From contig JHYJ01000006.1 of NCBI GenBank assembly GCA_000621425.1, positions 248,001 to 312,000 of the forward strand: a stretch of DNA of 64,000 nt, read 5' to 3'. Position numbers and translations under genes: made by a program. Source of the DNA: Lachnospiraceae bacterium AB2028 (GTDB lineage Bacteria > Bacillota > Clostridia > Lachnospirales > Lachnospiraceae). The notes below the pieces were generated by a model. That model was not told the origin of the DNA. It saw nothing but the letters and a program-made list of their open reading frames with translations, and did no database searches. Of the stretch, positions 1 through 64,000 are shown in pieces; position 1 is the first letter of the stretch; each line of letters begins with the position of its first letter.

Positions 1-2
1 TC

Positions 3-1529
3 CAGGGTTTCCTTCCCCCGATGACTACAAAGATCAAGAAAGATAGTGCTTTCTTCAAGTACCTTAAGTATGAACGCTTTCAAATGGTGCCGGACATCTT
101 CAAGAAAGTAGAAGAACCGAGATTCCGATACCCCATGTATAAATCGGATAGTTTATATGCCAGGAAGGGCGACGAGATGAGTCTCTGCCTGCCTTTCTTC
201 AAACGCTACGAATTTTCCGATCCGGAGATGAAGATTAACCCGGATGATAACGCTTATTCTGAGATACATGGAAAAGTATATAGGATTCCTAAAACTGCGA
301 AAGAGCGTAAACTTTTCAACGGCTTTATGACTCAGGATGCTGCCCGTGTCGCGGATAAGAAAGCGGATATGTTCATGGTAATTAATCCGGGAGAGGAAAA
401 TTTAGTAGAAGAGGCCAAAAAATTAGTAGAAGAGGAAGCGGAAAAAGAGCGTAGAAGAAAAGGGAAAAACAAGGAAGCGGAAGAAGAGCCTAAATTAGTA
501 CAGCAGGAAGAAAAGGCAGAAGAGAAGAAAGAAAACAGGGATGAAGTCACTGCTAAACTCGGCAGAATAATATCTGACATCCGTGGAATCGTTATAAGGG
601 GCAGCAGTCCTAAGGATAAAGCAGAACGGGAGGAAATAGAAGAGAAATACAAAAAAGAGCATAAGACAAGAGGCAATAGAGTTCCAAGACATGTGACGGA
701 TTTTAAGACTAAATATACGGATGAGGAAAAGATAAAACTTTGCAAGTATATTTATGAGCTTAAGGAAATGTATGATACTTATGATTTCCGTTTTGTTTCC
801 TATTCAACTAATATGCCGGGAACGGAGGGATACGGAAAGCTCGATTTATGGATTCAGCAGTTTATTTATTTCTTTATTAACGCCTATAAGGATGACCAGG
901 TTGTAATTGATGAATTTCTCAAAATCGAGGGAAAATATGATACAGCTAAGCCTAAGGAGAAGATTTTTAGCGAACTGCAGGATGAAAATGGAGATATAAT
1001 CCTTCCAACTTACCTTCATTTTGATCAGGAAGCCTATGAGGGACTGAAGAGGCTTGCAAGTGATGAAACTGACGGCGCTTTGAAACTTAAGCTTGAGGCC
1101 CTTAATTTTAATGAGCGTAAGATTTTACTGAATAAGGAGCGGGCAAAGGAAATGCTGGCTCAGATAGATGAGGCACAGAAGAAGGCCGAAAAGTTCTATC
1201 AGCTTATGGGATGGAAGGAACCGCCCCAGAATAAGTTCTTCCTGTCGAAAGACGATTATAAGGGCTTCAAGAATATTGAAGAACTGGCAGTGGATCCGGG
1301 TATGACCTATCTTTCCATAGATAATAGGAATTATATCTACAGAGTGCCGGAATTTAGCAGATATGCTTCAGATAATGAATATATGAGGGCATTCAAGGCA
1401 GAGGAAAAGAAGAGGCATGACCCTAAACGCTGGGATGATCAGGATTTTGGTAAAAATATAAAAAAAAATATCGATTATGCAACAACCATGATGGAAAATC
1501 CGCTTAGGGGTAACATAAGCGTCTTATAG
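3..1529 (+). CDS. Charged protein of unknown function, left-truncated by the window edge
   Basis: I do not recognise this protein. The frame is open to the left edge. The first ATG, at 21, has no ribosome site (upstream is pyrimidine-rich), so the true start probably lies outside the window. From that ATG it is 502 residues. It has an aromatic/basic N-terminal part, a Lys/Glu-rich low-complexity stretch at about residues 125-175 likely to be coiled coil or disordered, and a globular-looking C-terminal half ending near residue 502. No signal peptide or membrane segment is visible, so it is probably cytosolic. A strong hairpin terminator follows at 1548-1592. Its charged composition recalls the large protein at 23226-26405, but I see no clear shared motif. 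Confidence 0.6.
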   Translation, partial: QGFLPPMTTKIKKDSAFFKYLKYERFQMVPDIFKKVEEPRFRYPMYKSDSLYARKGDEMSLCLPFFKRYEFSDPEMKINPDDNAYSEIHGKVYRIPKTAKERKLFNGFMTQDAARVADKKADMFMVINPGEENLVEEAKKLVEEEAEKERRRKGKNKEAEEEPKLVQQEEKAEEKKENRDEVTAKLGRIISDIRGIVIRGSSPKDKAEREEIEEKYKKEHKTRGNRVPRHVTDFKTKYTDEEKIKLCKYIYELKEMYDTYDFRFVSYSTNMPGTEGYGKLDLWIQQFIYFFINAYKDDQVVIDEFLKIEGKYDTAKPKEKIFSELQDENGDIILPTYLHFDQEAYEGLKRLASDETDGALKLKLEALNFNERKILLNKERAKEMLAQIDEAQKKAEKFYQLMGWKEPPQNKFFLSKDDYKGFKNIEELAVDPGMTYLSIDNRNYIYRVPEFSRYASDNEYMRAFKAEEKKRHDPKRWDDQDFGKNIKKNIDYATTMMENPLRGNISVL

Positions 1530-1547
1530 TACGGTGCCCCAGAATGC

Positions 1548-1592
1548 ATACGGGAAGGGGCGTTCGGTACGCTCCTTCCCGTATTGTTTTTT
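1548..1592 (+). terminator. Rho-independent terminator after the first gene
   Basis: The arms at 1548-1562 and 1570-1584 form a 15-bp stem with one G-U pair around the loop TTCGGTA. A T-rich tail follows. It closes transcription of the gene ending at 1529. Confidence 0.85.
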
Positions 1593-1629
1593 GGGGCGAT
1601 TATCAGGTGAATATTAGGGGAATATAGGG

Positions 1630-1635
1630 TATAAT
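1630..1635 (+). promoter_or_regulatory. Candidate -10 box upstream of the broken lipoprotein
   Basis: A perfect TATAAT lies at 1630-1635, about 45 bases before the lipoprotein start. The -35 position (around 1607-1612, GTGAAT) matches the consensus poorly, so this is only a candidate. Confidence 0.4.
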
Positions 1636-1679
1636 ATACCTTAAGCGTCAAAAAAATTACCACATAATAATCCATAAAA

Positions 1680-2202
1680 ATGATGACGAATATGCTTATA
1701 AAAATTTTCAAGAAGTGCATGGTTTCTTTAATTCCTGCTGTAACGCTGATGACGGTACTGTCAGGCTGTACGGATGCCAGCGGATCTGATTCGGGTGTTA
1801 CTGAAAGCTCTGCCTACGGCAAGACTGGTATGGCACTGCCCGTACATCGATGTATACTCTTCTGCTGACGGACAGGTAAACGGAAAGGGCTACAGGGAGT
1901 TTACCCTTGTGCGTCTAGACGGCGAGTTCTGGGAGTCAGATCCCGGCTGTACCAACGAGCTTACCGTAAATAAGGGCGATGACTTTGAAGGCTGGGATTC
2001 CTGGAAGGACTACAACAGAGAAGGTTTCGACTGCACGGTAAGTTTTGCCATAGAAGAAAATAAGATCGTGGTGACCACCAGCAATGCCGGAATATTTGTA
2101 AAGAGCGTATCTACTATCATTGATAAGATGGATGATGTATATGCGTCGCTTACCGGCGACCAGATCGTCCTGACCAATATCAGGATAGAATATAAAGAAT
2201 AG
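1680..2202 (+). pseudogene. Small lipoprotein gene split by a frameshift
   Basis: The first frame (ATG 1680, stop at 1868) encodes a lipoprotein signal peptide with lipobox LSGC followed by a Ser/Gly-rich linker, then ends in an unrelated tail. The +1 frame continues without a stop from before 1820 to 2202. It encodes a compact soluble domain beginning around CPYIDVYSSADG and ending IRIEYKE. Joined, the two give a normal lipoprotein of about 170 residues: signal, linker and one beta-rich domain. The switch must lie between about 1790 and 1850. This could be a real inactivating indel, an assembly error or, less likely, programmed frameshifting; I see no slippery heptamer. It sits just upstream of a two-component pair, so it could have been a sensor accessory protein (inference). 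Confidence 0.65.
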
Positions 2203-2220
2203 TGACGGAATGAGCATAAG

Positions 2221-2243
2221 ACCGGGGTAATAGCATCCCCGGT
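2221..2243 (+). promoter_or_regulatory. GC-rich hairpin just before the response regulator
   Basis: ACCGGGG (2221-2227) pairs with CCCCGGT (2237-2243) around a 9-base loop. No T-run follows, and the ribosome site GGAGGGGGG of the next gene begins a few bases later. It may be a weak terminator for the lipoprotein or a structure influencing translation of the regulator. Confidence 0.45.
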
Positions 2244-2260
2244 GTCCGGAGGGGGGATAT

Positions 2261-3025
2261 ATGCACTATAACTGTCTGATCGTGGATGACGAAATAGAGC
2301 TTGCCAAGATGACGGCAGAGTATTTCGAGATGTTCGACATAAAGACGCAGTATGTTGACAGCGTCTCTTCGTGTTATGAATTCCTTGATAAAAATGAGGC
2401 TGACCTGATACTGCTGGACATCAATTTAGGTGACGGCTCTGGTTTTGATGTGTGCAAGACTGTAAGGGAGAAGTATAAGCTCCCCATACTTTTCATCAGT
2501 GCCAGGCAGAGCGATGACGATGTACTGATCGCTCTCAGCATAGGCGGTGACGACTATATCAAGAAACCTTACAGCTTAGCTGTGCTTTTGGCCAAGGTAA
2601 AGATCAACCTAAAGAAGATTGAAGAACTTAAGAAGATCTCGGCCGGCGGGGACGGCAATGTTTCCGGTGCAGGAGGACAGGATGTTCCTGAGGCAGGCGG
2701 AGACAGTACGGATGACGCAGCCGGCGCATCAGGAAAAAGATTTACCATAGAGGATGCCACTATGTCAGTGGTGGTGGACGGAAGGCACATCAGCCTGAAG
2801 GCAAAAGAATTTGCTCTTTTAAAATGTCTTTACTCCCATAAGAATACAATAGTTACGAAGGATGCCCTTTTCGAGGAAGTATGGGGTGATACCTTCTATT
2901 CTGACGGCACGCTCAATGTCCATATCAGGAAACTCAGGGAAAAGCTGGAAGAGGATCCTAATGATCCCAAGATCATAAAGACTATCTGGGGAACCGGATA
3001 CATACTGGAGGAGCCTTCTGAATGA
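2261..3025 (+). CDS. OmpR-family response regulator
   Basis: A DNA-binding response regulator of 254 residues. The N-terminal receiver domain (about 1-120) has the acidic pair D9-D10, the phospho-acceptor D53 in LILLDINLG, a Ser in FISARQS and the conserved Lys in YIKKPYS. The C-terminal winged-helix domain (about 165-252) carries the usual trans-regulatory signatures, including TLNVHIRKLREKL and a WGTGY end. Between them is an unusually long Gly/Ala/Asp-rich linker (about 128-160); OmpR-type linkers are normally short. The ribosome site GGAGGGGGG precedes ATG 2261. The gene overlaps the downstream histidine kinase by four bases (ATGA), so the two are translationally coupled and form one system. 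The target genes cannot be told from sequence. Confidence 0.93.
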   Translation: MHYNCLIVDDEIELAKMTAEYFEMFDIKTQYVDSVSSCYEFLDKNEADLILLDINLGDGSGFDVCKTVREKYKLPILFISARQSDDDVLIALSIGGDDYIKKPYSLAVLLAKVKINLKKIEELKKISAGGDGNVSGAGGQDVPEAGGDSTDDAAGASGKRFTIEDATMSVVVDGRHISLKAKEFALLKCLYSHKNTIVTKDALFEEVWGDTFYSDGTLNVHIRKLREKLEEDPNDPKIIKTIWGTGYILEEPSE

Positions 3026-4224
3026 AAGGGTTAAAGAAGATTGCACTCTTTTATACTTTGTTTATGACTGTGGTGCTGCTTATAATCTGCGGCCTGCACA
3101 AGAGCCTTCGATTTGCCCAGAGGATACCGGAGTCATACACGGATGAAGAGCTAAAGATATACAAGCAGATCTGGGATCAGATGAATAACTCCGTGGATAT
3201 GTACAAGGAGCAAACCTTCATATTTACGGTATATATCTGGGCACTGATGATGCTGGCAGGATATGTCCTGCTTCTGGTCATTTACTTTAAGGACCTGAAG
3301 CCGATAATGGAGCTGCAGAAATTTGCTGAGGAGATTGCAAAGGGAAATCTTGATGTGCCCCTTCCGATGAAAAGGAACAACAGTTTTGTGGAATTTTCCG
3401 AGGGCTTTGACATCATGCGTGAGGAACTGCGGGCGTCGAAGCGGCGGGAGATAGAGGCGGAGAACGCAAAGAAACAGCTGGTGGCGGAATTAAGCCATGA
3501 CCTGAAGACTCCTATAGCAACCATACAGGCTACCTGCGAGGTCCTGGAGATGCAGATATCCAGGAAGAAGGCTGAGATAGAGAAACTTAAAGCAGAAGCT
3601 GACGGTGGGAATGCAGATAGTATTTCTGCAGAACTGACGGCAAGGTATGCTGAAATCGAAAACCTTGAGGAGAAGGTGGGCTATATCACCAAGAAGGCTG
3701 ACACCATAAGTGAGCTGGTGCAGAATGTACTTCATGCCACCATTGATGACATGAAGGAAGTCAGCATGTCTATTGATGAGTATTCTTCCGCTGAAATAGA
3801 GGGATTCATTATGAATCTCAAGGAATACGGCAAGATCATTATAGACGGCCACATTCCAGGATGCCTGGTATACATGGACAAGCTTAGGATGGAGCAGGTA
3901 ATCGACAATGTGATAGGCAACTCCTACAAGTATGCAGGGACGGATATTCATGTTTCCTTTAAAGAGACTGAAATCACTGTTAATGCAGAGGGAAAGAAGG
4001 ATAGGTTTGTCAAGATAATAATCAGGGACAAAGGGAAGGGCGTTCCAGAGGAAGAACTGCCACTATTAGTTGAGAAGTACTACAGAGGCTCAAACTCAAA
4101 GGATAAAAACGGATACGGCCTTGGAATGTACCTTGTAAAAAGATACATGGAAAAACAGGGCGGCGGTTTTGAATATTACAACGATAACGGATTTGTAGTG
4201 GAACTGCTGGTGAAGAAGGTATGA
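3022..4224 (+). CDS. Membrane sensor histidine kinase
   Basis: The partner kinase of the regulator at 2261-3025, 400 residues. There are two membrane helices (about 6-22 and 68-88) flanking a short extracellular segment of about 45 residues. A HAMP-like linker follows (about 90-145), then the phospho-acceptor H159 in ELSHDLKTP and a long charged coiled-coil insert. The ATPase domain has an N-box near residue 296 (NVIGNSYKY), a G1 box near 336 (DKGKGVPEE) and a G2 box near 364 (GYGLGMYLVKRY). The short sensor loop suggests sensing within or near the membrane, or through a partner such as the lipoprotein remnant upstream (inference). It overlaps the regulator by ATGA and is followed five bases later by a small zinc-ribbon gene. 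Confidence 0.93.
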   Translation: MKGLKKIALFYTLFMTVVLLIICGLHKSLRFAQRIPESYTDEELKIYKQIWDQMNNSVDMYKEQTFIFTVYIWALMMLAGYVLLLVIYFKDLKPIMELQKFAEEIAKGNLDVPLPMKRNNSFVEFSEGFDIMREELRASKRREIEAENAKKQLVAELSHDLKTPIATIQATCEVLEMQISRKKAEIEKLKAEADGGNADSISAELTARYAEIENLEEKVGYITKKADTISELVQNVLHATIDDMKEVSMSIDEYSSAEIEGFIMNLKEYGKIIIDGHIPGCLVYMDKLRMEQVIDNVIGNSYKYAGTDIHVSFKETEITVNAEGKKDRFVKIIIRDKGKGVPEEELPLLVEKYYRGSNSKDKNGYGLGMYLVKRYMEKQGGGFEYYNDNGFVVELLVKKV

Positions 4225-4228
4225 GTAT

Positions 4229-4456
4229 ATGCCATACGAATTCAGGGAAGTGATCTGTCCATACTGTAAACATCAGTTTATGTTTCAAAAAACTGAAGAT
4301 GGTGTGAGAATATATGATTGCAGGGATAAGATTACAGGAAAGAAAATGTATGTTGCAATCTGCCCTGAGTGCAGGGGATTTTTGTATGCTATTGAAAATT
4401 TTCTTGAAGGTGTCAGGGAAGATGATGACAGGGTAGCAAGGATTGGCTTTGAATAG
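4229..4456 (+). CDS. Small two-CxxC zinc-ribbon protein
   Basis: A 75-residue protein with two zinc knuckles, CPYC near residue 10 and CPEC near residue 47, consistent with a single zinc ribbon. The rest is polar and ends in an acidic stretch. Ribosome site GAAGAAGG lies inside the end of the kinase gene, so the gene is likely read with the two-component operon. I do not recognise a named family. A nucleic-acid or protein-binding adaptor is the generic expectation. Confidence 0.7.
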   Translation: MPYEFREVICPYCKHQFMFQKTEDGVRIYDCRDKITGKKMYVAICPECRGFLYAIENFLEGVREDDDRVARIGFE

Positions 4457-4473
4457 AAAAAACGAGGGGATTT

Positions 4474-4830
4474 ATGAAAAAAGAAAACAGTATTGATAAG
4501 TTTAACAAAGAGCATACGATAAAGGGTTATACGGCATATGATAATGGCGGTATGCGTTTTAGGATTGATGAAGACAACTATTCACTAAAGCCTTTCGGTA
4601 ACAGCGGACTTGGCGGTAATTGTCCCAGAGGATTAACAGTGTTCAGGAAGAAAAAAGGTGAAGAAAAGAATGTGGAGCTTTTTGATCTATTCATATATAC
4701 AAGCCCCATTGGATCAGAGGAAACAATCAGCTTTAATAATATGCTGGATGAATTAAAAAAAGAGAATAAGGATATTAAGCAAAAAGATTATATGCCTTAT
4801 ATAATATGGCATTTAACCAAGGAAACATAA
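4474..4830 (+). CDS. Hypothetical small cytosolic protein
   Basis: A 118-residue unrecognised protein with no signal or membrane segment. The ribosome site is GAGGGG before ATG 4474. It contains a Gly/Asn-rich centre (SGLGGNCPRG) and mixed alpha/beta character. It lies 17 bases after the zinc-ribbon gene and reads in the same direction, so it may share that transcript. Small proteins like this in accessory runs are sometimes immunity proteins, but nothing here proves it. Confidence 0.6.
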   Translation: MKKENSIDKFNKEHTIKGYTAYDNGGMRFRIDEDNYSLKPFGNSGLGGNCPRGLTVFRKKKGEEKNVELFDLFIYTSPIGSEETISFNNMLDELKKENKDIKQKDYMPYIIWHLTKET

Positions 4831-4933
4831 AGAAGGCATAACGCCGGAACAGTAAATTGTGTTGTAGACTAATACCGGATAATGCAAAAATGACAAAAGA
4901 AACGGCAAACAGACGAGGGAGGGACTTAAAATC

Positions 4934-5069
4934 ATGAGAAAATCACTTCGTATTCTGACAGTTCTTATGCCGGCTGTTTTTATCTTATCGGCCTGCGGTA
5001 TGCTTTTTTGTTTTAAGTGACAGCAATGGTGCCCCGGAGTATTTCGGAGGTATCATCATTCCGCAGTGA
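4934..5069 (+). pseudogene. Truncated lipoprotein remnant
   Basis: ATG 4934 has a strong ribosome site (GAGGGAGGG) and encodes a lipoprotein signal peptide with lipobox LSAC. The frame stops after 28 residues, at 5020. In a neighbouring frame a further short stretch (SDSNGAPEYFGGIIIPQ) runs to a stop at 5069. The picture is a lipoprotein gene that has lost almost all of its mature domain. A genuine 28-residue lipopeptide is possible but less likely. This and the pseudogene at 1680-2202 are two decayed lipoprotein genes within 3.4 kb. Confidence 0.5.
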
Positions 5070-5085
5070 ATAATTACGGATTAAT

Positions 5086-5661
5086 ATGACAAAGAAACTA
5101 ATACCAAAATTCATTCTGTTTTATTTTTCCATGCTGATCCTTTTGCCGGTCTTCTGCATAGAGTCCGGTTTTACGGACTATTTACCGCTTAAAAAACTGA
5201 TGCTGCCCTATGATTATAATGAGGCAGTCGAAAAACTAAATGAGCATTGTGGCACTTTTCCGTTTTCTCTTGGCAATTTTTATGGTGATGAGCATATTTA
5301 CCTGAGTGATGTTACCGGCGACGGAGTAGAAGATCTCTGCACTTTTATTTATTTCGGAAGCGGAATGCCACGGATGGATATAGTAATGCTTGATGCCGTA
5401 AATGACAAGTTCTATACGCTTGACGGAATGGAATTCAGAGGAGCCTACGGATATGATTACAGGATACTGTCGGTAGAGGGATACGGCATTGTTATTTCTG
5501 AAAAAAAGTTTTATCCGAAAGAAGGCATTGTCAAATTCGGGCTTCTGATCTTTGAGGATGGGGAGCTTGGAATGGCTGAATTCGATAGAGATTCTTCTGA
5601 ATACGAGAACGCAAAAGCAATTTATGAAAAGATGAAGGAAAACGGCGGGCTCTTTTTATAA
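5086..5661 (+). CDS. Predicted secreted or membrane-anchored protein of unknown function
   Basis: The 191-residue product begins with a hydrophobic helix (about 7-25, FILFYFSMLILLPVFCI) that could be a signal peptide or a single anchor. The mature part is beta-rich and includes DVTGDGVEDL, a motif like the Asp-rich calcium loops of FG-GAP/VCBS repeats, near residue 85. No catalytic signature is visible. It lies 13 bases upstream of the gene at 5675, suggesting co-transcription. No strong ribosome site is seen before ATG 5086. Confidence 0.6.
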   Translation: MTKKLIPKFILFYFSMLILLPVFCIESGFTDYLPLKKLMLPYDYNEAVEKLNEHCGTFPFSLGNFYGDEHIYLSDVTGDGVEDLCTFIYFGSGMPRMDIVMLDAVNDKFYTLDGMEFRGAYGYDYRILSVEGYGIVISEKKFYPKEGIVKFGLLIFEDGELGMAEFDRDSSEYENAKAIYEKMKENGGLFL

Positions 5662-5674
5662 GGAGAGGGAAATT

Positions 5675-6451
5675 ATGTATTTTAGATTAAAAGATATTGA
5701 ATATAAAATTGAATCATGCAGTGTTCGGTTTGATCTTGTTCCCAGCAATCAGAATTTAAAAGTGTATATAGATGTTGATGCTAAAACTGATAGTGATGCG
5801 ATAGATTTTGAACTGAGCGAGATCCATCTGTATCATAACAATGGTTTTGAAATCGGCGGTAAATCACTCAGAAAACTGGCAGGGAAAAAATTTGAATGGG
5901 ATAAAAAGACTAACCGCCTGGGAGAAGAGGCCGGAACCCTGTATGTTTTAGAGCATGAGGATGTGACCAGCGGGACCATTGAAATCCTTGATATCGATAA
6001 GGAAAAGATCCACATTAAATGGTCCGGGTATGCGAATGTCTACTGGAATGATGAGTTCGGCAAAAATGTTCCGTTTGAAACAGAGTTTGAAACTGAAATA
6101 CCGGCGATTCCCAAATATAAGGTGATCAACGGTATGGAAAAAACAAAAGCTAAGCTGGACAGGAACACCGAACTGGAGCTTCTGAATTTTGATGATGTTT
6201 TAAACGAAACAAACCGCTGCCGTGAAATGTGGAAGAACAATGACCGTGAGGCATGGCAGAAGTACGATGCTACGCTTAATCTGAAAATAATCCACAAGGG
6301 CGTTGAGTATTCCGGACAGGCAATCTATAAAGGCGATGCCATACACTGTGAAATGCGTATTGATGAAAACTGCCCTGTAAAGATCAAGATTATCAGGACT
6401 ACGATCGATACAACTTTCGGAAAGTTTAATTTTTATGTGGTCTGTGAATGA
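5675..6451 (+). CDS. Hypothetical beta-rich cytosolic protein
   Basis: A 258-residue protein that I do not recognise. The ribosome site AAGGAGAGGG precedes ATG 5675. The sequence alternates short beta strands with polar turns and has no signal peptide, membrane helix or metal motif. The first 145 residues look like one beta-sandwich-like unit ending near EIPAIPKY. A helical linker (about 150-195) leads to a second small beta unit. It follows the gene at 5086 closely and ends before the tcdA-larE group. Confidence 0.55.
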   Translation: MYFRLKDIEYKIESCSVRFDLVPSNQNLKVYIDVDAKTDSDAIDFELSEIHLYHNNGFEIGGKSLRKLAGKKFEWDKKTNRLGEEAGTLYVLEHEDVTSGTIEILDIDKEKIHIKWSGYANVYWNDEFGKNVPFETEFETEIPAIPKYKVINGMEKTKAKLDRNTELELLNFDDVLNETNRCREMWKNNDREAWQKYDATLNLKIIHKGVEYSGQAIYKGDAIHCEMRIDENCPVKIKIIRTTIDTTFGKFNFYVVCE

Positions 6452-6484
6452 ATCGTAACTAGCGCGAATAGAAAGGAATTGGTT

Positions 6485-7273
6485 TTGCTTAACGAATTTT
6501 CAAGAACTCAGCTATTATACGGCAAGGATGCAATGATAAAACTCGCACATAGCAGAGTTGCGGTTTTTGGAATAGGCGGAGTGGGCGGATATGTTGTTGA
6601 AGCCCTTGCCAGATCAGGCATCGGAGCATTGGATCTGATCGATGATGACAAGGTCTGTCTGACAAATATTAACAGGCAGATAGTAGCTACACAGAAGACG
6701 ATAGGAAAGTATAAGGTTGATGTAGCAAAAGACCGGGTAAAAGAGATATCTCCATCCTGCGAGGTCGCTACATATAAGACTTTTTATCTTCCTGAGACTC
6801 AGGATCAGTTTGATTTTACCCGGTATGATTATGTGGTTGATGCCATTGATACTGTTACGGGCAAACTTACGATCATAGAAAATGCCAAGGAACTGAATGT
6901 ACCGGTCATTTCATCAATGGGTGCCGGAAATAAGCTGAATCCGGCGCTTTTTGAGGTGGCAGATCTATATGAGACATCAGTATGTCCTCTTGCCAAGGTT
7001 ATGAGAAGGGAGTGCCGAAAAAGAGGTATAGAATCCTTAAAAGTTGTTTATTCAAAAGAACCCCCTGTCAGACCGTTGGAGGATATGTCTGTCAGCTGTG
7101 AGCAGCAAGGTATATGTCCTCCGGAAGAGGCAGGAAAACACACTGAGCGACGGGCTATTCCAGGCTCAACCGCGTTTGTACCATCCGTTGCCGGACTTAT
7201 CATGGCAGGTGAAATCATTAACGATCTGTGCAGAGAATACAGAGATAAGGAAATAGCTGACAGGAACAATTGA
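6485..7273 (+). CDS. tcdA: tRNA threonylcarbamoyladenosine dehydratase
   Basis: An E1-like ThiF-fold enzyme of the TcdA/CsdL family. It converts the t6A base of ANN-decoding tRNAs to the cyclic form ct6A using ATP. The nucleotide-binding motif GIGGVGGY lies near residue 30, followed by DDDKVCLTNINRQ, the adenylation-site arginine/asparagine signature. SMGAGNKLNP and a C-terminal SVAGLIMAGEII segment match the family. I prefer the TTG at 6485 to the one at 6479, because the ribosome site AAAGGAA (6472-6478) is 6-7 bases from 6485 but abuts 6479. The product is 262 residues, the usual size. larE follows 13 bases later, and the two are probably co-transcribed. Confidence 0.9.
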   Translation: MLNEFSRTQLLYGKDAMIKLAHSRVAVFGIGGVGGYVVEALARSGIGALDLIDDDKVCLTNINRQIVATQKTIGKYKVDVAKDRVKEISPSCEVATYKTFYLPETQDQFDFTRYDYVVDAIDTVTGKLTIIENAKELNVPVISSMGAGNKLNPALFEVADLYETSVCPLAKVMRRECRKRGIESLKVVYSKEPPVRPLEDMSVSCEQQGICPPEEAGKHTERRAIPGSTAFVPSVAGLIMAGEIINDLCREYRDKEIADRNN

Positions 7274-7286
7274 GGTATATAGAACT

Positions 7287-8114
7287 TTGGAAAATCTGAC
7301 AATAGACCAACAGAATAAACTTGACAGACTAAAGGAATATATCAGGGATCTGGGCTCTCTGGCAGTTGGTTTTTCCGGAGGTGTAGATTCTACATTCCTG
7401 CTTTTTGTAGCCCATGGAGTTCTGGGGGATAAGGTGATTGCTGTTACCGAAGCAGATGCATCAGTGCCTGAAAGAGAACTGAAGGAAACCAAAGCTTTTT
7501 GCGATGAGCACGGAATACGACAGATTGTCTGCAGGGCAAATCCTTTGAAGGATGAGGGATATCGTCTCAATACCCCTGACAGATGTTATTTTTGTAAACA
7601 TGGAATATTTACGGAAGTAAAAAAAATCGCAGACGAAAACAACATAGCCTATATGGCCGAAGGGTCAAACCTGGATGATATAGGCGACTACAGACCGGGA
7701 CTTAGGGCAGCAGCAGAGCTTTCTGTAAAAAGCCCATTACGGGAAGCAGGGCTGACTAAAACTGATATCCGGATGATCTCAAAAGCGTTAGGATTACCTA
7801 CATGGAGTAAACCGTCCTATGCATGCCTTGCATCAAGATTTGTTTACGGCGAAGAGATTACCGAAGAGAAACTTGGAATGATCGATCAGGCAGAGCAGTT
7901 TCTGATAGAGAATGGCTTTTTGGAGGAGCGGGTTCGAATGCATGGGAACCTTGCAAGGATAGAAGTCCCTGCAAAAGACATAGAGCGTCTTGCGGACGAA
8001 GAGATCAGAGAAAGCGTTTATAAACGATTTAAAGAAATAGGCTTTATGTACGTAACTCTTGATATGATGGGATATCGGCTTGGCAGTATGAATGAAATGC
8101 TGAAAAGGGATTAA
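7287..8114 (+). CDS. larE: LarE-type sulfur transferase (PP-loop)
   Basis: An ATP-dependent sulfur transferase of the LarE family, 275 residues, TTG start with TGAGGT upstream. In characterised bacteria LarE inserts sulfur into the pyridinium precursor of the nickel-pincer cofactor of lactate racemase. The PP-loop SGGVDS is at residues 30-35. Three cysteines are visible: C100 and C103 in DRCYFCK and C180 in YACLASRF. C180 aligns with the sacrificial cysteine of the Lactobacillus enzyme. The extra CxxC pair is the pattern reported for LarE enzymes that carry a [4Fe-4S] cluster and can turn over. No larA, larB or larC is present in this window; tcdA is the neighbour. A different sulfur acceptor is possible. 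Confidence 0.9.
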   Translation: MENLTIDQQNKLDRLKEYIRDLGSLAVGFSGGVDSTFLLFVAHGVLGDKVIAVTEADASVPERELKETKAFCDEHGIRQIVCRANPLKDEGYRLNTPDRCYFCKHGIFTEVKKIADENNIAYMAEGSNLDDIGDYRPGLRAAAELSVKSPLREAGLTKTDIRMISKALGLPTWSKPSYACLASRFVYGEEITEEKLGMIDQAEQFLIENGFLEERVRMHGNLARIEVPAKDIERLADEEIRESVYKRFKEIGFMYVTLDMMGYRLGSMNEMLKRD

Positions 8115-8306
8115 AATGACGGTACCATTCGGACGCGGCTCCGGCATAAGAGCGAATATAATAGAAACAAAGCCGGTGTCGGAATATGACTGTGCAGGGT
8201 GGAGAAATCGCAGGAAATATGATAATATACATAAGGTTTTGCGTAAAATTATCGTGAACCGGAAGTATTGGATAAAAGATAATTTATTAGAAGGAGATAA
8301 AAAACC

Positions 8307-9407
8307 ATGAAGCTCGGCATAGTGGGGCTCCCTAACGTGGGCAAGTCAACATTGTTCAATTCACTTACTAAGGCAGGTGCGCAGGCGGCAAACTTTCCGT
8401 TCTGTACTATAGATCCCAATGTGGGAATCGTGCCTGTGCCGGATGAGCGTATAGAAAAGCTGGGTGAGATGTACCATACAAAGAAGGTTACTCATGCAGC
8501 AATAGAATTCGTCGATATCGCAGGTCTCGTAAAGGGTGCATCCAAGGGTGAAGGCCTGGGCAACCAGTTTCTTGCAAATATCCGTGAAGTGGATGCAATC
8601 GTCCATGTGGTAAGGTGTTTTGAAGACACCAATGTAATACATGTAGACGGTTCCGTAGATCCTGTGCGTGATATAGAGACCATCAACATGGAACTTGTTT
8701 TCTCTGATATAGAGATACTTGAGAGAAGATACGCCAAGGTAGCCAAGCAGGCTAAGATGGATAAGTCACTTCAGAAAGAAGTGGACATGCTTGAAAAGCT
8801 TAAGGCACACCTGGATGCAGGCGAGAGCGCAAGGACTTTTGTTGTACCTGAGGATGAAGAACTCCAGAAGACATTTGCTGAGTACAATCTGCTCACTGCC
8901 AAGAAGACGATCTATGCTGCAAATGTGGCTGAGGATGATCTGGCAGATGACGGCGCAGGCAACCAGTATGTTGCAAAAGTAAGGGAGCTGGCAGCATCCG
9001 AGGGTAACGGTGTATTTGTTATTTCTGCAAAGCTTGAGGAGGAACTTTCGGAGCTTTCAGATACCGAGAAGACAGAGTTTTTAGCAGACTTAGGTGTTGA
9101 GTCATCCGGACTTGATAAGCTTATCTCTGCAAGCTATTCACTCTTGGGACTCATAAGCTTCCTGACAGCCGGTGAGGATGAGTGCCGTGCATGGACTATA
9201 AAGGAAGGCACAAAAGCACCTCAGGCAGCAGGCAAGATCCATACCGATTTTGAAAAGGGCTTTATAAAGGCAGAGGTTGTAAATTACCAGGATCTTCTTG
9301 ATAACGGTTCCCTGGCAGCTGCAAGGGAAAAGGGTATCGTCGGCATGGAAGGCAAGGATTATGTAGTTAAGGATGGCGACGTTATCCTGTTCAGATTCAA
9401 TGTTTAA
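8307..9407 (+). CDS. ychF: Redox-regulated ATPase YchF (Obg-like, OLA1 family)
   Basis: A universally conserved P-loop protein of the Obg family that hydrolyses ATP preferentially and associates with ribosomes. The 366-residue length is normal. The G1 motif [12 protein letters not shown] is at residues 6-17. The switch region contains the [22 protein letters not shown] signature, a coiled-coil follows, and the C-terminal TGS-like domain contains [14 protein letters not shown]. The ribosome site GAAGGAG is well placed before ATG 8307. lgt follows 11 bases downstream. Confidence 0.97.
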
Positions 9408-9418
9408 GAGGAAAAACA

Positions 9419-10315
9419 ATGCCTGAGTGGATGGATGTTACATCGATCGCCTTTCCATTTTTAGGAATCTATCTGGAGAATGTACCGAAGAGTTTTCAGA
9501 TATTCGGCGTGACCATAGCTTTATATGGCGTGATAATAGGTTTCGGCGTGATATGTGCATTTACGCTGATGTCAGTTATCGCAAAAAAGGATGGCAAAAA
9601 TCCTGACGATATCTATGATGCAGGCTTGTGGATCCTTGGATTCGGACTGGTGGGTGCCAGGCTCTATTACGTGATCTTTTCCTGGGATTATTACAAGGAC
9701 AATATAGCAAGCATAGTCAATATAAGGGAAGGCGGACTGGCTATTTACGGCGGTGTCCTGGCCGGACTTATTACGGCAATCGTCTGGAGCAGGGTAAAGA
9801 AAAAGAACCTCTTTGCGTTTCTGGATATTGCCGCACTTGGTGCGCTTACCGGACAGATAATCGGCCGCTGGGGGAACTTTACCAACCGTGAAGTTTTCGG
9901 CGGATATTCGGATAATCTCTTTGCAATGCGTCTGCCTATAGATGCGGTCAGGAGCCGTGACATAAGTGCTGATCTTCAGGCTCATATTGTTGAAGGAACA
10001 AATTACATACAGGTTCATCCGACTTTTCTATACGAGAGTTTTTCCAATTTGGTACTTCTCATACTTATAATTGTTTTCAGAAAGAAGAAGAAATTTGACG
10101 GTGAATGCGTTCTCTGGTATATGGGCGGATACGGTATCATCCGTTTCTTCATAGAGGGAATACGCACGGACCAGCTTAAATTTGCTGGTACGGATCTGGC
10201 TGTTTCACAGTGCCTGGGAATGACATTGTTCTTAGTCTCTGCCGCACTCATTACTTTTTTCCGCGTAAAGGCATACCGTTCCGGAAACGGTGAAAAGGCT
10301 GAGAAAGCTGAGTAA
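9419..10315 (+). CDS. lgt: Prolipoprotein diacylglyceryl transferase
   Basis: An integral membrane enzyme that transfers diacylglycerol from phosphatidylglycerol to the lipobox cysteine of prelipoproteins, the first step of lipoprotein maturation. It is 298 residues with about seven hydrophobic helices. The Lgt signature GRWGNFTNREVFGG lies near residue 150, and the motif HPTFLYES near 200 is also typical. A charged C-terminal tail rich in Lys/Glu ends the protein. It follows ychF by 11 bases and is likely in one operon with it. Several lipoproteins in the window would be its substrates. Confidence 0.97.
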   Translation: MPEWMDVTSIAFPFLGIYLENVPKSFQIFGVTIALYGVIIGFGVICAFTLMSVIAKKDGKNPDDIYDAGLWILGFGLVGARLYYVIFSWDYYKDNIASIVNIREGGLAIYGGVLAGLITAIVWSRVKKKNLFAFLDIAALGALTGQIIGRWGNFTNREVFGGYSDNLFAMRLPIDAVRSRDISADLQAHIVEGTNYIQVHPTFLYESFSNLVLLILIIVFRKKKKFDGECVLWYMGGYGIIRFFIEGIRTDQLKFAGTDLAVSQCLGMTLFLVSAALITFFRVKAYRSGNGEKAEKAE

Positions 10316-10389
10316 GATCGTTGACGAAAGAACACTGATTATAGGAAAATAAAGGCACACAGCATAAACACTTGATAAGGAGACACTAT

Positions 10390-11418
10390 ATGAGTTTTGA
10401 TTTCGTGAGAAAACTGCCCACCCCTACTGAGATAAGGGAACAGTATCCCGTTCCGGCTGAACTTCAGGAATTTAAGAAGAAAAGGGACAGGGAAATCTGT
10501 GACGTGATTGCAGGCAGGAGTGATAAGTTCTTAGTGATAATCGGACCCTGCTCTGCAGACAATGAAGAGGCGGTTGTGGACTATACCAACAGGCTGTCGG
10601 AGGTGGCTGAGCAGGTAAAGGATAAGCTTATCCTTGTACCACGAGTATATACAAATAAGCCCAGAACCACGGGTGACGGATACAAGGGAATATCTTCCCA
10701 GCCTGATCCTACGGAGGCTCCGGACTTCTTAAAGGGACTTATCGCCATGAGGCAGATGCATATCAGGGTTATGCGTGAGTCACGCCTGACCAGTGCTGAT
10801 GAGATGCTTTATCCGGAAAACTGGCGCTACGTGTCGGACATACTTTCCTATGTGGCAATCGGCGCAAGGTCTGTTGAAGACCAGCAGCACAGGCTGGCAG
10901 CCAGCGGTTTTGATGTACCTGCGGGAATGAAGAATCCCACCAGCGGACATCTTTCCGTAATGCTTAATTCCATCCATGCAGCTCAGCATCCCCATTCATT
11001 TATTTACAGGGGATGGGAAGTTAAGACCAGCGGGAATCCTTATGCCCATACTATTTTAAGGGGGGCTGTAAATAAGCACGGAAGGTCCATACCGAACTAT
11101 CATTATGAAGACCTTTCACTTTTAAGGGAGCTTTATGATGAGGCGGATGTAATAAATCCGGCATGCATAATAGATACGAACCATTCGAATTCCGGAAAGA
11201 GGTTTGATGAGCAGCCAAGGATCGTGAGCGAGGTGCTGCATTCAAGACGGATCAATCCCGATATCCGCAGCCTGGTAAAGGGTGTAATGGTAGAAAGCTA
11301 TATCAAGGAAGGTGCACAGAAGATAGGCGAGGGGATTTACGGAAAGTCCATAACCGATCCCTGCCTTGGCTGGGCTGCGTCGGAGAAACTTATATTTGAC
11401 ATAGCGGATGCTGTCTGA
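10390..11418 (+). CDS. aroF: 3-deoxy-7-phosphoheptulonate (DAHP) synthase, class I
   Basis: The first enzyme of the shikimate pathway, condensing phosphoenolpyruvate and erythrose 4-phosphate. It belongs to the AroFGH class I family, shown by LVIIGPCSADN near residue 50, KPRTT, the GARSVEDQQHR segment, the DTNHSNSGK motif and the closing KSITDPCLGW. ATG 10390 is chosen because ATAAGGAGA lies just upstream. The product of 342 residues fits the family. Which aromatic amino acid inhibits it cannot be read reliably. The following 120 bases to thyA show no obvious terminator. Confidence 0.93.
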   Translation: MSFDFVRKLPTPTEIREQYPVPAELQEFKKKRDREICDVIAGRSDKFLVIIGPCSADNEEAVVDYTNRLSEVAEQVKDKLILVPRVYTNKPRTTGDGYKGISSQPDPTEAPDFLKGLIAMRQMHIRVMRESRLTSADEMLYPENWRYVSDILSYVAIGARSVEDQQHRLAASGFDVPAGMKNPTSGHLSVMLNSIHAAQHPHSFIYRGWEVKTSGNPYAHTILRGAVNKHGRSIPNYHYEDLSLLRELYDEADVINPACIIDTNHSNSGKRFDEQPRIVSEVLHSRRINPDIRSLVKGVMVESYIKEGAQKIGEGIYGKSITDPCLGWAASEKLIFDIADAV

Positions 11419-11538
11419 GAATTAAACAACAATATTTGTTTCGTTATTCTAATTGAATGACATAGCAGCAGTTTACATGCTGACGCATTTGAAAAACTGA
11501 ATTTAGATGATAATCTTGGGGACGAGGAGGAAAAGGTC

Positions 11539-12387
11539 ATGAGCATGGCAGATGATATGTTTAAGGATATGTGCAGGGACATTCTTGAGAACGGTACCAG
11601 CACTGAAGGGGAGAAGGTCCGGCCGCACTGGGAAGACGGAACCCCAGCGTATACCATAAAGAGATTCGGCGTGGTAAATCGCTATGACCTTACCAAAGAG
11701 TTTCCGATCATTACTGTAAGAAAGACGGCTCTTAAGTCTGCCACCGAAGAAATGCTCTGGATATGGCAGCAGAAATCAAATGATATCCATGACCTTCACA
11801 GTCATATCTGGGATTCATGGGCCGATGAGACAGGTTCCATAGGTAAGGCTTACGGCTACCAGATGGGCGTAAAGCATAAGTATAAAGAAGGCATGATGGA
11901 CCAGACAGATCGTGTGATCTATGACCTGAAGAACAATCCCTTCAGCAGACGTATAATGACCAATATGTATGTGCATGCAGACTTAAGCGAGATGCATCTG
12001 TATCCTTGTGCATACAGCATGACTTTCAATGTTACCCAGAAGAAGGGGGATGACAAGCTGACACTGAATGCAATACTTAACCAGCGCTCCCAGGATGTTC
12101 TGGCAGCTAATAACTGGAATGTGGTGCAGTATGCTGTGCTTGTACATATGCTGGCACAGGTATGTGATATGAAGGTGGGCGAGCTGGTGCATGTGATAGC
12201 GGATGCCCATATCTACGACAGACACGTGGATATCATAAAAGAGCTTATAGAAAGACCTACCCATCCTGCACCTGAATTCTGGATTAATCCTGATATTCAT
12301 GACTTCTATGAATTTACAAGAGATGATGTGAAGGTGATAGGCTACGAAACAGAGCCCCAGATCGAGAATATACCGATAGCCATATGA
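11539..12387 (+). CDS. thyA: Thymidylate synthase (ThyA)
   Basis: Makes dTMP from dUMP using methylene-tetrahydrofolate and yields dihydrofolate. It is 282 residues with ribosome site GAGGAGG. The nucleophile cysteine is in LYPCAYSM, the phosphate-binding arginines in NPFSRRIM, and NQRSQDVLAANNWNV carries the dUMP-binding asparagine. The sequence PEFWINPDIHDFYEFTRDD near the end resembles the subfamily of Bacillus ThyA and phage phi3T rather than E. coli ThyA. The cysteine is followed by Ala-Tyr instead of the E. coli His-Ala. folA, whose product recycles the dihydrofolate made here, lies downstream after a structured spacer. Confidence 0.95.
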   Translation: MSMADDMFKDMCRDILENGTSTEGEKVRPHWEDGTPAYTIKRFGVVNRYDLTKEFPIITVRKTALKSATEEMLWIWQQKSNDIHDLHSHIWDSWADETGSIGKAYGYQMGVKHKYKEGMMDQTDRVIYDLKNNPFSRRIMTNMYVHADLSEMHLYPCAYSMTFNVTQKKGDDKLTLNAILNQRSQDVLAANNWNVVQYAVLVHMLAQVCDMKVGELVHVIADAHIYDRHVDIIKELIERPTHPAPEFWINPDIHDFYEFTRDDVKVIGYETEPQIENIPIAI

Positions 12388-12393
12388 TGTAGC

Positions 12394-12502
12394 AGGGCTC
12401 CAAGCCGGTGCAGCGTTCATGCTTGCATGAAAAGCAGCAGAGAATTGGAGCACGCCCGGACATGAGCAAGTAGCGCGTAGCACGCAAAGCGTGCGGCGTA
12501 GC
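12394..12502 (+). other. Structured thyA-folA spacer with nested dyads
   Basis: The 187-base gap holds GCTCCAA (12397-12403) pairing with TTGGAGC (12445-12451), extended by GGG/CCC with a short bulge. This encloses the near-perfect palindrome TTCATGCTTGCATGAA (12416-12431). It is followed by a 6-bp hairpin GCACGC-AAA-GCGTGC (12480-12494) flanked by direct repeats GCGTAGC (12475-12481 and 12496-12502). There is no T-run, so this is not a simple terminator. It could be an mRNA processing or stability element, or a small RNA. Confidence 0.45.
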
Positions 12503-12575
12503 AATCCGGATACATCAGAATATAAGAGTAGATGATTTTGAAGACATAGCCATTAATTTGGCAGGAGGAGACTGA

Positions 12576-13064
12576 ATGAAGATAATAGTTGCGGCAGACA
12601 ATAACTGGGCAATAGGAAACAAGGGGGAATTACTTGTAAGCATACCCGGGGATCACAAGATGTTCCGCATGGAGACCACCGGAAAAGTGGTGGTGCTCGG
12701 CCGCAAGACTCTTTCAACTTTTCCGGAGGGCCGTCCCCTTAAGAATCGCACAAATATAATAATGTCCAAGGACGAGTCTCTTACGGTCAAAGATGCAATC
12801 GTGGTTCATTCAGTGGAAGAACTGCTGGAGGCGGTAAAGGGGTATGACACAAATGATGTGTATATCATAGGCGGTGCCAGTATCTATGAGCAGATGCTTC
12901 CTTACTGCGATACAGCGATAGTTACAAAGATAAATATGGAATATGCTGCAGACGCATATTTCCCTGATCTGGACAAATCAGAAGAGTGGAAGATAGTAAG
13001 TGAAGGGGAAGAACAGACATATTTCGATCTTGAATATAATTTCGTTACTTACAAGAGAGTATAA
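12576..13064 (+). CDS. folA: Dihydrofolate reductase
   Basis: Reduces dihydrofolate to tetrahydrofolate with NADPH, closing the cycle opened by ThyA. The 162-residue length is typical. The N-terminal strand IIVAADNNWAIGNKGELL contains the conserved Trp and substrate loop. PGDHKMFRMETTGKVVVLGRKT is the NADPH-binding helix and strand, and VYIIGGASIYEQMLPY is the conserved Gly-Gly segment. The ribosome site GGAGGAG precedes ATG 12576. The gene ends at a bidirectional terminator shared with the convergent diguanylate cyclase gene. Confidence 0.96.
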   Translation: MKIIVAADNNWAIGNKGELLVSIPGDHKMFRMETTGKVVVLGRKTLSTFPEGRPLKNRTNIIMSKDESLTVKDAIVVHSVEELLEAVKGYDTNDVYIIGGASIYEQMLPYCDTAIVTKINMEYAADAYFPDLDKSEEWKIVSEGEEQTYFDLEYNFVTYKRV

Positions 13065-13101
13065 AAAAATCCCACTTACAGCCGTAAGTGGGATTTTTTA
13101 T
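13063..13101. terminator. Bidirectional terminator between folA and the diguanylate cyclase
   Basis: CCCACTTAC (13071-13079) pairs with GTAAGTGGG (13084-13092) around a 4-base loop. An A-run lies on the left and a T-run on the right, so it works for both the + strand folA and the - strand gene ending at 13110. Confidence 0.92.
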
Positions 13102-13109
13102 GATTAGTT

Positions 13110-14207
13110 TTACATCACAACCCTGTTCCTGCCGCCGGTTTTACCTTCGTAGAGTTTCTTGTCGGCATGGTTGATGGTTGCTTCTATACCGAGCCTTGGA
13201 TTGAATTCCTCAAGTCCGTAGGTCATTGTTATCTTGAAATCATAATCTTTAAATTGCATGGGAGTGTTTTCTATCTGTTTACGTAGTTCGTCAAGCTCCT
13301 TAAAAGCCTGTTCGGCTTTCATATTTTCAAATGCAAAAAGAAATTCCTCACCACCCCATCTTGCGACGTGGCCTTTGTTTTTCATGAAGGCCTTGAATAT
13401 GTCAGCGGCGGAGGTGAGCACATAGTCGCCGGTGTCATGGCCGTAGGTATCATTAACTTTCTTGAAGAAGTCAATATCACCGATGGCAATGGTAAAGGTG
13501 TGGCCGGTGTGGTTATATTCATAAACGATATCCGAAAGATATTCATTCATATGCCTTCTGTTGGATAGCCCTGTAAGTGTGTCGAGATTGGCCATTCTCT
13601 CGAGATTTTCGTTTATGCGGCGCAACTTTTCTTCTGCCTGATTAAACTTTGTACTATAGCAGTAGGCAGTAACCAGAAAGCTGGCACCCATTACTATTAC
13701 ATTAAATGACTGTACATATATGAGGTATGAACCCAAGGGGGTAGTGAACAGGGGGAGTTCGGGACAAAGCTCTACAAGTAATAGAATGATTCCCATTAAT
13801 ACCATGGAATATATTCTTTTATACAGAGGATTTCCTGTCTTGTTGAAATACATTAAAAGTATGTTTATGAAAAGTATATACTGGTATCCGCACTGGAACC
13901 CTGTGAAAAGTGCCAAAAGAACAGGGAAGACAATCAACACGCTGTTTAAAAGGATGAGTCCGGGAAAGGTCCTGTTTTCATAAGTGAAAATAAATGCGCC
14001 TACTGTGAGTCCTACTGCACCGGCCATTGCCAGGCCTAAAGTGTAGTGCTGCATATAAGCAATCAGGAGTCCCATGAAAAAGAAATATAATGAAAATACA
14101 ATACAGTTAAGTCGGATCAGGATAGCCAGATCCTTGGTTTCTTTTTCGTTTTTTACGTCTGCAAAAAGGAATTTTTCGAATGAATCCCAAATATATCTCA
14201 TATTCAC
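13110..14207 (-). CDS. Membrane diguanylate cyclase (GGDEF)
   Basis: Predicted to make cyclic di-GMP from two GTP. It is 365 residues. The N-terminal half (about 25-200) has roughly six hydrophobic helices forming an unclassified membrane sensor. A short coiled-coil linker (about 200-220) leads to a complete GGDEF domain. This has LDTLTGLSNRRHMNEYL at its start, GDIDFFKKVNDTYGHDTGD as metal and substrate site, and the signature GGEEF near residue 300. The inhibitory I-site RxxD normally found five residues before the signature reads KNKG, so product inhibition is probably absent. No EAL domain is attached. No cyclic di-GMP receptor is recognisable nearby. Confidence 0.92.
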   Translation of the reverse strand: MNMRYIWDSFEKFLFADVKNEKETKDLAILIRLNCIVFSLYFFFMGLLIAYMQHYTLGLAMAGAVGLTVGAFIFTYENRTFPGLILLNSVLIVFPVLLALFTGFQCGYQYILFINILLMYFNKTGNPLYKRIYSMVLMGIILLLVELCPELPLFTTPLGSYLIYVQSFNVIVMGASFLVTAYCYSTKFNQAEEKLRRINENLERMANLDTLTGLSNRRHMNEYLSDIVYEYNHTGHTFTIAIGDIDFFKKVNDTYGHDTGDYVLTSAADIFKAFMKNKGHVARWGGEEFLFAFENMKAEQAFKELDELRKQIENTPMQFKDYDFKITMTYGLEEFNPRLGIEATINHADKKLYEGKTGGRNRVVM

Positions 14208-14319
14208 CCCGTCATAATGTTCAAAAAAATAAGATTTTTTGACAATTCCATAAGTAAGATAATTATAACACAGGTTTGCATAACATTTGCATGTTTTTTT
14301 TGCTGTGCTTATGTCGGTC

Positions 14320-14346
14320 TTGACATTGAAAAAAGTCGGGTATAAA
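14320..14346 (+). promoter_or_regulatory. Candidate promoter of ilvE
   Basis: A perfect -35 TTGACA lies at 14320-14325 with TATAAA at 14341-14346, a 15-base spacer, slightly short. It lies about 50 bases before the ilvE start at 14398, and nothing else in this divergent gap would use it. No T-box structure is visible. Confidence 0.5.
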
Positions 14347-14397
14347 CTGATTTTGTTGTTTTTTACAACTAAAAGCTATATTAAAAGGAGAGCCAAA

Positions 14398-15423
14398 ATG
14401 GAAAAGAAGAATATCGACTGGGCCTCAATAGGCTTTGGCTATGTTAAGACTGACAAGCGTTTCGTGGCTAATTACAAAAATGGCGCATGGGAAGAGGGCG
14501 GTCTTACCGAAGATGAGAATATCGTACTGAATGAGTGCGCAGGCGTTCTGCAGTATGCGCAGACCTGTTTTGAGGGTCTTAAAGCATACACAACAGAGGA
14601 CGGACGCACGGTTTGTTTCAGACCTGACCTCAATGCTAAGCGTATGCATGATACGGCACTGAGACTTGAGATGCCGCCTTTTCCTGAGGATAAATTCATA
14701 GAGGCTGTTAAGGCAGTGGTTAAGGCTAACGAGGCTTATGTACCCCCTTATGGTTCAGGTGCAACTCTTTATATCAGACCTTATATGTTCGGATCAAACC
14801 CTGTTATCGGTGTAAAGCCTGCTGATGAGTATCAGTTCAGAATTTTTGCTACTCCTGTAGGACCTTACTTCAAGGGCGGTGCAAAGCCCATAACAATTAC
14901 TGTATCTGATTTCGACAGGGCAGCCCCCCACGGAACAGGCCACATCAAGGCAGGCCTTAACTATGCAATGAGCCTTCATGCAATAGTAACGGCACATAAT
15001 AATGGTTTTGCTGAGAACATGTACCTTGATGCAGCTACACGTACAAAGGTAGAGGAGACTGGCGGTGCAAACTTCATCTTCGTTACAAAGGATGGCACAG
15101 TGGTTACACCTAAGTCTGACTCTATCCTTCCTTCAATAACAAGACGCTCCATCATGCATGTGGCTGAACATGTCCTTGGCCTTAAGGTTGAGCACAGGGA
15201 AGTTACGTTTGAAGAGGTAAAGGATTTTGCCGAGTGCGGACTCTGCGGAACAGCAGCAGTTATCTCCCCTGTAGGCAAGATCGTTTACAAGGATGGAGAA
15301 ATCGCTTTCCCTGCAGGTATGGAAGAGATGGGACCTGTAACCAAGAAACTTTACGATACTCTTACAGGTATCCAGATGGGCAGACTTGAAGCTCCCGAAG
15401 GATGGATTGTTGAGATAGACTAA
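14398..15423 (+). CDS. ilvE: Branched-chain amino acid aminotransferase
   Basis: A PLP enzyme interconverting leucine, isoleucine and valine with their 2-oxo acids. It is a fold-type IV transaminase of 341 residues from ATG 14398, which has the ribosome site AAAGGAG; an earlier in-frame start at 14287 lacks one. Visible signatures are CFEGLKAY near residue 60, RPYMFGSNPVIGV, the PLP-lysine region GTGHIKAGLNYAMSL, ETGGANFIFV and ECGLCGTAAVISPV near the C-terminus. This is the group II BCAT pattern of many Clostridia. It is monocistronic, bounded by its own promoter candidate and a strong terminator. Confidence 0.95.
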   Translation: MEKKNIDWASIGFGYVKTDKRFVANYKNGAWEEGGLTEDENIVLNECAGVLQYAQTCFEGLKAYTTEDGRTVCFRPDLNAKRMHDTALRLEMPPFPEDKFIEAVKAVVKANEAYVPPYGSGATLYIRPYMFGSNPVIGVKPADEYQFRIFATPVGPYFKGGAKPITITVSDFDRAAPHGTGHIKAGLNYAMSLHAIVTAHNNGFAENMYLDAATRTKVEETGGANFIFVTKDGTVVTPKSDSILPSITRRSIMHVAEHVLGLKVEHREVTFEEVKDFAECGLCGTAAVISPVGKIVYKDGEIAFPAGMEEMGPVTKKLYDTLTGIQMGRLEAPEGWIVEID

Positions 15424-15455
15424 GTTCACAGCCTGTTGTTTTAGAAATGATTATG

Positions 15456-15492
15456 GAACAGCTGCGGTTATACCTGCAGCTGTTCTTTTTTT
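15456..15492 (+). terminator. Terminator of ilvE
   Basis: GAACAGCTGC (15456-15465) pairs perfectly with GCAGCTGTTC (15476-15485) and is followed by seven T. It separates ilvE from the structured region downstream. Confidence 0.93.
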
Positions 15493-15499
15493 ATGCAAT

Positions 15500-15740
15500 A
15501 TTCTCCACCGAATAGCGTCTCCTGACGGTGTTAGAGTGAGCTTAGCAGTTCTCGAAAATGCTGGGATGAAACAGGAACACCCCGCCAAGGATGGCGGGGT
15601 GAGTGAACAACGCTACAAGGATGTAGCGTGTGAACGGTTCCGGTCGTTTTGTATAGATTTTTGCATTTTCGTAAGAAATGCTTAGCGAACGGCCCCACCG
15701 GCAGGAGAGCTATCGGTGGAGAGAGGGTTATTTCTTACGA
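15500..15740 (+). ncRNA. Candidate CsrA-binding small RNA: tandem GGA-loop hairpins
   Basis: This stretch lies between the convergent genes ilvE and typA, beyond the ilvE terminator, and has no credible ORF. Hairpin A (15578-15601) is a 9-bp perfect stem with loop AAGGAT. Hairpin B (15610-15629) is a 7-bp stem with the same loop; its core UACAAGGAUGU matches 11 of 12 positions of the CsrA SELEX consensus RUACARGGAUGU. A third dyad, CCACCG/CGGTGG (15695-15719), can place AGGAGA in a loop. Further GGA motifs occur near 15563 and 15573. The GGA loops exist only on the + strand. I see no convincing promoter, so it could be processed from ilvE read-through. The ncRNA call is inference. Confidence 0.4.
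15663..15739. repeat. Overlapping inverted repeats at the typA 3' end
   Basis: CGTAAGAAAT (15670-15679) pairs perfectly with ATTTCTTACG (15730-15739), which includes the typA stop codon. The same left arm also overlaps a local hairpin GCATTT/AAATGC (15664-15681). The two pairings exclude each other. No T-run follows on the typA strand, so a standard terminator is not evident. Confidence 0.5.
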
Positions 15741-17582
15741 TGTCGCCTTGGCGGCTGCGGAGATTGCCGCACGTTTACGCTTGAGGGGATCCAGGATCTT
15801 CTTGCGTATGCGGAGGTGCTCCGGTGTAACTTCAAGCAGCTCGTCTGTTCCGATGAACTCAAGGGATTGCTCAAGTGAAAGGATCTTGGGCGGAACCAGT
15901 TTCAGTGCATCATCCGCACCTGAGGAACGGGTATTTGTAAGCTGTTTCTTTTTGCAGACATTTACTTCTATATCTTCGGACTTGGGATTCTCTCCGATTA
16001 TCATTCCGGAGTATACACGCTCGCCGGGACCGATGAAGAGTTGTCCGCGTCCCTGGGCGTTGAAGAGTCCGTAGGTAACTGCTTCGCCTGTTTCAAAGGC
16101 GATAAGTGAGCCCTGTACACGGTATGCAATCTCTCCTCTAAAAGGAGCATAGCCGTCAAAAATGGTATTGATGATGCCGTTACCCTTGGTGTCTGTCATA
16201 AACTCTCCACGGTATCCGATAAGTCCTCTTGAGGGGATGGAGAATTCCAGTCTGGTATAGCCGCCGTTGATAGTGCCCATATTCCTGAGCTCACCCTTAC
16301 GCTGGCTGAGTTTTTCTATTACGGAGCCGGAGAATTCTTCAGGCACATCGATGTAGGCAAGTTCCATAGGCTCTGTGGTATGTCCTTCTTCGTCTTTATG
16401 ATAAAGAACCTCTGCCTTTGATACTGCAAACTCGTATCCTTCACGTCGCATGTTTTCTATAAGTACGGAGAGATGAAGTTCACCACGTCCTGATACCTTG
16501 AATGCGTCTGTAGAGTCAGTTTCTTCCACACGGAGGGAAACGTCGGTATTGAGTTCCCTGAAAAGCCTTTCACGCAGGTGTCTGCTGGTTACGAATTTTC
16601 CTTCCTGGCCGGCAAAAGGGGAGTCGTTTACGCAGAAGGTCATTGCTATGGTGGGCTCTGAAATCTTCTGGAAAGGAATGGCTTCCACATGGTCGGGTGC
16701 GCAGATGGTATCACCGATATGGATGTCGGCTATACCGGAGATTGCGACGATGGAACCTATGCCTGCCTCTGTTACTTCCACCTTGTCGAGACCGTCAAAT
16801 TCATAAAGTTTGCTGATTTTAACTTTCTTTACCTTATCGGGATCGTGGTGGTTCACGATGACAGCTTCCTGGTTTACTTTGATGCTGCCGTTGTCCACCT
16901 TGCCGACACCTATGCGGCCTACATATTCGTTGTAGTCGATGGTAGAGATAAGGATCTGTGTGCCTGCTTCGGGATCGCCTTCGGGTGCAGGGATGTAATC
17001 CAATATGGTCTGGAAGAGGGGTTCCATGTCTGTGCCGGGTGCCTCCGGATCCATTGATGCGGTACCTGCCTTGGCTGAAGCGAATACGAAGGGACAGTCA
17101 AGCTGAGAATCATCAGCGTCCAGCTCGAGGAAAAGTTCAAGAACTTCATCTATGACTTCCTTAGGCCTTGCTTCCGGACGGTCGATTTTATTTACACAGA
17201 CTATCACGGGGAGTTTTAACTCCATTGCCTTGCCGACAACGAAACGTGTCTGGGGCATGGGGCCTTCGAAAGCATCTACTACGAGGATAACGCCGTTTAC
17301 CATCTTAAGCACACGCTCCACCTCTCCACCAAAGTCAGCGTGTCCAGGGGTGTCAATAATGTTTATCTTGGTGTCCTTGTAATGTATGGCAGTATTCTTT
17401 GAAAGGATGGTTATTCCACGTTCCCTTTCTATATCATTGGAGTCCATGACACGCTCGGCAACTACCTGGTTATCACGGAATACACCGCTCTGGCGGAGCA
17501 GACCGTCTACAAGTGTTGTCTTGCCGTGGTCTACATGGGCAATTATGGCAACGTTACGGATGTCTTCTCTTTTTTCTTTCAT
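15735..17582 (-). CDS. typA: Ribosome-associated translational GTPase TypA/BipA
   Basis: An EF-G-like GTPase that binds the ribosome and supports growth under stress and ribosome assembly. It is 615 residues from the ATG at 17582, which has GGAG eight bases upstream; the in-frame TTG at 17606 lies before that site and is rejected. G motifs are [10 protein letters not shown] near residue 12, [16 protein letters not shown], and VNKID. EF-G-like domains II, III and V follow, with the TypA-specific [18 protein letters not shown] segment and a C-terminal region containing ALKLVPP. It is single-gene and convergent with ilvE. Its stop codon lies in a 10-bp inverted repeat. Confidence 0.97.
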
Positions 17583-17714
17583 TTTCTTTTCTCCGAATAA
17601 AAACAATTAATAATAGGTAAACACACCGCTATAAAATAGCACAATCGAAAAGCTGTTTCAATGTGAAATTTATACAAAATACAGTGTTTAAAAGGCTTTT
17701 TTATCGTAAATGGC

Positions 17715-17743
17715 TTGAAAGTTTTAATGTGCTAATTTAGAAT
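17715..17743 (+). promoter_or_regulatory. Promoter of the comM-dprA operon
   Basis: TTGAAA (17715-17720), a 17-base spacer and TAGAAT (17738-17743) make a good housekeeping promoter. The leader of about 125 bases before comM carries a perfect 7-bp hairpin GCAGATG-TTT-CATCTGC (about 17769-17785) and a T-run near 17840, so some leader regulation is possible. Confidence 0.65.
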
Positions 17744-17874
17744 CTGTCATATCGGCATTCAGCCGTAAGCAGATGTTTCATCTGCAGGTCGGTCTTTCGG
17801 ATCGGCGTGGTATCCAAACATTATATGACAGTGCGGGACCTTTTTTTCGTGTTCCGTGCGGAAAAGGAGGAGAA

Positions 17875-19437
17875 ATGGTAACGGAGATAATGTCAGGCGG
17901 GCTTCTGGGCGTAGAATGCAGACCGGTGAGGGTAGAAATCGATGTGTCTAACGGTTTGCCGGTGTTTGAAATGGTGGGAAAGCTTTCAGGGGAAGTTCGT
18001 GAGGCTGCCAAGCGTGTAAAGGTAGCTCTGAAAAATGAAGATATCGGAATACCGGCAAAACGGATCACCGTAAATCTTGCGCCGGCGGATGAAATCAAGG
18101 AAGGGACAGGTTTTGACCTTCCCATAGCCCTGTGTCTTCTGTGTGCAATGGAAATGATAACGGTGGATTCACTTTCTGAGACCTTTGCTGTCGGTGAGCT
18201 TGCCCTTGACGGCCGGGTTTGCGGTATCAGGGGGATTCTTCCGATGATGCTGAAGGCCAGGGAGTGTGGCATGAAATGGTGCCTGGTTCCATATGAAAAT
18301 GTCAGAGAGGCTGAAGTGGTAGACGGCATAAAAGTGATTGGCGTAAAAAGCCTGGGTGCAGCCTGGAGATATCTTCAGCAGAAAGACGGTGCTGACAGCG
18401 CATTATGGAAAGAAAGGGTGGAAGATGAGATTGTGACAGATGTGTCTGTAAAAATGGATTCTGCATCATACGAGGATTTTGCGGATATAGCAGGACAGGA
18501 AAGCCTAAAAAGGGCAATGACCATTGCGGCAGCAGGTTTTCACAATCTAATAATGATAGGTCCGCCCGGTGCCGGGAAGACTATGGCGGCTAAAAGGCTT
18601 CCGGGGATACTTCCGCCTATGAACAGGGAGGAGATGCTGGAGGTTTCCAAGATATACAGTGCGGCGGGGCTTTTGGACAGTGATAATCCGCTGATGACAA
18701 GGCGTCCTTTTGTGGCACCGCATCATACGGTGTCTCACGTGGCATTAGCTGGGGGTGGTAAGAATCCTACGCCCGGGCTTATAAGCCGCAGCCATAAAGG
18801 GGTGCTGTTTCTGGACGAAGTAGTGCATTTTGGATCCCAGAGCCTTGAGGTCTTGAGACAGCCGATGGAGGAAAAAAAGATAAGGATTGACAGGGCGCAC
18901 GGTTCCTGCATTTTTCCTGCTGATTTTATGCTGGTGGCCGCTTTAAATCCCTGTCCCTGCGGAAACTATCCGGATCCTAAACTCTGCAGGTGTAGTGATG
19001 ATCAGGTGAGAAAATACCTGTCGAAATTATCCGGTCCCTTGCTTGATCGGATGGACCTGTGCGTGGAGATGAGCCGCATGAAGATAGGGGAACTCACATC
19101 ACCGGAAGAAATGCCCTATCCATATACAAGCGCAGGCATGAAAGAAACGGTGATGCGGGCAAGGAAAATACAGGAAGAAAGGTTTTCGGGGACAGGGATA
19201 TCTTTTAATTCACAGATGGCTCACGGGGACATGGAAAAATACATGGATTTAGGTGAGAAAGAGAAGAAATTCATGGAAAATGCTTATGATAGGATGCATT
19301 TAAGCCTTAGGTCATATCACAAGATACTAAGGGTGGCAAGAACCATTGCGGATGTAGGCGGAAGCGAGAAGGTGGAATTAAACCACCTTACGGAAGCGTT
19401 ATGTTACAGGAGCATTGAGGATAGGTACTGGCGATAG
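17875..19437 (+). CDS. comM: ComM/YifB-family Mg-chelatase-like AAA+ ATPase
   Basis: A hexameric AAA+ helicase family; in naturally competent bacteria ComM promotes branch migration during integration of incoming DNA. It is 520 residues from ATG 17875, which has the ribosome site AAAGGAGG; upstream in-frame residues are not translated by that site. The N-terminal Lon-like domain (about 1-170) starts with GVECRPVRVEIDVSNGLPVFEMVG. Walker A is GPPGAGKTMAAKRLPGILP, Walker B is LFLDEV, and a zinc-binding cluster CPCGNYPDPKLCRC follows. A C-terminal Mg-chelatase helical domain is present. dprA follows in the same operon. Confidence 0.95.
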   Translation: MVTEIMSGGLLGVECRPVRVEIDVSNGLPVFEMVGKLSGEVREAAKRVKVALKNEDIGIPAKRITVNLAPADEIKEGTGFDLPIALCLLCAMEMITVDSLSETFAVGELALDGRVCGIRGILPMMLKARECGMKWCLVPYENVREAEVVDGIKVIGVKSLGAAWRYLQQKDGADSALWKERVEDEIVTDVSVKMDSASYEDFADIAGQESLKRAMTIAAAGFHNLIMIGPPGAGKTMAAKRLPGILPPMNREEMLEVSKIYSAAGLLDSDNPLMTRRPFVAPHHTVSHVALAGGGKNPTPGLISRSHKGVLFLDEVVHFGSQSLEVLRQPMEEKKIRIDRAHGSCIFPADFMLVAALNPCPCGNYPDPKLCRCSDDQVRKYLSKLSGPLLDRMDLCVEMSRMKIGELTSPEEMPYPYTSAGMKETVMRARKIQEERFSGTGISFNSQMAHGDMEKYMDLGEKEKKFMENAYDRMHLSLRSYHKILRVARTIADVGGSEKVELNHLTEALCYRSIEDRYWR

Positions 19438-19467
19438 GCGAGGAAGGATAAGATATGGAGGTTTACT

Positions 19468-20796
19468 ATGGATAATGATAACAGAACCGGAAAAAAAGCA
19501 GGAGGCGAGCTGATCTACGAGATGTGGCTGGCACTGCTGTGTCCGGGACTCAGACTTTCCGTGCCCGCGAAGCTTTCTGGGTATTTCGGCGGAGCAAGGG
19601 GTGTTTATGAAGCTGCGACACATGAACTTTTGCTCTGTGGTCTGCTTAATGAAAAAGAACTGGACGAAATAAGGCTTGCGCAGAAAAGGGGCTTGCCCTT
19701 TGATAAAAAGGACCGATGGGATGCGCAGGGGGTGAAACTTGTGTGCGTGGATGATGCTGAATATCCGGTCAGGCTGCGGAATATTGCTGACCCACCTTAT
19801 GCGCTGTGGTATAGGGGTGAGCTACCTGAAAATGATCGGCTTTATGCAGGGATAATAGGGGCTAGGAGTTGCAGTGATTACGGAAGGCGGTCTGCTGAGT
19901 ATTTTGGTAGGGAACTTGCAAAGGCCGGGGTAGATGTAATAAGCGGAATGGCATCTGGGATAGATGGTTTATCACAGGCCGCCTGCCTTGACGCTGGCGG
20001 AAAAAGCTACGGCATACTGGGATCCGGACCTGATGTGATTTATCCCCGTAGCAACGGAAGGCTCTATCAGGATCTTTTAAAAAATGGGGGTGTGATAAGC
20101 GAGTATATCCCGGGAACGGCAGCCCTTGCATCTAATTTTCCAAGACGCAACAGGATAATATCCGCGCTGTCAGATGTGCTGTTAGTCATAGAGGCGAGGG
20201 AGCGGTCAGGTACTTTCATAACCGTGAATTTTGCGCTGGAACAGGGGTGCGATGTGTATGCGCTTCCGGGCAGGATAGATGATTCTTTAAGCGCAGGGTG
20301 CAACAGGCTTATTAGGGACGGTGCAGGAGTGGCATGTTCTGTGGATGATGTGCTTTTCGGTCTGGCTAATGTGCATAAAAATGCTGGCCGGATTTCGGAT
20401 GTGGTGAAGGCTGATTTGGTGAAAGGGAATGTGGTAATCAATTACGGGGGAAAAGATGAAACCGTGTTAAAGATAAATAAGAATGCCATAAAGAAGAGAA
20501 TAACCGGAAATGCAGCAGATGCCGAAGTGAAAATGAGAAAATTTACGGAATACAGCGGGGAAAATCCTGTACAGGTTAAGGTTCTTGAAATACTAAAATC
20601 CGATTCAAGGAATCTTGATTATCTGTTGCAGAAAATCAATTCCGACATGGACGGGGAAGGCTCCGAAAAGGGGAAAATAGGTGACGATGCCGGGAAAAAC
20701 GGGGGGATATCAGTTCAGGAACTCGCATCCGAAATTATGCAGCTGGAAATGGAAGGGGTGATCGCCAACAGGGGAGGATGTTATTATATCCTTTGA
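19468..20796 (+). CDS. dprA: DNA-processing protein DprA
   Basis: Binds incoming single-stranded DNA and loads RecA during transformation. It is 442 residues, longer than the common 300-380. A SAM-like N-terminal region (about 15-75) is followed by the Rossmann DNA-binding fold with GIIGARSCSDYGRR, SGMASGIDGLSQAACL, GSGPDVIYPRSN and NFPRRNRIISALSD. A charged extension of about 60 residues leads to a C-terminal winged-helix-like domain (about 370-440). Ribosome site is a weak ATGGAGG before ATG 19468. It is 30 bases downstream of comM. No terminator is seen after it. Confidence 0.93.
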   Translation: MDNDNRTGKKAGGELIYEMWLALLCPGLRLSVPAKLSGYFGGARGVYEAATHELLLCGLLNEKELDEIRLAQKRGLPFDKKDRWDAQGVKLVCVDDAEYPVRLRNIADPPYALWYRGELPENDRLYAGIIGARSCSDYGRRSAEYFGRELAKAGVDVISGMASGIDGLSQAACLDAGGKSYGILGSGPDVIYPRSNGRLYQDLLKNGGVISEYIPGTAALASNFPRRNRIISALSDVLLVIEARERSGTFITVNFALEQGCDVYALPGRIDDSLSAGCNRLIRDGAGVACSVDDVLFGLANVHKNAGRISDVVKADLVKGNVVINYGGKDETVLKINKNAIKKRITGNAADAEVKMRKFTEYSGENPVQVKVLEILKSDSRNLDYLLQKINSDMDGEGSEKGKIGDDAGKNGGISVQELASEIMQLEMEGVIANRGGCYYIL

Positions 20797-20897
20797 AAAA
20801 GCTGATTTTCTTCCATTCGGTTTTCGGTACGCTCAGTATTATAGAATGTTTTCAGTAATGAAAGTAATATGTATCATGTTGGCACATTATGTTTTTT

Positions 20898-20924
20898 ATA
20901 TGGAAAATAATCGGTTTTTCATAT
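20898..20924. repeat. Imperfect inverted repeat upstream of the AAA+ module
   Basis: ATATGGAAAA (20898-20907) and TTTTTCATAT (20915-20924) form a 10-base dyad with one mismatch in an AT-rich upstream region about 45 bases before the GTG start. It could be a regulator site or a chance AT-rich dyad. Confidence 0.3.
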
Positions 20925-20968
20925 AAAATATCATTTGGAGTATTATTATATTTTTGGGAGAAAGAATC

Positions 20969-23179
20969 GTGGCTAAGGAAAAGAGCAAGGCAGAAATGCT
21001 CATTAGAATGATGTATCCGAAGGGAATATCAAAAGAGCCGTTTTCAAATATGGAAGAGGGCAATGCGGAGTGGATGAAGTTCCTTGACCTGCTGCTAATG
21101 ACTCTTTCTGTAATACAGGATGAAAATGAACCATACAGTTTTGAAAGAAGGGGCTGCAGACATCTCCTTGCTGGTATGGAAAATACATTTGTGCCATCGA
21201 CAGGATCCGGATTTGAAGATAAAGAGCAGTTCCGCGATGTGTTTAGGTTGTTGCTCGAAAGGTCTGAGAAGACGGTCTATAAGGGAGTGAAGTTCCCTAT
21301 CGCTGAGCCACTGGTATTTAGGACCGTGACGGAATCGGATTTTATATCCGTTCTGCTTGCTTTTGCATATCGGACGAACAGAAAATATGAAAAAGTATTC
21401 ACATATCTTCAGTGTGGAAAAGATGTTTCCCTAAGCCCTGATGTTTCTGTTCCTACTGTCGGGCTGACTGCGGATCTCACCGGTCTTTTTTCAGATGATG
21501 ATGCAGTCTTTAGTCTTTATGAAAATAGTTTCCTGAATAAGTATATATTAAATATTTCGGACAGTTCTATGGATTTTAATGGAATGTCCACCCCGCTTGT
21601 ATTACGCAAATGTGCATTGGACTACTTTAGCGGCAGGCCCATGGATCTGGGGCGTTTTTCAAGGTTCTGTACATACGAAAAGGAGTGTGCTGAATATGAA
21701 AAGCTGATGGTTCATGAAAAGGAAGCAGAGGAATTGATGCTCGCCTTTACGGCAGCTGTTGGAAGCACAGGTGGCAGATTGATACAGCTTTGCGGGGCTG
21801 AGGGTTCCGGTAGAACTTTTCTTGCCAGGTTCTTAGCAACAGGGTTGCTGAGACCCTTGCTGTCTCTTTCTGTAAGCAGTTTTTTCACTCTTCCATATGA
21901 TGAAAGGGAAGCGATGCTTTCGGAGATAGCAGCGTATTGCATGTTTACGGGGAGCATATTGTTACTAAAGAATTTGCCTTCAGGTGAAAGGATGCTTGAC
22001 ATTACGGCGTCAGACAGGCTTTCAAGACTTATAGACAGATGCTGCAGTGACTGTGGGACCATACTTGTTGTAAGCGAAGACCCGGTGGATTCTTTGGTTA
22101 ATATTAAGGCAGATGTGAACACTATTTTCCTTGGGGAAATCTCGCCTTCAGTTCAGGCTGAGTTCTGGACCTACTTTATGGCGTTGAACGGCATACGGCC
22201 GGCAGCGGATGTATCCATACAGACGCTTACATCACTGTATAGCATGACACCGGGGAAGATAGAGGCAGTGCTTAAGCGTTCTGCTGTAGTACTTCGTCCT
22301 GACGCGAAGATAAAGAAATCCATAATGGATTCGGAATGCCTGCGTCACTCTATCCAGTCGTTATCAAGGGTAGATTTTGGAAAGAATGCCACATTGTTAA
22401 AGAGCAGTTTCGGTTGGGATGACCTGAAACTTTCTGAAAATGCTGAGTCTATGCTTAGGGAGGCTGTAGCACGTATAAAGAACCGGAGCATAATAATGTC
22501 CGACTACGGTTTTGAAAAAAAACTCCCTTACGGCAGCGGAACATCCATATGTCTTTATGGCCCTCCGGGAACTGGCAAGACTATGGCTGCACAGGTTTTA
22601 GCCAATGATTTAGGTCTGGATATGTACAGGGTTGATCTGTCACAGATAGAAAGCAAATACATAGGAGAGACGCAGAAGAATCTGGGTAAGATATTTGATG
22701 CCGCTGAAAACACAAATGCGATACTGTTTTTTGACGAGGCTGATGCCCTTTTTGCAAGGCGTACAGACTCAGGTAATGCTAACGACAGGCATGCCAATTC
22801 CCAAGTGGCTTATCTGTTGCAGCGCATGGAAGGCTATAGGGGCGTGTCAATCCTTGCTACAAATATAGCACAGAATTTTGATGCGGCATTCAAAAGGCGT
22901 ATTACCTATATGATACCGGTGGAAAGGCCGGATGCTGATGAGCGTCTGAAGATATGGAAGAGCGTTTTCCCGGAAGGTGCTCCGCTTGATAAGAAACTTA
23001 ATCTTAAGAAACTGGCTGAGCAGGCTGACCTTTCCGGCAGCCAGATCAAATCAGCGGCGCTTCATGCGTCATACCTTGCTGCCCAGCGGGGATCCACGAT
23101 AGGCATGAATGAGCTTGTTGAGGCGGTAGAGCTTGAGTACAAGAAAGAAGGCAGACTTACTGATAGGGTAGTAATCTGA
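20969..23179 (+). CDS. Double-AAA+ ATPase, resembling those of contractile injection systems
   Basis: A 736-residue ATPase. I choose GTG 20969 because GGGAG lies 8-9 bases upstream; TTG 20954 precedes that site. The C-terminal AAA domain is complete: Walker A GPPGTGKT (about 531-538), Walker B FFDEAD (about 588), then NDRHANSQVAYLLQRMEGYRG and the arginine-finger region AAFKRRI. This pattern is characteristic of the CDC48/VPS4-like ATPases encoded with extracellular contractile injection systems (Afp15/PVC15 type). The first AAA-like domain is degenerate: GAEGSGRT (about 276-283) has Arg for the P-loop Lys, and the Walker B position lacks its acidic pair. The first 200 residues are unassigned. 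Two unknown genes follow at short spacing, so it probably acts on them. Confidence 0.8.
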   Translation: MAKEKSKAEMLIRMMYPKGISKEPFSNMEEGNAEWMKFLDLLLMTLSVIQDENEPYSFERRGCRHLLAGMENTFVPSTGSGFEDKEQFRDVFRLLLERSEKTVYKGVKFPIAEPLVFRTVTESDFISVLLAFAYRTNRKYEKVFTYLQCGKDVSLSPDVSVPTVGLTADLTGLFSDDDAVFSLYENSFLNKYILNISDSSMDFNGMSTPLVLRKCALDYFSGRPMDLGRFSRFCTYEKECAEYEKLMVHEKEAEELMLAFTAAVGSTGGRLIQLCGAEGSGRTFLARFLATGLLRPLLSLSVSSFFTLPYDEREAMLSEIAAYCMFTGSILLLKNLPSGERMLDITASDRLSRLIDRCCSDCGTILVVSEDPVDSLVNIKADVNTIFLGEISPSVQAEFWTYFMALNGIRPAADVSIQTLTSLYSMTPGKIEAVLKRSAVVLRPDAKIKKSIMDSECLRHSIQSLSRVDFGKNATLLKSSFGWDDLKLSENAESMLREAVARIKNRSIIMSDYGFEKKLPYGSGTSICLYGPPGTGKTMAAQVLANDLGLDMYRVDLSQIESKYIGETQKNLGKIFDAAENTNAILFFDEADALFARRTDSGNANDRHANSQVAYLLQRMEGYRGVSILATNIAQNFDAAFKRRITYMIPVERPDADERLKIWKSVFPEGAPLDKKLNLKKLAEQADLSGSQIKSAALHASYLAAQRGSTIGMNELVEAVELEYKKEGRLTDRVVI

Positions 23180-23225
23180 GACTATAATGTAAATCCTGAC
23201 ATATTATGTCTAAGGAGGGGATTTG

Positions 23226-26200
23226 ATGGAGTCAATAGATTTTGAAATTCTGGAAGAACAAAACCTGAAAGACGACAAGGATAGGACCAAAGAAGAGAAA
23301 GAGGTTGATAAGGGACTTCAGGAACTGATTGATAAGGTCGGTAAAACAGATAATGATATAGGCTCTGGTTCAAAGAAAAATGGGGGCAACCTTTTTTCGC
23401 GTTTTTTTGGCAAACTTTTTAGCAAAAGTACAAAAGATACAGGTGAGCTGGAGATAGAGTTGCAGGAAATAAAGCCTGAGGCTCTTATTGATGATGCTGA
23501 CGGTGGGGTTGACCTAAAGGAAGAAAAAAAGGAAACGGATAAAGAAAAAGTCAATGAGAAAAATAATCAGGAAGCAGAAGAAGGAAATAAAAAAGAGGTA
23601 AAAGCAGATCAAAAGAAAGCAGAAAATAAAAAGGGCAAAGTTGATAAGATAGATGATGTCGGAGTGGAACTGGAGGAGATTCGTGATAAGTTTACTGCCG
23701 ATGATAAAAATGATGTAGACAAAAACGATGACGCTAATGATACAGGTAAAGCCGATGCTGTCGATGATATAACTGGAGTCGGTAACGAGCTGGAAAAAAT
23801 CGTCCAGAATTTCGATAACGATGATGATGAAAAGAAAACAGGGGAAGAGCAAAAGAAAAATTCAAAGTCAAAGACAAAATCAGGCACGAAGTCAAAAAAA
23901 TCAGCCCAGGATTATGTGGGAGCAGAACTAGTGGATCTTGATGAGAAACTTGGTGAAGATGGTGATGCGGAAGAAGAAATTCCGGAGAAGAGTGAGTATG
24001 TCTATGATCCAAAGCTCCATTGGGGAACAACAAACCTGCTCCACAGTTTTATATACCAAAAGGGTGAGAAATACAATTTCGATGATCATGGAACGATAAG
24101 AAACTGGTTCCATAAAAAAATTTTTGGGAGCTATAGTTCTCAGGAAAAGAGTCGGAGGGACCTCAAAAAAGCTGAGATAAAACATAAAAAAGAAGAGGAA
24201 GAGTCAGGGCGATTCTACGGGGATGATTTCAGTTATAAACGTTGGGAGCATAATGCGGCCCGGAACTGGTTCCATGACAAGTGGTACCATTTGAAGAATG
24301 CCCACAGAAAATCTGTGGACAGGTTCTATCGCTATAATGAGGATTATAACAAAATGCCTTGGTATAAGAGGGCGATATGGTGTGTAAAGAATCCTCTGGC
24401 ACGCATAATGGTAAATTTTCCCAGCACACACTTTGGTACTCAAGCAAGGGAAGATCGGTTAGAGCGTATGCGTAAGCTATACCGTCAGGCTATCAGTGAA
24501 GGTATTATTCCTAAGTCGAAGTTAGGCGACTTAGATTACGATCCATTAACTGGTGCAGAAGGCCATATGACACGTGCTTCGGAACAAAAGCAGCAAGCTT
24601 TTGAAGTGTCAAAACTGTCTGAAGAGAAGAAGACAAATATTGATCATCTAAAGGCTGCTCGTGCTGCTGTCCTGCGGCAACTCATGATGATAAATGACAC
24701 CAAGGATCTTGTTGTGTCGAAATGTGTTTCCCAGGGAGAAGACCCAAAAGCGGGCGTTATGGAGTACATGAAGACTGACGAAGTAAGGACTGCTTTGGTT
24801 TTGCACTTAAACGGCTTAAAGCGGGCTGATTGGGAGATAGCTAAGATAGAAGCTAAAGAGAATAAAAAGGAAATGCCGGATGAATCTAAGGATCCGGCAA
24901 AGAATCCAATCAAGGTAGCTGAAGGGGAAGAGGGGGTTGAAGAGCTTACTAAACTTGTAAATGAAGCTTTGGGACGTACTGAAGGCACTGATATTGTGCC
25001 AAAGAATACCCTTAATAAGACTTCGAATGATTTCCTGAAAGAATCTAATGCAATAGAAGACCATGAGAGTAAGCAGAGTAGTACGACGCTTCTTAATGTT
25101 GCCAGTATAGGTGCGAATAGCATGATCTCTTATAAGCTCGGCGGACCTGCATTAATAGGAACAGATATGGCATTAGCATATCAGAGCTATAAGGATAAAG
25201 AACGGGCAGAGTCAAAAGGTGATACTATTTCTGCTCGTAAGTATAGAGCGGCAGAATATAAATATGCGGCAGATGTTATTGATCGTATAGGTGGAATGTA
25301 TGCGATGGCTAAGGGGTTGCAGGGCAGCGCAGCGGCAGGGACTGTTGGATTTGGAACGATAATAGCAGGTGCTACCGATGTCGTGAGCGGCAGTTTGAGT
25401 AAGAGCCATTTTAATGATGTCATTAAGGATATGGAGGAAATCAAGGGAGAGCAGGAAGATAAGAATTCTCGAAAGTATAAAATGATAGATATGATAGGTA
25501 GCACGGCAGAGGCAGAGAAGAGCGGTAGCATAGGTCAGATAGTCGGCGGTGTGGTAAATGCTGTCGGTGGTGTCTTGATGGCTACGGGTGCTCTTTCTAT
25601 GCTGGGACTGATAGTATCCGTAGGTTCTATGGGCATAAATATGCTGGGGGATTCTATAAGCGAAGGCAAGAAGAAAGATAAAGCGGCATCAAATGTAAAT
25701 ATTGAAATGGGGTTAGTGGAAAGACAACGTGCATTGTGGAAATACTATCTTGATCACGGTGGACAGCCGGATGAATATAGCAGGGGTATAACCAAAAGGG
25801 CCGTGCTTATGGAGGAAGGCTTTGAAAAGGGCACCAGGTCACAGGCAGCATTCCAACAGAGGATAAGCTATGCCCAGAAGATTGCTGACAATCTTAATTC
25901 GGATAAGCCTGATCCTACGTATGAAAAGATGGTTAAGAGCCTTAGGATTGAAAAGGGAGAAGATGGTGTTTACCATATGGAAGCTATAGCAACCGGACTC
26001 GGAGCAGACTCAAAGAATATAGCAAGAACTTTCTTAAATTCTACAAGTGATAATGAATTTATTGATGTGGCAGAAAAAATGAAACGAAGAAATTCGGATG
26101 TAGCATACAAGCACTTCAAAAATATGGGCGTGATATTGACTGATTCCCGGGGGAACGGAACGGATAGCGTAGGAGATGCATTAAAAGAAATAGAAGAGAA

Positions 26201-26405
26201 GGAACGTCTTAAGGCGGAGGCTGAGGAAAAGAGAAAGAAAGAAGAGGAAGAAAAGAAGAAAAAGGAAGAAGAAAAGAAAAAGCAGGAGGAAGAGGCTGCA
26301 AAGAAACTGGAGGCAGAAAAGCAGAAGAAGCTGTCAGAAGAAGAACTGAAGAAAATAGAAGAAGAAAAGAAAAAGGAAAAAGAGAAAAATAACGGAGGAA
26401 AATAG
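23226..26405 (+). CDS. Very large charged protein with repeated short motifs and a hydrophobic core
   Basis: A 1059-residue protein of unknown function; ATG 23226 follows the strong site AAGGAGGGG. Residues 1-265 are Lys/Glu/Asp-rich and probably disordered. They carry four copies of a motif like G-x-E-L-x-x-I/L, for example VGVELEEI, VGNELEKI and VGAELVDL. Residues about 270-420 are basic and aromatic with two RNWFH-K segments. About 620-830 is Gly/Ala-rich and hydrophobic, with stretches such as GGVVNAVGGVLMATG that could insert into membranes or pack as amphipathic helices. The last 65 residues are an almost pure Lys/Glu coiled coil. No signal peptide is present. Lying between an AAA+ ATPase and a small acidic-tailed protein, it may be a cargo or effector (inference). 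Confidence 0.75.
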   Translation: MESIDFEILEEQNLKDDKDRTKEEKEVDKGLQELIDKVGKTDNDIGSGSKKNGGNLFSRFFGKLFSKSTKDTGELEIELQEIKPEALIDDADGGVDLKEEKKETDKEKVNEKNNQEAEEGNKKEVKADQKKAENKKGKVDKIDDVGVELEEIRDKFTADDKNDVDKNDDANDTGKADAVDDITGVGNELEKIVQNFDNDDDEKKTGEEQKKNSKSKTKSGTKSKKSAQDYVGAELVDLDEKLGEDGDAEEEIPEKSEYVYDPKLHWGTTNLLHSFIYQKGEKYNFDDHGTIRNWFHKKIFGSYSSQEKSRRDLKKAEIKHKKEEEESGRFYGDDFSYKRWEHNAARNWFHDKWYHLKNAHRKSVDRFYRYNEDYNKMPWYKRAIWCVKNPLARIMVNFPSTHFGTQAREDRLERMRKLYRQAISEGIIPKSKLGDLDYDPLTGAEGHMTRASEQKQQAFEVSKLSEEKKTNIDHLKAARAAVLRQLMMINDTKDLVVSKCVSQGEDPKAGVMEYMKTDEVRTALVLHLNGLKRADWEIAKIEAKENKKEMPDESKDPAKNPIKVAEGEEGVEELTKLVNEALGRTEGTDIVPKNTLNKTSNDFLKESNAIEDHESKQSSTTLLNVASIGANSMISYKLGGPALIGTDMALAYQSYKDKERAESKGDTISARKYRAAEYKYAADVIDRIGGMYAMAKGLQGSAAAGTVGFGTIIAGATDVVSGSLSKSHFNDVIKDMEEIKGEQEDKNSRKYKMIDMIGSTAEAEKSGSIGQIVGGVVNAVGGVLMATGALSMLGLIVSVGSMGINMLGDSISEGKKKDKAASNVNIEMGLVERQRALWKYYLDHGGQPDEYSRGITKRAVLMEEGFEKGTRSQAAFQQRISYAQKIADNLNSDKPDPTYEKMVKSLRIEKGEDGVYHMEAIATGLGADSKNIARTFLNSTSDNEFIDVAEKMKRRNSDVAYKHFKNMGVILTDSRGNGTDSVGDALKEIEEKERLKAEAEEKRKKEEEEKKKKEEEKKKQEEEAAKKLEAEKQKKLSEEELKKIEEEKKKEKEKNNGGK

Positions 26406-26407
26406 AA

Positions 26408-26947
26408 TTGACAGCGGCAGCAGTAAATAGCATGTTTGAAAAAGTAAATAAAGGTTTAACTGAGTCTCTGGAAGAAAAAGGCTATGAGCTGGTAAATGGT
26501 CCCAGTGAAGAACAGGATACCCATGAGGGGCAGATTGGCGGATATCTTGTGGCCAATGTTCCTTTTAATAAAGCAGGGGACAGGGTTCTTATGGAGATGG
26601 CGGTTTTTGAACTGTTTGATGCAAAGGTACTCCGTTATGATACGACGATATTTGCAAATATCACGAATGATGGTGTAGATTCCCTAACCGGAGTGTTAGA
26701 GGAATTAAATCTTTTATGTCCTTTCGGTCATTTCGGCATATTTGACGGGGAGCTGTATCACAGGTATTCTGTTATTCTTCCTGAGTTTACTGCATCTAAA
26801 AGTGATAAAATATCTGAGGCCGTACTTTGGGATATTGATACCATAAGAAAGATATTGGCAATTAATTTTAGTTCCCTGGAAGAAGCACTTGAGGATGATG
26901 ACGAATACTTAAGGCTTAAGAAAAAGAAGGGGACTAAGAAAAAATAA
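26408..26947 (+). CDS. Small protein of the AAA+ module, possible YbjN/chaperone-like fold
   Basis: A 179-residue protein starting at TTG 26408 with GGAGG nine bases upstream; it begins three bases after the stop of the large gene, so the two are translationally coupled. The pattern of helix, five-strand sheet and helix, with GIFDGELYHRYSVILPEF in the middle, recalls the YbjN and type III secretion chaperone fold. That is a weak resemblance by eye. The C-terminus is acidic and then Lys-rich (EDDDEYLRLKKKKG). Close coupling to a very large charged protein suggests a chaperone or immunity role (inference). The downstream ABC transporter begins 19 bases later with its own ribosome site. Confidence 0.6.
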   Translation: MTAAAVNSMFEKVNKGLTESLEEKGYELVNGPSEEQDTHEGQIGGYLVANVPFNKAGDRVLMEMAVFELFDAKVLRYDTTIFANITNDGVDSLTGVLEELNLLCPFGHFGIFDGELYHRYSVILPEFTASKSDKISEAVLWDIDTIRKILAINFSSLEEALEDDDEYLRLKKKKGTKKK

Positions 26948-26966
26948 TTTATAGGAGATAAGAACT

Positions 26967-28058
26967 ATGAAAAAAAGAACTTTTTGTTTGATGGCAGCTG
27001 CGGTTGCCTTGTTTGCGTTTGCTGCAGGATGCACTGATGCCGGACAGGGAACGGTCCAGGAGACATCTCAGGAAACAGCGGAAGGGACAACAGAAGAAAC
27101 TACAGAAGAAACTACAGAAGAAACTACAGAAGAAACTACAGAAGAAACTACAGAAGAGAATACGGAATCTCAGGCAGAAGGACAGATCCGTGTAGGCTCA
27201 CTTAAAGGCCCTACTACTATGGGGTTAGTAAACCTGATGAAGGACAGCGAGAATGGGGATGCCCTTGGTAATTACAGTTTTACTATGGAAACGGACGCAT
27301 CTGTGCTGATGGCATCCATGATAAGCGGTGACATTGATATAGCACTGGTGCCTGCCAATATGGCGTCAATAATGTACAACAAAACTGAAGGTCAGGTGAG
27401 CGTCATCGATATAAATACCCTTGGGGTTTTGGAGTGTGTAACCGGCAATCCGGATGTTGCATCCATAGAGGATCTGGCAGGCCAGACTATAGTGACTACA
27501 GGACAGGGAACTACGCCGGAGTATGTCCTGGAATACCTGCTTTCAGAATATGATGTAGAGGGGTATACACTGGACTTTAAGTCTGAGGCAACCGAGGTGG
27601 CTGCTGCGCTGCAGGCTGACAGCAATACCGTAGCGGTATTGCCCCAGCCCTTTGCTACAGTAGCCTGTGCGCAGAACGAAGGCGTAGCAAGTGTATTTAC
27701 ACTTACCGATGTATGGGATGGACTTGATAACGGCTCAAAGCTGCTTACCGGCGTGACTGTTGTAAGGAATGATTACCTGAATAACAATACCGAGGCAGTG
27801 GAGCTTTTCCTTTCTGAGCATAAAGCAAGTGCAGAGGCGGCAGTGAGCGATGTGGAGGGGACATCAGAGCTTATTGCTGAGTACGGAATAATAGAGAAGG
27901 CACCTGTTGCCGCAAAGGCACTTCCCAAGTGTAACATAGTCTGCATCACTGGGGATGATATGAAGGCTTATCTGTCCGGATATCTTCAGGTGCTTTATGA
28001 GGCAGATCCTACATCGGTAGGCGGGGCACTTCCTGAAGATAGTTTTTATGCAGAGTAA
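26967..28058 (+). CDS. ABC transporter substrate-binding lipoprotein (SsuA/NMT1-like)
   Basis: The extracytoplasmic binding component of the transporter encoded by the next two genes; 363 residues, ribosome site AGGAGA. The lipobox is FAAGC with Cys22. A Thr/Glu linker made of TEET repeats (about residues 42-65) tethers the domain to the membrane. The mature domain starts near IRVGSLKGPTTMGLVNLM, the usual entry of the SsuA/THI5/NMT1 superfamily, and contains GDIDIALVPANMASIMYN and a TGQGTTPEYVLEYLL binding-site segment. The ligand cannot be predicted; sulfonates, nitrate, thiamine precursors and others share this fold. The gene overlaps the permease gene by 11 bases. Confidence 0.88.
   Translation: MKKRTFCLMAAAVALFAFAAGCTDAGQGTVQETSQETAEGTTEETTEETTEETTEETTEETTEENTESQAEGQIRVGSLKGPTTMGLVNLMKDSENGDALGNYSFTMETDASVLMASMISGDIDIALVPANMASIMYNKTEGQVSVIDINTLGVLECVTGNPDVASIEDLAGQTIVTTGQGTTPEYVLEYLLSEYDVEGYTLDFKSEATEVAAALQADSNTVAVLPQPFATVACAQNEGVASVFTLTDVWDGLDNGSKLLTGVTVVRNDYLNNNTEAVELFLSEHKASAEAAVSDVEGTSELIAEYGIIEKAPVAAKALPKCNIVCITGDDMKAYLSGYLQVLYEADPTSVGGALPEDSFYAE
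27090..27161 (+). repeat. 12-base tandem repeat in the lipoprotein linker
   Basis: Five perfect copies of ACAGAAGAAACT (27090-27149) are followed by one degenerate copy. Each copy encodes Thr-Glu-Glu-Thr in frame, so copy number changes would alter linker length without breaking the reading frame. Confidence 0.95.
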
Positions 28059-28794
28059 ATTTAGAAAGTTTTTGGTGCTTTTGCTATGGATCGCTGTCTG
28101 GCAGATAATTTCCGTCATAGTCGGAAATGTATTTGTGATAGTAGGTCCATGGGAGACCTTATTGGCATTGTTCAGGCTTATAGGCGAGGGGAGTTTTTTC
28201 CCTTCTGTCGGCAAAAGCCTTGCCTGCATAATCTGCGGCTTTTTTGCAGGAAGCCTGCTGGGTGGAATTTCAGCAGTTTTTGGATACAGGTTCAGGCTAT
28301 TTAGTGAAATTGTAGAGCCTTTTTTTAAGATAATAAAAACGGTTCCGGTGGTAAGTTTTATAATCCTTGTACTTATATGGTTCAGCAAGGATCTGACTGC
28401 GACGCTTATAAGCATGACGGTAACGGCCCCTGTCATCTACTATAATATAAAGGCAGGGCTGGAAAGTACGGACAGGCAGCTGCTGGAGATGGCAGAGGTA
28501 TTCCGGGTGGGTCCGGGAAGTAAACTTGCCTATATCTATCTGCCGGGACTTAAGCCTTTTATAGTGAGTTCGGTGCAGACTGCTTTCGGAATGGCATGGA
28601 AGAGCGGGGCGGCGGCAGAGGTCATAGGCCAGCCGCTTATGACTATAGGTAATGGCCTGTACAGGGGTAAAATCAACCTGGCAACTGACGAGGTGCTTGC
28701 ATGGACAGTGGCAATTGTTGTTTTGTCCGTGATAACGGAGCATATGCTTATGTTTGTGGTTAGGAAGGCATGTCCAGGCAATGATAAGGCTTGA
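28048..28794 (+). CDS. ABC transporter permease (SsuC-like)
   Basis: The membrane component of the transporter; 248 residues with about six hydrophobic helices and the BPD_transp_1 pattern. The EAA-like loop lies near residue 150 (LLEMAEVFRVGPGSKLAYIYLPGL), where it contacts the ATPase. The start lies inside the end of the binding-protein gene and its end overlaps the ATPase gene by 14 bases, so the three are tightly coupled. It is the SsuC/TauC type by size and order. Confidence 0.92.
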   Translation: MQSKFRKFLVLLLWIAVWQIISVIVGNVFVIVGPWETLLALFRLIGEGSFFPSVGKSLACIICGFFAGSLLGGISAVFGYRFRLFSEIVEPFFKIIKTVPVVSFIILVLIWFSKDLTATLISMTVTAPVIYYNIKAGLESTDRQLLEMAEVFRVGPGSKLAYIYLPGLKPFIVSSVQTAFGMAWKSGAAAEVIGQPLMTIGNGLYRGKINLATDEVLAWTVAIVVLSVITEHMLMFVVRKACPGNDKA

Positions 28795-29341
28795 AAATAT
28801 AGTAAAATCTTATGACGGCCACAAGGTGCTGGAGGGCTTTTCAGCAGATATCGGAGATGGTGAGACCGTGATACTATACGGTGACTCCGGTGCCGGAAAG
28901 ACTACCCTGTTACGGCTTGTGCTTGGACTTGAAAAGCCTGATGCGGGCAAAATAGATACATCCGGAGCGGATTTCTCGGTGGTTTTTCAGGAGGACAGGC
29001 TTTGCGCATATGCTGATGCGGTGGAAAATGTTACAATGGTAACTAAGGCGCTGTCGAAGGCGGAGGCGGAGAGTGAACTCAGGAGGCTGCTGCCTGAAGA
29101 CAGGCTCCATATTCCGGTATGTGAGCTGTCCGGCGGGGAAAAGAGAAGGGTGGCGATAGTAAGGTCTATGGGCCACTCGGCTGATGTATATCTTCTGGAT
29201 GAGCCTTTTACGGGGCTTGATGAAGATATGAAGCAGAAGGCAATGGAATATATTTTTGAAAAGACTGTCGGCAAAATGCTTATCATAACGGCTCATGAAG
29301 AGTGGCAGTACGATAAGGGCAGAAAGATAGAGATAAAGTAA
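28781..29341 (+). CDS. ABC transporter ATP-binding protein
   Basis: The ATPase driving the transporter. ATG 28781 (MIRLENIVKSY) is preferred to the earlier in-frame start, which would add residues unusual for the family. It is 186 residues, short for a SsuB-type ATPase of about 230-250, with a compressed region between Walker A and signature. Walker A is YGDSGAGKTT, the Q-loop is VFQEDRL, the signature is LSGGEKRR, Walker B is VYLLDEPFTGLD, and the switch His is in ITAHE. All catalytic elements are present, so it is probably functional despite its size. Confidence 0.92.
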   Translation: MIRLENIVKSYDGHKVLEGFSADIGDGETVILYGDSGAGKTTLLRLVLGLEKPDAGKIDTSGADFSVVFQEDRLCAYADAVENVTMVTKALSKAEAESELRRLLPEDRLHIPVCELSGGEKRRVAIVRSMGHSADVYLLDEPFTGLDEDMKQKAMEYIFEKTVGKMLIITAHEEWQYDKGRKIEIK

Positions 29342-29424
29342 CTGGAGAGGCCGGAAGGGTTCTGAACAGTTACGTGATAAAAACAGTAAAGAACAGTTAA
29401 AATAAAAACAGGAGGTTACGGAAA

Positions 29425-30933
29425 ATGATCACAAATGACGGAGGACTGGTAAGGTTTAAGCATGATGTCGTTGAAGAGGTCTGCAGGCTTGCCTGGGAGG
29501 ATAATCTCAACGAAGAAACAAAGAACGAACTTGTTTATAAGCTTATACCCGGCCCGAAGCCTAAGTTCAGATGCTGCATATATAAGGAAAGGGAGATAGT
29601 CAGGGAGCGTATCCGTCTTGCCTGTGCAGAGAATACATCTGACAATCCTGATTCAAAAAATGTGGTGCAGGTCATAAATGCAGCCTGTGACGGATGTCCC
29701 ACATCGTCTTATTCCGTTACGGATAACTGCAGATTCTGTCTGGGCAAGGCCTGCAAGAGCAGCTGTAAGTTTGATGCAATATCCCCCGGGGAAATCCGTA
29801 TGCATATAGATTCATCAAAGTGTAAGGAATGCGGAATGTGTGCCCAGAGCTGTCCTTATGATGCTATCGTACATCTTGAGAGACCCTGTAAAAAGGTATG
29901 TCCCGTGAATGCGATAACATATGATGAGAACGGTATCTGTAAGATTGATGAGAAAAAGTGCATAAGCTGCGGGCACTGCATACACTCATGTCCGTTCGGT
30001 GCAATCGGTTCCAAGACATATTTAGTTCCTATCATAAAAGACATACTGGCAGGAAAAGAGGTTATTGCCATGACTGCGCCTGCTATAGAAGGCCAGTTCG
30101 GTAATGACATAAGCATGGCAGCAATTAGGGCAAGCATAAAGAAACTTGGTTTCTCTGATATGGTAGAAGTAGGCTTAGGCGGCGACATGACCGCTGCATA
30201 CGAGTCCTTAGAGTGGACCCATGCGAAAAAAGAAGGACGTAAGATGACTACATCCTGCTGTCCGGCCTTCATAAATATGCTGAGGAAGCATTTCCCGGAC
30301 CAGTATAAGGAAAATATGTCATCCATAGTTTCGCCCATGTGTGCTATTTCAAGATACTTAAAGCTTACTCATCCCGGATGCGTTACTGTATTCATAGGTC
30401 CCTGCATAGCAAAGAAGTCAGAGGTTCTGGATCCCACTGTTCCGGATAATGCAGATTATGTAATAACATTCGGCGAACTCATAGCCCTTCTCAGATCAAA
30501 GGATGTAAAGATTGAGCCTGTTGAAGGGGATTATCAGGAATCATCCCTGTTCGGAAAGAAGTTTGCAGGCTCCGGCGGAGTGGCTGAGGCTGTTATCGAG
30601 TGCATGCATGAGAGAGGCGAAAGCACGGATGACTTAAAGCTCAGAAAAGCAGCTGGCGGAAAGGAATGCTTTACGGCACTTGCGCTGCTGAAGGCAGGAA
30701 GGCTTCCTGAGGATTTCATAGAAGGAATGGTATGTCCCGGCGGCTGCGTAGGCGGACCTTCCAAGCACAAGACAGAGCAGGAAGTACTGAAGGCAAGGAA
30801 CAAGCTCTTTGAGAACGCTGATGACAGGAAGATAATTCCTAATCTTGCCGACTATCCTATGACGGAGTTCTCGATGCACAGAAGCGGCGATATGGATCCG
30901 GAGATGACCAAGGAAGTGCTGAAGACGGTGTAA
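29425..30933 (+). CDS. Monomeric [FeFe] hydrogenase-like protein, group B type
   Basis: A 502-residue protein with N-terminal ferredoxin-type clusters (about 95-190; CKECGMCAQSCP and CISCGHCIHSCP) and a C-terminal H-cluster domain. H-cluster motifs are TSCCPAF (276-282), GPCIAKKSE near 325, and CPGGCVGGP near 437. The PAF and IGPC variants differ from canonical TSCCPAW and MPC and match the group B hydrogenases common in Clostridia and Bacteroidetes, whose role is poorly defined. It would couple reduced ferredoxin to hydrogen, or sense redox state. Ribosome site CAGGAGG. Maturases HydE, HydF and HydG are not in this window. The ABC transporter just upstream has no known link to it. Confidence 0.85.
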   Translation: MITNDGGLVRFKHDVVEEVCRLAWEDNLNEETKNELVYKLIPGPKPKFRCCIYKEREIVRERIRLACAENTSDNPDSKNVVQVINAACDGCPTSSYSVTDNCRFCLGKACKSSCKFDAISPGEIRMHIDSSKCKECGMCAQSCPYDAIVHLERPCKKVCPVNAITYDENGICKIDEKKCISCGHCIHSCPFGAIGSKTYLVPIIKDILAGKEVIAMTAPAIEGQFGNDISMAAIRASIKKLGFSDMVEVGLGGDMTAAYESLEWTHAKKEGRKMTTSCCPAFINMLRKHFPDQYKENMSSIVSPMCAISRYLKLTHPGCVTVFIGPCIAKKSEVLDPTVPDNADYVITFGELIALLRSKDVKIEPVEGDYQESSLFGKKFAGSGGVAEAVIECMHERGESTDDLKLRKAAGGKECFTALALLKAGRLPEDFIEGMVCPGGCVGGPSKHKTEQEVLKARNKLFENADDRKIIPNLADYPMTEFSMHRSGDMDPEMTKEVLKTV

Positions 30934-30969
30934 CTAAATAAACGGATAGCTATTAGGAAATGTTATCAT

Positions 30970-31006
30970 AAAGGCGGTGTTGTTATATAATGCCGCCTTT
31001 TGTTTG
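30970..31006 (+). terminator. Terminator after the hydrogenase gene
   Basis: AAAGGCGG (30970-30977) pairs with CCGCCTTT (30993-31000) around a 15-base loop, followed by a T-rich tail. It separates the hydrogenase from pyrC. Confidence 0.75.
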
Positions 31007-31074
31007 GAAAGATGGCCTTTAGGCGGTATGGATTTGTGTACGGAATCAGTTCGGATAACAGGAGAAGATGTGAT

Positions 31075-32364
31075 ATGGAAAGACTGCTTATAAAAAACGG
31101 CAAAGTGGTAAATCCGGAAGGAAAGAGCGGAATGCTTGATATCCTTATTGAGGATGGTGCTGTAAAACAGATTGCGGATGCAGGAGAAATCAATGCTGAT
31201 TCTGCGAGTGATCCGTCAGGCCTGAAAACCATTGATGTGTCAGGCTGCATAGTTTCACCGGGCTTTATAGATGTCCATACCCATTTCAGGGATCCGGGGC
31301 AGACACATAAGGAGGATATTTTTACCGGAGCAGAAGCTGCAAAAAGGGGCGGTTATACTTCGGTTGTGCTTATGGCAAATACTATCCCTGCAGTGGACAA
31401 TACGGAAACTCTTGAATATGTTTTGGAACGGGGAAGACAGACCGGAATCAATGTTTTAACCTGTGCAAATGTTACCGTTGGGATGCAGGGAAAAGAGCTA
31501 GTAGATATGGATGCTCTTAAAGCTGCAGGGGCGGCTGGCTTTACGGATGATGGAAAGCCGCTTTTGGATGCGGATCTGGTAAAGAGGGCAATGAAAAAAA
31601 GTGCGGCCCTTGGAATGATACTCAGTTTCCATGAGGAGGATCCTGCATTTATCAAAAACAACGGTGTAAACCATGGAAAGGCATCTGAACATTTTGGCAT
31701 ATACGGCTCCGACCGTGAGGCTGAGATTTCCATGATAAGGCGTGATATAGAACTGGCACTTGAAACCGGCGCGGAGATAGATATACAGCACATAAGTACT
31801 GCCGAGGGTGTGGAGCTTGTAAGGGAAGCAAGGAAAAAGAGCGCGAAGATCCATGCAGAGGCAACACCCCATCATTTTTCGCTCACGGAAGATGCGGCAA
31901 TTGAACATGGTACCCTTGCAAAGATGAACCCGCCCCTTAGGACAGAGGCAGACAGATTGGCGGTAGCGGAAGGACTGCGTGACGGTACTATAGAGATGAT
32001 TGCAACAGACCACGCTCCCCATAGCGCAGAAGAAAAGAGCAAGCCTATAACAGAGGCACCAAGCGGTATCATAGGTTTGGAAACAATGCTGCCCCTTGCA
32101 ATTATGAATCTGGTGGAGCCGGGGGTACTCAGTATAGAACAGTTTGTTGAAAGGGCCAGCTGCGGACCGGCAAAGGTTTACGGTCTGGATGCCGGCGTTA
32201 TAAAGGAAGGGATGCAGGCAGATATTTGTATCTTTGATTCCCGGGGAAAGTGGATTGCAGGGGACTACCGTTCTAAATCATCTAACTCGCCGTTTACCGG
32301 CCAGGAGATGCGGGGAATGGTAAAATGGACGATATGCAGGGGCACGGTGGTGTACGAGGCTTGA
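31075..32364 (+). CDS. pyrC: Dihydroorotase
   Basis: Cyclises carbamoyl-aspartate to dihydroorotate in pyrimidine synthesis. It is 429 residues from ATG 31075, preceded by GGAGAAG; the longer frame from 31000 has no ribosome site. It is an amidohydrolase with metal-binding DVHTHFRDPG near residue 60, the HAEATPHHFSL segment with metal-binding histidines, and ATDHAPHS with the catalytic Asp near residue 305. It belongs to the class I dihydroorotases typical of Firmicutes. pyrK and pyrD follow, so the window carries a partial de novo pyrimidine cluster. Confidence 0.96.
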   Translation: MERLLIKNGKVVNPEGKSGMLDILIEDGAVKQIADAGEINADSASDPSGLKTIDVSGCIVSPGFIDVHTHFRDPGQTHKEDIFTGAEAAKRGGYTSVVLMANTIPAVDNTETLEYVLERGRQTGINVLTCANVTVGMQGKELVDMDALKAAGAAGFTDDGKPLLDADLVKRAMKKSAALGMILSFHEEDPAFIKNNGVNHGKASEHFGIYGSDREAEISMIRRDIELALETGAEIDIQHISTAEGVELVREARKKSAKIHAEATPHHFSLTEDAAIEHGTLAKMNPPLRTEADRLAVAEGLRDGTIEMIATDHAPHSAEEKSKPITEAPSGIIGLETMLPLAIMNLVEPGVLSIEQFVERASCGPAKVYGLDAGVIKEGMQADICIFDSRGKWIAGDYRSKSSNSPFTGQEMRGMVKWTICRGTVVYEA

Positions 32365-32383
32365 TGCAAGCTTAAGTCAATTA

Positions 32384-32392
32384 TGCTATAAT
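32384..32392 (+). promoter_or_regulatory. Extended -10 promoter before pyrK
   Basis: TGC immediately precedes a perfect TATAAT (32387-32392), an extended -10 element about 37 bases before the pyrK start. The -35 position is poor. It suggests pyrK-pyrD can be expressed apart from pyrC. Confidence 0.5.
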
Positions 32393-32428
32393 GTACAAAA
32401 TAGTTGTATGTTTTTTTGGAGCTAAAAA

Positions 32429-33208
32429 ATGAAACGAAAAGAAAACGCACAGATAATCGAACAGGTGGAGCTTGCACCGGGAATCTGGTCATTAAAGCTT
32501 AAAACTGAGATGGCGAAGGAGGCTGTTCCGGGGCAGTTTATTGGAATATACCCGAAGGACGGGAGCAGGCTGCTCATGCGTCCCATCAGCATCTGTGACG
32601 CAGATTCAGATGAAGGTATCCTGCGGGTAGTATACAGGGCAGGTGGATCCGGTACTAAGGAAATATCAGCTTACAAGGCTTGTGAGACTGTCGATATCCT
32701 GGGAATTCTTGGCAACGGATACGATATGGATGCCGTAAAGGGAAAGAAAGTACTGCTGTTAGGCGGAGGCATTGGAATACCACCTATGCTTTACGGATGT
32801 AAGGCCCTTAAGGAAAATGGCATAGACTGTGCGGCAGTGCTTGGCTATGCGGACAGCAATATGTTCCTGAAGGATGATTTTGAGGCTGTGTGTGATACTC
32901 ATATAGCAACCATGGACGGGAGCTTTGGTACAAAGGGTACCGTAATAGATGCGCTTAACGAACAGGGAGTGTCAGGTGATGTGATATTTGCCTGCGGTCC
33001 TATGCCTATGCTTCGCGCCATAAAGTCTTATGCGGCTGAGAAGGGGATGGAAGCATACATTTCCCTTGAAGAGCGTATGGCCTGCGGTGTGGGTGCATGT
33101 CTCGGCTGCGTAACAAAGACCGTGAATGTTGATCACCATACTCATGTTAAGAACAGCCGGATCTGTGTGGAAGGACCTGTGTTTAAGGCTGAGGATGTTG
33201 ATATCTGA
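32429..33208 (+). CDS. pyrK: Dihydroorotate dehydrogenase electron-transfer subunit
   Basis: The FAD and [2Fe-2S] subunit that passes electrons between NAD and PyrD in class 1B dihydroorotate dehydrogenase. It is 259 residues. FAD-binding LLMRPISICDAD is near residue 50, the NAD-binding KVLLLGGGIGIPPML near 110, and the iron-sulfur cysteines are in MACGVGACLGCVTK and SRICVEGP near the C-terminus. Ribosome site is GGAG. pyrD follows 20 bases later, as is usual for the two-subunit enzyme. Confidence 0.95.
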   Translation: MKRKENAQIIEQVELAPGIWSLKLKTEMAKEAVPGQFIGIYPKDGSRLLMRPISICDADSDEGILRVVYRAGGSGTKEISAYKACETVDILGILGNGYDMDAVKGKKVLLLGGGIGIPPMLYGCKALKENGIDCAAVLGYADSNMFLKDDFEAVCDTHIATMDGSFGTKGTVIDALNEQGVSGDVIFACGPMPMLRAIKSYAAEKGMEAYISLEERMACGVGACLGCVTKTVNVDHHTHVKNSRICVEGPVFKAEDVDI

Positions 33209-33228
33209 GTGATGGTCAGGAGAATAGG

Positions 33229-34134
33229 ATGAATACCAGAGTTAATATAGCAGGAATAGAATTAAAGAATCCCGTAATGACGGCATCCGGCACTTTCGGA
33301 TCGGGAATGGAATATGCGGAATTTGCAGATCTGAACCGTCTTGGGGCTGTAGTCACAAAGGGGGTTGCAAATGTGCCCTGGGCGGGGAATCCTACCCCAA
33401 GGGTCACTGAAGTATATGGCGGTATGCTCAATGCTATAGGTTTGCAGAATCCCGGTGTGGATGTTTTTATGGAAAGGGACCTGCCTTTCTTAAGTAAGTA
33501 TGATACAAGGGTGATCGTAAATGTCTGTGGCCATACCGTAGAGGAATACACTGAAACAGTTGAAAAGCTCAATTCTACGGACGTAGATCTTTATGAGATA
33601 AATCTTTCATGTCCCAATGTAAAGCAGGGGGCACTTGCCTTCGGTCAGGATCCAAAGGTTCTGGAAGAGACCACAAGAGCAATAAAGAGTGCATCAAAAA
33701 AGCCTGTGATAATAAAGCTTTCACCTAATGTTACCAGCATAGCCGATATGGCAAGGGCTGCGGAAGCAGGCGGAGCAGACTGCATATCCCTTATCAATAC
33801 CCTTATCGGCATGAAGATTGACATAAACAGAAGAAAATTTGTACTTGCAAATAAGACCGGCGGTTTCTCGGGCCCTTCAGTAAAGCCGGTGGCCGTTCGT
33901 ATGGTCTATGATGCCGCACACGCGGTAAAGATTCCTGTCATAGGAATGGGCGGCATCTCAAATGCGGAGGATGCCCTTGAATTCATTCTCGCAGGAGCAA
34001 CGGCAATTTCTGTCGGAACAGCCAACTTCCACGACCCCGGCACCACGATTAAGGTGATTGAGGGGATAGAGGAATATATGTCAAAGTATGGCGTGGCAGA
34101 CATAAATGAGCTTGTAGGAGCGGTGTCTGATTAA
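33229..34134 (+). CDS. pyrD: Dihydroorotate dehydrogenase, class 1B catalytic subunit
   Basis: Oxidises dihydroorotate to orotate using FMN. It is 301 residues with the family's TIM-barrel pattern: KNPVMTASGTFGSG near residue 13, LSCPNVKQG with the class 1 active-site Cys, and FMN-phosphate binding in GMGGISNAEDALEFILAGATAISVGTA near 245. Ribosome site is AGGAGAATAGG. It needs PyrK, encoded just upstream. The next gene (34176) begins after a 41-base gap without a terminator. Confidence 0.96.
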   Translation: MNTRVNIAGIELKNPVMTASGTFGSGMEYAEFADLNRLGAVVTKGVANVPWAGNPTPRVTEVYGGMLNAIGLQNPGVDVFMERDLPFLSKYDTRVIVNVCGHTVEEYTETVEKLNSTDVDLYEINLSCPNVKQGALAFGQDPKVLEETTRAIKSASKKPVIIKLSPNVTSIADMARAAEAGGADCISLINTLIGMKIDINRRKFVLANKTGGFSGPSVKPVAVRMVYDAAHAVKIPVIGMGGISNAEDALEFILAGATAISVGTANFHDPGTTIKVIEGIEEYMSKYGVADINELVGAVSD

Positions 34135-34175
34135 CGAAATTATATTTATAGTGTATTTTGAAAGGAGGCGGTTTC

Positions 34176-34820
34176 ATGAGTGAAAAGAGATTTGTGGTGG
34201 CACTTACAAGAACCTGCGGAAGCGGAGCAACATGGATAGGCGAGAAGCTGGCAGAGGATTACGGAATCGATTTTTACGACAAGAAGATACTGCGCCTTGC
34301 CAGCGAGGACAGCGGCATCAGCGAGGCTCTTTTTGCAAAGGCAGACGAGACCATGAAGCACAGCCTTCTCTATAAGGTTACGCAGAAGGTTTATAACGGC
34401 GAAGTGATACCGCCGGAAAGCCCTGACTATACGAAGAACGATAACCTCTTTGCTTTCCAGGCGAAGGTTCTGAAGGAACTGGCAGAAAGAGAATCCTTTG
34501 TCTGCATCGGAAGAGGCGCCGACTATATACTGAAGGATTTTCCTCATGTGGTGAAGGTTTTCGTCTGTGCACCAATGGAGAAGTGCATACAGACCGAAAT
34601 GGAACGTCTTTCCATGGACAGGAAGACTGCTGAAAAGCATATCAATGAATTTGATAAATACAGAAGATCATATTATAAATACCATACGGGACGTGAATGG
34701 GAGAGTCCGTATAACTACGATCTCTGCCTCAATACCGGTGATATCACAATTGAGCAGGGAGCAAAAGTAATTGAGGATTACATAGCCAACAAATATGGCA
34801 TAACTGTAAAAAATAAATAA
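34176..34820 (+). CDS. Cytidylate kinase-like family protein
   Basis: A P-loop protein of the cytidylate kinase-like family (Cytidylate_kin2), 214 residues from ATG 34176, which has AAAGGAGG upstream. The N-terminal FVVALTRTCGSGATWIGEKLAEDYG has a P-loop in which the usual Lys is missing (GSGATW), as in this family. DFYDKKILR is the typical strand-helix following it. Members are widespread in Clostridia, and the natural substrate is undefined. True CMP kinase activity should not be assumed. It lies between pyrimidine genes and a DUF58 gene. Confidence 0.82.
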   Translation: MSEKRFVVALTRTCGSGATWIGEKLAEDYGIDFYDKKILRLASEDSGISEALFAKADETMKHSLLYKVTQKVYNGEVIPPESPDYTKNDNLFAFQAKVLKELAERESFVCIGRGADYILKDFPHVVKVFVCAPMEKCIQTEMERLSMDRKTAEKHINEFDKYRRSYYKYHTGREWESPYNYDLCLNTGDITIEQGAKVIEDYIANKYGITVKNK

Positions 34821-34885
34821 ATCCGTTAATTCAGAAATGACCGCATGGCCGGTGTAATGCTGGAATGTGCGGTTCGGAGGGGAGA

Positions 34886-35785
34886 ATGTTTGATCGAAGG
34901 TACTATGACAGGCTGGGGAGACTCAGACTGGCAATAGAGAAAAAGAGCAATGCGTCTATGCAGGGCGGACGGAAGAGCAGCAGGAAGGGTAATTCTGCCG
35001 AGTTTTCCGATTTCAGGGAATACATGCCCGGAGACGATATCCGTTCCATTGACTGGAATGCATATGCCAGGCTGGACAGGCTTTATATCAAAGAGTTCAT
35101 GGAGGAAAAGGAGAGTACCATAACCTTTATCCTTGATTTCAGCCGTTCAATGGAATATGGGGAAAAGAAAAAGTCGGAGCTTGCCAGTGAGCTTACTGCG
35201 GCGCTTTCCTATATTGCACTTTTGAATCAGGACAGGGTAATGGTAATGGATGCGGCCAATCCTGCAAGGAGGTTCTTTGCATCAGGAGGTAAGGCTGGTT
35301 ACAGGAATCTGGAGCGGTTCCTGGAAAGCACTACGGGGTCGGAGCCGGCAGATCTTTTCGGGGCGGTAAAGAGCCTGGATAAGATGCAGGCTGGCCTTAC
35401 CATAGTAATCTCAGACTTCATGTCCGAGGATTTCATAACCCTGGACGATAAGACGCCACAGTCGGAACTGCCATTGGTAAAGATGATAAGATACCTAAAG
35501 TTCCGAAAGCAGTCTGTAGTCCTGCTGCATGTGCTTGCAAAGGAAGAAACGGATATAACCCTTGAGGGAACCTGCAATCTTATTGATTCAGAAGATAATG
35601 AATCGAAACTCAGGGTGACAATGGATTCCGAGAGCATAGGCAGATATAACGCAGGGCTCAAGGCTTTTACAGGGAACCTTAAGTCAATTTGCAAGAAGAA
35701 CGGCGCAGGGTATCATCTCTGCAACACGGGAACAAGTTTTGACCGTATAATATTTAATGAACTGAAAGACCTGTATGAATGGTAA
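34886..35785 (+). CDS. DUF58 domain protein
   Basis: A 299-residue protein from ATG 34886 with GGAGGGG upstream. The DUF58 core is shown by SDFREYMPGDDIRSIDWNAYAR near residue 45 and a von Willebrand-like fold with DFSRSM near residue 90. These proteins usually work with a MoxR AAA+ ATPase and BatA-type membrane proteins in metal- or stress-linked folding assemblies. Here the BatA-like fusion follows directly at 35861, but no MoxR gene is in the window. Cytosolic; no signal peptide. Confidence 0.9.
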   Translation: MFDRRYYDRLGRLRLAIEKKSNASMQGGRKSSRKGNSAEFSDFREYMPGDDIRSIDWNAYARLDRLYIKEFMEEKESTITFILDFSRSMEYGEKKKSELASELTAALSYIALLNQDRVMVMDAANPARRFFASGGKAGYRNLERFLESTTGSEPADLFGAVKSLDKMQAGLTIVISDFMSEDFITLDDKTPQSELPLVKMIRYLKFRKQSVVLLHVLAKEETDITLEGTCNLIDSEDNESKLRVTMDSESIGRYNAGLKAFTGNLKSICKKNGAGYHLCNTGTSFDRIIFNELKDLYEW

Positions 35786-35815
35786 GGCCGTTGATGTAGT
35801 TTGTTATGAGGGAGG

Positions 35816-35846
35816 ATGTCTGTGAGAATTTTTGTATCGCAGACAT
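35816..35846 (+). promoter_or_regulatory. Hairpin upstream of the large VWA fusion gene
   Basis: ATGTCTGTGA (35816-35825) pairs with TCGCAGACAT (35837-35846) with one G-U pair and an 11-base loop. The ribosome site GGAGGAG of the next gene begins four bases later. No T-run follows, so a role in mRNA stability or translation is likelier than termination. Confidence 0.45.
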
Positions 35847-35860
35847 GATGGAGGAGTGAA

Positions 35861-38800
35861 ATGTCATTTTCTAGTTTGTGGCCGCTTATTTTTATTGGTG
35901 CCATACCTGTAATAGTAATTCTTTATCTTTTAAAGCCCAAGGGGAAGGATGTGGAGATTTCTTCAAATCTTCTCTGGAAACATATCTTCAAGAATCAACA
36001 GTCCAAAACGTTTTTTGAAAAATTCATTCACGAGATACTGATGTATCTGCAGATACTTGTGATGTTTCTTTTGATACTTGCGCTTATGGCGCCTTTTGTG
36101 ATGACTGATTCGCTGACAGGTGGAAGCACAGTCATAGTTATTGACAATTCTTTCAGCATGCAGCACCTTAACGCTGATGGTAAGACCAGGTTAGACGAAG
36201 CAAAGGCCCAGGCTCTTGACTATGTAGCAGGTGGCGGAGAAATCACTATCATTTCTGCATCGGATTCCGTAAAGATACTCATATCCAATTCACAGGATAG
36301 GAATAGACTCAGGCAGACCATAAACAGCATTGCGGCTGATGATACGGAAGGTGACGCATCTGACCTTTACAGCCTTCTGTCAACAATTGAAGCCGACCAT
36401 ACTCTGATACTGACTGACGGCTACGGCTGTGATGCTCTGAGTGCTTATGCAGAGATTCTTAAAGCTGATGTCATTGATACCGGTGAGGCAGTTTCTAATG
36501 TTTCACTTGATTACGTTTTTGCGGGCGAAAAGGACGGCAAGCAGCAGGTATCCGTAAGATTTACGGATTATAGTGATGCTGCGGCCACAATGGATGTTTC
36601 CCTTTATGATGTCAGCGGAAACCTGATAGAACTTAAGAGTGCCCATACCGATGCAGGAAAGAGCGGTTCCGTGCTTTTTGAAAATGTTCCCGCAGGTGGA
36701 GATTATTACAGGGCGGAGATCTCATCGATACAGTTTGATAAGTCCAGCGTATCTGCCGGTTCGGTGGTCGCATCCCATGACCGGGATTCTCTTTCCCAGG
36801 ATAACGCGGCGTATGCGCTGACCCATGAGAGTGGCGAGGTAAACGGCATGCTGGTGGGAGGCGGAAATACCTTTATAGAGCGGGCTTTCTTTGCTGTGAC
36901 CGGAAATGATATGGTTCGTGCAGTTTCGGATAATGCGCTGGAGGCCAGTCCGTCTACGTTGGTAATTTATGATGCCGGCATGGTAAGGGCGCAGAATACG
37001 ACAAATTCAATGGAATTCATGCCGGGAAATGCGGCAGGTACCCTTTCCCATGTGACTATAAAAGTTAAAGAATGCGAGCTTACGGAAGGGCTCGGAGATT
37101 TTAATATTGGCGCAAATGAGGTCTTCTACTATGATGTGCCGGAGTGGGCAGAAAGCTTCATGGAAGTGGAAGATAAATGTGTGGGCTACTACGGTATAAA
37201 CCAGGGCCACCGTGAAGTGGTGGTAGGTTTTGACATAAGGGAAAGTGATTTTGCCCTGCAGGCAGAATTCCCTGTATTTATGGCTGAATCCGTAAGCTAT
37301 CTTTCGGATATGGGAATGCTGGCAAAGAATACGTATGAAACGGGTGACAGTATAGTACTCAATCCTTTGCCTGATTATATCCAGATATCAGGGGTTCCCG
37401 TGGGCAGGCTTGAGCGTGCAGGTGTGTTCTATGTGACAGCAGGACTTAAGAATGAATACTATGTGGTGGCATCACCGGCATTGGGTAGGGACGGTAAGGT
37501 TACTTCAGATAATCTTATTTACTCCGGAACGCAGAGTGCAGCAAAGGCAAAGAAGAGCCTGTGCTGGATTCTCCTTGCGGTAGCACTTATCCTGCTCGTA
37601 TTAGAGTGGATACTCTATGTAAAGAAGATGAATTACCGGAGAAAATTCTATCTCATACTCCGGATAATAATAATGATCCTTGTGATACTTTCCATGCTGG
37701 GAATAAGGTTTCCAAGGAAGGCAAAGGATGTTACCACGGTATTTGTAGTGGACTATTCCGTCAGCGATGAGGAAAATATGGAAGCCTTTGAGGATTTCAT
37801 AGATGATGCGCTGAAGGATATGCCGGCAAATAACAAATATGCCATAGTAGGTTTCGGAAGGGATGCCGTGGTGGACCAGTTCGTTACTGACAGGGATATG
37901 TTCATGGGCCTGAATTCCGCTGCGGATGATACTGCTACCAATTTCGAAAAAGCTCTGCAGAGAGCTATATCACTTATACCCGCTGATTCCGCCGGAAGGA
38001 TAGTGGTACTTACTGACGGAAAACAGACGGCAGGCGACATTGAGAATACCGTTTCAATGATCAGGTCCGGTGAGATAAGCTTGGAGGCTTATGTACTTGG
38101 TTCGGAATCCGGTGATGACTGTTACATAGAATCAGTGGATATGCCGGATGAACTGCATCCAGGTGATAAGTATTATATGACGGTGGCACTGGAGAGTAAC
38201 TATGAAACAGATGCCATCATAAAGATAATGTCTGACGGCAATGTGGTAACCCAGGAGTCAGTACACCTGCGTTCCGGACATAATGAGTTTATCTTTGAAG
38301 AAACAGTTACGGGGGACTCCCTGGAACAGTTTACGGTAGAAGTTGAAGCTATGGGGGATACCTGTGCCGAGAATGATGTTTACGATGCATACTCAGAGGT
38401 TACAAATGCACCGAAAATACTAGTGCTCAGAGGTAACGGTGAAAACTATGCTCCCTTTGAGGCTCTGCTTTCTGCGATAAATGTTAATGCGGAGATAAAG
38501 AAGGCTTCAAATGCGCCTGAAACCCTGAATGACCTTCTGGTATATAGGGCTGTCATCATAGAGAATGCTTATTTCGGTGAGCTTCCGGAAGGATTCCTTG
38601 ATAATCTTGAGACCTATGTAAAAGATTATGGACGCGGACTGATAATGACCGGCGGCGAGGACAGTTTCATGCTGGGCGGATACAACGATACGGTAGTGGA
38701 AGATGTACTGCCCGTCAATATGGAGCTTAGGAGCGTGGTTGAGGTGCCGAAGACTGCAATCGTAATGGTAATAGACCATTCCGGTTCCATGGATGATTAT

Positions 38801-40384
38801 GCCGGAAACGGATTTACCATCCTTGACATGGCGCTTGAGGCTTCCAAGCGTGCTGTAGACAATATGCGTGATACGGATGATGTTGGAGTCCTGGCATTTG
38901 ACGATTATTTCAAATGGTATCATCCTATTTCGGATGCATCTGACAAGCAGGGGATAAAGGATGATATTGATTCTATTCCTAGTGGCGGCGGTACGATTAT
39001 AATGCCTGCACTTGAGGAGGCCAGGGCTGAGATAAAGTACAGCGATGCCCAGGTAAAGCATATCATACTCCTTACTGATGGTATGGGTGAGACAGATAAT
39101 TTCTCATCGGTAATAAGCAAGATAAATGCAGACAATGTAACGCTTTCCACGGTTGCAGTAGGCCAGTATTCGGATACTGCGCTTATGGCTGACCTGGCAA
39201 AGCAGTGCGGCGGAAGATACTATTACGCCGATGGTAATACAGACCTGCCCAGGATATTCTCTCAGGAAGTTTTCATGGGCGGAAACACATATATCAAGAA
39301 CGGCGACTATTCGCTTTCAGTGGCATCAAGCGATATAACAAACGGCCTGTTTGAAAACGGTTGGTTTAACATACTTGGTTATGTGGCCGGCTCGCCTAAG
39401 ACTGGAGCGCAGCAGTTAGTTATAAGTGATGAGGGCGATCCTGTCCTTACCGCATGGCAGTACGGTCTTGGTAAGACCATTGCATGGAATACCAGCGTGG
39501 ATGGCGGCTGGACTGCAGCTTATTCAGGAAATGATGATTATGCTGAACTTTGGCGCAGGATGATAGACTATGTCACCGGCACCGGCGGAGTAGGCGAGGA
39601 CCGTGTGGATGTAAAGCAGGTAGGCGAGCAGACCGTGCTTGAATACTATACGGATGAGTATTCTGATGGAACGGAGATCACAGCAATATATACAAGCCCG
39701 GACGGTGAAACCGGTGATGTTAATTTTACTGCATCGGAGCCCGGTGTTTATCGTGCGGTTATAGATTCTACTCAAAAAGGATTGTATAATATCAACGTCC
39801 GCCGCAGCGATGACGGTACCATACAGGGAGCCTTTACTACCGCCAGCGTGGTACAGTACAGTGATGAGTACAGGTTTGACATAACGGACAAGAGTTTCCG
39901 GACCTTTGTGGAGAATTACGGTTTCTATCTGACGCCGGAAGACAATATTTGGAAAAAACTTGAGGTCAGCACTGCAGGAAGCATAGATCTGACGAATTTC
40001 TTTATCATACTTGCCATGATACTGTTCTTGGCTGATATCGCCGGTAGGAGATTCGGCTGGGAACCTGCAAAGAGAAACTTTAAGCTGCTGGGCAAGAAAC
40101 AGAAGTTGCAGCCGGCTGGTGCTACGGAAGGTGTTATGGCAGATGGAAATGCAGCACCCGGAACGGCTGGTCAGTCAGGTAATGCTCAGTTTAATGTTGC
40201 TCCCGGACAGATGCCGTCACAGGGCACACCCGGAATGAATGCGGGGGTTCCCGGATCACAGCCGATGCCTGCAGCAGCTAAGGTAAATAAGGGCAAGGCA
40301 TCAAAGAAAAAGGCTGAGCCTGAAAATGACACCCTGGATACATCCGCGCTTCTTAAGAAAAAGCGTGAGCGTAACAATGGTTAA
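35861..40384 (+). CDS. Giant BatA-type membrane protein fused to VWA and amidotransferase-like domains
   Basis: A 1507-residue protein with GGAGGAG upstream. The N-terminal BatA-like part has two membrane helices (about 4-25, 59-82) and a von Willebrand domain with metal motif DNSFS near residue 95. About 400 residues of beta-rich sequence follow, then two more helices (about 565-586, 596-612). Next are a second VWA (DYSVS near 631), a class I amidotransferase-like fold with GRGLIMTGGEDSFMLGG near residue 930, and a third VWA with DHSGSM near 971. A final helix lies near 1370-1390, then a disordered Gly/Pro/Met-rich tail ends in a Lys/Arg-rich motif. It pairs with the DUF58 gene upstream. It looks like two genes joined into one, probably acting at the membrane in a metal- or stress-related assembly (inference). 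Confidence 0.88.
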   Translation: MSFSSLWPLIFIGAIPVIVILYLLKPKGKDVEISSNLLWKHIFKNQQSKTFFEKFIHEILMYLQILVMFLLILALMAPFVMTDSLTGGSTVIVIDNSFSMQHLNADGKTRLDEAKAQALDYVAGGGEITIISASDSVKILISNSQDRNRLRQTINSIAADDTEGDASDLYSLLSTIEADHTLILTDGYGCDALSAYAEILKADVIDTGEAVSNVSLDYVFAGEKDGKQQVSVRFTDYSDAAATMDVSLYDVSGNLIELKSAHTDAGKSGSVLFENVPAGGDYYRAEISSIQFDKSSVSAGSVVASHDRDSLSQDNAAYALTHESGEVNGMLVGGGNTFIERAFFAVTGNDMVRAVSDNALEASPSTLVIYDAGMVRAQNTTNSMEFMPGNAAGTLSHVTIKVKECELTEGLGDFNIGANEVFYYDVPEWAESFMEVEDKCVGYYGINQGHREVVVGFDIRESDFALQAEFPVFMAESVSYLSDMGMLAKNTYETGDSIVLNPLPDYIQISGVPVGRLERAGVFYVTAGLKNEYYVVASPALGRDGKVTSDNLIYSGTQSAAKAKKSLCWILLAVALILLVLEWILYVKKMNYRRKFYLILRIIIMILVILSMLGIRFPRKAKDVTTVFVVDYSVSDEENMEAFEDFIDDALKDMPANNKYAIVGFGRDAVVDQFVTDRDMFMGLNSAADDTATNFEKALQRAISLIPADSAGRIVVLTDGKQTAGDIENTVSMIRSGEISLEAYVLGSESGDDCYIESVDMPDELHPGDKYYMTVALESNYETDAIIKIMSDGNVVTQESVHLRSGHNEFIFEETVTGDSLEQFTVEVEAMGDTCAENDVYDAYSEVTNAPKILVLRGNGENYAPFEALLSAINVNAEIKKASNAPETLNDLLVYRAVIIENAYFGELPEGFLDNLETYVKDYGRGLIMTGGEDSFMLGGYNDTVVEDVLPVNMELRSVVEVPKTAIVMVIDHSGSMDDYAGNGFTILDMALEASKRAVDNMRDTDDVGVLAFDDYFKWYHPISDASDKQGIKDDIDSIPSGGGTIIMPALEEARAEIKYSDAQVKHIILLTDGMGETDNFSSVISKINADNVTLSTVAVGQYSDTALMADLAKQCGGRYYYADGNTDLPRIFSQEVFMGGNTYIKNGDYSLSVASSDITNGLFENGWFNILGYVAGSPKTGAQQLVISDEGDPVLTAWQYGLGKTIAWNTSVDGGWTAAYSGNDDYAELWRRMIDYVTGTGGVGEDRVDVKQVGEQTVLEYYTDEYSDGTEITAIYTSPDGETGDVNFTASEPGVYRAVIDSTQKGLYNINVRRSDDGTIQGAFTTASVVQYSDEYRFDITDKSFRTFVENYGFYLTPEDNIWKKLEVSTAGSIDLTNFFIILAMILFLADIAGRRFGWEPAKRNFKLLGKKQKLQPAGATEGVMADGNAAPGTAGQSGNAQFNVAPGQMPSQGTPGMNAGVPGSQPMPAAAKVNKGKASKKKAEPENDTLDTSALLKKKRERNNG

Positions 40385-40420
40385 TAATTAAATATAATAT
40401 TACTTTTTAGGAGGCTTGCA

Positions 40421-41758
40421 ATGAGGATTGCTGTTATTGGAACCGGATATGTAGGTCTGGTCACGGGCACATGCTTTTCAGACATGGGAAATGATGTCTG
40501 GTGTGTGGATGTGGATGCGGATAAGATCGAGAGGCTTAAGCAGGGAATAATTCCCATATATGAGCCGGGCCTGTCGGACCTTGTACTTAAGAATTTCAAA
40601 GCCGGTTCGCTGCGGTTTACTACAAAAATAGAAGAGGCGCTGGAGAAGGCAAATATATGCTTTATAGCAGTGGGTACGCCTATGGGTGAGGACGGATCTG
40701 CGGATCTTCATTATGTGCTGGAGGTTGCTAAGAGCATAGGCCAGACCATGAAACGCCATATGTATGTGGTGGATAAGTCTACGGTTCCTGTGGGAACAGC
40801 TTTGAAAGTACGCGATACCATACAGAAGGCTCTTAATGACAGGGGGTCAGACCTTACTTTTGATGTGATTTCCAATCCGGAGTTCCTGAAGGAGGGAACG
40901 GCCGTATCGGATTGCATGCGTCCGGACAGAATCGTAATTGGTGCTGATACTGACGACGCTGCAGAAGTGATGCGTGAGTTGTATAGGCACTATGTGCTTA
41001 ACACTGATACATTTATCCTTATGGATGTAGCCAGTGCTGAGATGACGAAATATACCGCAAATTCAATGCTTGCCACAAAGATCTCTTTTATGAATGAAAT
41101 ATCCAGGATATGTGAGCAGGTAGGAGCAGATGTCAATAAAGTAAGGAAGGGCATAGGATCTGATAAGCGTATAGGCTACAGCTTTATCTATCCCGGCTGC
41201 GGATACGGCGGAAGCTGTTTCCCTAAGGATGTAAAAGCGCTTATAAGCACTGCAGCTGAGTATGGCTATGATGCAAAACTTCTTGCTGCTGTTGAGGATG
41301 TAAATAAGGCACAGAAACATGTTATATCCAATAAGGTGAAAGAGTGTTTTGGAAATGACTTAAGCGGAAAGAAATTTGCCGTATGGGGGCTTTCATTCAA
41401 GCCTGATACGGATGACATGCGTGAGGCATCATCCATAACGATAATCAACGACCTGACGGAAGCTGGGGCAGAGATAGTCGCATATGATCCCAAGGCTGTA
41501 GAAGAGGCAAAGAAATGCTATCTTAAAGACAACAATCATGTTGCATATGTGGAGAATAAGTATGATGCCCTTAAGGATGCGGATGCTCTTATACTGGTTA
41601 CTGAATGGAAGGAATTCAGAAGCCCGGATTTCGAGAGGATGAAGGAGCTGCTTAAGAATCCGGTTATATTTGACGGAAGGAATATCTACGGTACATATAC
41701 TGCAAATAAGAACGGTTTTGACTACTATCAGATAGGCGTAAGGTCATCCAAGGCATAA
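40421..41758 (+). CDS. ugd: UDP-glucose 6-dehydrogenase
   Basis: Oxidises UDP-glucose to UDP-glucuronate for surface polysaccharide synthesis. It is 445 residues with ribosome site TAGGAGG. The NAD-binding motif IGTGYVGLVTGTCFSDMG is at the N-terminus. NPEFLKEG and the catalytic Cys in YPGCGYGGSCFPKD lie centrally, and a C-terminal UDP-binding domain contains KFAVWGLSFKPDTDDMREA. A weak GC-rich dyad downstream (41763-41783) could slow transcription. It is the only sugar-nucleotide gene in this part; glf lies 12 kb away. Confidence 0.95.
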   Translation: MRIAVIGTGYVGLVTGTCFSDMGNDVWCVDVDADKIERLKQGIIPIYEPGLSDLVLKNFKAGSLRFTTKIEEALEKANICFIAVGTPMGEDGSADLHYVLEVAKSIGQTMKRHMYVVDKSTVPVGTALKVRDTIQKALNDRGSDLTFDVISNPEFLKEGTAVSDCMRPDRIVIGADTDDAAEVMRELYRHYVLNTDTFILMDVASAEMTKYTANSMLATKISFMNEISRICEQVGADVNKVRKGIGSDKRIGYSFIYPGCGYGGSCFPKDVKALISTAAEYGYDAKLLAAVEDVNKAQKHVISNKVKECFGNDLSGKKFAVWGLSFKPDTDDMREASSITIINDLTEAGAEIVAYDPKAVEEAKKCYLKDNNHVAYVENKYDALKDADALILVTEWKEFRSPDFERMKELLKNPVIFDGRNIYGTYTANKNGFDYYQIGVRSSKA

Positions 41759-41830
41759 ATTTGCCCCACACCCAAATGGTGGGGATGAGCTGTTGATTTT
41801 TATAATAATATATAAAAGTAAACAGTTTTA

Positions 41831-41839
41831 TGGTAAAAT
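41831..41839 (+). promoter_or_regulatory. Candidate extended -10 promoter of the SPFH gene
   Basis: TATGGTAAAAT at 41829-41839 contains TGG before TAAAAT, an extended -10 element. The identical 11 bases occur before ppdK at 50494-50504. The -35 position is poor in both. Confidence 0.4.
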
Positions 41840-41958
41840 GAATCCGGTGCAGATAACCTGCGTCGTGTGTGATTCATAAAAATTGTAACTGTTCAGAATC
41901 AGATGGGTTATGAATGGTTGCGGTGAATTACAATTTTATTCAAGAAGGGAGAAGTAAT

Positions 41959-43341
41959 ATGGGATTAATTCAGGCAATTAAGGCATCAGGTATTGCCGGC
42001 GCTGCAATGGGAGCCGGCAGCAGTGTTCTTGCCGATCAGTGGAAAGAGTATTTTTACTGTGATGCAATGGACAAGAATGTTCTTATGACCGTAGGTCAGA
42101 AGAAGACAACCAAGAACTCTGCAAATACCAAGGGGAGTGACAACATCATATCCAACGGATCAAGGATTGCAGTGGCTGACGGCCAGTGCATGATCATCGT
42201 TGATAACGGCAAGATCGTTGAGGTCTGTGCAGAACCCGGTGAATTCACTTATGATACATCAACCGAGCCCAGCATATTCTACGGCGGACTTGGCAAGGGC
42301 ATACTTGATTCGTTCAAGAAGTGGGGTGAGCGTATCACTTTCGGCGGAGATACAGCCCGCGTACAGAAGGTTTATTATTTTAACTTACTGGAGATAATGG
42401 ACAACAAATTCGGTACACCGAATCCCGTTATGTTCCGTGCAGTTGATAAGAATATCGGACTTGACCTGGAAGTAAACTTAAGATGTAACGGTACATATTC
42501 CTACAGACTTACAGATCCTCTTGTATTCTATAAGAATGTTGCAGGTAATATTGCTGACGGTTACTATACAAGGGACAAGATCGATGCACAGCTTAAGGCT
42601 GAGTTCATCGATGCACTTGGAACCGGCCTTGCAGAGATTGCTGACTTAGAGATCCGTCCCAACCAGCTTCCTAAGCATACCGAAGAGCTTAAGAATGCCA
42701 TGAACAATGCACTGGCTGAAAGCTGGGCTCAGGACAGAGGTATCAGCATTGAGAAGATCGCAATGTCTGTTCCTACTCTTACACCTGAAGACATGAAGAT
42801 GATCCAGGATCTGCAGAGGGCAAGCGCTATGGGTAACAGCGCAGCTATGATGGCTGGTACCATGACGGCAGCTACAGCAGACGCTATGAAGACTGCAGCA
42901 GGCAACTCTGCCGGCGCTATGACAGGTTTCATGGGAATGGGTTTCGCTCAGAATGCAGCAGGCGCTAATACAATATCTAATCTTGCAGCTCAGGCTCAGC
43001 AGCAGCAGGCACAGCCCGCTCCGCAGGCTGCACCTCAGATGCAGGCAGCAGGTGTGGTTGCAGCAGCCGGCTGGAAGTGTGGCAAGTGCGGCAAGGACGG
43101 CAATACCGGTAAGTTCTGTGCAGAGTGCGGTGAGGCTAAGCCTGCGGACGCAGAAGGCTGGAAATGCTCATGCGGCGCTGTAAATAAGGGTAAGTTCTGC
43201 CAGGAGTGCGGAGCTAAGAAACCTGAAGGCGCACCTCTTTACAGATGTGACAAGTGCGGCTGGGAGCCCGAGGATCCTCATAATCCTCCTAAGTTCTGTC
43301 CTGAGTGCGGCGATATATTCGACGACAACGATAAGGTTTGA
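41959..43341 (+). CDS. SPFH-domain protein with C-terminal zinc ribbons (YdjI-like)
   Basis: A 460-residue cytosolic protein from ATG 41959, preceded by AAGGGAGAAG. Residues about 20-290 form an SPFH/prohibitin-like domain as in Bacillus YdjI, a family annotated as virion-core-like. A low-complexity Ala/Met/Gln linker (about 295-370) follows. Three zinc-binding modules come next: WKCGKCGKDGNTGKFCAECG, WKCSCGAVNKGKFCQECG and YRCDKCGWEPEDP-FCPECG. YdjI-type proteins are thought to organise membrane or stress complexes; the ligand is unknown. It is monocistronic, with a candidate promoter and a strong terminator. Confidence 0.87.
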   Translation: MGLIQAIKASGIAGAAMGAGSSVLADQWKEYFYCDAMDKNVLMTVGQKKTTKNSANTKGSDNIISNGSRIAVADGQCMIIVDNGKIVEVCAEPGEFTYDTSTEPSIFYGGLGKGILDSFKKWGERITFGGDTARVQKVYYFNLLEIMDNKFGTPNPVMFRAVDKNIGLDLEVNLRCNGTYSYRLTDPLVFYKNVAGNIADGYYTRDKIDAQLKAEFIDALGTGLAEIADLEIRPNQLPKHTEELKNAMNNALAESWAQDRGISIEKIAMSVPTLTPEDMKMIQDLQRASAMGNSAAMMAGTMTAATADAMKTAAGNSAGAMTGFMGMGFAQNAAGANTISNLAAQAQQQQAQPAPQAAPQMQAAGVVAAAGWKCGKCGKDGNTGKFCAECGEAKPADAEGWKCSCGAVNKGKFCQECGAKKPEGAPLYRCDKCGWEPEDPHNPPKFCPECGDIFDDNDKV

Positions 43342-43389
43342 TCATAGGGGAGAAGGCTGCATTCAGTAGCCGGTAAGAATTAAAAACAA

Positions 43390-43430
43390 GGCACCGTTTC
43401 AGATGTGTATCATCGGAGCGGTGCCTTTTT
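43390..43430 (+). terminator. Terminator after the SPFH gene
   Basis: GGCACCG (43390-43396) pairs with CGGTGCC (43419-43425), extended through wobble pairs and an inner GATG/CATC stem, and is followed by five T. Confidence 0.9.
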
Positions 43431-43476
43431 CATTATTTATTATGAATCTGTTAAGTGTTTGGTTATGAGGTTTCCA

Positions 43477-44403
43477 TCATTTTTTTGTGGGGACTTTCTT
43501 TGCCTGTTCAGACATTTTAAGATAATCCTGTTCGGATGCGAGAGTTGTTATCTTTTCTGCATAGAAACCGCCAAGTTCACCGGGACGGATTCGCATGAGA
43601 CCGGTAACATAGCCATGTTCATTGCATTTTCCTGCAGCATGGTAGTTTTTACCGGAATGGTTGAACCAGTTTATTTTTCTTTTCAGGGCCCGTCCCTTGC
43701 AGATAGGACACCAGAGAGTTGATATGGCCTTGTCATTCAGTATTTCTTCTTTTGAGTCAAAAGCGTGCGAATAGACGGTATGTCCTGTGGAAGTACTCAC
43801 GTGTATTTCCTCGTCCCTTGTTGCAGGAAGGTGATAAACATCATATGCGGGATTACCTTTAATGATGTCGGCAGGAATCAGTTTAAGTATCTTGGATGTG
43901 TAATAGGCATCACTGTATGCTCTGTGGAATTGTACATCTTTTACGATGCTCATCCTGTCGACTGCTGTCTCAAGTGAGTATTGCTGCATATCGTCTATCA
44001 TTATGCTGTACAGTTTCTGTACATCAATGTAGCAGAACGGTTTGTCAGAGAGCGGTGCCATGGAGTAGAAGGTCATGTTACGCTGGAGCTCTGTAAGATC
44101 CTGATTTCCCCATGTACAGAAAATGCAGTCCTCACCACACCATTCAAGAAATTTTCCGGCAACGATTTCAAAGCTTTCGCCGCTTTCCAGTTCTCCGGGT
44201 TTTAAGCTGAGCATTTTAACAATATGCCTGTTAAGGCGGCTGTATACCTGGGGTTTAATGACGCGGCTAAATTTAGAGACCAGTTCAAAACGGTCATTTA
44301 GTCTGACCGCACCGATCTCTATTATCTCGAAGGGAAGGGGACGGGACTTGCTGTCCAGGCCTTCCGGCTGATTCCATTCTAAGTCAAAAACTATATAATT
44401 CAT
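43477..44403 (-). CDS. DEDDh 3'-5' exonuclease-like protein with C-terminal zinc-like motif
   Basis: A 308-residue protein starting at the ATG at 44403 (MNYIVFDLEWNQ). The longer frame to 44484 adds a hydrophobic leader with no family support and no ribosome site. The first 190 residues match the exonuclease fold of the KapD/ERI group: metal-binding DLEWN at the N-terminus, an EIIEIGAVRL strand, and HRAYSDAYYTSKIL as the Exo III motif with catalytic His/Asp. The C-terminal 100 residues carry CPIC and a later GKCNEHGY, a possible zinc finger. Substrate is unknown. It is convergent with the SPFH gene and divergent from the lipoprotein gene at 44578. Confidence 0.82.
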   Translation of the reverse strand: MNYIVFDLEWNQPEGLDSKSRPLPFEIIEIGAVRLNDRFELVSKFSRVIKPQVYSRLNRHIVKMLSLKPGELESGESFEIVAGKFLEWCGEDCIFCTWGNQDLTELQRNMTFYSMAPLSDKPFCYIDVQKLYSIMIDDMQQYSLETAVDRMSIVKDVQFHRAYSDAYYTSKILKLIPADIIKGNPAYDVYHLPATRDEEIHVSTSTGHTVYSHAFDSKEEILNDKAISTLWCPICKGRALKRKINWFNHSGKNYHAAGKCNEHGYVTGLMRIRPGELGGFYAEKITTLASEQDYLKMSEQAKKVPTKK

Positions 44404-44500
44404 ACGTAAAAAATAATAACATAAATGCTTATTACTGAAAAGAAGGGAAAAAATGCACAAAAAGACCGCTGGAAATAACACCAAAATGTATATAGTTACA

Positions 44501-44529
44501 TTGAAAAAAAGCGGTGAGTATGATATATT
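44501..44529 (+). promoter_or_regulatory. Promoter of the lipoprotein gene at 44578
   Basis: TTGAAA (44501-44506), a 17-base spacer and TATATT (44524-44529) preceded by TGA give a good promoter with an extended -10, about 50 bases before the TTG start. Confidence 0.65.
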
Positions 44530-44577
44530 ATGGTGTGCGTATTGTATAAGGTTTCAGGCGCATTTTTGGAGGCAACT

Positions 44578-45189
44578 TTGAAAACGGTTATTTTTAATAA
44601 ATTAAGACAGTGTTGCGCGTTATGTCTTGTTGCTGTTTCTTTTCTTTTCATTGCCGGATGTACGAACGGTAATCAGGAGCTGGAAGATAAAACAGTCATT
44701 ACTGTGGAAAAAGACGGTTCGGTAAAGGCTAAGCTTGTTGAGAGCTTTGCGGAGAGTTATTACAGCCAGGATGAGCTTATACAGATGGTTAACGATGAGT
44801 TGGCTGACTATAATTCAAAGCACGGCGAAGGCTCTATTGTGATGGAAAGCTACGAGCTTGCAGACGGACTTATGCATATTGATTTTTCTTTTGCTACAGT
44901 CAGCGCATACAATGACTATATGGATGATGATATTTTTGTCGGTACAGTTAGCGAAGCTTATTCGGCAGGATTTGATTTCAATCGTTTGCTCAGCAAGGCA
45001 TCAGCATCGGAAAATACCATAGGTAAGAATGACCTGATGGGGATGGGAGACAAGAAAATCATTGTGCTGGACGGTGATGCTATAGTTAAGGCGCCGGCAA
45101 AGATTAAATATTATTCCCAGGGAATGCTTAAAGGGGATGCCAAGACTGTCAGTGCGGTCGGAGACGGGATTTATTTTGTGGTATATTGA
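44578..45189 (+). CDS. Lipoprotein of unknown function
   Basis: A 203-residue lipoprotein starting at TTG 44578, with GGAGG five bases upstream. An earlier in-frame ATG at 44530 lies before this site and is rejected. The signal peptide ends in lipobox FIAGC. The mature part is a single acidic domain with repeated DYNS/YNDY-like beta segments and no metal or catalytic motif. It has its own promoter and lies 73 bases before glyQS. Function is unknown. Confidence 0.75.
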   Translation: MKTVIFNKLRQCCALCLVAVSFLFIAGCTNGNQELEDKTVITVEKDGSVKAKLVESFAESYYSQDELIQMVNDELADYNSKHGEGSIVMESYELADGLMHIDFSFATVSAYNDYMDDDIFVGTVSEAYSAGFDFNRLLSKASASENTIGKNDLMGMGDKKIIVLDGDAIVKAPAKIKYYSQGMLKGDAKTVSAVGDGIYFVVY

Positions 45190-45262
45190 TGCCATTGATT
45201 TGATGTTGGAAATCTAAATTTGAGTATAGAATTGAAATTATAATATCAGGAGGATAAAGGAA

Positions 45263-46663
45263 ATGGAAAAGACACTTGATAAGATAAAGAATCTCGCAAA
45301 GGGAAGGGGCTTTATCTTTCCCGGATCAGAGATATATGGCGGGCTGGCAAATACCTGGGACTACGGCAGCCTTGGTGTTGAACTCAAGAACAATGTTAAA
45401 AAAGCTTGGTGGCAGAAGTTCGTACAGGAGTCTCCCTACAATGTAGGTGTTGACTGTGCCATTCTTATGAATCCCCAGACATGGATAGCATCCGGTCATC
45501 TTGGATCCTTTTCAGATCCTCTGATGGACTGCCGTGAGTGTCATGAGCGTTTTCGCGCGGACAAGGTTATAGAGGATTATGCAGCAGAGAAGGGGCTTAC
45601 TCTTGAGTCTTCCGTTGACGGCTGGACAACAGAGCAGATGATGGATTACATCAAGGAAAATTCCATTCCCTGTCCTTCTTGTGGAAAGCATAACTTTACT
45701 GATATTAGACAGTTCAATCTTATGTTCAAGACCTTCCAGGGTGTTACGGAAGATGCCAAGGATGTAGTTTATTTAAGACCTGAGACTGCACAGGGTATAT
45801 TCGTTAACTTTAAGAATGTACAGAGATCCACCAGAAAGAAGATTCCTTTTGGTATTGGTCAGGTGGGTAAGTCTTTCAGAAATGAGATCACACCCGGTAA
45901 CTTCACTTTCAGGACAAGGGAATTTGAGCAGATGGAACTGGAGTTCTTCTGCAAACCCGGAACTGACCTTGAGTGGTTCCAGTACTGGAGAGGTTTCTGC
46001 CGTGACTGGCTGATCTCCCTCGGAATAAAAGAAGAGGAACTGCGTCTGCGTGACCATGATCCTGCAGAGCTTGCATTTTATTCAAAGGGAACAACAGATA
46101 TCGAGTTCCTGTTCCCTACCATAGGCTGGGGCGAGCTTTGGGGCATAGCTGACCGTACTGATTATGATCTTACACAGCATATGAATGTATCAAAGCAGGA
46201 CCTTTCATATTTCGATGATGAGTCAAATGAAAAATATGTGCCTTATGTAATTGAGCCTTCGCTTGGTGCGGACAGGGTAGTGCTTGCTTTCCTTTGTGCT
46301 GCTTATGACGAGGAGAATATCGGTACGGAAGATAAGCCGGATATGAGAACTGTACTTCATTTCCATCCTGCACTTGCACCTGTAAAGATTGGTGTGCTGC
46401 CGCTCTCAAAGAAACTTGCTGAAGGTGCAGAAAAGATTTATGCACAGCTTTCAAAGAAATATAACTGTGAATATGATGACAGGCAGGCTATCGGAAAGCG
46501 TTATCGCCGTCAGGATGAGATAGGAACACCATATTGTGTAACCTATGACTTTGATTCAGAGACTGACGGATGCGTAACGGTCCGTGACCGTGATACCATG
46601 CAGCAGGAGCGTATTGCAATAGCTGACCTGGATGCATACTTTGCGGATAAATTTACGTTCTGA
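45263..46663 (+). CDS. glyQS: Glycyl-tRNA synthetase, single-chain
   Basis: Charges tRNA-Gly. It is a class II alpha2-type enzyme of 466 residues, unlike the alpha2beta2 GlyQ/GlyS of many bacteria. [13 protein letters not shown] is at the N-terminus. Motif 2 is [21 protein letters not shown], motif 3 is PSLGADRV, and the C-terminal anticodon-binding domain includes [20 protein letters not shown]. Ribosome site is AGGAGG. The upstream gap is only 73 bases, so the T-box leader common before glycyl synthetase genes in Firmicutes does not fit here. Confidence 0.97.
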
Positions 46664-46671
46664 TAATTGAT

Positions 46672-49392
46672 ATGGTTTCTTTACTGTATGGTCTGCTGGT
46701 ACAACCTATAGAATACCTTATTGAAGTCATTTTTTGGCTTATGTATGGGATATTAGACAATGTCCCTATGGCTATTATTTCCGTGAGTATTCTTGTGAGT
46801 TTCCTTGTACTACCGCTATATCTGCGGGCAGATTCCATACAGGAAGATGAGCGAAAAAAACAGAAACAGATGGATGCCTGGGCGAAGCATATCCGGAAGA
46901 ATTTTTCCGGAGATGAGAGATATATGCTTCAGACAGCATATTACAGGGAAATGCAGTATAGGCCGTTGTACGCTTTAAGGAGCGTACTGCCGTTAATGTT
47001 GCAGATCCCTTTTTTTTTGGCTGCATACCATTATCTGTCGCATCTGGAAATTCTTAATGCCAGCAGCTTAGGGCCTATATTAAGTCTTGGTGAGCCGGAT
47101 TCGCTTATAAAGATAGGAAATATTTCAATACATATACTGCCGGTCCTTATGACGGTTATAAACTGTATTTCCGGTCTGGTATATACTGAAAAGGGTGAGA
47201 TAAAGCAGCGGATTCAGATTTTCGGAACAGCTTTAGTTTTTCTGGTACTCCTGTATGAAAGTCCTTCCGGTCTGGTACTATACTGGACGATGAATAATGT
47301 TTTTTCGCTTCTTAAAAATGTTGTTCAGAAACATGTAAAAAAACCGGGACGACTGCTGTCTATTCTGGCCTGTGTTTTTGCGGTGGTAATTCCTATATGG
47401 CTTGTTTTGTCGGGGCATGGTGCGAGTATTGTACAAGGCCGTGATTATGAGACAATGCTCCTATATCTGATGGTGATAGTGGCCCTTTGTGTTCCTATGC
47501 TGAAAAGGATGGGCGTGTTTGATTTTATATTAAGGATGTCACCCAGGGAAGATGCGGATGTGAAAACATGGCTTTTGATAGCATCTGCATTTGCTGTACT
47601 TATGGGATTGTATATCCCGGTCTCGGTAGTTTTCTCATCTCCGGGAGATTTTGTAAATCTTTATCATTACATTTCACCGCTTTATTATGTTGGCAGAACA
47701 TTCTGTGTTTCAATAGGTGTTTTTCTGGTTTGGGGTGGTGTGATCTGGGTAGTAGCTTCAAAAAAAGCCAGGAATTATTATGTATATTTGCTTTTTGTAA
47801 TGCTGGCAGGCTGCCTTCTTGATTACATGTGTTTTGAGCCGTTTGTCGGTAACTTAAGCAGGGAGTTGATTCTTGCTCTTGAACCTGATTACAACAGGCC
47901 TGTACGTGTGGTAAATATGCTGTTGCTTATTGCGATTCTTGTAGTTGGATGGTTTATCTGGCTGAAGAGTAAAAAAGCTATGCAGATGATGGCTGGAGTA
48001 TTACTCCTGTCACTGTCGGCTGTGTCCTGTTATCATTTTATCAGTGTAGGGAATTCGCTTGGGGAGATAAGGGCGGAGGCCGAACGGGAAAATGAGGATA
48101 TCTACATACGCCTGAGTACTACGGAGGAGAATGTTGTTGTTCTGATGCTTGATCGCATGATGGCGGTGTACCTTCCGTTTATTATGCAGGAAAGGCCGGA
48201 ACTGGAAGCTCAGTTTGATGGTTTTGTTTATTACCCCAATACGGTTGCTACAGGATTATGCACTAATTATGGCTCGCCGGGGCTATATGGCGGATACGAC
48301 TACACTACTTCGGCGATAAATGCCAGAAACGATCTTTCACTTATGGAAAAACATAATGAGGCATTAAGCATTATGCCTAGGCTGTTTAACGAGGCGGGGT
48401 ATAGGGTTTCAGTGTGGGATCCACCTTATGCAAATTACCGTATTCCATCGGATCTTTCATACTTTGATCAGTATCCGGACATTAATGCCCTTCATATGGA
48501 AGGACGGCTGCAGATGCCTTTTGGGCAGGAAAAGTATAAAAAGCAAGTGGAGAGAAACTTCTTCTTTTACAGCGTGTTCAAGGTGATACCTACCTTGTGG
48601 CAGGATGAAGTCTATGATGGCGGCAGTTATATGTCAGTAGAGAGTGTAGCGGACAATCAGACTTTTCTGGATGCATACGCAGTACTGGATTCGCTGCCCG
48701 AATTGACTGTTGCAGAAGATGACCCGGAGGGTTTTTTTCTGATTGCTGACAATAACACAACGCATGAACCCAGGGAAGTTCAGCTGCCGGACTATACGGT
48801 TGTTGAGAATGTTGATAACTCGGCATATTCGGATCTGTATGCGGATAAGATATGTAATGGAAGGATACTTCATTTCTCAAGCGAAGGAGATGGTTTGGCG
48901 CAGTACCATGCTGATGTGGCTGCTATGATGGCGCTGGGAAGGTGGTTTGATGATCTGCGTGCAAAGGGTGTTTACGATAATACGCGTATCATAATCGTAT
49001 CGGATCATGGGGTTCCACGAGAGCAGTTTGCGGATATGATGATAAAAGGCGTGGATACCATGAGCTGTAATGCTTTTCTGATGGTAAAGGATTTTAATTC
49101 TACCGGCTTTAAGACTGATGAAACATTTATGACTAACTGCGATACCCCGGCTATAGCATTTTCGGGGATTGTAGAAAAGCCTGTGAATCCGTATACTGGT
49201 AATGAAATAAACATGGACGGCAAGAAGGATGGTGTTGATATTATGTGGGGGTCGGAAGGTGTTATATTCAACAATAACGGAAATGTATTCCTTCCGCTGG
49301 AAGCCGACTGGTTTCATGTGTCGGGGGATATATATCAGGAAGACAGCTGGTACGGACCTTTTGAAAAAAATGCTGACGGCACAGAAAAGTAA
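46672..49392 (+). CDS. YidC/Oxa1 insertase domain fused to an alkaline-phosphatase-superfamily domain
   Basis: A 906-residue membrane protein eight bases after glyQS, with no strong ribosome site; it may be translationally coupled. Residues about 1-230 match YidC2: the hydrophilic-groove Arg in LPLYLRADS, then SVLPLMLQIPFFLAAYHYLSHL and SPSGLVLYWTMNNVFSLLKN. About 235-460 are further membrane helices. From about 480 is a sulfatase/phosphatase-like domain with LMLDR as first metal Asp, GLCTNYGSPGLYGGY as a candidate nucleophile loop, and VSDHG as second metal site near residue 780. The sulfatase signature CxPSR is absent, so a phosphotransferase or LTA-synthase-like role is likelier (inference). 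A Yip1-like gene follows. I know of no characterised protein with this architecture. Confidence 0.85.
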   Translation: MVSLLYGLLVQPIEYLIEVIFWLMYGILDNVPMAIISVSILVSFLVLPLYLRADSIQEDERKKQKQMDAWAKHIRKNFSGDERYMLQTAYYREMQYRPLYALRSVLPLMLQIPFFLAAYHYLSHLEILNASSLGPILSLGEPDSLIKIGNISIHILPVLMTVINCISGLVYTEKGEIKQRIQIFGTALVFLVLLYESPSGLVLYWTMNNVFSLLKNVVQKHVKKPGRLLSILACVFAVVIPIWLVLSGHGASIVQGRDYETMLLYLMVIVALCVPMLKRMGVFDFILRMSPREDADVKTWLLIASAFAVLMGLYIPVSVVFSSPGDFVNLYHYISPLYYVGRTFCVSIGVFLVWGGVIWVVASKKARNYYVYLLFVMLAGCLLDYMCFEPFVGNLSRELILALEPDYNRPVRVVNMLLLIAILVVGWFIWLKSKKAMQMMAGVLLLSLSAVSCYHFISVGNSLGEIRAEAERENEDIYIRLSTTEENVVVLMLDRMMAVYLPFIMQERPELEAQFDGFVYYPNTVATGLCTNYGSPGLYGGYDYTTSAINARNDLSLMEKHNEALSIMPRLFNEAGYRVSVWDPPYANYRIPSDLSYFDQYPDINALHMEGRLQMPFGQEKYKKQVERNFFFYSVFKVIPTLWQDEVYDGGSYMSVESVADNQTFLDAYAVLDSLPELTVAEDDPEGFFLIADNNTTHEPREVQLPDYTVVENVDNSAYSDLYADKICNGRILHFSSEGDGLAQYHADVAAMMALGRWFDDLRAKGVYDNTRIIIVSDHGVPREQFADMMIKGVDTMSCNAFLMVKDFNSTGFKTDETFMTNCDTPAIAFSGIVEKPVNPYTGNEINMDGKKDGVDIMWGSEGVIFNNNGNVFLPLEADWFHVSGDIYQEDSWYGPFEKNADGTEK

Positions 49393-49438
49393 TTGTTAAC
49401 GGAACGGATGGTAAAAAAAATAACAGGAAGAGAGGTAA

Positions 49439-50374
49439 ATGAAGATGGGATTTTGTCCAAAATGCGGAAATAAAGTTGATGATGGTGCAGTGTGCAGCTG
49501 CTGCAGCGGCGGTGGTATGGCGCCCCGGAGCGGCAATTTTTCCGGTCAGCCGGGAAATGCCGATATGCCCCAGGGGGATTCTGCAGGGGGACAGGCACAG
49601 GGAATGGCGTCCCAGGGCGGCATGGCCGGCCAGAATAACGGCGGACAGGCACAGCAGGGGAGTACAGGTTATCAGGGTAATCCCGGAGCTCAGGCTATGC
49701 CGGCAGTTCAGCCCCAGCCTGCTCCGCAGGGAAGTACGGAAAAGAAGCCGGCAGCACTTGTGGAGTTTTTTAAAAATTTCTTCAAGAGACCGGTGGATGC
49801 CATTGCAGATTTTTCAAGTAATTCATCCGTGCTGACATCATTTTTGCTTTATTTGATTACTCTGGTGTTGTCAATAGCGTGCATACCTTTCACATATTTA
49901 GGGTCAGACATTTATTATGCAATAAAATATGACCGGGACTTCGATGCGACATTGACTTTCGGCGGATTTTTCAGGGATGCGGGTTATGACATCTGGAGCA
50001 TATTGATCTATGGAATCCTGTTCTCGCTGGTGGCTGTATTTACCATCAATTTCCTGGAGAAGGACTGCAAGGTTCAGTTCAATAATGTATTTTCTATTCT
50101 CGCTATGCGCGAGTTCCTGGGGGCGCTGTTAAGCGTGTTGTATACAATAGGTCGGATGATTCCTCTTGGCGTGCTGCGTAACAGCCTTATTCCGTCTATT
50201 GACACGGGACTGACGGTCTTTATAAGCGTTATGGCAATACTGGGTTTTGCAAAGCTTGCAAAGAATGAAAACAAGTCCCCGGCGGCATATATGATTGCAA
50301 CCCTGATAACTGTAGTTGTAACAGACCTGATACATTATGTTGTTACATTTACATACGGAATGATATTTGACTGA
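49439..50374 (+). CDS. Zinc-ribbon/Yip1-like membrane protein
   Basis: A 311-residue protein. The N-terminal zinc ribbon is CPKCGNK and a CSCC pair (residues about 6-22). A Gly/Gln/Pro-rich linker (about 25-105) follows. The C-terminal half (about 130-305) has five hydrophobic helices in the Yip1/YIF1-like pattern. The ribosome site is AGAGAGG; ATG 49439 or 49445 could start it. Role unknown; such proteins are frequent in Lachnospiraceae. It lies downstream of the YidC fusion and ends at a terminator. Confidence 0.8.
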   Translation: MKMGFCPKCGNKVDDGAVCSCCSGGGMAPRSGNFSGQPGNADMPQGDSAGGQAQGMASQGGMAGQNNGGQAQQGSTGYQGNPGAQAMPAVQPQPAPQGSTEKKPAALVEFFKNFFKRPVDAIADFSSNSSVLTSFLLYLITLVLSIACIPFTYLGSDIYYAIKYDRDFDATLTFGGFFRDAGYDIWSILIYGILFSLVAVFTINFLEKDCKVQFNNVFSILAMREFLGALLSVLYTIGRMIPLGVLRNSLIPSIDTGLTVFISVMAILGFAKLAKNENKSPAAYMIATLITVVVTDLIHYVVTFTYGMIFD

Positions 50375-50400
50375 TAATATAATTTCATCCAGAAATGAAG

Positions 50401-50446
50401 AACATCCCTTGTTGGCCGGATAAGGCATCAAGGGATGTTTTTTTGT
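50401..50446 (+). terminator. Terminator after the Yip1-like gene
   Basis: AACATCCCTTG (50401-50411) pairs perfectly with CAAGGGATGTT (50429-50439) around a 17-base loop. A run of T follows. Confidence 0.93.
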
Positions 50447-50493
50447 TGTTTCTTATTAAAATTTTACAAAAATCAATGCAAAAAAACGAAAAA

Positions 50494-50504
50494 TATGGTA
50501 AAAT
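50494..50504 (+). promoter_or_regulatory. Candidate extended -10 promoter of ppdK
   Basis: TATGGTAAAAT (50494-50504), identical to the element before the SPFH gene, lies about 72 bases before the ppdK start. The -35 position is poor (ATGCAA at 17 bases). Confidence 0.45.
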
Positions 50505-50576
50505 TTCTGATATGTGTGGAGGAGTGTTTGTTTTTTTACAGCACAGAATACTAAACGAGAGGAAGGTATAAGAAGA

Positions 50577-53207
50577 ATGGCAAAAAAATGGGTTTATCTA
50601 TTCAAAGAGGGCAGCGCTGATATGCGTAATCTTCTTGGCGGTAAGGGTGCTAACCTGGCTGAGATGACTAATATCGGACTTCCTGTGCCACAGGGGTTTA
50701 CCATCACTACAGAAGCGTGTACACAGTATTATGAGGACGGAAGGGAGATCAATGCTGAGATCAAGGCTCAGATTGATGAGTATATCGTAAAAATGGAAGA
50801 GATCACCGGAAAGAAATTCGGTGATAAGGAAAATCCGCTGCTGGTTTCCGTTCGTTCAGGCGCAAGAGCGTCAATGCCGGGTATGATGGACACTATCCTT
50901 AACCTTGGCCTTAATGAAGATGTTGTTGCTGTAATTGCTGAGAAATCTAACAATCCCCGCTGGGCTTGGGACTGTTACAGAAGATTCATCCAGATGTATT
51001 CGGATGTAGTTATGGAAGTAGGCAAGAAATACTTTGAAGAACTCATAGATGAGATGAAGGATAAGAAGGGGGTTAAGCAGGATGTTGAACTTACTGCTGA
51101 AGACTTAAAAGAGCTGGCTGATCAGTTCAAGGCTGAGTATAAGTCAAAGATTGGCAGCGACTTCCCGTCAGATCCAAAGGAACAGCTCTATGGCGCTATC
51201 AAGGCTGTATTCCGTTCATGGGACAATCCCAGAGCTAATGTATACAGACGTGACAATGATATCCCTTATTCATGGGGAACAGCAGTTAACGTACAGTCCA
51301 TGGCTTTCGGTAACATGGGTGATGACTGTGGTACCGGTGTTGCTTTTACAAGAGATCCGGCTACAGGCGACAAGGGGCTCTTTGGTGAGTTCCTTACCAA
51401 TGCGCAGGGCGAAGACGTTGTTGCCGGCGTAAGAACACCTATGAAGATCGCTGAGATGGAAGAGAAGTTCCCAGAGGCTTTTGCACAGTTTAAGGATGTT
51501 TGCAAGACTCTTGAGGATCACTACAGGGATATGCAGGATATGGAATTTACCGTTGAGCACGGCAAGCTCTATATGCTGCAGACAAGAAATGGTAAGAGAA
51601 CCGCACAGGCTGCTTTAAAGATCGCTTGTGACCTTGTTGATGAGGGCATGCGTACTGAAGAGGAAGCCGTGGCAATGATCGATCCCAGAAACCTTGATAC
51701 ACTTCTTCATCCCCAGTTTGATCAGGCTGCATTAAAGGCTGCCACACCTGCAGGAAAGGGCCTTGGTGCTTCTCCCGGAGCAGCATGTGGACGAGTTGTT
51801 TTCTCCGCAGAGGATGCAGAGGAATGGGCTTCAAGAGGGGAGAAAGTTGTCCTTGTAAGGCTTGAGACATCACCCGAGGATATAACCGGTATGAAGGTAT
51901 CCCAGGGTATCCTTACTGTTCGTGGCGGTATGACCTCCCATGCAGCCGTTGTTGCGAGAGGTATGGGTACTTGCTGTGTATCCGGATGCGGCGACATAGC
52001 GATGGATGAGGAAAATAAGAAGTTTACCCTTGCCGGCAAAGAATATCATGAAGGTGACTGGCTTTCAATCGACGGTACTACCGGAAATATCTATGACGGA
52101 AAGATTGCTACAGTAGATGCTAAGATAGCAGGTGAGTTTGGTCGTGTTATGGCATGGGCAGACAAGTATAGAACACTTAAGGTTCGTACCAATGCTGATA
52201 CGCCGGCTGATGCTAAGAAGGCAAGGGAGTTGGGAGCAGAAGGTATTGGTCTCTGCCGTACAGAGCATATGTTCTTTGAGGAATCAAGAATAGCTGCTTT
52301 CCGTGAGATGATCTGTTCGGATACAGTTGCAGAAAGAGAAGCTGCCCTTGAAAAGATACTCCCTTATCAGCAGGGTGATTTCGAACAGCTTTATGAGGCG
52401 CTTGAGGGCTGCCCCGTTACCATCAGGTTCCTTGATCCTCCTCTTCATGAGTTCGTTCCTACAGAGGAAGCTGATATTAAGAAACTTGCATATTCACAGG
52501 GCAAGAGTGTAGAACAGATTAAGGAATACATTGATTCACTTCATGAGTTTAACCCTATGATGGGTCACAGAGGATGCCGTCTTGCAGTTACATATCCCGA
52601 GATTGCAAAGATGCAGACCAAGGCAGTTATCCGTGCGGCAATCAATGTTTCAAAGGCTCATCCTGACTGGAATATGAAACCTGAGATCATGATCCCGCTT
52701 GTATGTGATGTAAAAGAGCTTAAGCTTGTAAAGAAGATCGTAGTTGAGACTGCAGATGCCGAGATTAAGGCTGCAGGCGTATCTCTTGAGTATGAGGTTG
52801 GTACAATGATCGAAATACCCAGAGCTGCACTTACTGCTGATGAGATTGCTGCTGAAGCTGATTTCTTCTGTTTCGGTACAAATGACCTTACACAGATGAC
52901 ATTCGGTTTCTCCCGTGATGATGCAGGCAAGTTCCTTGAAGCTTACTATGATACAAAGATCTTCGAGAATGATCCTTTTGCAAAGCTTGACCAGACCGGT
53001 GTAGGAAAGCTTATGGAGATGGCTATCAAGCTTGGCAAGCCTGTTAACCCCAAGCTTCACGTGGGTATCTGCGGTGAGCACGGCGGTGATCCCCAGTCGG
53101 TAGAATTCTGCAACAAGATTGGACTTGATTATGTATCATGTTCACCTTTCAGAGTGCCTATCGCAAGACTGGCTGCTGCACAGGCAGCTATAGCTGCCGG
53201 AAAGTAA
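50577..53207 (+). CDS. ppdK: Pyruvate, phosphate dikinase
   Basis: Interconverts phosphoenolpyruvate, AMP and pyrophosphate with pyruvate, ATP and phosphate; important in anaerobes that lack pyruvate kinase regulation. It is 876 residues from ATG 50577, with GAGGAAGG upstream; the earlier in-frame start at 50514 is rejected. The N-terminal ATP-grasp part contains NLLGGKGANLAEM and SVRSGARASMPGMMDT. The swivelling domain has the phosphorylated His in GGMTSHAAVVARGMG, and the C-terminal PEP/pyruvate barrel has GEHGGDPQSVEFC. It is monocistronic and well terminated. Confidence 0.97.
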   Translation: MAKKWVYLFKEGSADMRNLLGGKGANLAEMTNIGLPVPQGFTITTEACTQYYEDGREINAEIKAQIDEYIVKMEEITGKKFGDKENPLLVSVRSGARASMPGMMDTILNLGLNEDVVAVIAEKSNNPRWAWDCYRRFIQMYSDVVMEVGKKYFEELIDEMKDKKGVKQDVELTAEDLKELADQFKAEYKSKIGSDFPSDPKEQLYGAIKAVFRSWDNPRANVYRRDNDIPYSWGTAVNVQSMAFGNMGDDCGTGVAFTRDPATGDKGLFGEFLTNAQGEDVVAGVRTPMKIAEMEEKFPEAFAQFKDVCKTLEDHYRDMQDMEFTVEHGKLYMLQTRNGKRTAQAALKIACDLVDEGMRTEEEAVAMIDPRNLDTLLHPQFDQAALKAATPAGKGLGASPGAACGRVVFSAEDAEEWASRGEKVVLVRLETSPEDITGMKVSQGILTVRGGMTSHAAVVARGMGTCCVSGCGDIAMDEENKKFTLAGKEYHEGDWLSIDGTTGNIYDGKIATVDAKIAGEFGRVMAWADKYRTLKVRTNADTPADAKKARELGAEGIGLCRTEHMFFEESRIAAFREMICSDTVAEREAALEKILPYQQGDFEQLYEALEGCPVTIRFLDPPLHEFVPTEEADIKKLAYSQGKSVEQIKEYIDSLHEFNPMMGHRGCRLAVTYPEIAKMQTKAVIRAAINVSKAHPDWNMKPEIMIPLVCDVKELKLVKKIVVETADAEIKAAGVSLEYEVGTMIEIPRAALTADEIAAEADFFCFGTNDLTQMTFGFSRDDAGKFLEAYYDTKIFENDPFAKLDQTGVGKLMEMAIKLGKPVNPKLHVGICGEHGGDPQSVEFCNKIGLDYVSCSPFRVPIARLAAAQAAIAAGK

Positions 53208-53270
53208 GGATGAAGAGAATATATTTCGATTCGCAAAATGATGTAGAAAAATAAGCTGTAAATAGGCGGA

Positions 53271-53303
53271 AAAGAGGAAAGTTTTGATGACTTTCCTCTT
53301 TTT
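53271..53303 (+). terminator. Terminator of ppdK
   Basis: GAGGAAAGT (53274-53282) pairs perfectly with ACTTTCCTC (53290-53298) around loop TTTGATG, followed by five T. Confidence 0.93.
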
Positions 53304-53452
53304 GTGTGAGCATTTTATGTCTTTTTTGTTATTCTGGTTGCGGTAGTTATTGACGGTCATTATAATGTAGTAAGTATACGTGATTGGGATATTATATTTT
53401 GTGCCACATACGTTGTTTTTCGGAACTAAGAATTACGGCAGAAAGAGGGAAT

Positions 53453-54574
53453 ATGCATTACGATTATCTGATAGTTGGTGCCGGTGCATCCGGTGCAACC
53501 TTTGCAAGACAGGTCACAGATGCAGGTAAAAAGGTGCTTGTGATAGATAGGCGACCTTATGTTGCCGGTAATATTTATACAGAAAAGATTGAAGGAATTA
53601 ATGTCCATAAATTCGGTGCACATATTTTTCACTCGAACAGTCGTAGAGCCTGGGAATATGTGAACAGGTTTGCTGAATTTAACCGCTACACCAATTCCCC
53701 GATAGCGAATTACCACGGTGAGTTGTATTCTCTTCCTTTCAATATGCGCACTTTCAATAAAATGTGGGGTGTGGTAACTCCGCAGGAGGCTTATGATGAG
53801 ATTGAACGACAGAAGGCTGCTTCGGGCATCACAGAGCCAAAAAATCTTGAAGAACAAGCTATATCCCTGGTGGGAAAGGATATATACGAGAAACTTGTAA
53901 AGGGCTACACCGAAAAACAGTGGGGACGCCCTTGTACGGAACTTCCGGCATTCATTATAAAGCGTCTTCCTGTCAGACTGACTTTTGATAATAATTATTT
54001 TAATGCACTGTACCAGGGAATTCCTATTGGGGGCTTTACCCGGATGATAGAGAAGATGTTGGAAGGTATCGAAGTAAGAATCGATACAGACTACTTTGCA
54101 AACAAGGTTGAGCTGGATTCTGTGGCGGATAGAATATATTACACTGGAGCCATAGATGAGTATTTTGGATACCGTCTTGGACAGTTGGAGTACCGTTCAC
54201 TTCGTTTTGAGGAAGAGGTTCTGGATATACCAAATTACCAAGGGAATGCCGTGATGAATTACACTGATAGGGAGACCCCATGGACCCGGATAGTGGAGCA
54301 CAAGTGGTTTGAGTTCGGCAAGGATGAGAGTGGCAATGACCTGCCTAAGACTGTAATAAGCAGAGAGTATAGCAAAACGTGGGAGCCGGGGGATGTACCC
54401 TATTATCCGGTAAATGATGAAAAGAACGGAAATCTGTACAGGCAGTATAAAGAGCTGGCAGATAAGGAGAGCAGGGTGATCTTTGGGGGGCGTCTGGGTG
54501 AATACAGGTACTACGACATGGACACGGTGATTGATTTAGCAATAGATTTAGCTGAAAAAGAGCTAAATATATGA
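53453..54574 (+). CDS. glf: UDP-galactopyranose mutase
   Basis: Converts UDP-galactopyranose to UDP-galactofuranose for surface glycans, using reduced FAD. It is 373 residues from ATG 53453 with AAAGAGGG upstream; the earlier in-frame start at 53384 has no site. The FAD-binding motif is VGAGASGATFARQ near residue 8. HKFGAHIFHSN and the conserved KGYTEKQWGRP identify the Glf family, as does SREYSKTW near the end. It implies galactofuranose-containing envelope polymers. The partner glycosyltransferases are not in the window. Confidence 0.95.
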   Translation: MHYDYLIVGAGASGATFARQVTDAGKKVLVIDRRPYVAGNIYTEKIEGINVHKFGAHIFHSNSRRAWEYVNRFAEFNRYTNSPIANYHGELYSLPFNMRTFNKMWGVVTPQEAYDEIERQKAASGITEPKNLEEQAISLVGKDIYEKLVKGYTEKQWGRPCTELPAFIIKRLPVRLTFDNNYFNALYQGIPIGGFTRMIEKMLEGIEVRIDTDYFANKVELDSVADRIYYTGAIDEYFGYRLGQLEYRSLRFEEEVLDIPNYQGNAVMNYTDRETPWTRIVEHKWFEFGKDESGNDLPKTVISREYSKTWEPGDVPYYPVNDEKNGNLYRQYKELADKESRVIFGGRLGEYRYYDMDTVIDLAIDLAEKELNI

Positions 54575-54892
54575 TTTTGTAACAATTTGAGGGCGCTTTT
54601 TTACTTTTTTTGCATGACAGAAAAAATGTCAAATGAATTAAACGAATATAAAAATGACCTGATATGAAGGCAGATGACGAAATGTTATTCATTTGTAGCA
54701 ACCCAAATCTTTAAAAATATATCTAGTCGAGACTTAATAAAATAAGGAAATTCGATAAATAGGATGTTCATCAGGGGTTAAAACACGATTAAATATATTG
54801 ATAGGCTTAAAAGGGAGGATAGAGAGTATACAAGGAAAGAATAATTGCTGAAAATAATGTAAATATAGACAAATATTTGAAAGGAGAGAAAA
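54575..54892. other. AT-rich spacer without a recognised feature
   Basis: These 318 bases between glf and the hydrolase gene are AT-rich. I find no credible ORF, no hairpin terminator and no clear promoter with proper spacing. The only signal is the ribosome site AAAGGAGAG just before 54893. Confidence 0.5.
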
Positions 54893-55396
54893 ATGAGAGC
54901 ACTGGTGGTTGTTGACATGCAGAATGATTTTATTGATGGTAGCCTTGGGACAAAAGAGGCGGTAGGTATTGTCCGGAATGTAAAAAAGAAAATTGCAGAT
55001 GCACATTCCGAGGGGAGGGAGGTAATTTTTACAAGGGATACCCATTATGATAATTATTTAGAAACAAACGAGGGAAAACATCTTCCTGTGGTCCACTGCA
55101 TCGAGGAGAGCAAAGGATGGGAGATAAGTTCAGAACTGGATACATCAGCATCAACTATAATCAATAAGAATGCTTTCGGATATACGGGCTGGGCAGATTT
55201 TGATTTTGAGGAAGTAGAGCTGGTTGGCCTGTGTACGGACATCTGTGTGGTTTCCAATGCGCTTATAATAAAAGCTCTTTTCCCTGAGATAAAGGTAAGT
55301 GTGGACGCTTCCTGCTGCGCGGGAGTTACACCGGAGGCGCATGGGGCGGCTTTGGCAACTATGCGCTCTTGTCAGATTGAGATTGTGAATGGGTGA
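54893..55396 (+). CDS. Isochorismatase-family cysteine hydrolase (nicotinamidase-like)
   Basis: A 167-residue hydrolase of the isochorismatase superfamily. The catalytic triad can be seen: Asp10 in VVVDMQNDF, a Lys in the region after WEISSEL, and Cys in VGLCTDICVVSNAL. GYTGWADF lies between. The substrate could be nicotinamide or a related amide; the metal-binding histidine set of true nicotinamidase is not obvious (FTRDTHYDNY has one). Ribosome site is AAAGGAGAG. It is monocistronic with a terminator at 55435. Confidence 0.85.
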   Translation: MRALVVVDMQNDFIDGSLGTKEAVGIVRNVKKKIADAHSEGREVIFTRDTHYDNYLETNEGKHLPVVHCIEESKGWEISSELDTSASTIINKNAFGYTGWADFDFEEVELVGLCTDICVVSNALIIKALFPEIKVSVDASCCAGVTPEAHGAALATMRSCQIEIVNG

Positions 55397-55434
55397 CGGC
55401 GATAAATCGCTAATATGGATGCATTAAAACATGG

Positions 55435-55467
55435 CCCGGTCCAAGGAAATAGGACCGGGTGATTTTA
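55435..55467. terminator. Terminator after the cysteine hydrolase gene
   Basis: CCCGGTCC (55435-55442) pairs perfectly with GGACCGGG (55452-55459) around loop AAGGAAATA. A short T-run follows. It may also serve the convergent YfhO operon. Confidence 0.8.
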
Positions 55468-55554
55468 TGCGCGGGTTTTAGCATATGTGGATATATGAGA
55501 ACGGTTTTGACTGAACACAGAACCGATTTGTACTATGGTGGTCATGGAAAAAGT

Positions 55555-58254
55555 TTAAGGAGCTGTATTTTTTGACAAATTAGTGCGCACATGTCTGTTT
55601 AGTAATGAAATGATGATTATTAGGAAAAGTATGGCTACCCCAATAAGGCTTATTATCAGTCCTTCCTTCGCAAAGCGCGCTGTGTATTTTAGTTCGATTT
55701 CATGGTCTCCTTCGGGCAGTTTCGCGCCGAGGAAGGCATTTTCGACTGTGGCTATGGTTTCAATCTCCTTGCCGTCACAGTAAATGCTCCAACCCGCATC
55801 ATAGGGGATGGTGGTGAAGAGTATTGGCCGGTCTTTTGTCACGTGGACGATGGCTTTTATGTCGGATGACCGGAAGGAAGAGATGACCGGTGCTGTGGCT
55901 GTCAGGTCGTCACAGATTTCTTTTAGGTTGTTATCCTTTTTATATTCGTAAAGTAGTATAGACTGGCATTTGTCTGATGCTACACCAGGGTTATCAGAAT
56001 AAATGCATATACTATCATATATCTGATCCGGAGATGCGCCTGTGATGTACTGATTGCTTTCCGGGCTTAATGTACAGCCTTCGACAATGCTGCCCATGGC
56101 AGGCTGTACCGGGGTCCCGGAGCCATTCGTGGCACATAGAATTTTATTGGCAGGCTTATTTTCCATAGACTGTTCCTGATAAAAGCAGGCATAGAAAATT
56201 CGTGACTCATCGTGCGGGACGGCAAAGGTATAGTAGGCGTCATTAGACAATGTGCTTTTTCTTAGAAAACAAATCTGGTCAGATGATATAGCTATCTCCG
56301 AGTTATATCCACCGGTCAGTACATCATCGTAGGCCATGGGTGTGAAGAAATGGCAGTCCTCACCATAGAGTGAACTTATCAGGGTTTCTTGATTGATGAA
56401 GGGGTCTTTTACTGCAGAATAGTCAGTTATATTCCTGCTACACATAAATAGCAGCGGAAGGTAAGTGTCGGACTCGGTTGAGACCCTTGCGGATATATTG
56501 GAATCATTTTCCTGTAATTCATTTAAAACGTGATATTTTGTTCCTGTGAAGGCGTATGTTACCGGAGTGTAGCCTATGTCATAGATTTCACGGTTCGGTG
56601 CTGCAATTCCTAAATTGTGAAGTGAATATCTGAGGTTGTATTCATCAGATGATGAAAATGTATTAAGTCCTGCATAATTAAACCATGCAGGGGCATTGGC
56701 GTTGATGTCGCTTTCTACGCTGATACGATAAAAAGAAGTGTCCTTAGCCTGAATATTCTTTATTGATGGCCCCTCGGTAATCCAGTTGTCGAGAGCTGCC
56801 TCATATGCATTACCGCGGTTGTGGCCGGTTACATAAATATTTGTAACTAGTTCGCTGATGAATAGTATGGAAAATAGTATCCGTAGCATAAGTTTTACGA
56901 TATGGTGTCCTGTAGTTTTATGTATAGCAATAAAGATTATCAAATATGCTAACAGGAACAGGGTGTTTACGACAAACATGATGTTTGAATTGCCGGCTTG
57001 ATCTGCAGAGTATCTTCTCTCACATAGCGGGATCATAATGGAATAGAGGATGATCAAACTGATGGTATATATGGTGTAGGCATTTTGCGGAATGGTGTCA
57101 GCTTTTTTTTCAAGAGTGTATGCGGATAGTGATATTAGTATGAAACATATGCAGAATGAGAATCTGTAGCCGTAATAATTTGGATAATCAAATGCGTGCA
57201 TAAACCTGTATAAGGGAAGAACGAGCATGCATACCAGATAATATGCAATCAGGATTGCGGAAAATATTTTTGCTTTTACAGCAACTGTTTTCGATAGGAA
57301 AAAAAAGGGGAACAGTAGCAGTACCGGCAGCCCACAATAAAGTGCAGGAACGCTATTATTTATTCCCTGAAATGATCCTATGAAAAAGGCGTTGATGATA
57401 CCTGGTAAAGTGGCTGAAAGCTCTCGGAAACCTTCGTTATCCGGTGCCATATGTGAAAAAAGGAAATATGCGGCAGGAATGTGTGTAGCACTACATAAAG
57501 CCGTTGCGAGCAGTACTGACATAACGAAGATGGACAATCTTTGCATGAAAAACTTTAGGGTAAATTTTGTGTTGCGAACGAAGAAGGAAATGATAAATAT
57601 TAAAAATTCGAAGATTCCGGCAATAAATCCCATATAAAAATTGGTAAAGAAAAGATATGCAAAAAACAGTGTGAGCAGTACAAAACGGTAGGGTAAGATG
57701 TTTTTTTCGGAAATACGATCCTTTATGTGCCCGGATGCCATAAGTGTAAAACAGGTAAGAATTGGGAGTATGTATATGGTGTCGAGCCACATTATATTTA
57801 TGTACATTCCGACAGAAAAACCGCTCAAGGCGTAGCATAGCGAAAACAGTATTGACAATGGGGAATTCAGGTCAAGAGCTTTTTTTTCATAGTACTGGAA
57901 TGATGCTGCGGCGAGTGACAGCTTTAACATTATCACAGTTGCTGTTATTACTGTCTCAGGCACGAAATCAATGAGATAGAGCAGGTTGAAAGGGCTCAGG
58001 CAGTAGTAGGCGTAGGTGAGTGCGGTGCCGGAACCTAGATATAGAGAAAATGAATACCAGTAGTCGGTTTTTCCTGTTATGGCGGAAAGAAAAAGTTTGA
58101 TAAAAGGCACATATTGGTGAACAAGGTCTCCCCAGAGGATTGTATAGTTACCGGAGCCTGTTATTCCAAGAAAAGAAAGTCCGGCCAAAAAGAGGATAGC
58201 TGTTAGCAATGCAGAAAAAACAGGGTATGTTTCGGATTTAAATAAGCGTTTCAT
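55555..58254 (-). CDS. YfhO-family membrane protein (third of a tandem trio)
   Basis: An 899-residue GT-C-like integral membrane protein with about 12-14 hydrophobic helices in its first 480 residues, a large extracellular segment (about 480-850) and a final helix near 865-885. In Bacillus and Listeria, YfhO proteins add sugars to lipoteichoic acid outside the membrane. It carries the C-terminal pattern ILFTTIPYDAGWSIYCDGKEIETIATVENAF, shared with the other two copies. The start codon overlaps the stop of the upstream copy by four bases (58251-58254). It is the last gene of the operon. Confidence 0.85.
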   Translation of the reverse strand: MKRLFKSETYPVFSALLTAILFLAGLSFLGITGSGNYTILWGDLVHQYVPFIKLFLSAITGKTDYWYSFSLYLGSGTALTYAYYCLSPFNLLYLIDFVPETVITATVIMLKLSLAAASFQYYEKKALDLNSPLSILFSLCYALSGFSVGMYINIMWLDTIYILPILTCFTLMASGHIKDRISEKNILPYRFVLLTLFFAYLFFTNFYMGFIAGIFEFLIFIISFFVRNTKFTLKFFMQRLSIFVMSVLLATALCSATHIPAAYFLFSHMAPDNEGFRELSATLPGIINAFFIGSFQGINNSVPALYCGLPVLLLFPFFFLSKTVAVKAKIFSAILIAYYLVCMLVLPLYRFMHAFDYPNYYGYRFSFCICFILISLSAYTLEKKADTIPQNAYTIYTISLIILYSIMIPLCERRYSADQAGNSNIMFVVNTLFLLAYLIIFIAIHKTTGHHIVKLMLRILFSILFISELVTNIYVTGHNRGNAYEAALDNWITEGPSIKNIQAKDTSFYRISVESDINANAPAWFNYAGLNTFSSSDEYNLRYSLHNLGIAAPNREIYDIGYTPVTYAFTGTKYHVLNELQENDSNISARVSTESDTYLPLLFMCSRNITDYSAVKDPFINQETLISSLYGEDCHFFTPMAYDDVLTGGYNSEIAISSDQICFLRKSTLSNDAYYTFAVPHDESRIFYACFYQEQSMENKPANKILCATNGSGTPVQPAMGSIVEGCTLSPESNQYITGASPDQIYDSICIYSDNPGVASDKCQSILLYEYKKDNNLKEICDDLTATAPVISSFRSSDIKAIVHVTKDRPILFTTIPYDAGWSIYCDGKEIETIATVENAFLGAKLPEGDHEIELKYTARFAKEGLIISLIGVAILFLIIIISLLNRHVRTNLSKNTAP

Positions 58255-61037
58255 TCTGCGACTCCTGAGTCGGATTCCTTGATATTCGGCTTAACGGATG
58301 TATCGTGTTGGCTGGAAACGGATCTCATTATCTGTTTTACGATGATGATAGCAATAAGGATAACCAGTGCGGCTATGCTTATTATGAGCCCTTCCTTGGA
58401 AAATTTTGCATAGTATTTAAGTTCTATATCGTGGTGCCCTTCAGGTAGTACTGCGCTTAGAAAAGCATTGTCAACCGTGGCCATGGTTTCAACTTCTTTG
58501 CCATCACAGTAAATGCTCCAGCCCTCGTCATAGGGAATGGTGGTGAATAGAATGGGTCTATCCTCGGTAACGTCCACTGTGGCCTTTATGTCGGAGGAGC
58601 GGAATGACGTAATGATTGGTGCTGTGGCTGTCAGGTCGTCACAGATTTCTTTTAGGTTGTTTTCTGTGGGGTAGGAATAAAAAAACATTGCCTGGCAACT
58701 GCCGTCTGATAGTTCGGGTTTATCCGTGTAAATAGCGATTTCATCATAGGTGAGGTCGGTGTCTATTTCGTTAAAATGCTGGTAATTGTTTGAGTTAAGT
58801 ATATCTCCTGCAAATATCCCACCGTGTCTTAATTCGGCTGTTTCCCACCAGCCGTCGGGAGCACAGATTACATATAGGGTGTTTCGTACCGCCTCTCCCT
58901 TTTCCTGATAAAAGCAGGCGTAGAAGATTGACTCATCATCGTGCGGACGTACAAAAGAATAATATAACGTGTCGGACAGAGAACTTTTCTTTTTCCAGAA
59001 GGTGACCTGGGGATTAATTTGCATTTCCGTATTGTAGCTGCCTGTAGTCAGGGAATTGTAGTCTATGGGGATGAAAAAATGCTGTTCACTGCCGGTGAGA
59101 CGGGACATTAACTGTTCCTGGTTCAAAAAGGGGTCTGCGTCAGGCCGGTAATCCAGAATTTCATCATTTGACATAAAGATTATGGGGAGACAAGCGTCAA
59201 GCTTTTCTATGGTTGGCATAATGATTTCATTTGTGGAGACAGTTTCTGGCGAGTTTTCTAACTCATCCTTTTCTGAATACTCGATGATTCTGTATTTAGT
59301 ACCTGCAAACGCATAGGTTATAGGTGTGTATCCGGACTCGAGTATAGCTCTGTTTGTCGCATATATGCCCAGATTATAAAGCGCACATCGGAGATTATAG
59401 TCATCAGATGATGAAAACGTGTTGAGCCCTGCGTAGCCGAACCATGAAGGCGCATTGGAGTTTGTCTGGTTCATTACGCTTATGCGGAAGAAACCGTCGT
59501 CATTTGATTTTATTTCCTTTATGCAGTCGCCTTCCGTGAGCCACTGTTCTTCTGCCAGTTCATTTACGGGGTCACCGCGGTTTATTTCTGTAATGTGAAA
59601 ATTTACAAGTATTTCCAAGCATAGGATGGTTACAAAGGAGACTGTTAACAACCGGATTGCCTTCTTTGATTCAGCTTTCTTATGAAGTAAAAATACAAGA
59701 AGATACAGCAACAAAAAAGCAATGTTAATGAACATCAGATTGTTGGTATTTACAAGCTGAAAGGATTTATAACGCAGTATGCATATGGGAATCATGATTG
59801 AATAGAGTACTATCAACAAAATTGTATATATTACATAGCTTTTTTTGCTGATTTCCTTTGCGTGCTGGACCGTAACTGCGGCCATCGCACATAGCATAAA
59901 TGTGATACAGAATGAGAATCTGTATGCATACCAGTTAGGAAAATCAAATGCATGCATGAATTCATACAAAGGGAGTAGCAGCATGCACAGCAGGTAGTAA
60001 ACTAATGCAATGGCAACAAGGGTTTTTTCTCTGAAGGATATGGTTCTGAGCTTAAAGAAAAAAGGCGTCAGTAACAGTACCGGCAGTGATGAATATAGGA
60101 ATGGTGTACTATTGTCGAGACCGGAGAATGAACCTATGAAAAATGAATTTATAATGTCAGGAATTGTCGCAAAAAGTTCTTTGAAACCTTGATTGTCCTG
60201 GGCTAAATGTGCATACAGAAAATATGCTGCTGGAATAAGTGCTGCGGCGCATAACGCTGCTGCAAGCAGAACGGATGCGGCATATTTAGCGGAACTGGAC
60301 AGGAATGCAACGCGGGCATTATTTTTTTTATATCTAAAGAAAGAGAGAATAAAAATTATTGTTTCAAAAATTCCTACCATGAATGCTAAGTAAAAGTTAG
60401 TGATAAAGAGGTAGGCGTAGGTAAGTGTAAGTGATATGAACGGAAAAAATTCGCCAGTGTGTCTTTCTGATTCGGAAATACGGGATGATTCCTTGTCAAC
60501 CTTTGTGATCCCGCCTGCAGCCTTCATGGTCAGATAGGTAAGTATCGGGAGTATATATATGGCGTCCAGCCACATTATGTTGGTGTACATTGCAGCAGTG
60601 TATCCGCCCAGCGTGTAGCATATGGAGAATGCTATAGTAAGCGGGGAAGAAAGTCTGAGTGCTTTTGATTCAAAAATCTGAAAGGTTGATGCGGCAAGCG
60701 CAATTTTTGCCGCAACAAGCACTATTGTCATAGTTGACTCAGGAATACCTTCAAATAGGTATAGGAGATTGAAAGGATTTAGGCAGTAGTATGCATATGT
60801 TAATGCTGTGCCGCTACCAAAATAGTTGGAGAAAGAATACCAATAGTCCTCCTGGCCTGTTAGGACCCGGAGAAACATTTTTATAAAAGGGATATACTGC
60901 ACGTCAAGATCCCCGAAAAGAATTATATTGTTTCCGAAACCGATTATGCCTATAAGGGCAAGTCCTGCTATGAAAATAAGGGCAGAAAGAAGTGCGGAAT
61001 ATAAGGGATACATTCTTTTTGATAATATATATTTCAT
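58251..61037 (-). CDS. YfhO-family membrane protein (second of a tandem trio)
   Basis: A 928-residue paralogue of the flanking genes with the same topology: about 12-14 helices, a long extracellular domain and a C-terminal helix. It is closest to the 55555-58254 copy: both share EICDDLTATAPxI-SFRSSDIKA and nearly identical GWSIYCDGKE segments. A charged tail (VSSQHDTSVKPNIKES) ends the protein. It overlaps both neighbours by ATGA, so the trio is translationally coupled. Confidence 0.85.
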   Translation of the reverse strand: MKYILSKRMYPLYSALLSALIFIAGLALIGIIGFGNNIILFGDLDVQYIPFIKMFLRVLTGQEDYWYSFSNYFGSGTALTYAYYCLNPFNLLYLFEGIPESTMTIVLVAAKIALAASTFQIFESKALRLSSPLTIAFSICYTLGGYTAAMYTNIMWLDAIYILPILTYLTMKAAGGITKVDKESSRISESERHTGEFFPFISLTLTYAYLFITNFYLAFMVGIFETIIFILSFFRYKKNNARVAFLSSSAKYAASVLLAAALCAAALIPAAYFLYAHLAQDNQGFKELFATIPDIINSFFIGSFSGLDNSTPFLYSSLPVLLLTPFFFKLRTISFREKTLVAIALVYYLLCMLLLPLYEFMHAFDFPNWYAYRFSFCITFMLCAMAAVTVQHAKEISKKSYVIYTILLIVLYSIMIPICILRYKSFQLVNTNNLMFINIAFLLLYLLVFLLHKKAESKKAIRLLTVSFVTILCLEILVNFHITEINRGDPVNELAEEQWLTEGDCIKEIKSNDDGFFRISVMNQTNSNAPSWFGYAGLNTFSSSDDYNLRCALYNLGIYATNRAILESGYTPITYAFAGTKYRIIEYSEKDELENSPETVSTNEIIMPTIEKLDACLPIIFMSNDEILDYRPDADPFLNQEQLMSRLTGSEQHFFIPIDYNSLTTGSYNTEMQINPQVTFWKKKSSLSDTLYYSFVRPHDDESIFYACFYQEKGEAVRNTLYVICAPDGWWETAELRHGGIFAGDILNSNNYQHFNEIDTDLTYDEIAIYTDKPELSDGSCQAMFFYSYPTENNLKEICDDLTATAPIITSFRSSDIKATVDVTEDRPILFTTIPYDEGWSIYCDGKEVETMATVDNAFLSAVLPEGHHDIELKYYAKFSKEGLIISIAALVILIAIIIVKQIMRSVSSQHDTSVKPNIKESDSGVAE

Positions 61038-63820
61038 CTTGTTTCTCCATCTGCCGCGGTTTCAGTTTCGTCATTTCCAATAGCGTTTTGGTCTTGTGTA
61101 TTGTTTGTTTTTTTTCTGGAGCTTAGGAAGATTGCTAAAAATATTATTATGGCGACCGTGCTGATTACACTGCCGGCGAATGCATAAGGTGGCTCATACT
61201 CGAAGACGATTTCATGCTGCCCCGGAGATAGGGCGAGGGTGCAGAAAGTGTCATCCACTGTCACATAAATCTTGCTGGGAATGCCATCCACATATGCGTG
61301 CCACCCTTTGTCATAAGGGATGGTAGTGAATAGAAGAGGCTTGTCCTCTGTGGCGGTGACAATTCCTTTTATATAGGTATCGCTATATGAATCTACCTGC
61401 ATGGTGCCAGTGGATAAAATGTTATATGCTTCCGTGAGAACCTGGTCATCATAGTATGCGAATCTTATAGCACTTACGGCATAGGATCTGTAACCATTGG
61501 TATTAACATAGAATGTCTGATATAAGCGATCCTCCGGTTCATCGTGTTTTTTTTGTGTATTGCTCTCAGCTCCGGCAGCGGTTTTATTTGCTTCAAATAT
61601 GGCCCCGCTTGCGATGGTGGGTTCACATTCGAAACCGATTCTGTTATTTCGCATGATGTAGGGTGCAGGTGAATTGAAATAGGTCCCGTTTAATGTATTA
61701 CAATAAACGTAAGGCGTTTTATTGCCGGAAACCGGAATGGAATAGGTAATCCAGCCCATATTGATACTGTCTGTCATCATATCAAATGCGGTGTCCTCGC
61801 CTAACTCATATACATGTGTATTAAAGGTTTCCAATTCTATGACGTCATCAGGAATACTTTCATAGACTGTGACTTCGTGCCCAATCATACTACTCAGTAG
61901 GTTGTTAGTGTTGGTAAAGGGGTCGTCATATGATTCGTAGTAGGCAATATCAGGGCTTACCATATACGCAATAGGCAGTGCTCTTTCGTTGGTGGTGACT
62001 GATGCGTGAGTACCATCTGATGCATCAGGAATGTCGATGATATATTTGACAGAAAAGAGCATATCCATCGGTGCCGTGCCACTGATGTCATAAAGCATAT
62101 GGTAAGAGTTTCCTATTCCGAGGTTGGAAAAAACATAACGCTGTTGGGTGTCCTCGAAGGAGGCGAATGATGTGAGGGTGTTTATGCCGAAGAGCGATGC
62201 TCCGTTGAAACATTTCTCACCGTTTACCCTTACCCTGTAGAAACTTTTATCATCAGTGTGCAGTTTATTTACGGCAGAAGATTCTTCACTATACCAAAAT
62301 TTGAAATCTTCTGCTTTTAAGCGGGGACCGTTATCAGCAGAACTTCCGGCAAATGATCTGAGGGAAATCGTGCTGCTGATGAGTAGTTCCAATGCAAGTA
62401 GTGCCAGTGCGGCGAAGGGGAGGTACTTCAAACATCTGTCTTGGATTTTGCCGGTGTTTTTTGTCTGATGCAGGCCTATGTAGATTATTCCCCAGAGGAA
62501 CATGAATACAGCATTTACTACAAGGTAAGTATCGGAAACAGGTGCAATTCCGGTTATGTCATTGAATATCACGAGAAATGCATAGACCAAAAGAAGACAT
62601 CCGATCATTATCCACAGAGTTTTATTTGTTATCTTTTTCTTTTCACTCCATACTTTTGCGGCCATGGAAATAAGCATAAATACAATGCATGGAGAAAAAC
62701 GGAATGAATAGTGGTTGGGATTATCAAAAGCATGCAGGGCTGCATATATAGGCATGATTATAGTTCCGCAGAAATAAAAGACCAATAGTATTGCGGTACA
62801 AACTTTTCTTAAGAAGGAAATGCTGTCGGTAAAAAAGTAAAAGGGGCTTAAAAGAAGTATAGGTAATCCACAATAAATATAGGGCGTTGAACTATACAGG
62901 CCCTGTGCACCGCAGGCATAGAGGGCACTGAAAATGTCGGGAATGGATGCGGAAAGCGTGATGAAAGAATCGGATGCTCCCTTTAAGTGGTTTAGCAGGA
63001 AAAAAGCTGTTGGAACCAAGAGTGCTGCACATAATGCGCTGGCTAAGACTACTGCGGAAAAAAAGGCGACAGTTTTCTTTATCATGTTCACAATGTGTTT
63101 TTTTACGTCGGCCTGATTGTCTGACCAGTCTTCGGCACAAATCGTGAATGCGACAAAGCTAAGCGCGGAGAAAATGCCGATGATATAGCCCATGTAAAAA
63201 TTTGTTATGAACAGGTAGGTGTAGCAAAGGGTAAGGCTGAGAAAACATCTCTTAGTAGGTTTATGTACAAATTTTGTTAATACAGTTATTAAAATGGGTA
63301 GAACGTATAGGCTGTCGGCCCACATGCAATGCATACTCATGACTACTGCCCAAGAGCAGAAGGTATAACACAGTGCAAAGAAAATCGAAGAAAGCCGCTT
63401 GGTTTTTAATACATTTTCCGAATAATATGAAAAAGATGCTGCGGCAAGCCCGGCTTTTAATGTCGCTATAATATGGGTTATGGTGATTATTGATGCAAAG
63501 GGGACCAGATAAAGGAGGTTAAAGGGGCTAAGCGTGTAATATACATATGTAAGAACAGAACCGGATCCCCCATAAAGCGAAAATGAATACCAGAAATCCT
63601 GATCGCCCTTAAGAACCCTCATAAAAGATTCGATGAAAGCGATGTACTGATCAAAGTTGTCGCCCCGGCATATGCTGCCACCACCGGGAAAAAGAAAATC
63701 GTTTATTGCGAGCAGGATTGCAAAAAGAATGCTGCCGATAAAAAAAGAAGACAAAGGGGTTAACATTCTGGAATAATCCTGTTTTTTATTTTCGGACGGG
63801 ATGGTCGTATTATCTGTCAT
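61034..63820 (-). CDS. YfhO-family membrane protein (first of a tandem trio)
   Basis: A 928-residue paralogue from the ATG at 63820, which has AAGGAG upstream; the frame extends to 63880 but those residues lack a ribosome site. Topology is as in the other two copies. It is more divergent from them in the extracellular half, including longer inserts and different C-terminal sequence (GWHAYVDGIPSKIYVTVDDTF). It ends in an Asn/Asp/Glu-rich charged tail. It is the promoter-proximal gene of the three, which run leftwards. Confidence 0.85.
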   Translation of the reverse strand: MTDNTTIPSENKKQDYSRMLTPLSSFFIGSILFAILLAINDFLFPGGGSICRGDNFDQYIAFIESFMRVLKGDQDFWYSFSLYGGSGSVLTYVYYTLSPFNLLYLVPFASIITITHIIATLKAGLAAASFSYYSENVLKTKRLSSIFFALCYTFCSWAVVMSMHCMWADSLYVLPILITVLTKFVHKPTKRCFLSLTLCYTYLFITNFYMGYIIGIFSALSFVAFTICAEDWSDNQADVKKHIVNMIKKTVAFFSAVVLASALCAALLVPTAFFLLNHLKGASDSFITLSASIPDIFSALYACGAQGLYSSTPYIYCGLPILLLSPFYFFTDSISFLRKVCTAILLVFYFCGTIIMPIYAALHAFDNPNHYSFRFSPCIVFMLISMAAKVWSEKKKITNKTLWIMIGCLLLVYAFLVIFNDITGIAPVSDTYLVVNAVFMFLWGIIYIGLHQTKNTGKIQDRCLKYLPFAALALLALELLISSTISLRSFAGSSADNGPRLKAEDFKFWYSEESSAVNKLHTDDKSFYRVRVNGEKCFNGASLFGINTLTSFASFEDTQQRYVFSNLGIGNSYHMLYDISGTAPMDMLFSVKYIIDIPDASDGTHASVTTNERALPIAYMVSPDIAYYESYDDPFTNTNNLLSSMIGHEVTVYESIPDDVIELETFNTHVYELGEDTAFDMMTDSINMGWITYSIPVSGNKTPYVYCNTLNGTYFNSPAPYIMRNNRIGFECEPTIASGAIFEANKTAAGAESNTQKKHDEPEDRLYQTFYVNTNGYRSYAVSAIRFAYYDDQVLTEAYNILSTGTMQVDSYSDTYIKGIVTATEDKPLLFTTIPYDKGWHAYVDGIPSKIYVTVDDTFCTLALSPGQHEIVFEYEPPYAFAGSVISTVAIIIFLAIFLSSRKKTNNTQDQNAIGNDETETAADGETR

Positions 63821-63926
63821 GTTGTTTCTCCTTAGGTTGATAAACATAGTATTGCAAAGGAAATTATATAACATGTACATTAAAATAACAATTTAATAAA
63901 ACAGAGCGTCATTGGATAATTATTAC

Positions 63927-63956
63927 TTTACAGAATGGACGGGTTTTTGATATAAT
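63927..63956 (+). promoter_or_regulatory. Promoter reading rightwards out of the window
   Basis: TTTACA (63927-63932), an 18-base spacer and a perfect TATAAT (63951-63956). It points away from the YfhO operon, so a rightward gene probably begins beyond the right edge. Confidence 0.6.
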
Positions 63957-64000
63957 TCCATTGTTGTTTGAATGCACGGGCAAATTGTGCAGTGTGTATG

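Follow-up and report, generated by a model that had tools for sequence, protein, structure and literature searches.

A YidC domain fused to an alkaline-phosphatase-superfamily enzyme, with a TagF-like partner: a candidate system for decorating envelope glycans in Clostridia

Why would a membrane protein insertase be built into the same chain as an enzyme of the alkaline phosphatase superfamily? The question is raised by a gene of Lachnospiraceae bacterium AB2028 (46672..49392, + strand) in the window, by which we mean the whole 64,000-nucleotide stretch of DNA that was analysed. The gene is a single intact ATG ORF of 906 aa, and Pfam together with an AlphaFold2 model (alignment with 100 relatives; pLDDT 93, pTM 0.89) gives the order of its parts as a YidC/Oxa1 domain, helices TM6-12 and an alkaline-phosphatase-superfamily domain. 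The YidC/Oxa1 domain (60KD_IMP, PF02096; residues 33-218; 46768..47325, +) comprises TM1-TM5 and a cytosolic hairpin and scores 73 bits against a cut-off of 35 (E 3.6e-20). A profile of the N-terminal part also matches solved YidC structures in the PDB (E 3.6e-14), and the model retains the five-helix core and the hairpin (helices 31-77, 80-93, 98-123, 155-171, 177-194 and 199-221); the NCBIfam model TIGR03592 (yidC_oxa1_cterm) is matched below its cut-off (79.2 vs 84.3 bits). The Sulfatase family (PF00884) is found at residues 487-785 (E 4.2e-7; 30 bits vs a cut-off of 25). Both domains stand above cut-off in one intact frame, so the fusion that a first-pass annotation made from the sequence had proposed is real, and the extra membrane helices and the LMLD and SDHG motifs that it listed are all present.

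Between the two domains lie TM6-TM7 (residues 225-279; 47344..47508, +), which are missing from variants of roughly 850 aa (22 of the 100 relatives; short variants occur also in A1), and TM8-TM12 (residues 297-472; 47560..48087, +), five modelled helices that run up to the outer domain. A mixed alpha/beta domain begins at residue 479 of the model, and PF00884 and fold matches assign residues 484-896 (48121..49359, +) to the extracytoplasmic catalytic domain. The C-terminus of canonical YidC lies inside, so that, after seven more helices, the catalytic domain of the fusion comes to lie outside. The AlphaFold2 model has 12 helices and places the catalytic domain outside as well, and this topology is unchanged in the relatives of about 850 aa that lack TM6-7.

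In an alignment of 100 fusions, no variation was seen at D494, T531, H698, D778, H779, K806 and D807. From this pattern, the window fusion is predicted to carry the Thr nucleophile and the acidic and Asp-His metal ligands of LtaS/EptA-type transferases, with Asp494 (codon 48151..48153, +) and Asp778-His779 (49003..49008, +) as putative metal ligands, Thr531 (48262..48264, +) as putative nucleophile and His698 (48763..48765, +) as a further predicted active-site residue. By the general pattern of the superfamily, T531, D494, D778 and H779 are the putative counterparts of the LtaS nucleophile and metal ligands. In the model, Thr531 opens the helix 531-540, as would be expected of a Thr-nucleophile transferase. 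The C/S-x-P-S-R formylglycine signature of sulfatases is absent, in agreement with the first reading of the sequence: position 530, a Cys in the window fusion, varies among the 100 relatives, whereas Thr531 does not. In fold searches, LtaS, LtaP, PbgA, MCR-1, sulfatases and phosphonate monoester hydrolases all matched the catalytic domain, and Z was about 20 for many members of the superfamily.

An assembly or sequencing artefact joining two genes, which the first-pass annotation had raised as a concern along with a lack of independent homologues, is ruled out: the architecture of the window fusion recurs in an orthologue with 92% identity, in six paralogues and in many relatives, and its independent homologues number in the hundreds. 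A scan of GTDB species genomes gave at least 571 candidate loci, the best of which come from Lachnospiraceae, Ruminococcaceae/Oscillospiraceae, Saccharofermentans, Mogibacterium, Solobacterium, Coriobacteriales and others; most are MAGs, but isolates such as Lachnospiraceae bacterium XBD2001 and XPB1003 and Ruminococcaceae bacterium AB4001 and YAD3003 are among them. In the best 80 of these at least 571 loci, a YidC domain was present on 94 of 105 catalytic ORFs; nine of the other 11 were cut at locus edges and two were views of one split gene, so that none of the 105 paired a YidC-less catalytic domain with intact upstream sequence. The split gene, in a MAG, has its YidC and catalytic parts in overlapping ORFs (L089, 1821-2885 and 2846-4585), either through a frameshift or as a true split. 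Copy number varied in a sampling of the genus, where 18/24 genomes had the fusion. AB2028 itself has seven fusions: one at 214 kb of contig C4, that of the window, one at 56 kb of C5 and four within 242-263 kb of C5. The copy on C4 is flanked by two CotH-kinase proteins (L049, 5591-14005; C4 near 210.6-219 kb). Another fusion directly adjoins 26 of 108 fusions, and at L083, L099, L119, L141, L186 and L188 two or three diverged copies stand in tandem, in some cases interleaved with TagF-like genes.

The AB2028 genome also holds one canonical YidC of 453 aa beside yidD- and rnpA-like ORFs (oriC), the separate copy that had been suggested as a check. This excludes the possibility that the fusion is simply a diverged canonical YidC serving as the sole insertase. 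In the tree, fused YidC domains are set off from canonical YidC as a single clade (support 1.0) on a long stem, and many positions part the two, namely F78, E82, F114, N164, Q182, A187, K215 and N216. One earlier claim did not survive the alignment of fused and canonical YidCs: the supposed groove Arg is absent, as Ser43 (46798..46800, +) aligns to E. coli R366, and the 100 fusions have Asn (71), Ser (28) or Gly (1) there and a basic residue in none, compared with Lys or Arg in 27/31 canonical clostridial YidCs. Loss of the basic residue as a mark of the fusion was, however, weakened by two exceptions, in that the genome's own canonical YidC has Tyr and three-domain proteins described below keep Lys; given that Tyr, the absence of the groove residue alone cannot part fused from canonical YidCs. 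Tyr stands at the groove site in the canonical Lachnospiraceae YidC at L050 (5719-7080), and it recurs in L211. Within the fusions, mean pairwise identity was 0.54 for the YidC part, 0.46 for the catalytic domain and 0.28 for TM8-12. As the most conserved region, the YidC part is evidently under constraint and has some specific job.

We next consider the genes that accompany the fusions. Clustering of all neighbours gave one dominant family, present in 46 loci, whose members are about 430 aa long and start LYIDPGTGSMLFTILIG. Pfam assigns it to PF04464, CDP-glycerol:poly(glycerophosphate) glycerophosphotransferase, and we refer to it here as TagF-like. The TagF-like gene directly adjoins 46 of the 108 fusions, with a 4-base overlap in ten. 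At the level of whole genomes, a class sample (341 genomes) contained the fusion in 11, the TagF-like gene in 11 and both in 10, that is, a TagF-like gene in 10/11 fusion genomes vs 1/330 others (Fisher P 2e-17, with shared ancestry ignored). The association was similarly tight in a family sample (150 genomes; fusion 6, TagF-like 7, both 6; 6/6 vs 1/144) and in a genus-weighted sample of relatives (40 genomes; fusion 18, TagF-like 16, both 16; 16/18 vs 0/22). Pooling the distinct genomes gave 31 with the fusion, 30 with the TagF-like gene and 28 with both, a co-occurrence that carries no correction for kinship; no TagF-like gene was detected in the fusion genomes G001, G014 and G425, and two genomes of the pooled samples have the TagF-like gene without the fusion. 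In AB2028, seven fusions stand against a single TagF-like gene. At L219 (4529-10442) a TagF-like gene lies with TelA, a PF10112 protein and an EAL-domain protein and with no head-group genes; gene sizes at L223 are similar.

In some proteins the partners are joined in one chain. Two proteins of 1202 aa have the order Sulfatase, YidC, Glyphos_transf (L062, 1435-5043; L226, 621-4229), and one of 1265 aa has the order YidC, Glyphos_transf, Sulfatase (L227, 4478-8275). These three come from sister genomes, and their YidC domains group apart from those of the window type, in a clade of their own. By the topology of YidC, either domain order would leave the TagF-like part inside, the sulfatase-like part outside and YidC between them. 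The three-domain fusions are thus independent evidence that the YidC, TagF-like and sulfatase-like parts act together.

What these parts act on is suggested by the remaining neighbours. Head-group genes, of the kinds that make CMP-aminoethylphosphonate or CDP-choline, were found in 20/88 loci (e.g. L070, L176, L182 and L184), 11 with phosphonate and 9 with choline genes. All 11 phosphonate loci hold the fusion/TagF-like pair, and the phosphonate genes seen there are PEP mutase with cytidylyltransferase, phosphonopyruvate decarboxylase, AEP transaminase (AEPT), Fe-ADH or a fused PntC-AEPT; at L176 the run of genes is fusion, TagF-like gene, AEPT, PEP mutase and decarboxylase. Choline genes accompany the pair at six loci and the fusion alone at three. 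Within the locus stretch examined, 33/88 loci lacked TagF-like and head-group genes alike. In the class sample, PEP mutase was present in 9/11 fusion genomes vs 19/330 others.

The only PF04464 gene of AB2028 (C9:41998-43299) lies inside an aminoethylphosphonate operon composed of AEPT, PEP mutase, nucleotidyltransferase, phosphonopyruvate decarboxylase and the TagF-like gene, in which AEPT (420/361 bits), PEP mutase (408/320) and phosphonopyruvate decarboxylase (464/313) exceed their NCBIfam equivalog cut-offs. Since the TagF-like gene sits in this operon and PEP mutase co-occurs with the fusion, AB2028 probably makes CMP-aminoethylphosphonate, and the fusion probably works with it. The complete operon (L169, 5717-11494; C9 near 38.7-44.5 kb), TagF-like gene included, is unlinked to the window fusion and to all six other copies.

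The surroundings of the window fusion are those that the first-pass annotation listed, with glf and YfhO identified by Pfam and a ugd-like ORF found close to the fusion. The glf gene (53384..54574, +; PF03275, 1.1e-80) encodes UDP-galactopyranose mutase and may be an acceptor-glycan gene, judging from context only; another glf stands two genes upstream of a fusion at L087. Three tandem YfhO-family membrane proteins (PF09586) occupy 55555-63880 of the window on the minus strand. Across the AB2028 genome, the fusion copies sit in separate glycan clusters with glycosyltransferases, ABC exporters and a GT11 enzyme. That one TagF-like enzyme serves many fusions in separate glycan clusters suggests a shared lipid donor and acceptor-specific outer transferases, and the acceptor probably differs from fusion to fusion.

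On the evidence of architecture, conserved residues and gene linkage, we propose, with a probability of roughly 55%, that the fusion carries out the last two steps, export across the membrane and transfer, of a system by which envelope glycans are decorated with phospho- or phosphono-head-groups. A head-group would first be activated as a CMP or CDP conjugate, 2-aminoethylphosphonate in AB2028 and phosphocholine in others. The TagF-like enzyme (PF04464), cytosolic and membrane-anchored, would then move the head-group onto a membrane lipid, both the chemistry and the donor lipid being presumed; alternatively, enzymes of this type may use lipid-linked glycans as direct substrates. The YidC-like domain, which would have given up its specialisation in protein insertion, would offer its groove as a path for the charged lipid through the bilayer. 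Lipid scrambling in vitro, via the insertion groove, has been shown for YidC and other Oxa1-superfamily insertases (PMC10491306), and it is this activity, taken with the conservation of the YidC part, that leads us to propose that the domain moves a lipid-linked head-group. Finally, the outer domain would presumably load the head-group on Thr531 with the help of its metal site (D494, D778, H779) and deliver it to a glycan at the cell surface. In this way a single, shared TagF-like enzyme may supply several fusions, each in a different glycan gene cluster. We hold more tentatively, and at slightly worse than even odds, the wider proposal that the YidC fold was turned at least twice independently into a flippase or scramblase of lipid-linked head-groups, handing cytosolic products of a TagF-like enzyme to an outer transferase of the alkaline phosphatase superfamily, and that this is the missing export and transfer step in aminoethylphosphonate and phosphocholine decoration of surface glycans in Clostridia.

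The best-surviving alternative, though an unlikely one in our estimate, is an LtaS-type polymerase, which would make polyglycerol-phosphate or a similar polymer from phosphatidylglycerol, with the TagF-like enzyme priming and YidC recycling diacylglycerol or supplying phosphatidylglycerol. The predicted Thr nucleophile and metal-ligand pattern resemble those of LtaS, the fold matches include LtaS and LtaP, PF04464 takes its name from CDP-glycerol transfer, and a cytidylyltransferase-like gene lies upstream of the fusion/TagF-like pair at L122. However, the pair sits in aminoethylphosphonate and choline operons rather than glycerol operons, and a lone LTA polymerase would not be expected to occur as numerous divergent copies per genome, spread over separate glycan clusters. 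The earlier idea of an insertase-like fold reused in an envelope-polymer transferase thus stands in part: the fold is indeed built into a membrane-bound extracytoplasmic enzyme with a predicted Thr nucleophile, among envelope-glycan genes, but LtaS-type polymer transfer is too narrow, because the TagF-like partner and the genes for activating aminoethylphosphonate and choline speak for phospho(no) head-groups as what is transferred, and not for lipoteichoic acid synthesis of the classical type.

Somewhat less probable still is that the YidC domain keeps a protein role, inserting or holding a partner (the TagF-like enzyme or a glycan polymerase) as a dedicated assembly factor rather than moving lipid. 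Retention of the cytosolic hairpin and five-helix core and the strong conservation of the domain would suit such a role, but a canonical YidC is already present in the genome and the three-domain proteins have the partner built into their own chain; the lack of the basic groove residue in 100/100 window-type fusions also speaks against it, as weak evidence either way. Least probable is that YidC is a passive anchor or dimerisation module for a hydrolase that would trim glycans at the surface, as a glycan phosphatase, a phosphodiesterase or a sulfatase-like enzyme, since, despite best fold scores that include sulfatases and phosphonate monoester hydrolases, a passive anchor should not be the best-conserved part, the sulfatase Cys/Ser signature is absent and the fusion is tightly coupled to a biosynthetic transferase and CMP-head-group genes.

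If the head-group reading is right, these genes offer a three-part candidate, with strong genomic linkage, for the attachment of activated phosphonates to surface glycans, one that is testable with few genes. Steps of phosphonyl tailoring past CMP-AEP were described as unknown in 2019 (PMC6697681). The reading also suggests a natural use for lipid scrambling by YidC (PMC10491306), with a protein-insertion fold moving lipid-linked head-groups, and it provides a provisional name for a multicopy family of gut and rumen bacteria that, we expect, automatic annotation would likely call 'membrane protein insertase' or 'sulfatase'. A literature search, conducted largely without subscription journals, found no description of a YidC and sulfatase-like fusion or of its TagF-like partner; public annotation databases such as InterPro may already include the domain pair.

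Compared with known systems, the fusion resembles LtaS/LtaP and EptA/MCR-1 in its layout, in which an alkaline-phosphatase-superfamily domain faces outward after the membrane helices, and in its predicted Thr nucleophile and comparable metal ligands. Those enzymes, however, draw on bulk phospholipids and have no YidC domain, whereas the fusion has a fused YidC, a linked TagF-like partner and linked CMP-head-group genes. PbgA/YejM is the best full-model Foldseek match, covering model residues 295-905 (TM8-12 and the outer domain), but the ligands of PbgA are LPS or cardiolipin and head-group transfer is not among its known activities, and TM8-12 alone gave no significant fold match, with YejM, MCR-1, PbgA and EptA at Z 4.0-4.7 among noise. 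With YidC/Oxa1/SpoIIIJ the fusion shares PF02096, the five-helix core and the cytosolic hairpin, and it differs from them in lacking the basic groove residue, in forming its own clade, in being multicopy and in lying away from the rnpA locus. Lastly, the Lic (phosphocholine) and Pnt (phosphonyl tailoring) systems follow the same logic of CMP/CDP activation (PMC6697681), and PEP mutase, Ppd, AEPT and PntC/LicC-type genes adjoin the fusion/TagF-like pair at some loci. In the known Lic and proposed Pnt schemes the final LicD-like transferases act inside the cell, whereas the system described here would instead use a TagF-like enzyme and a YidC-fused outer transferase.
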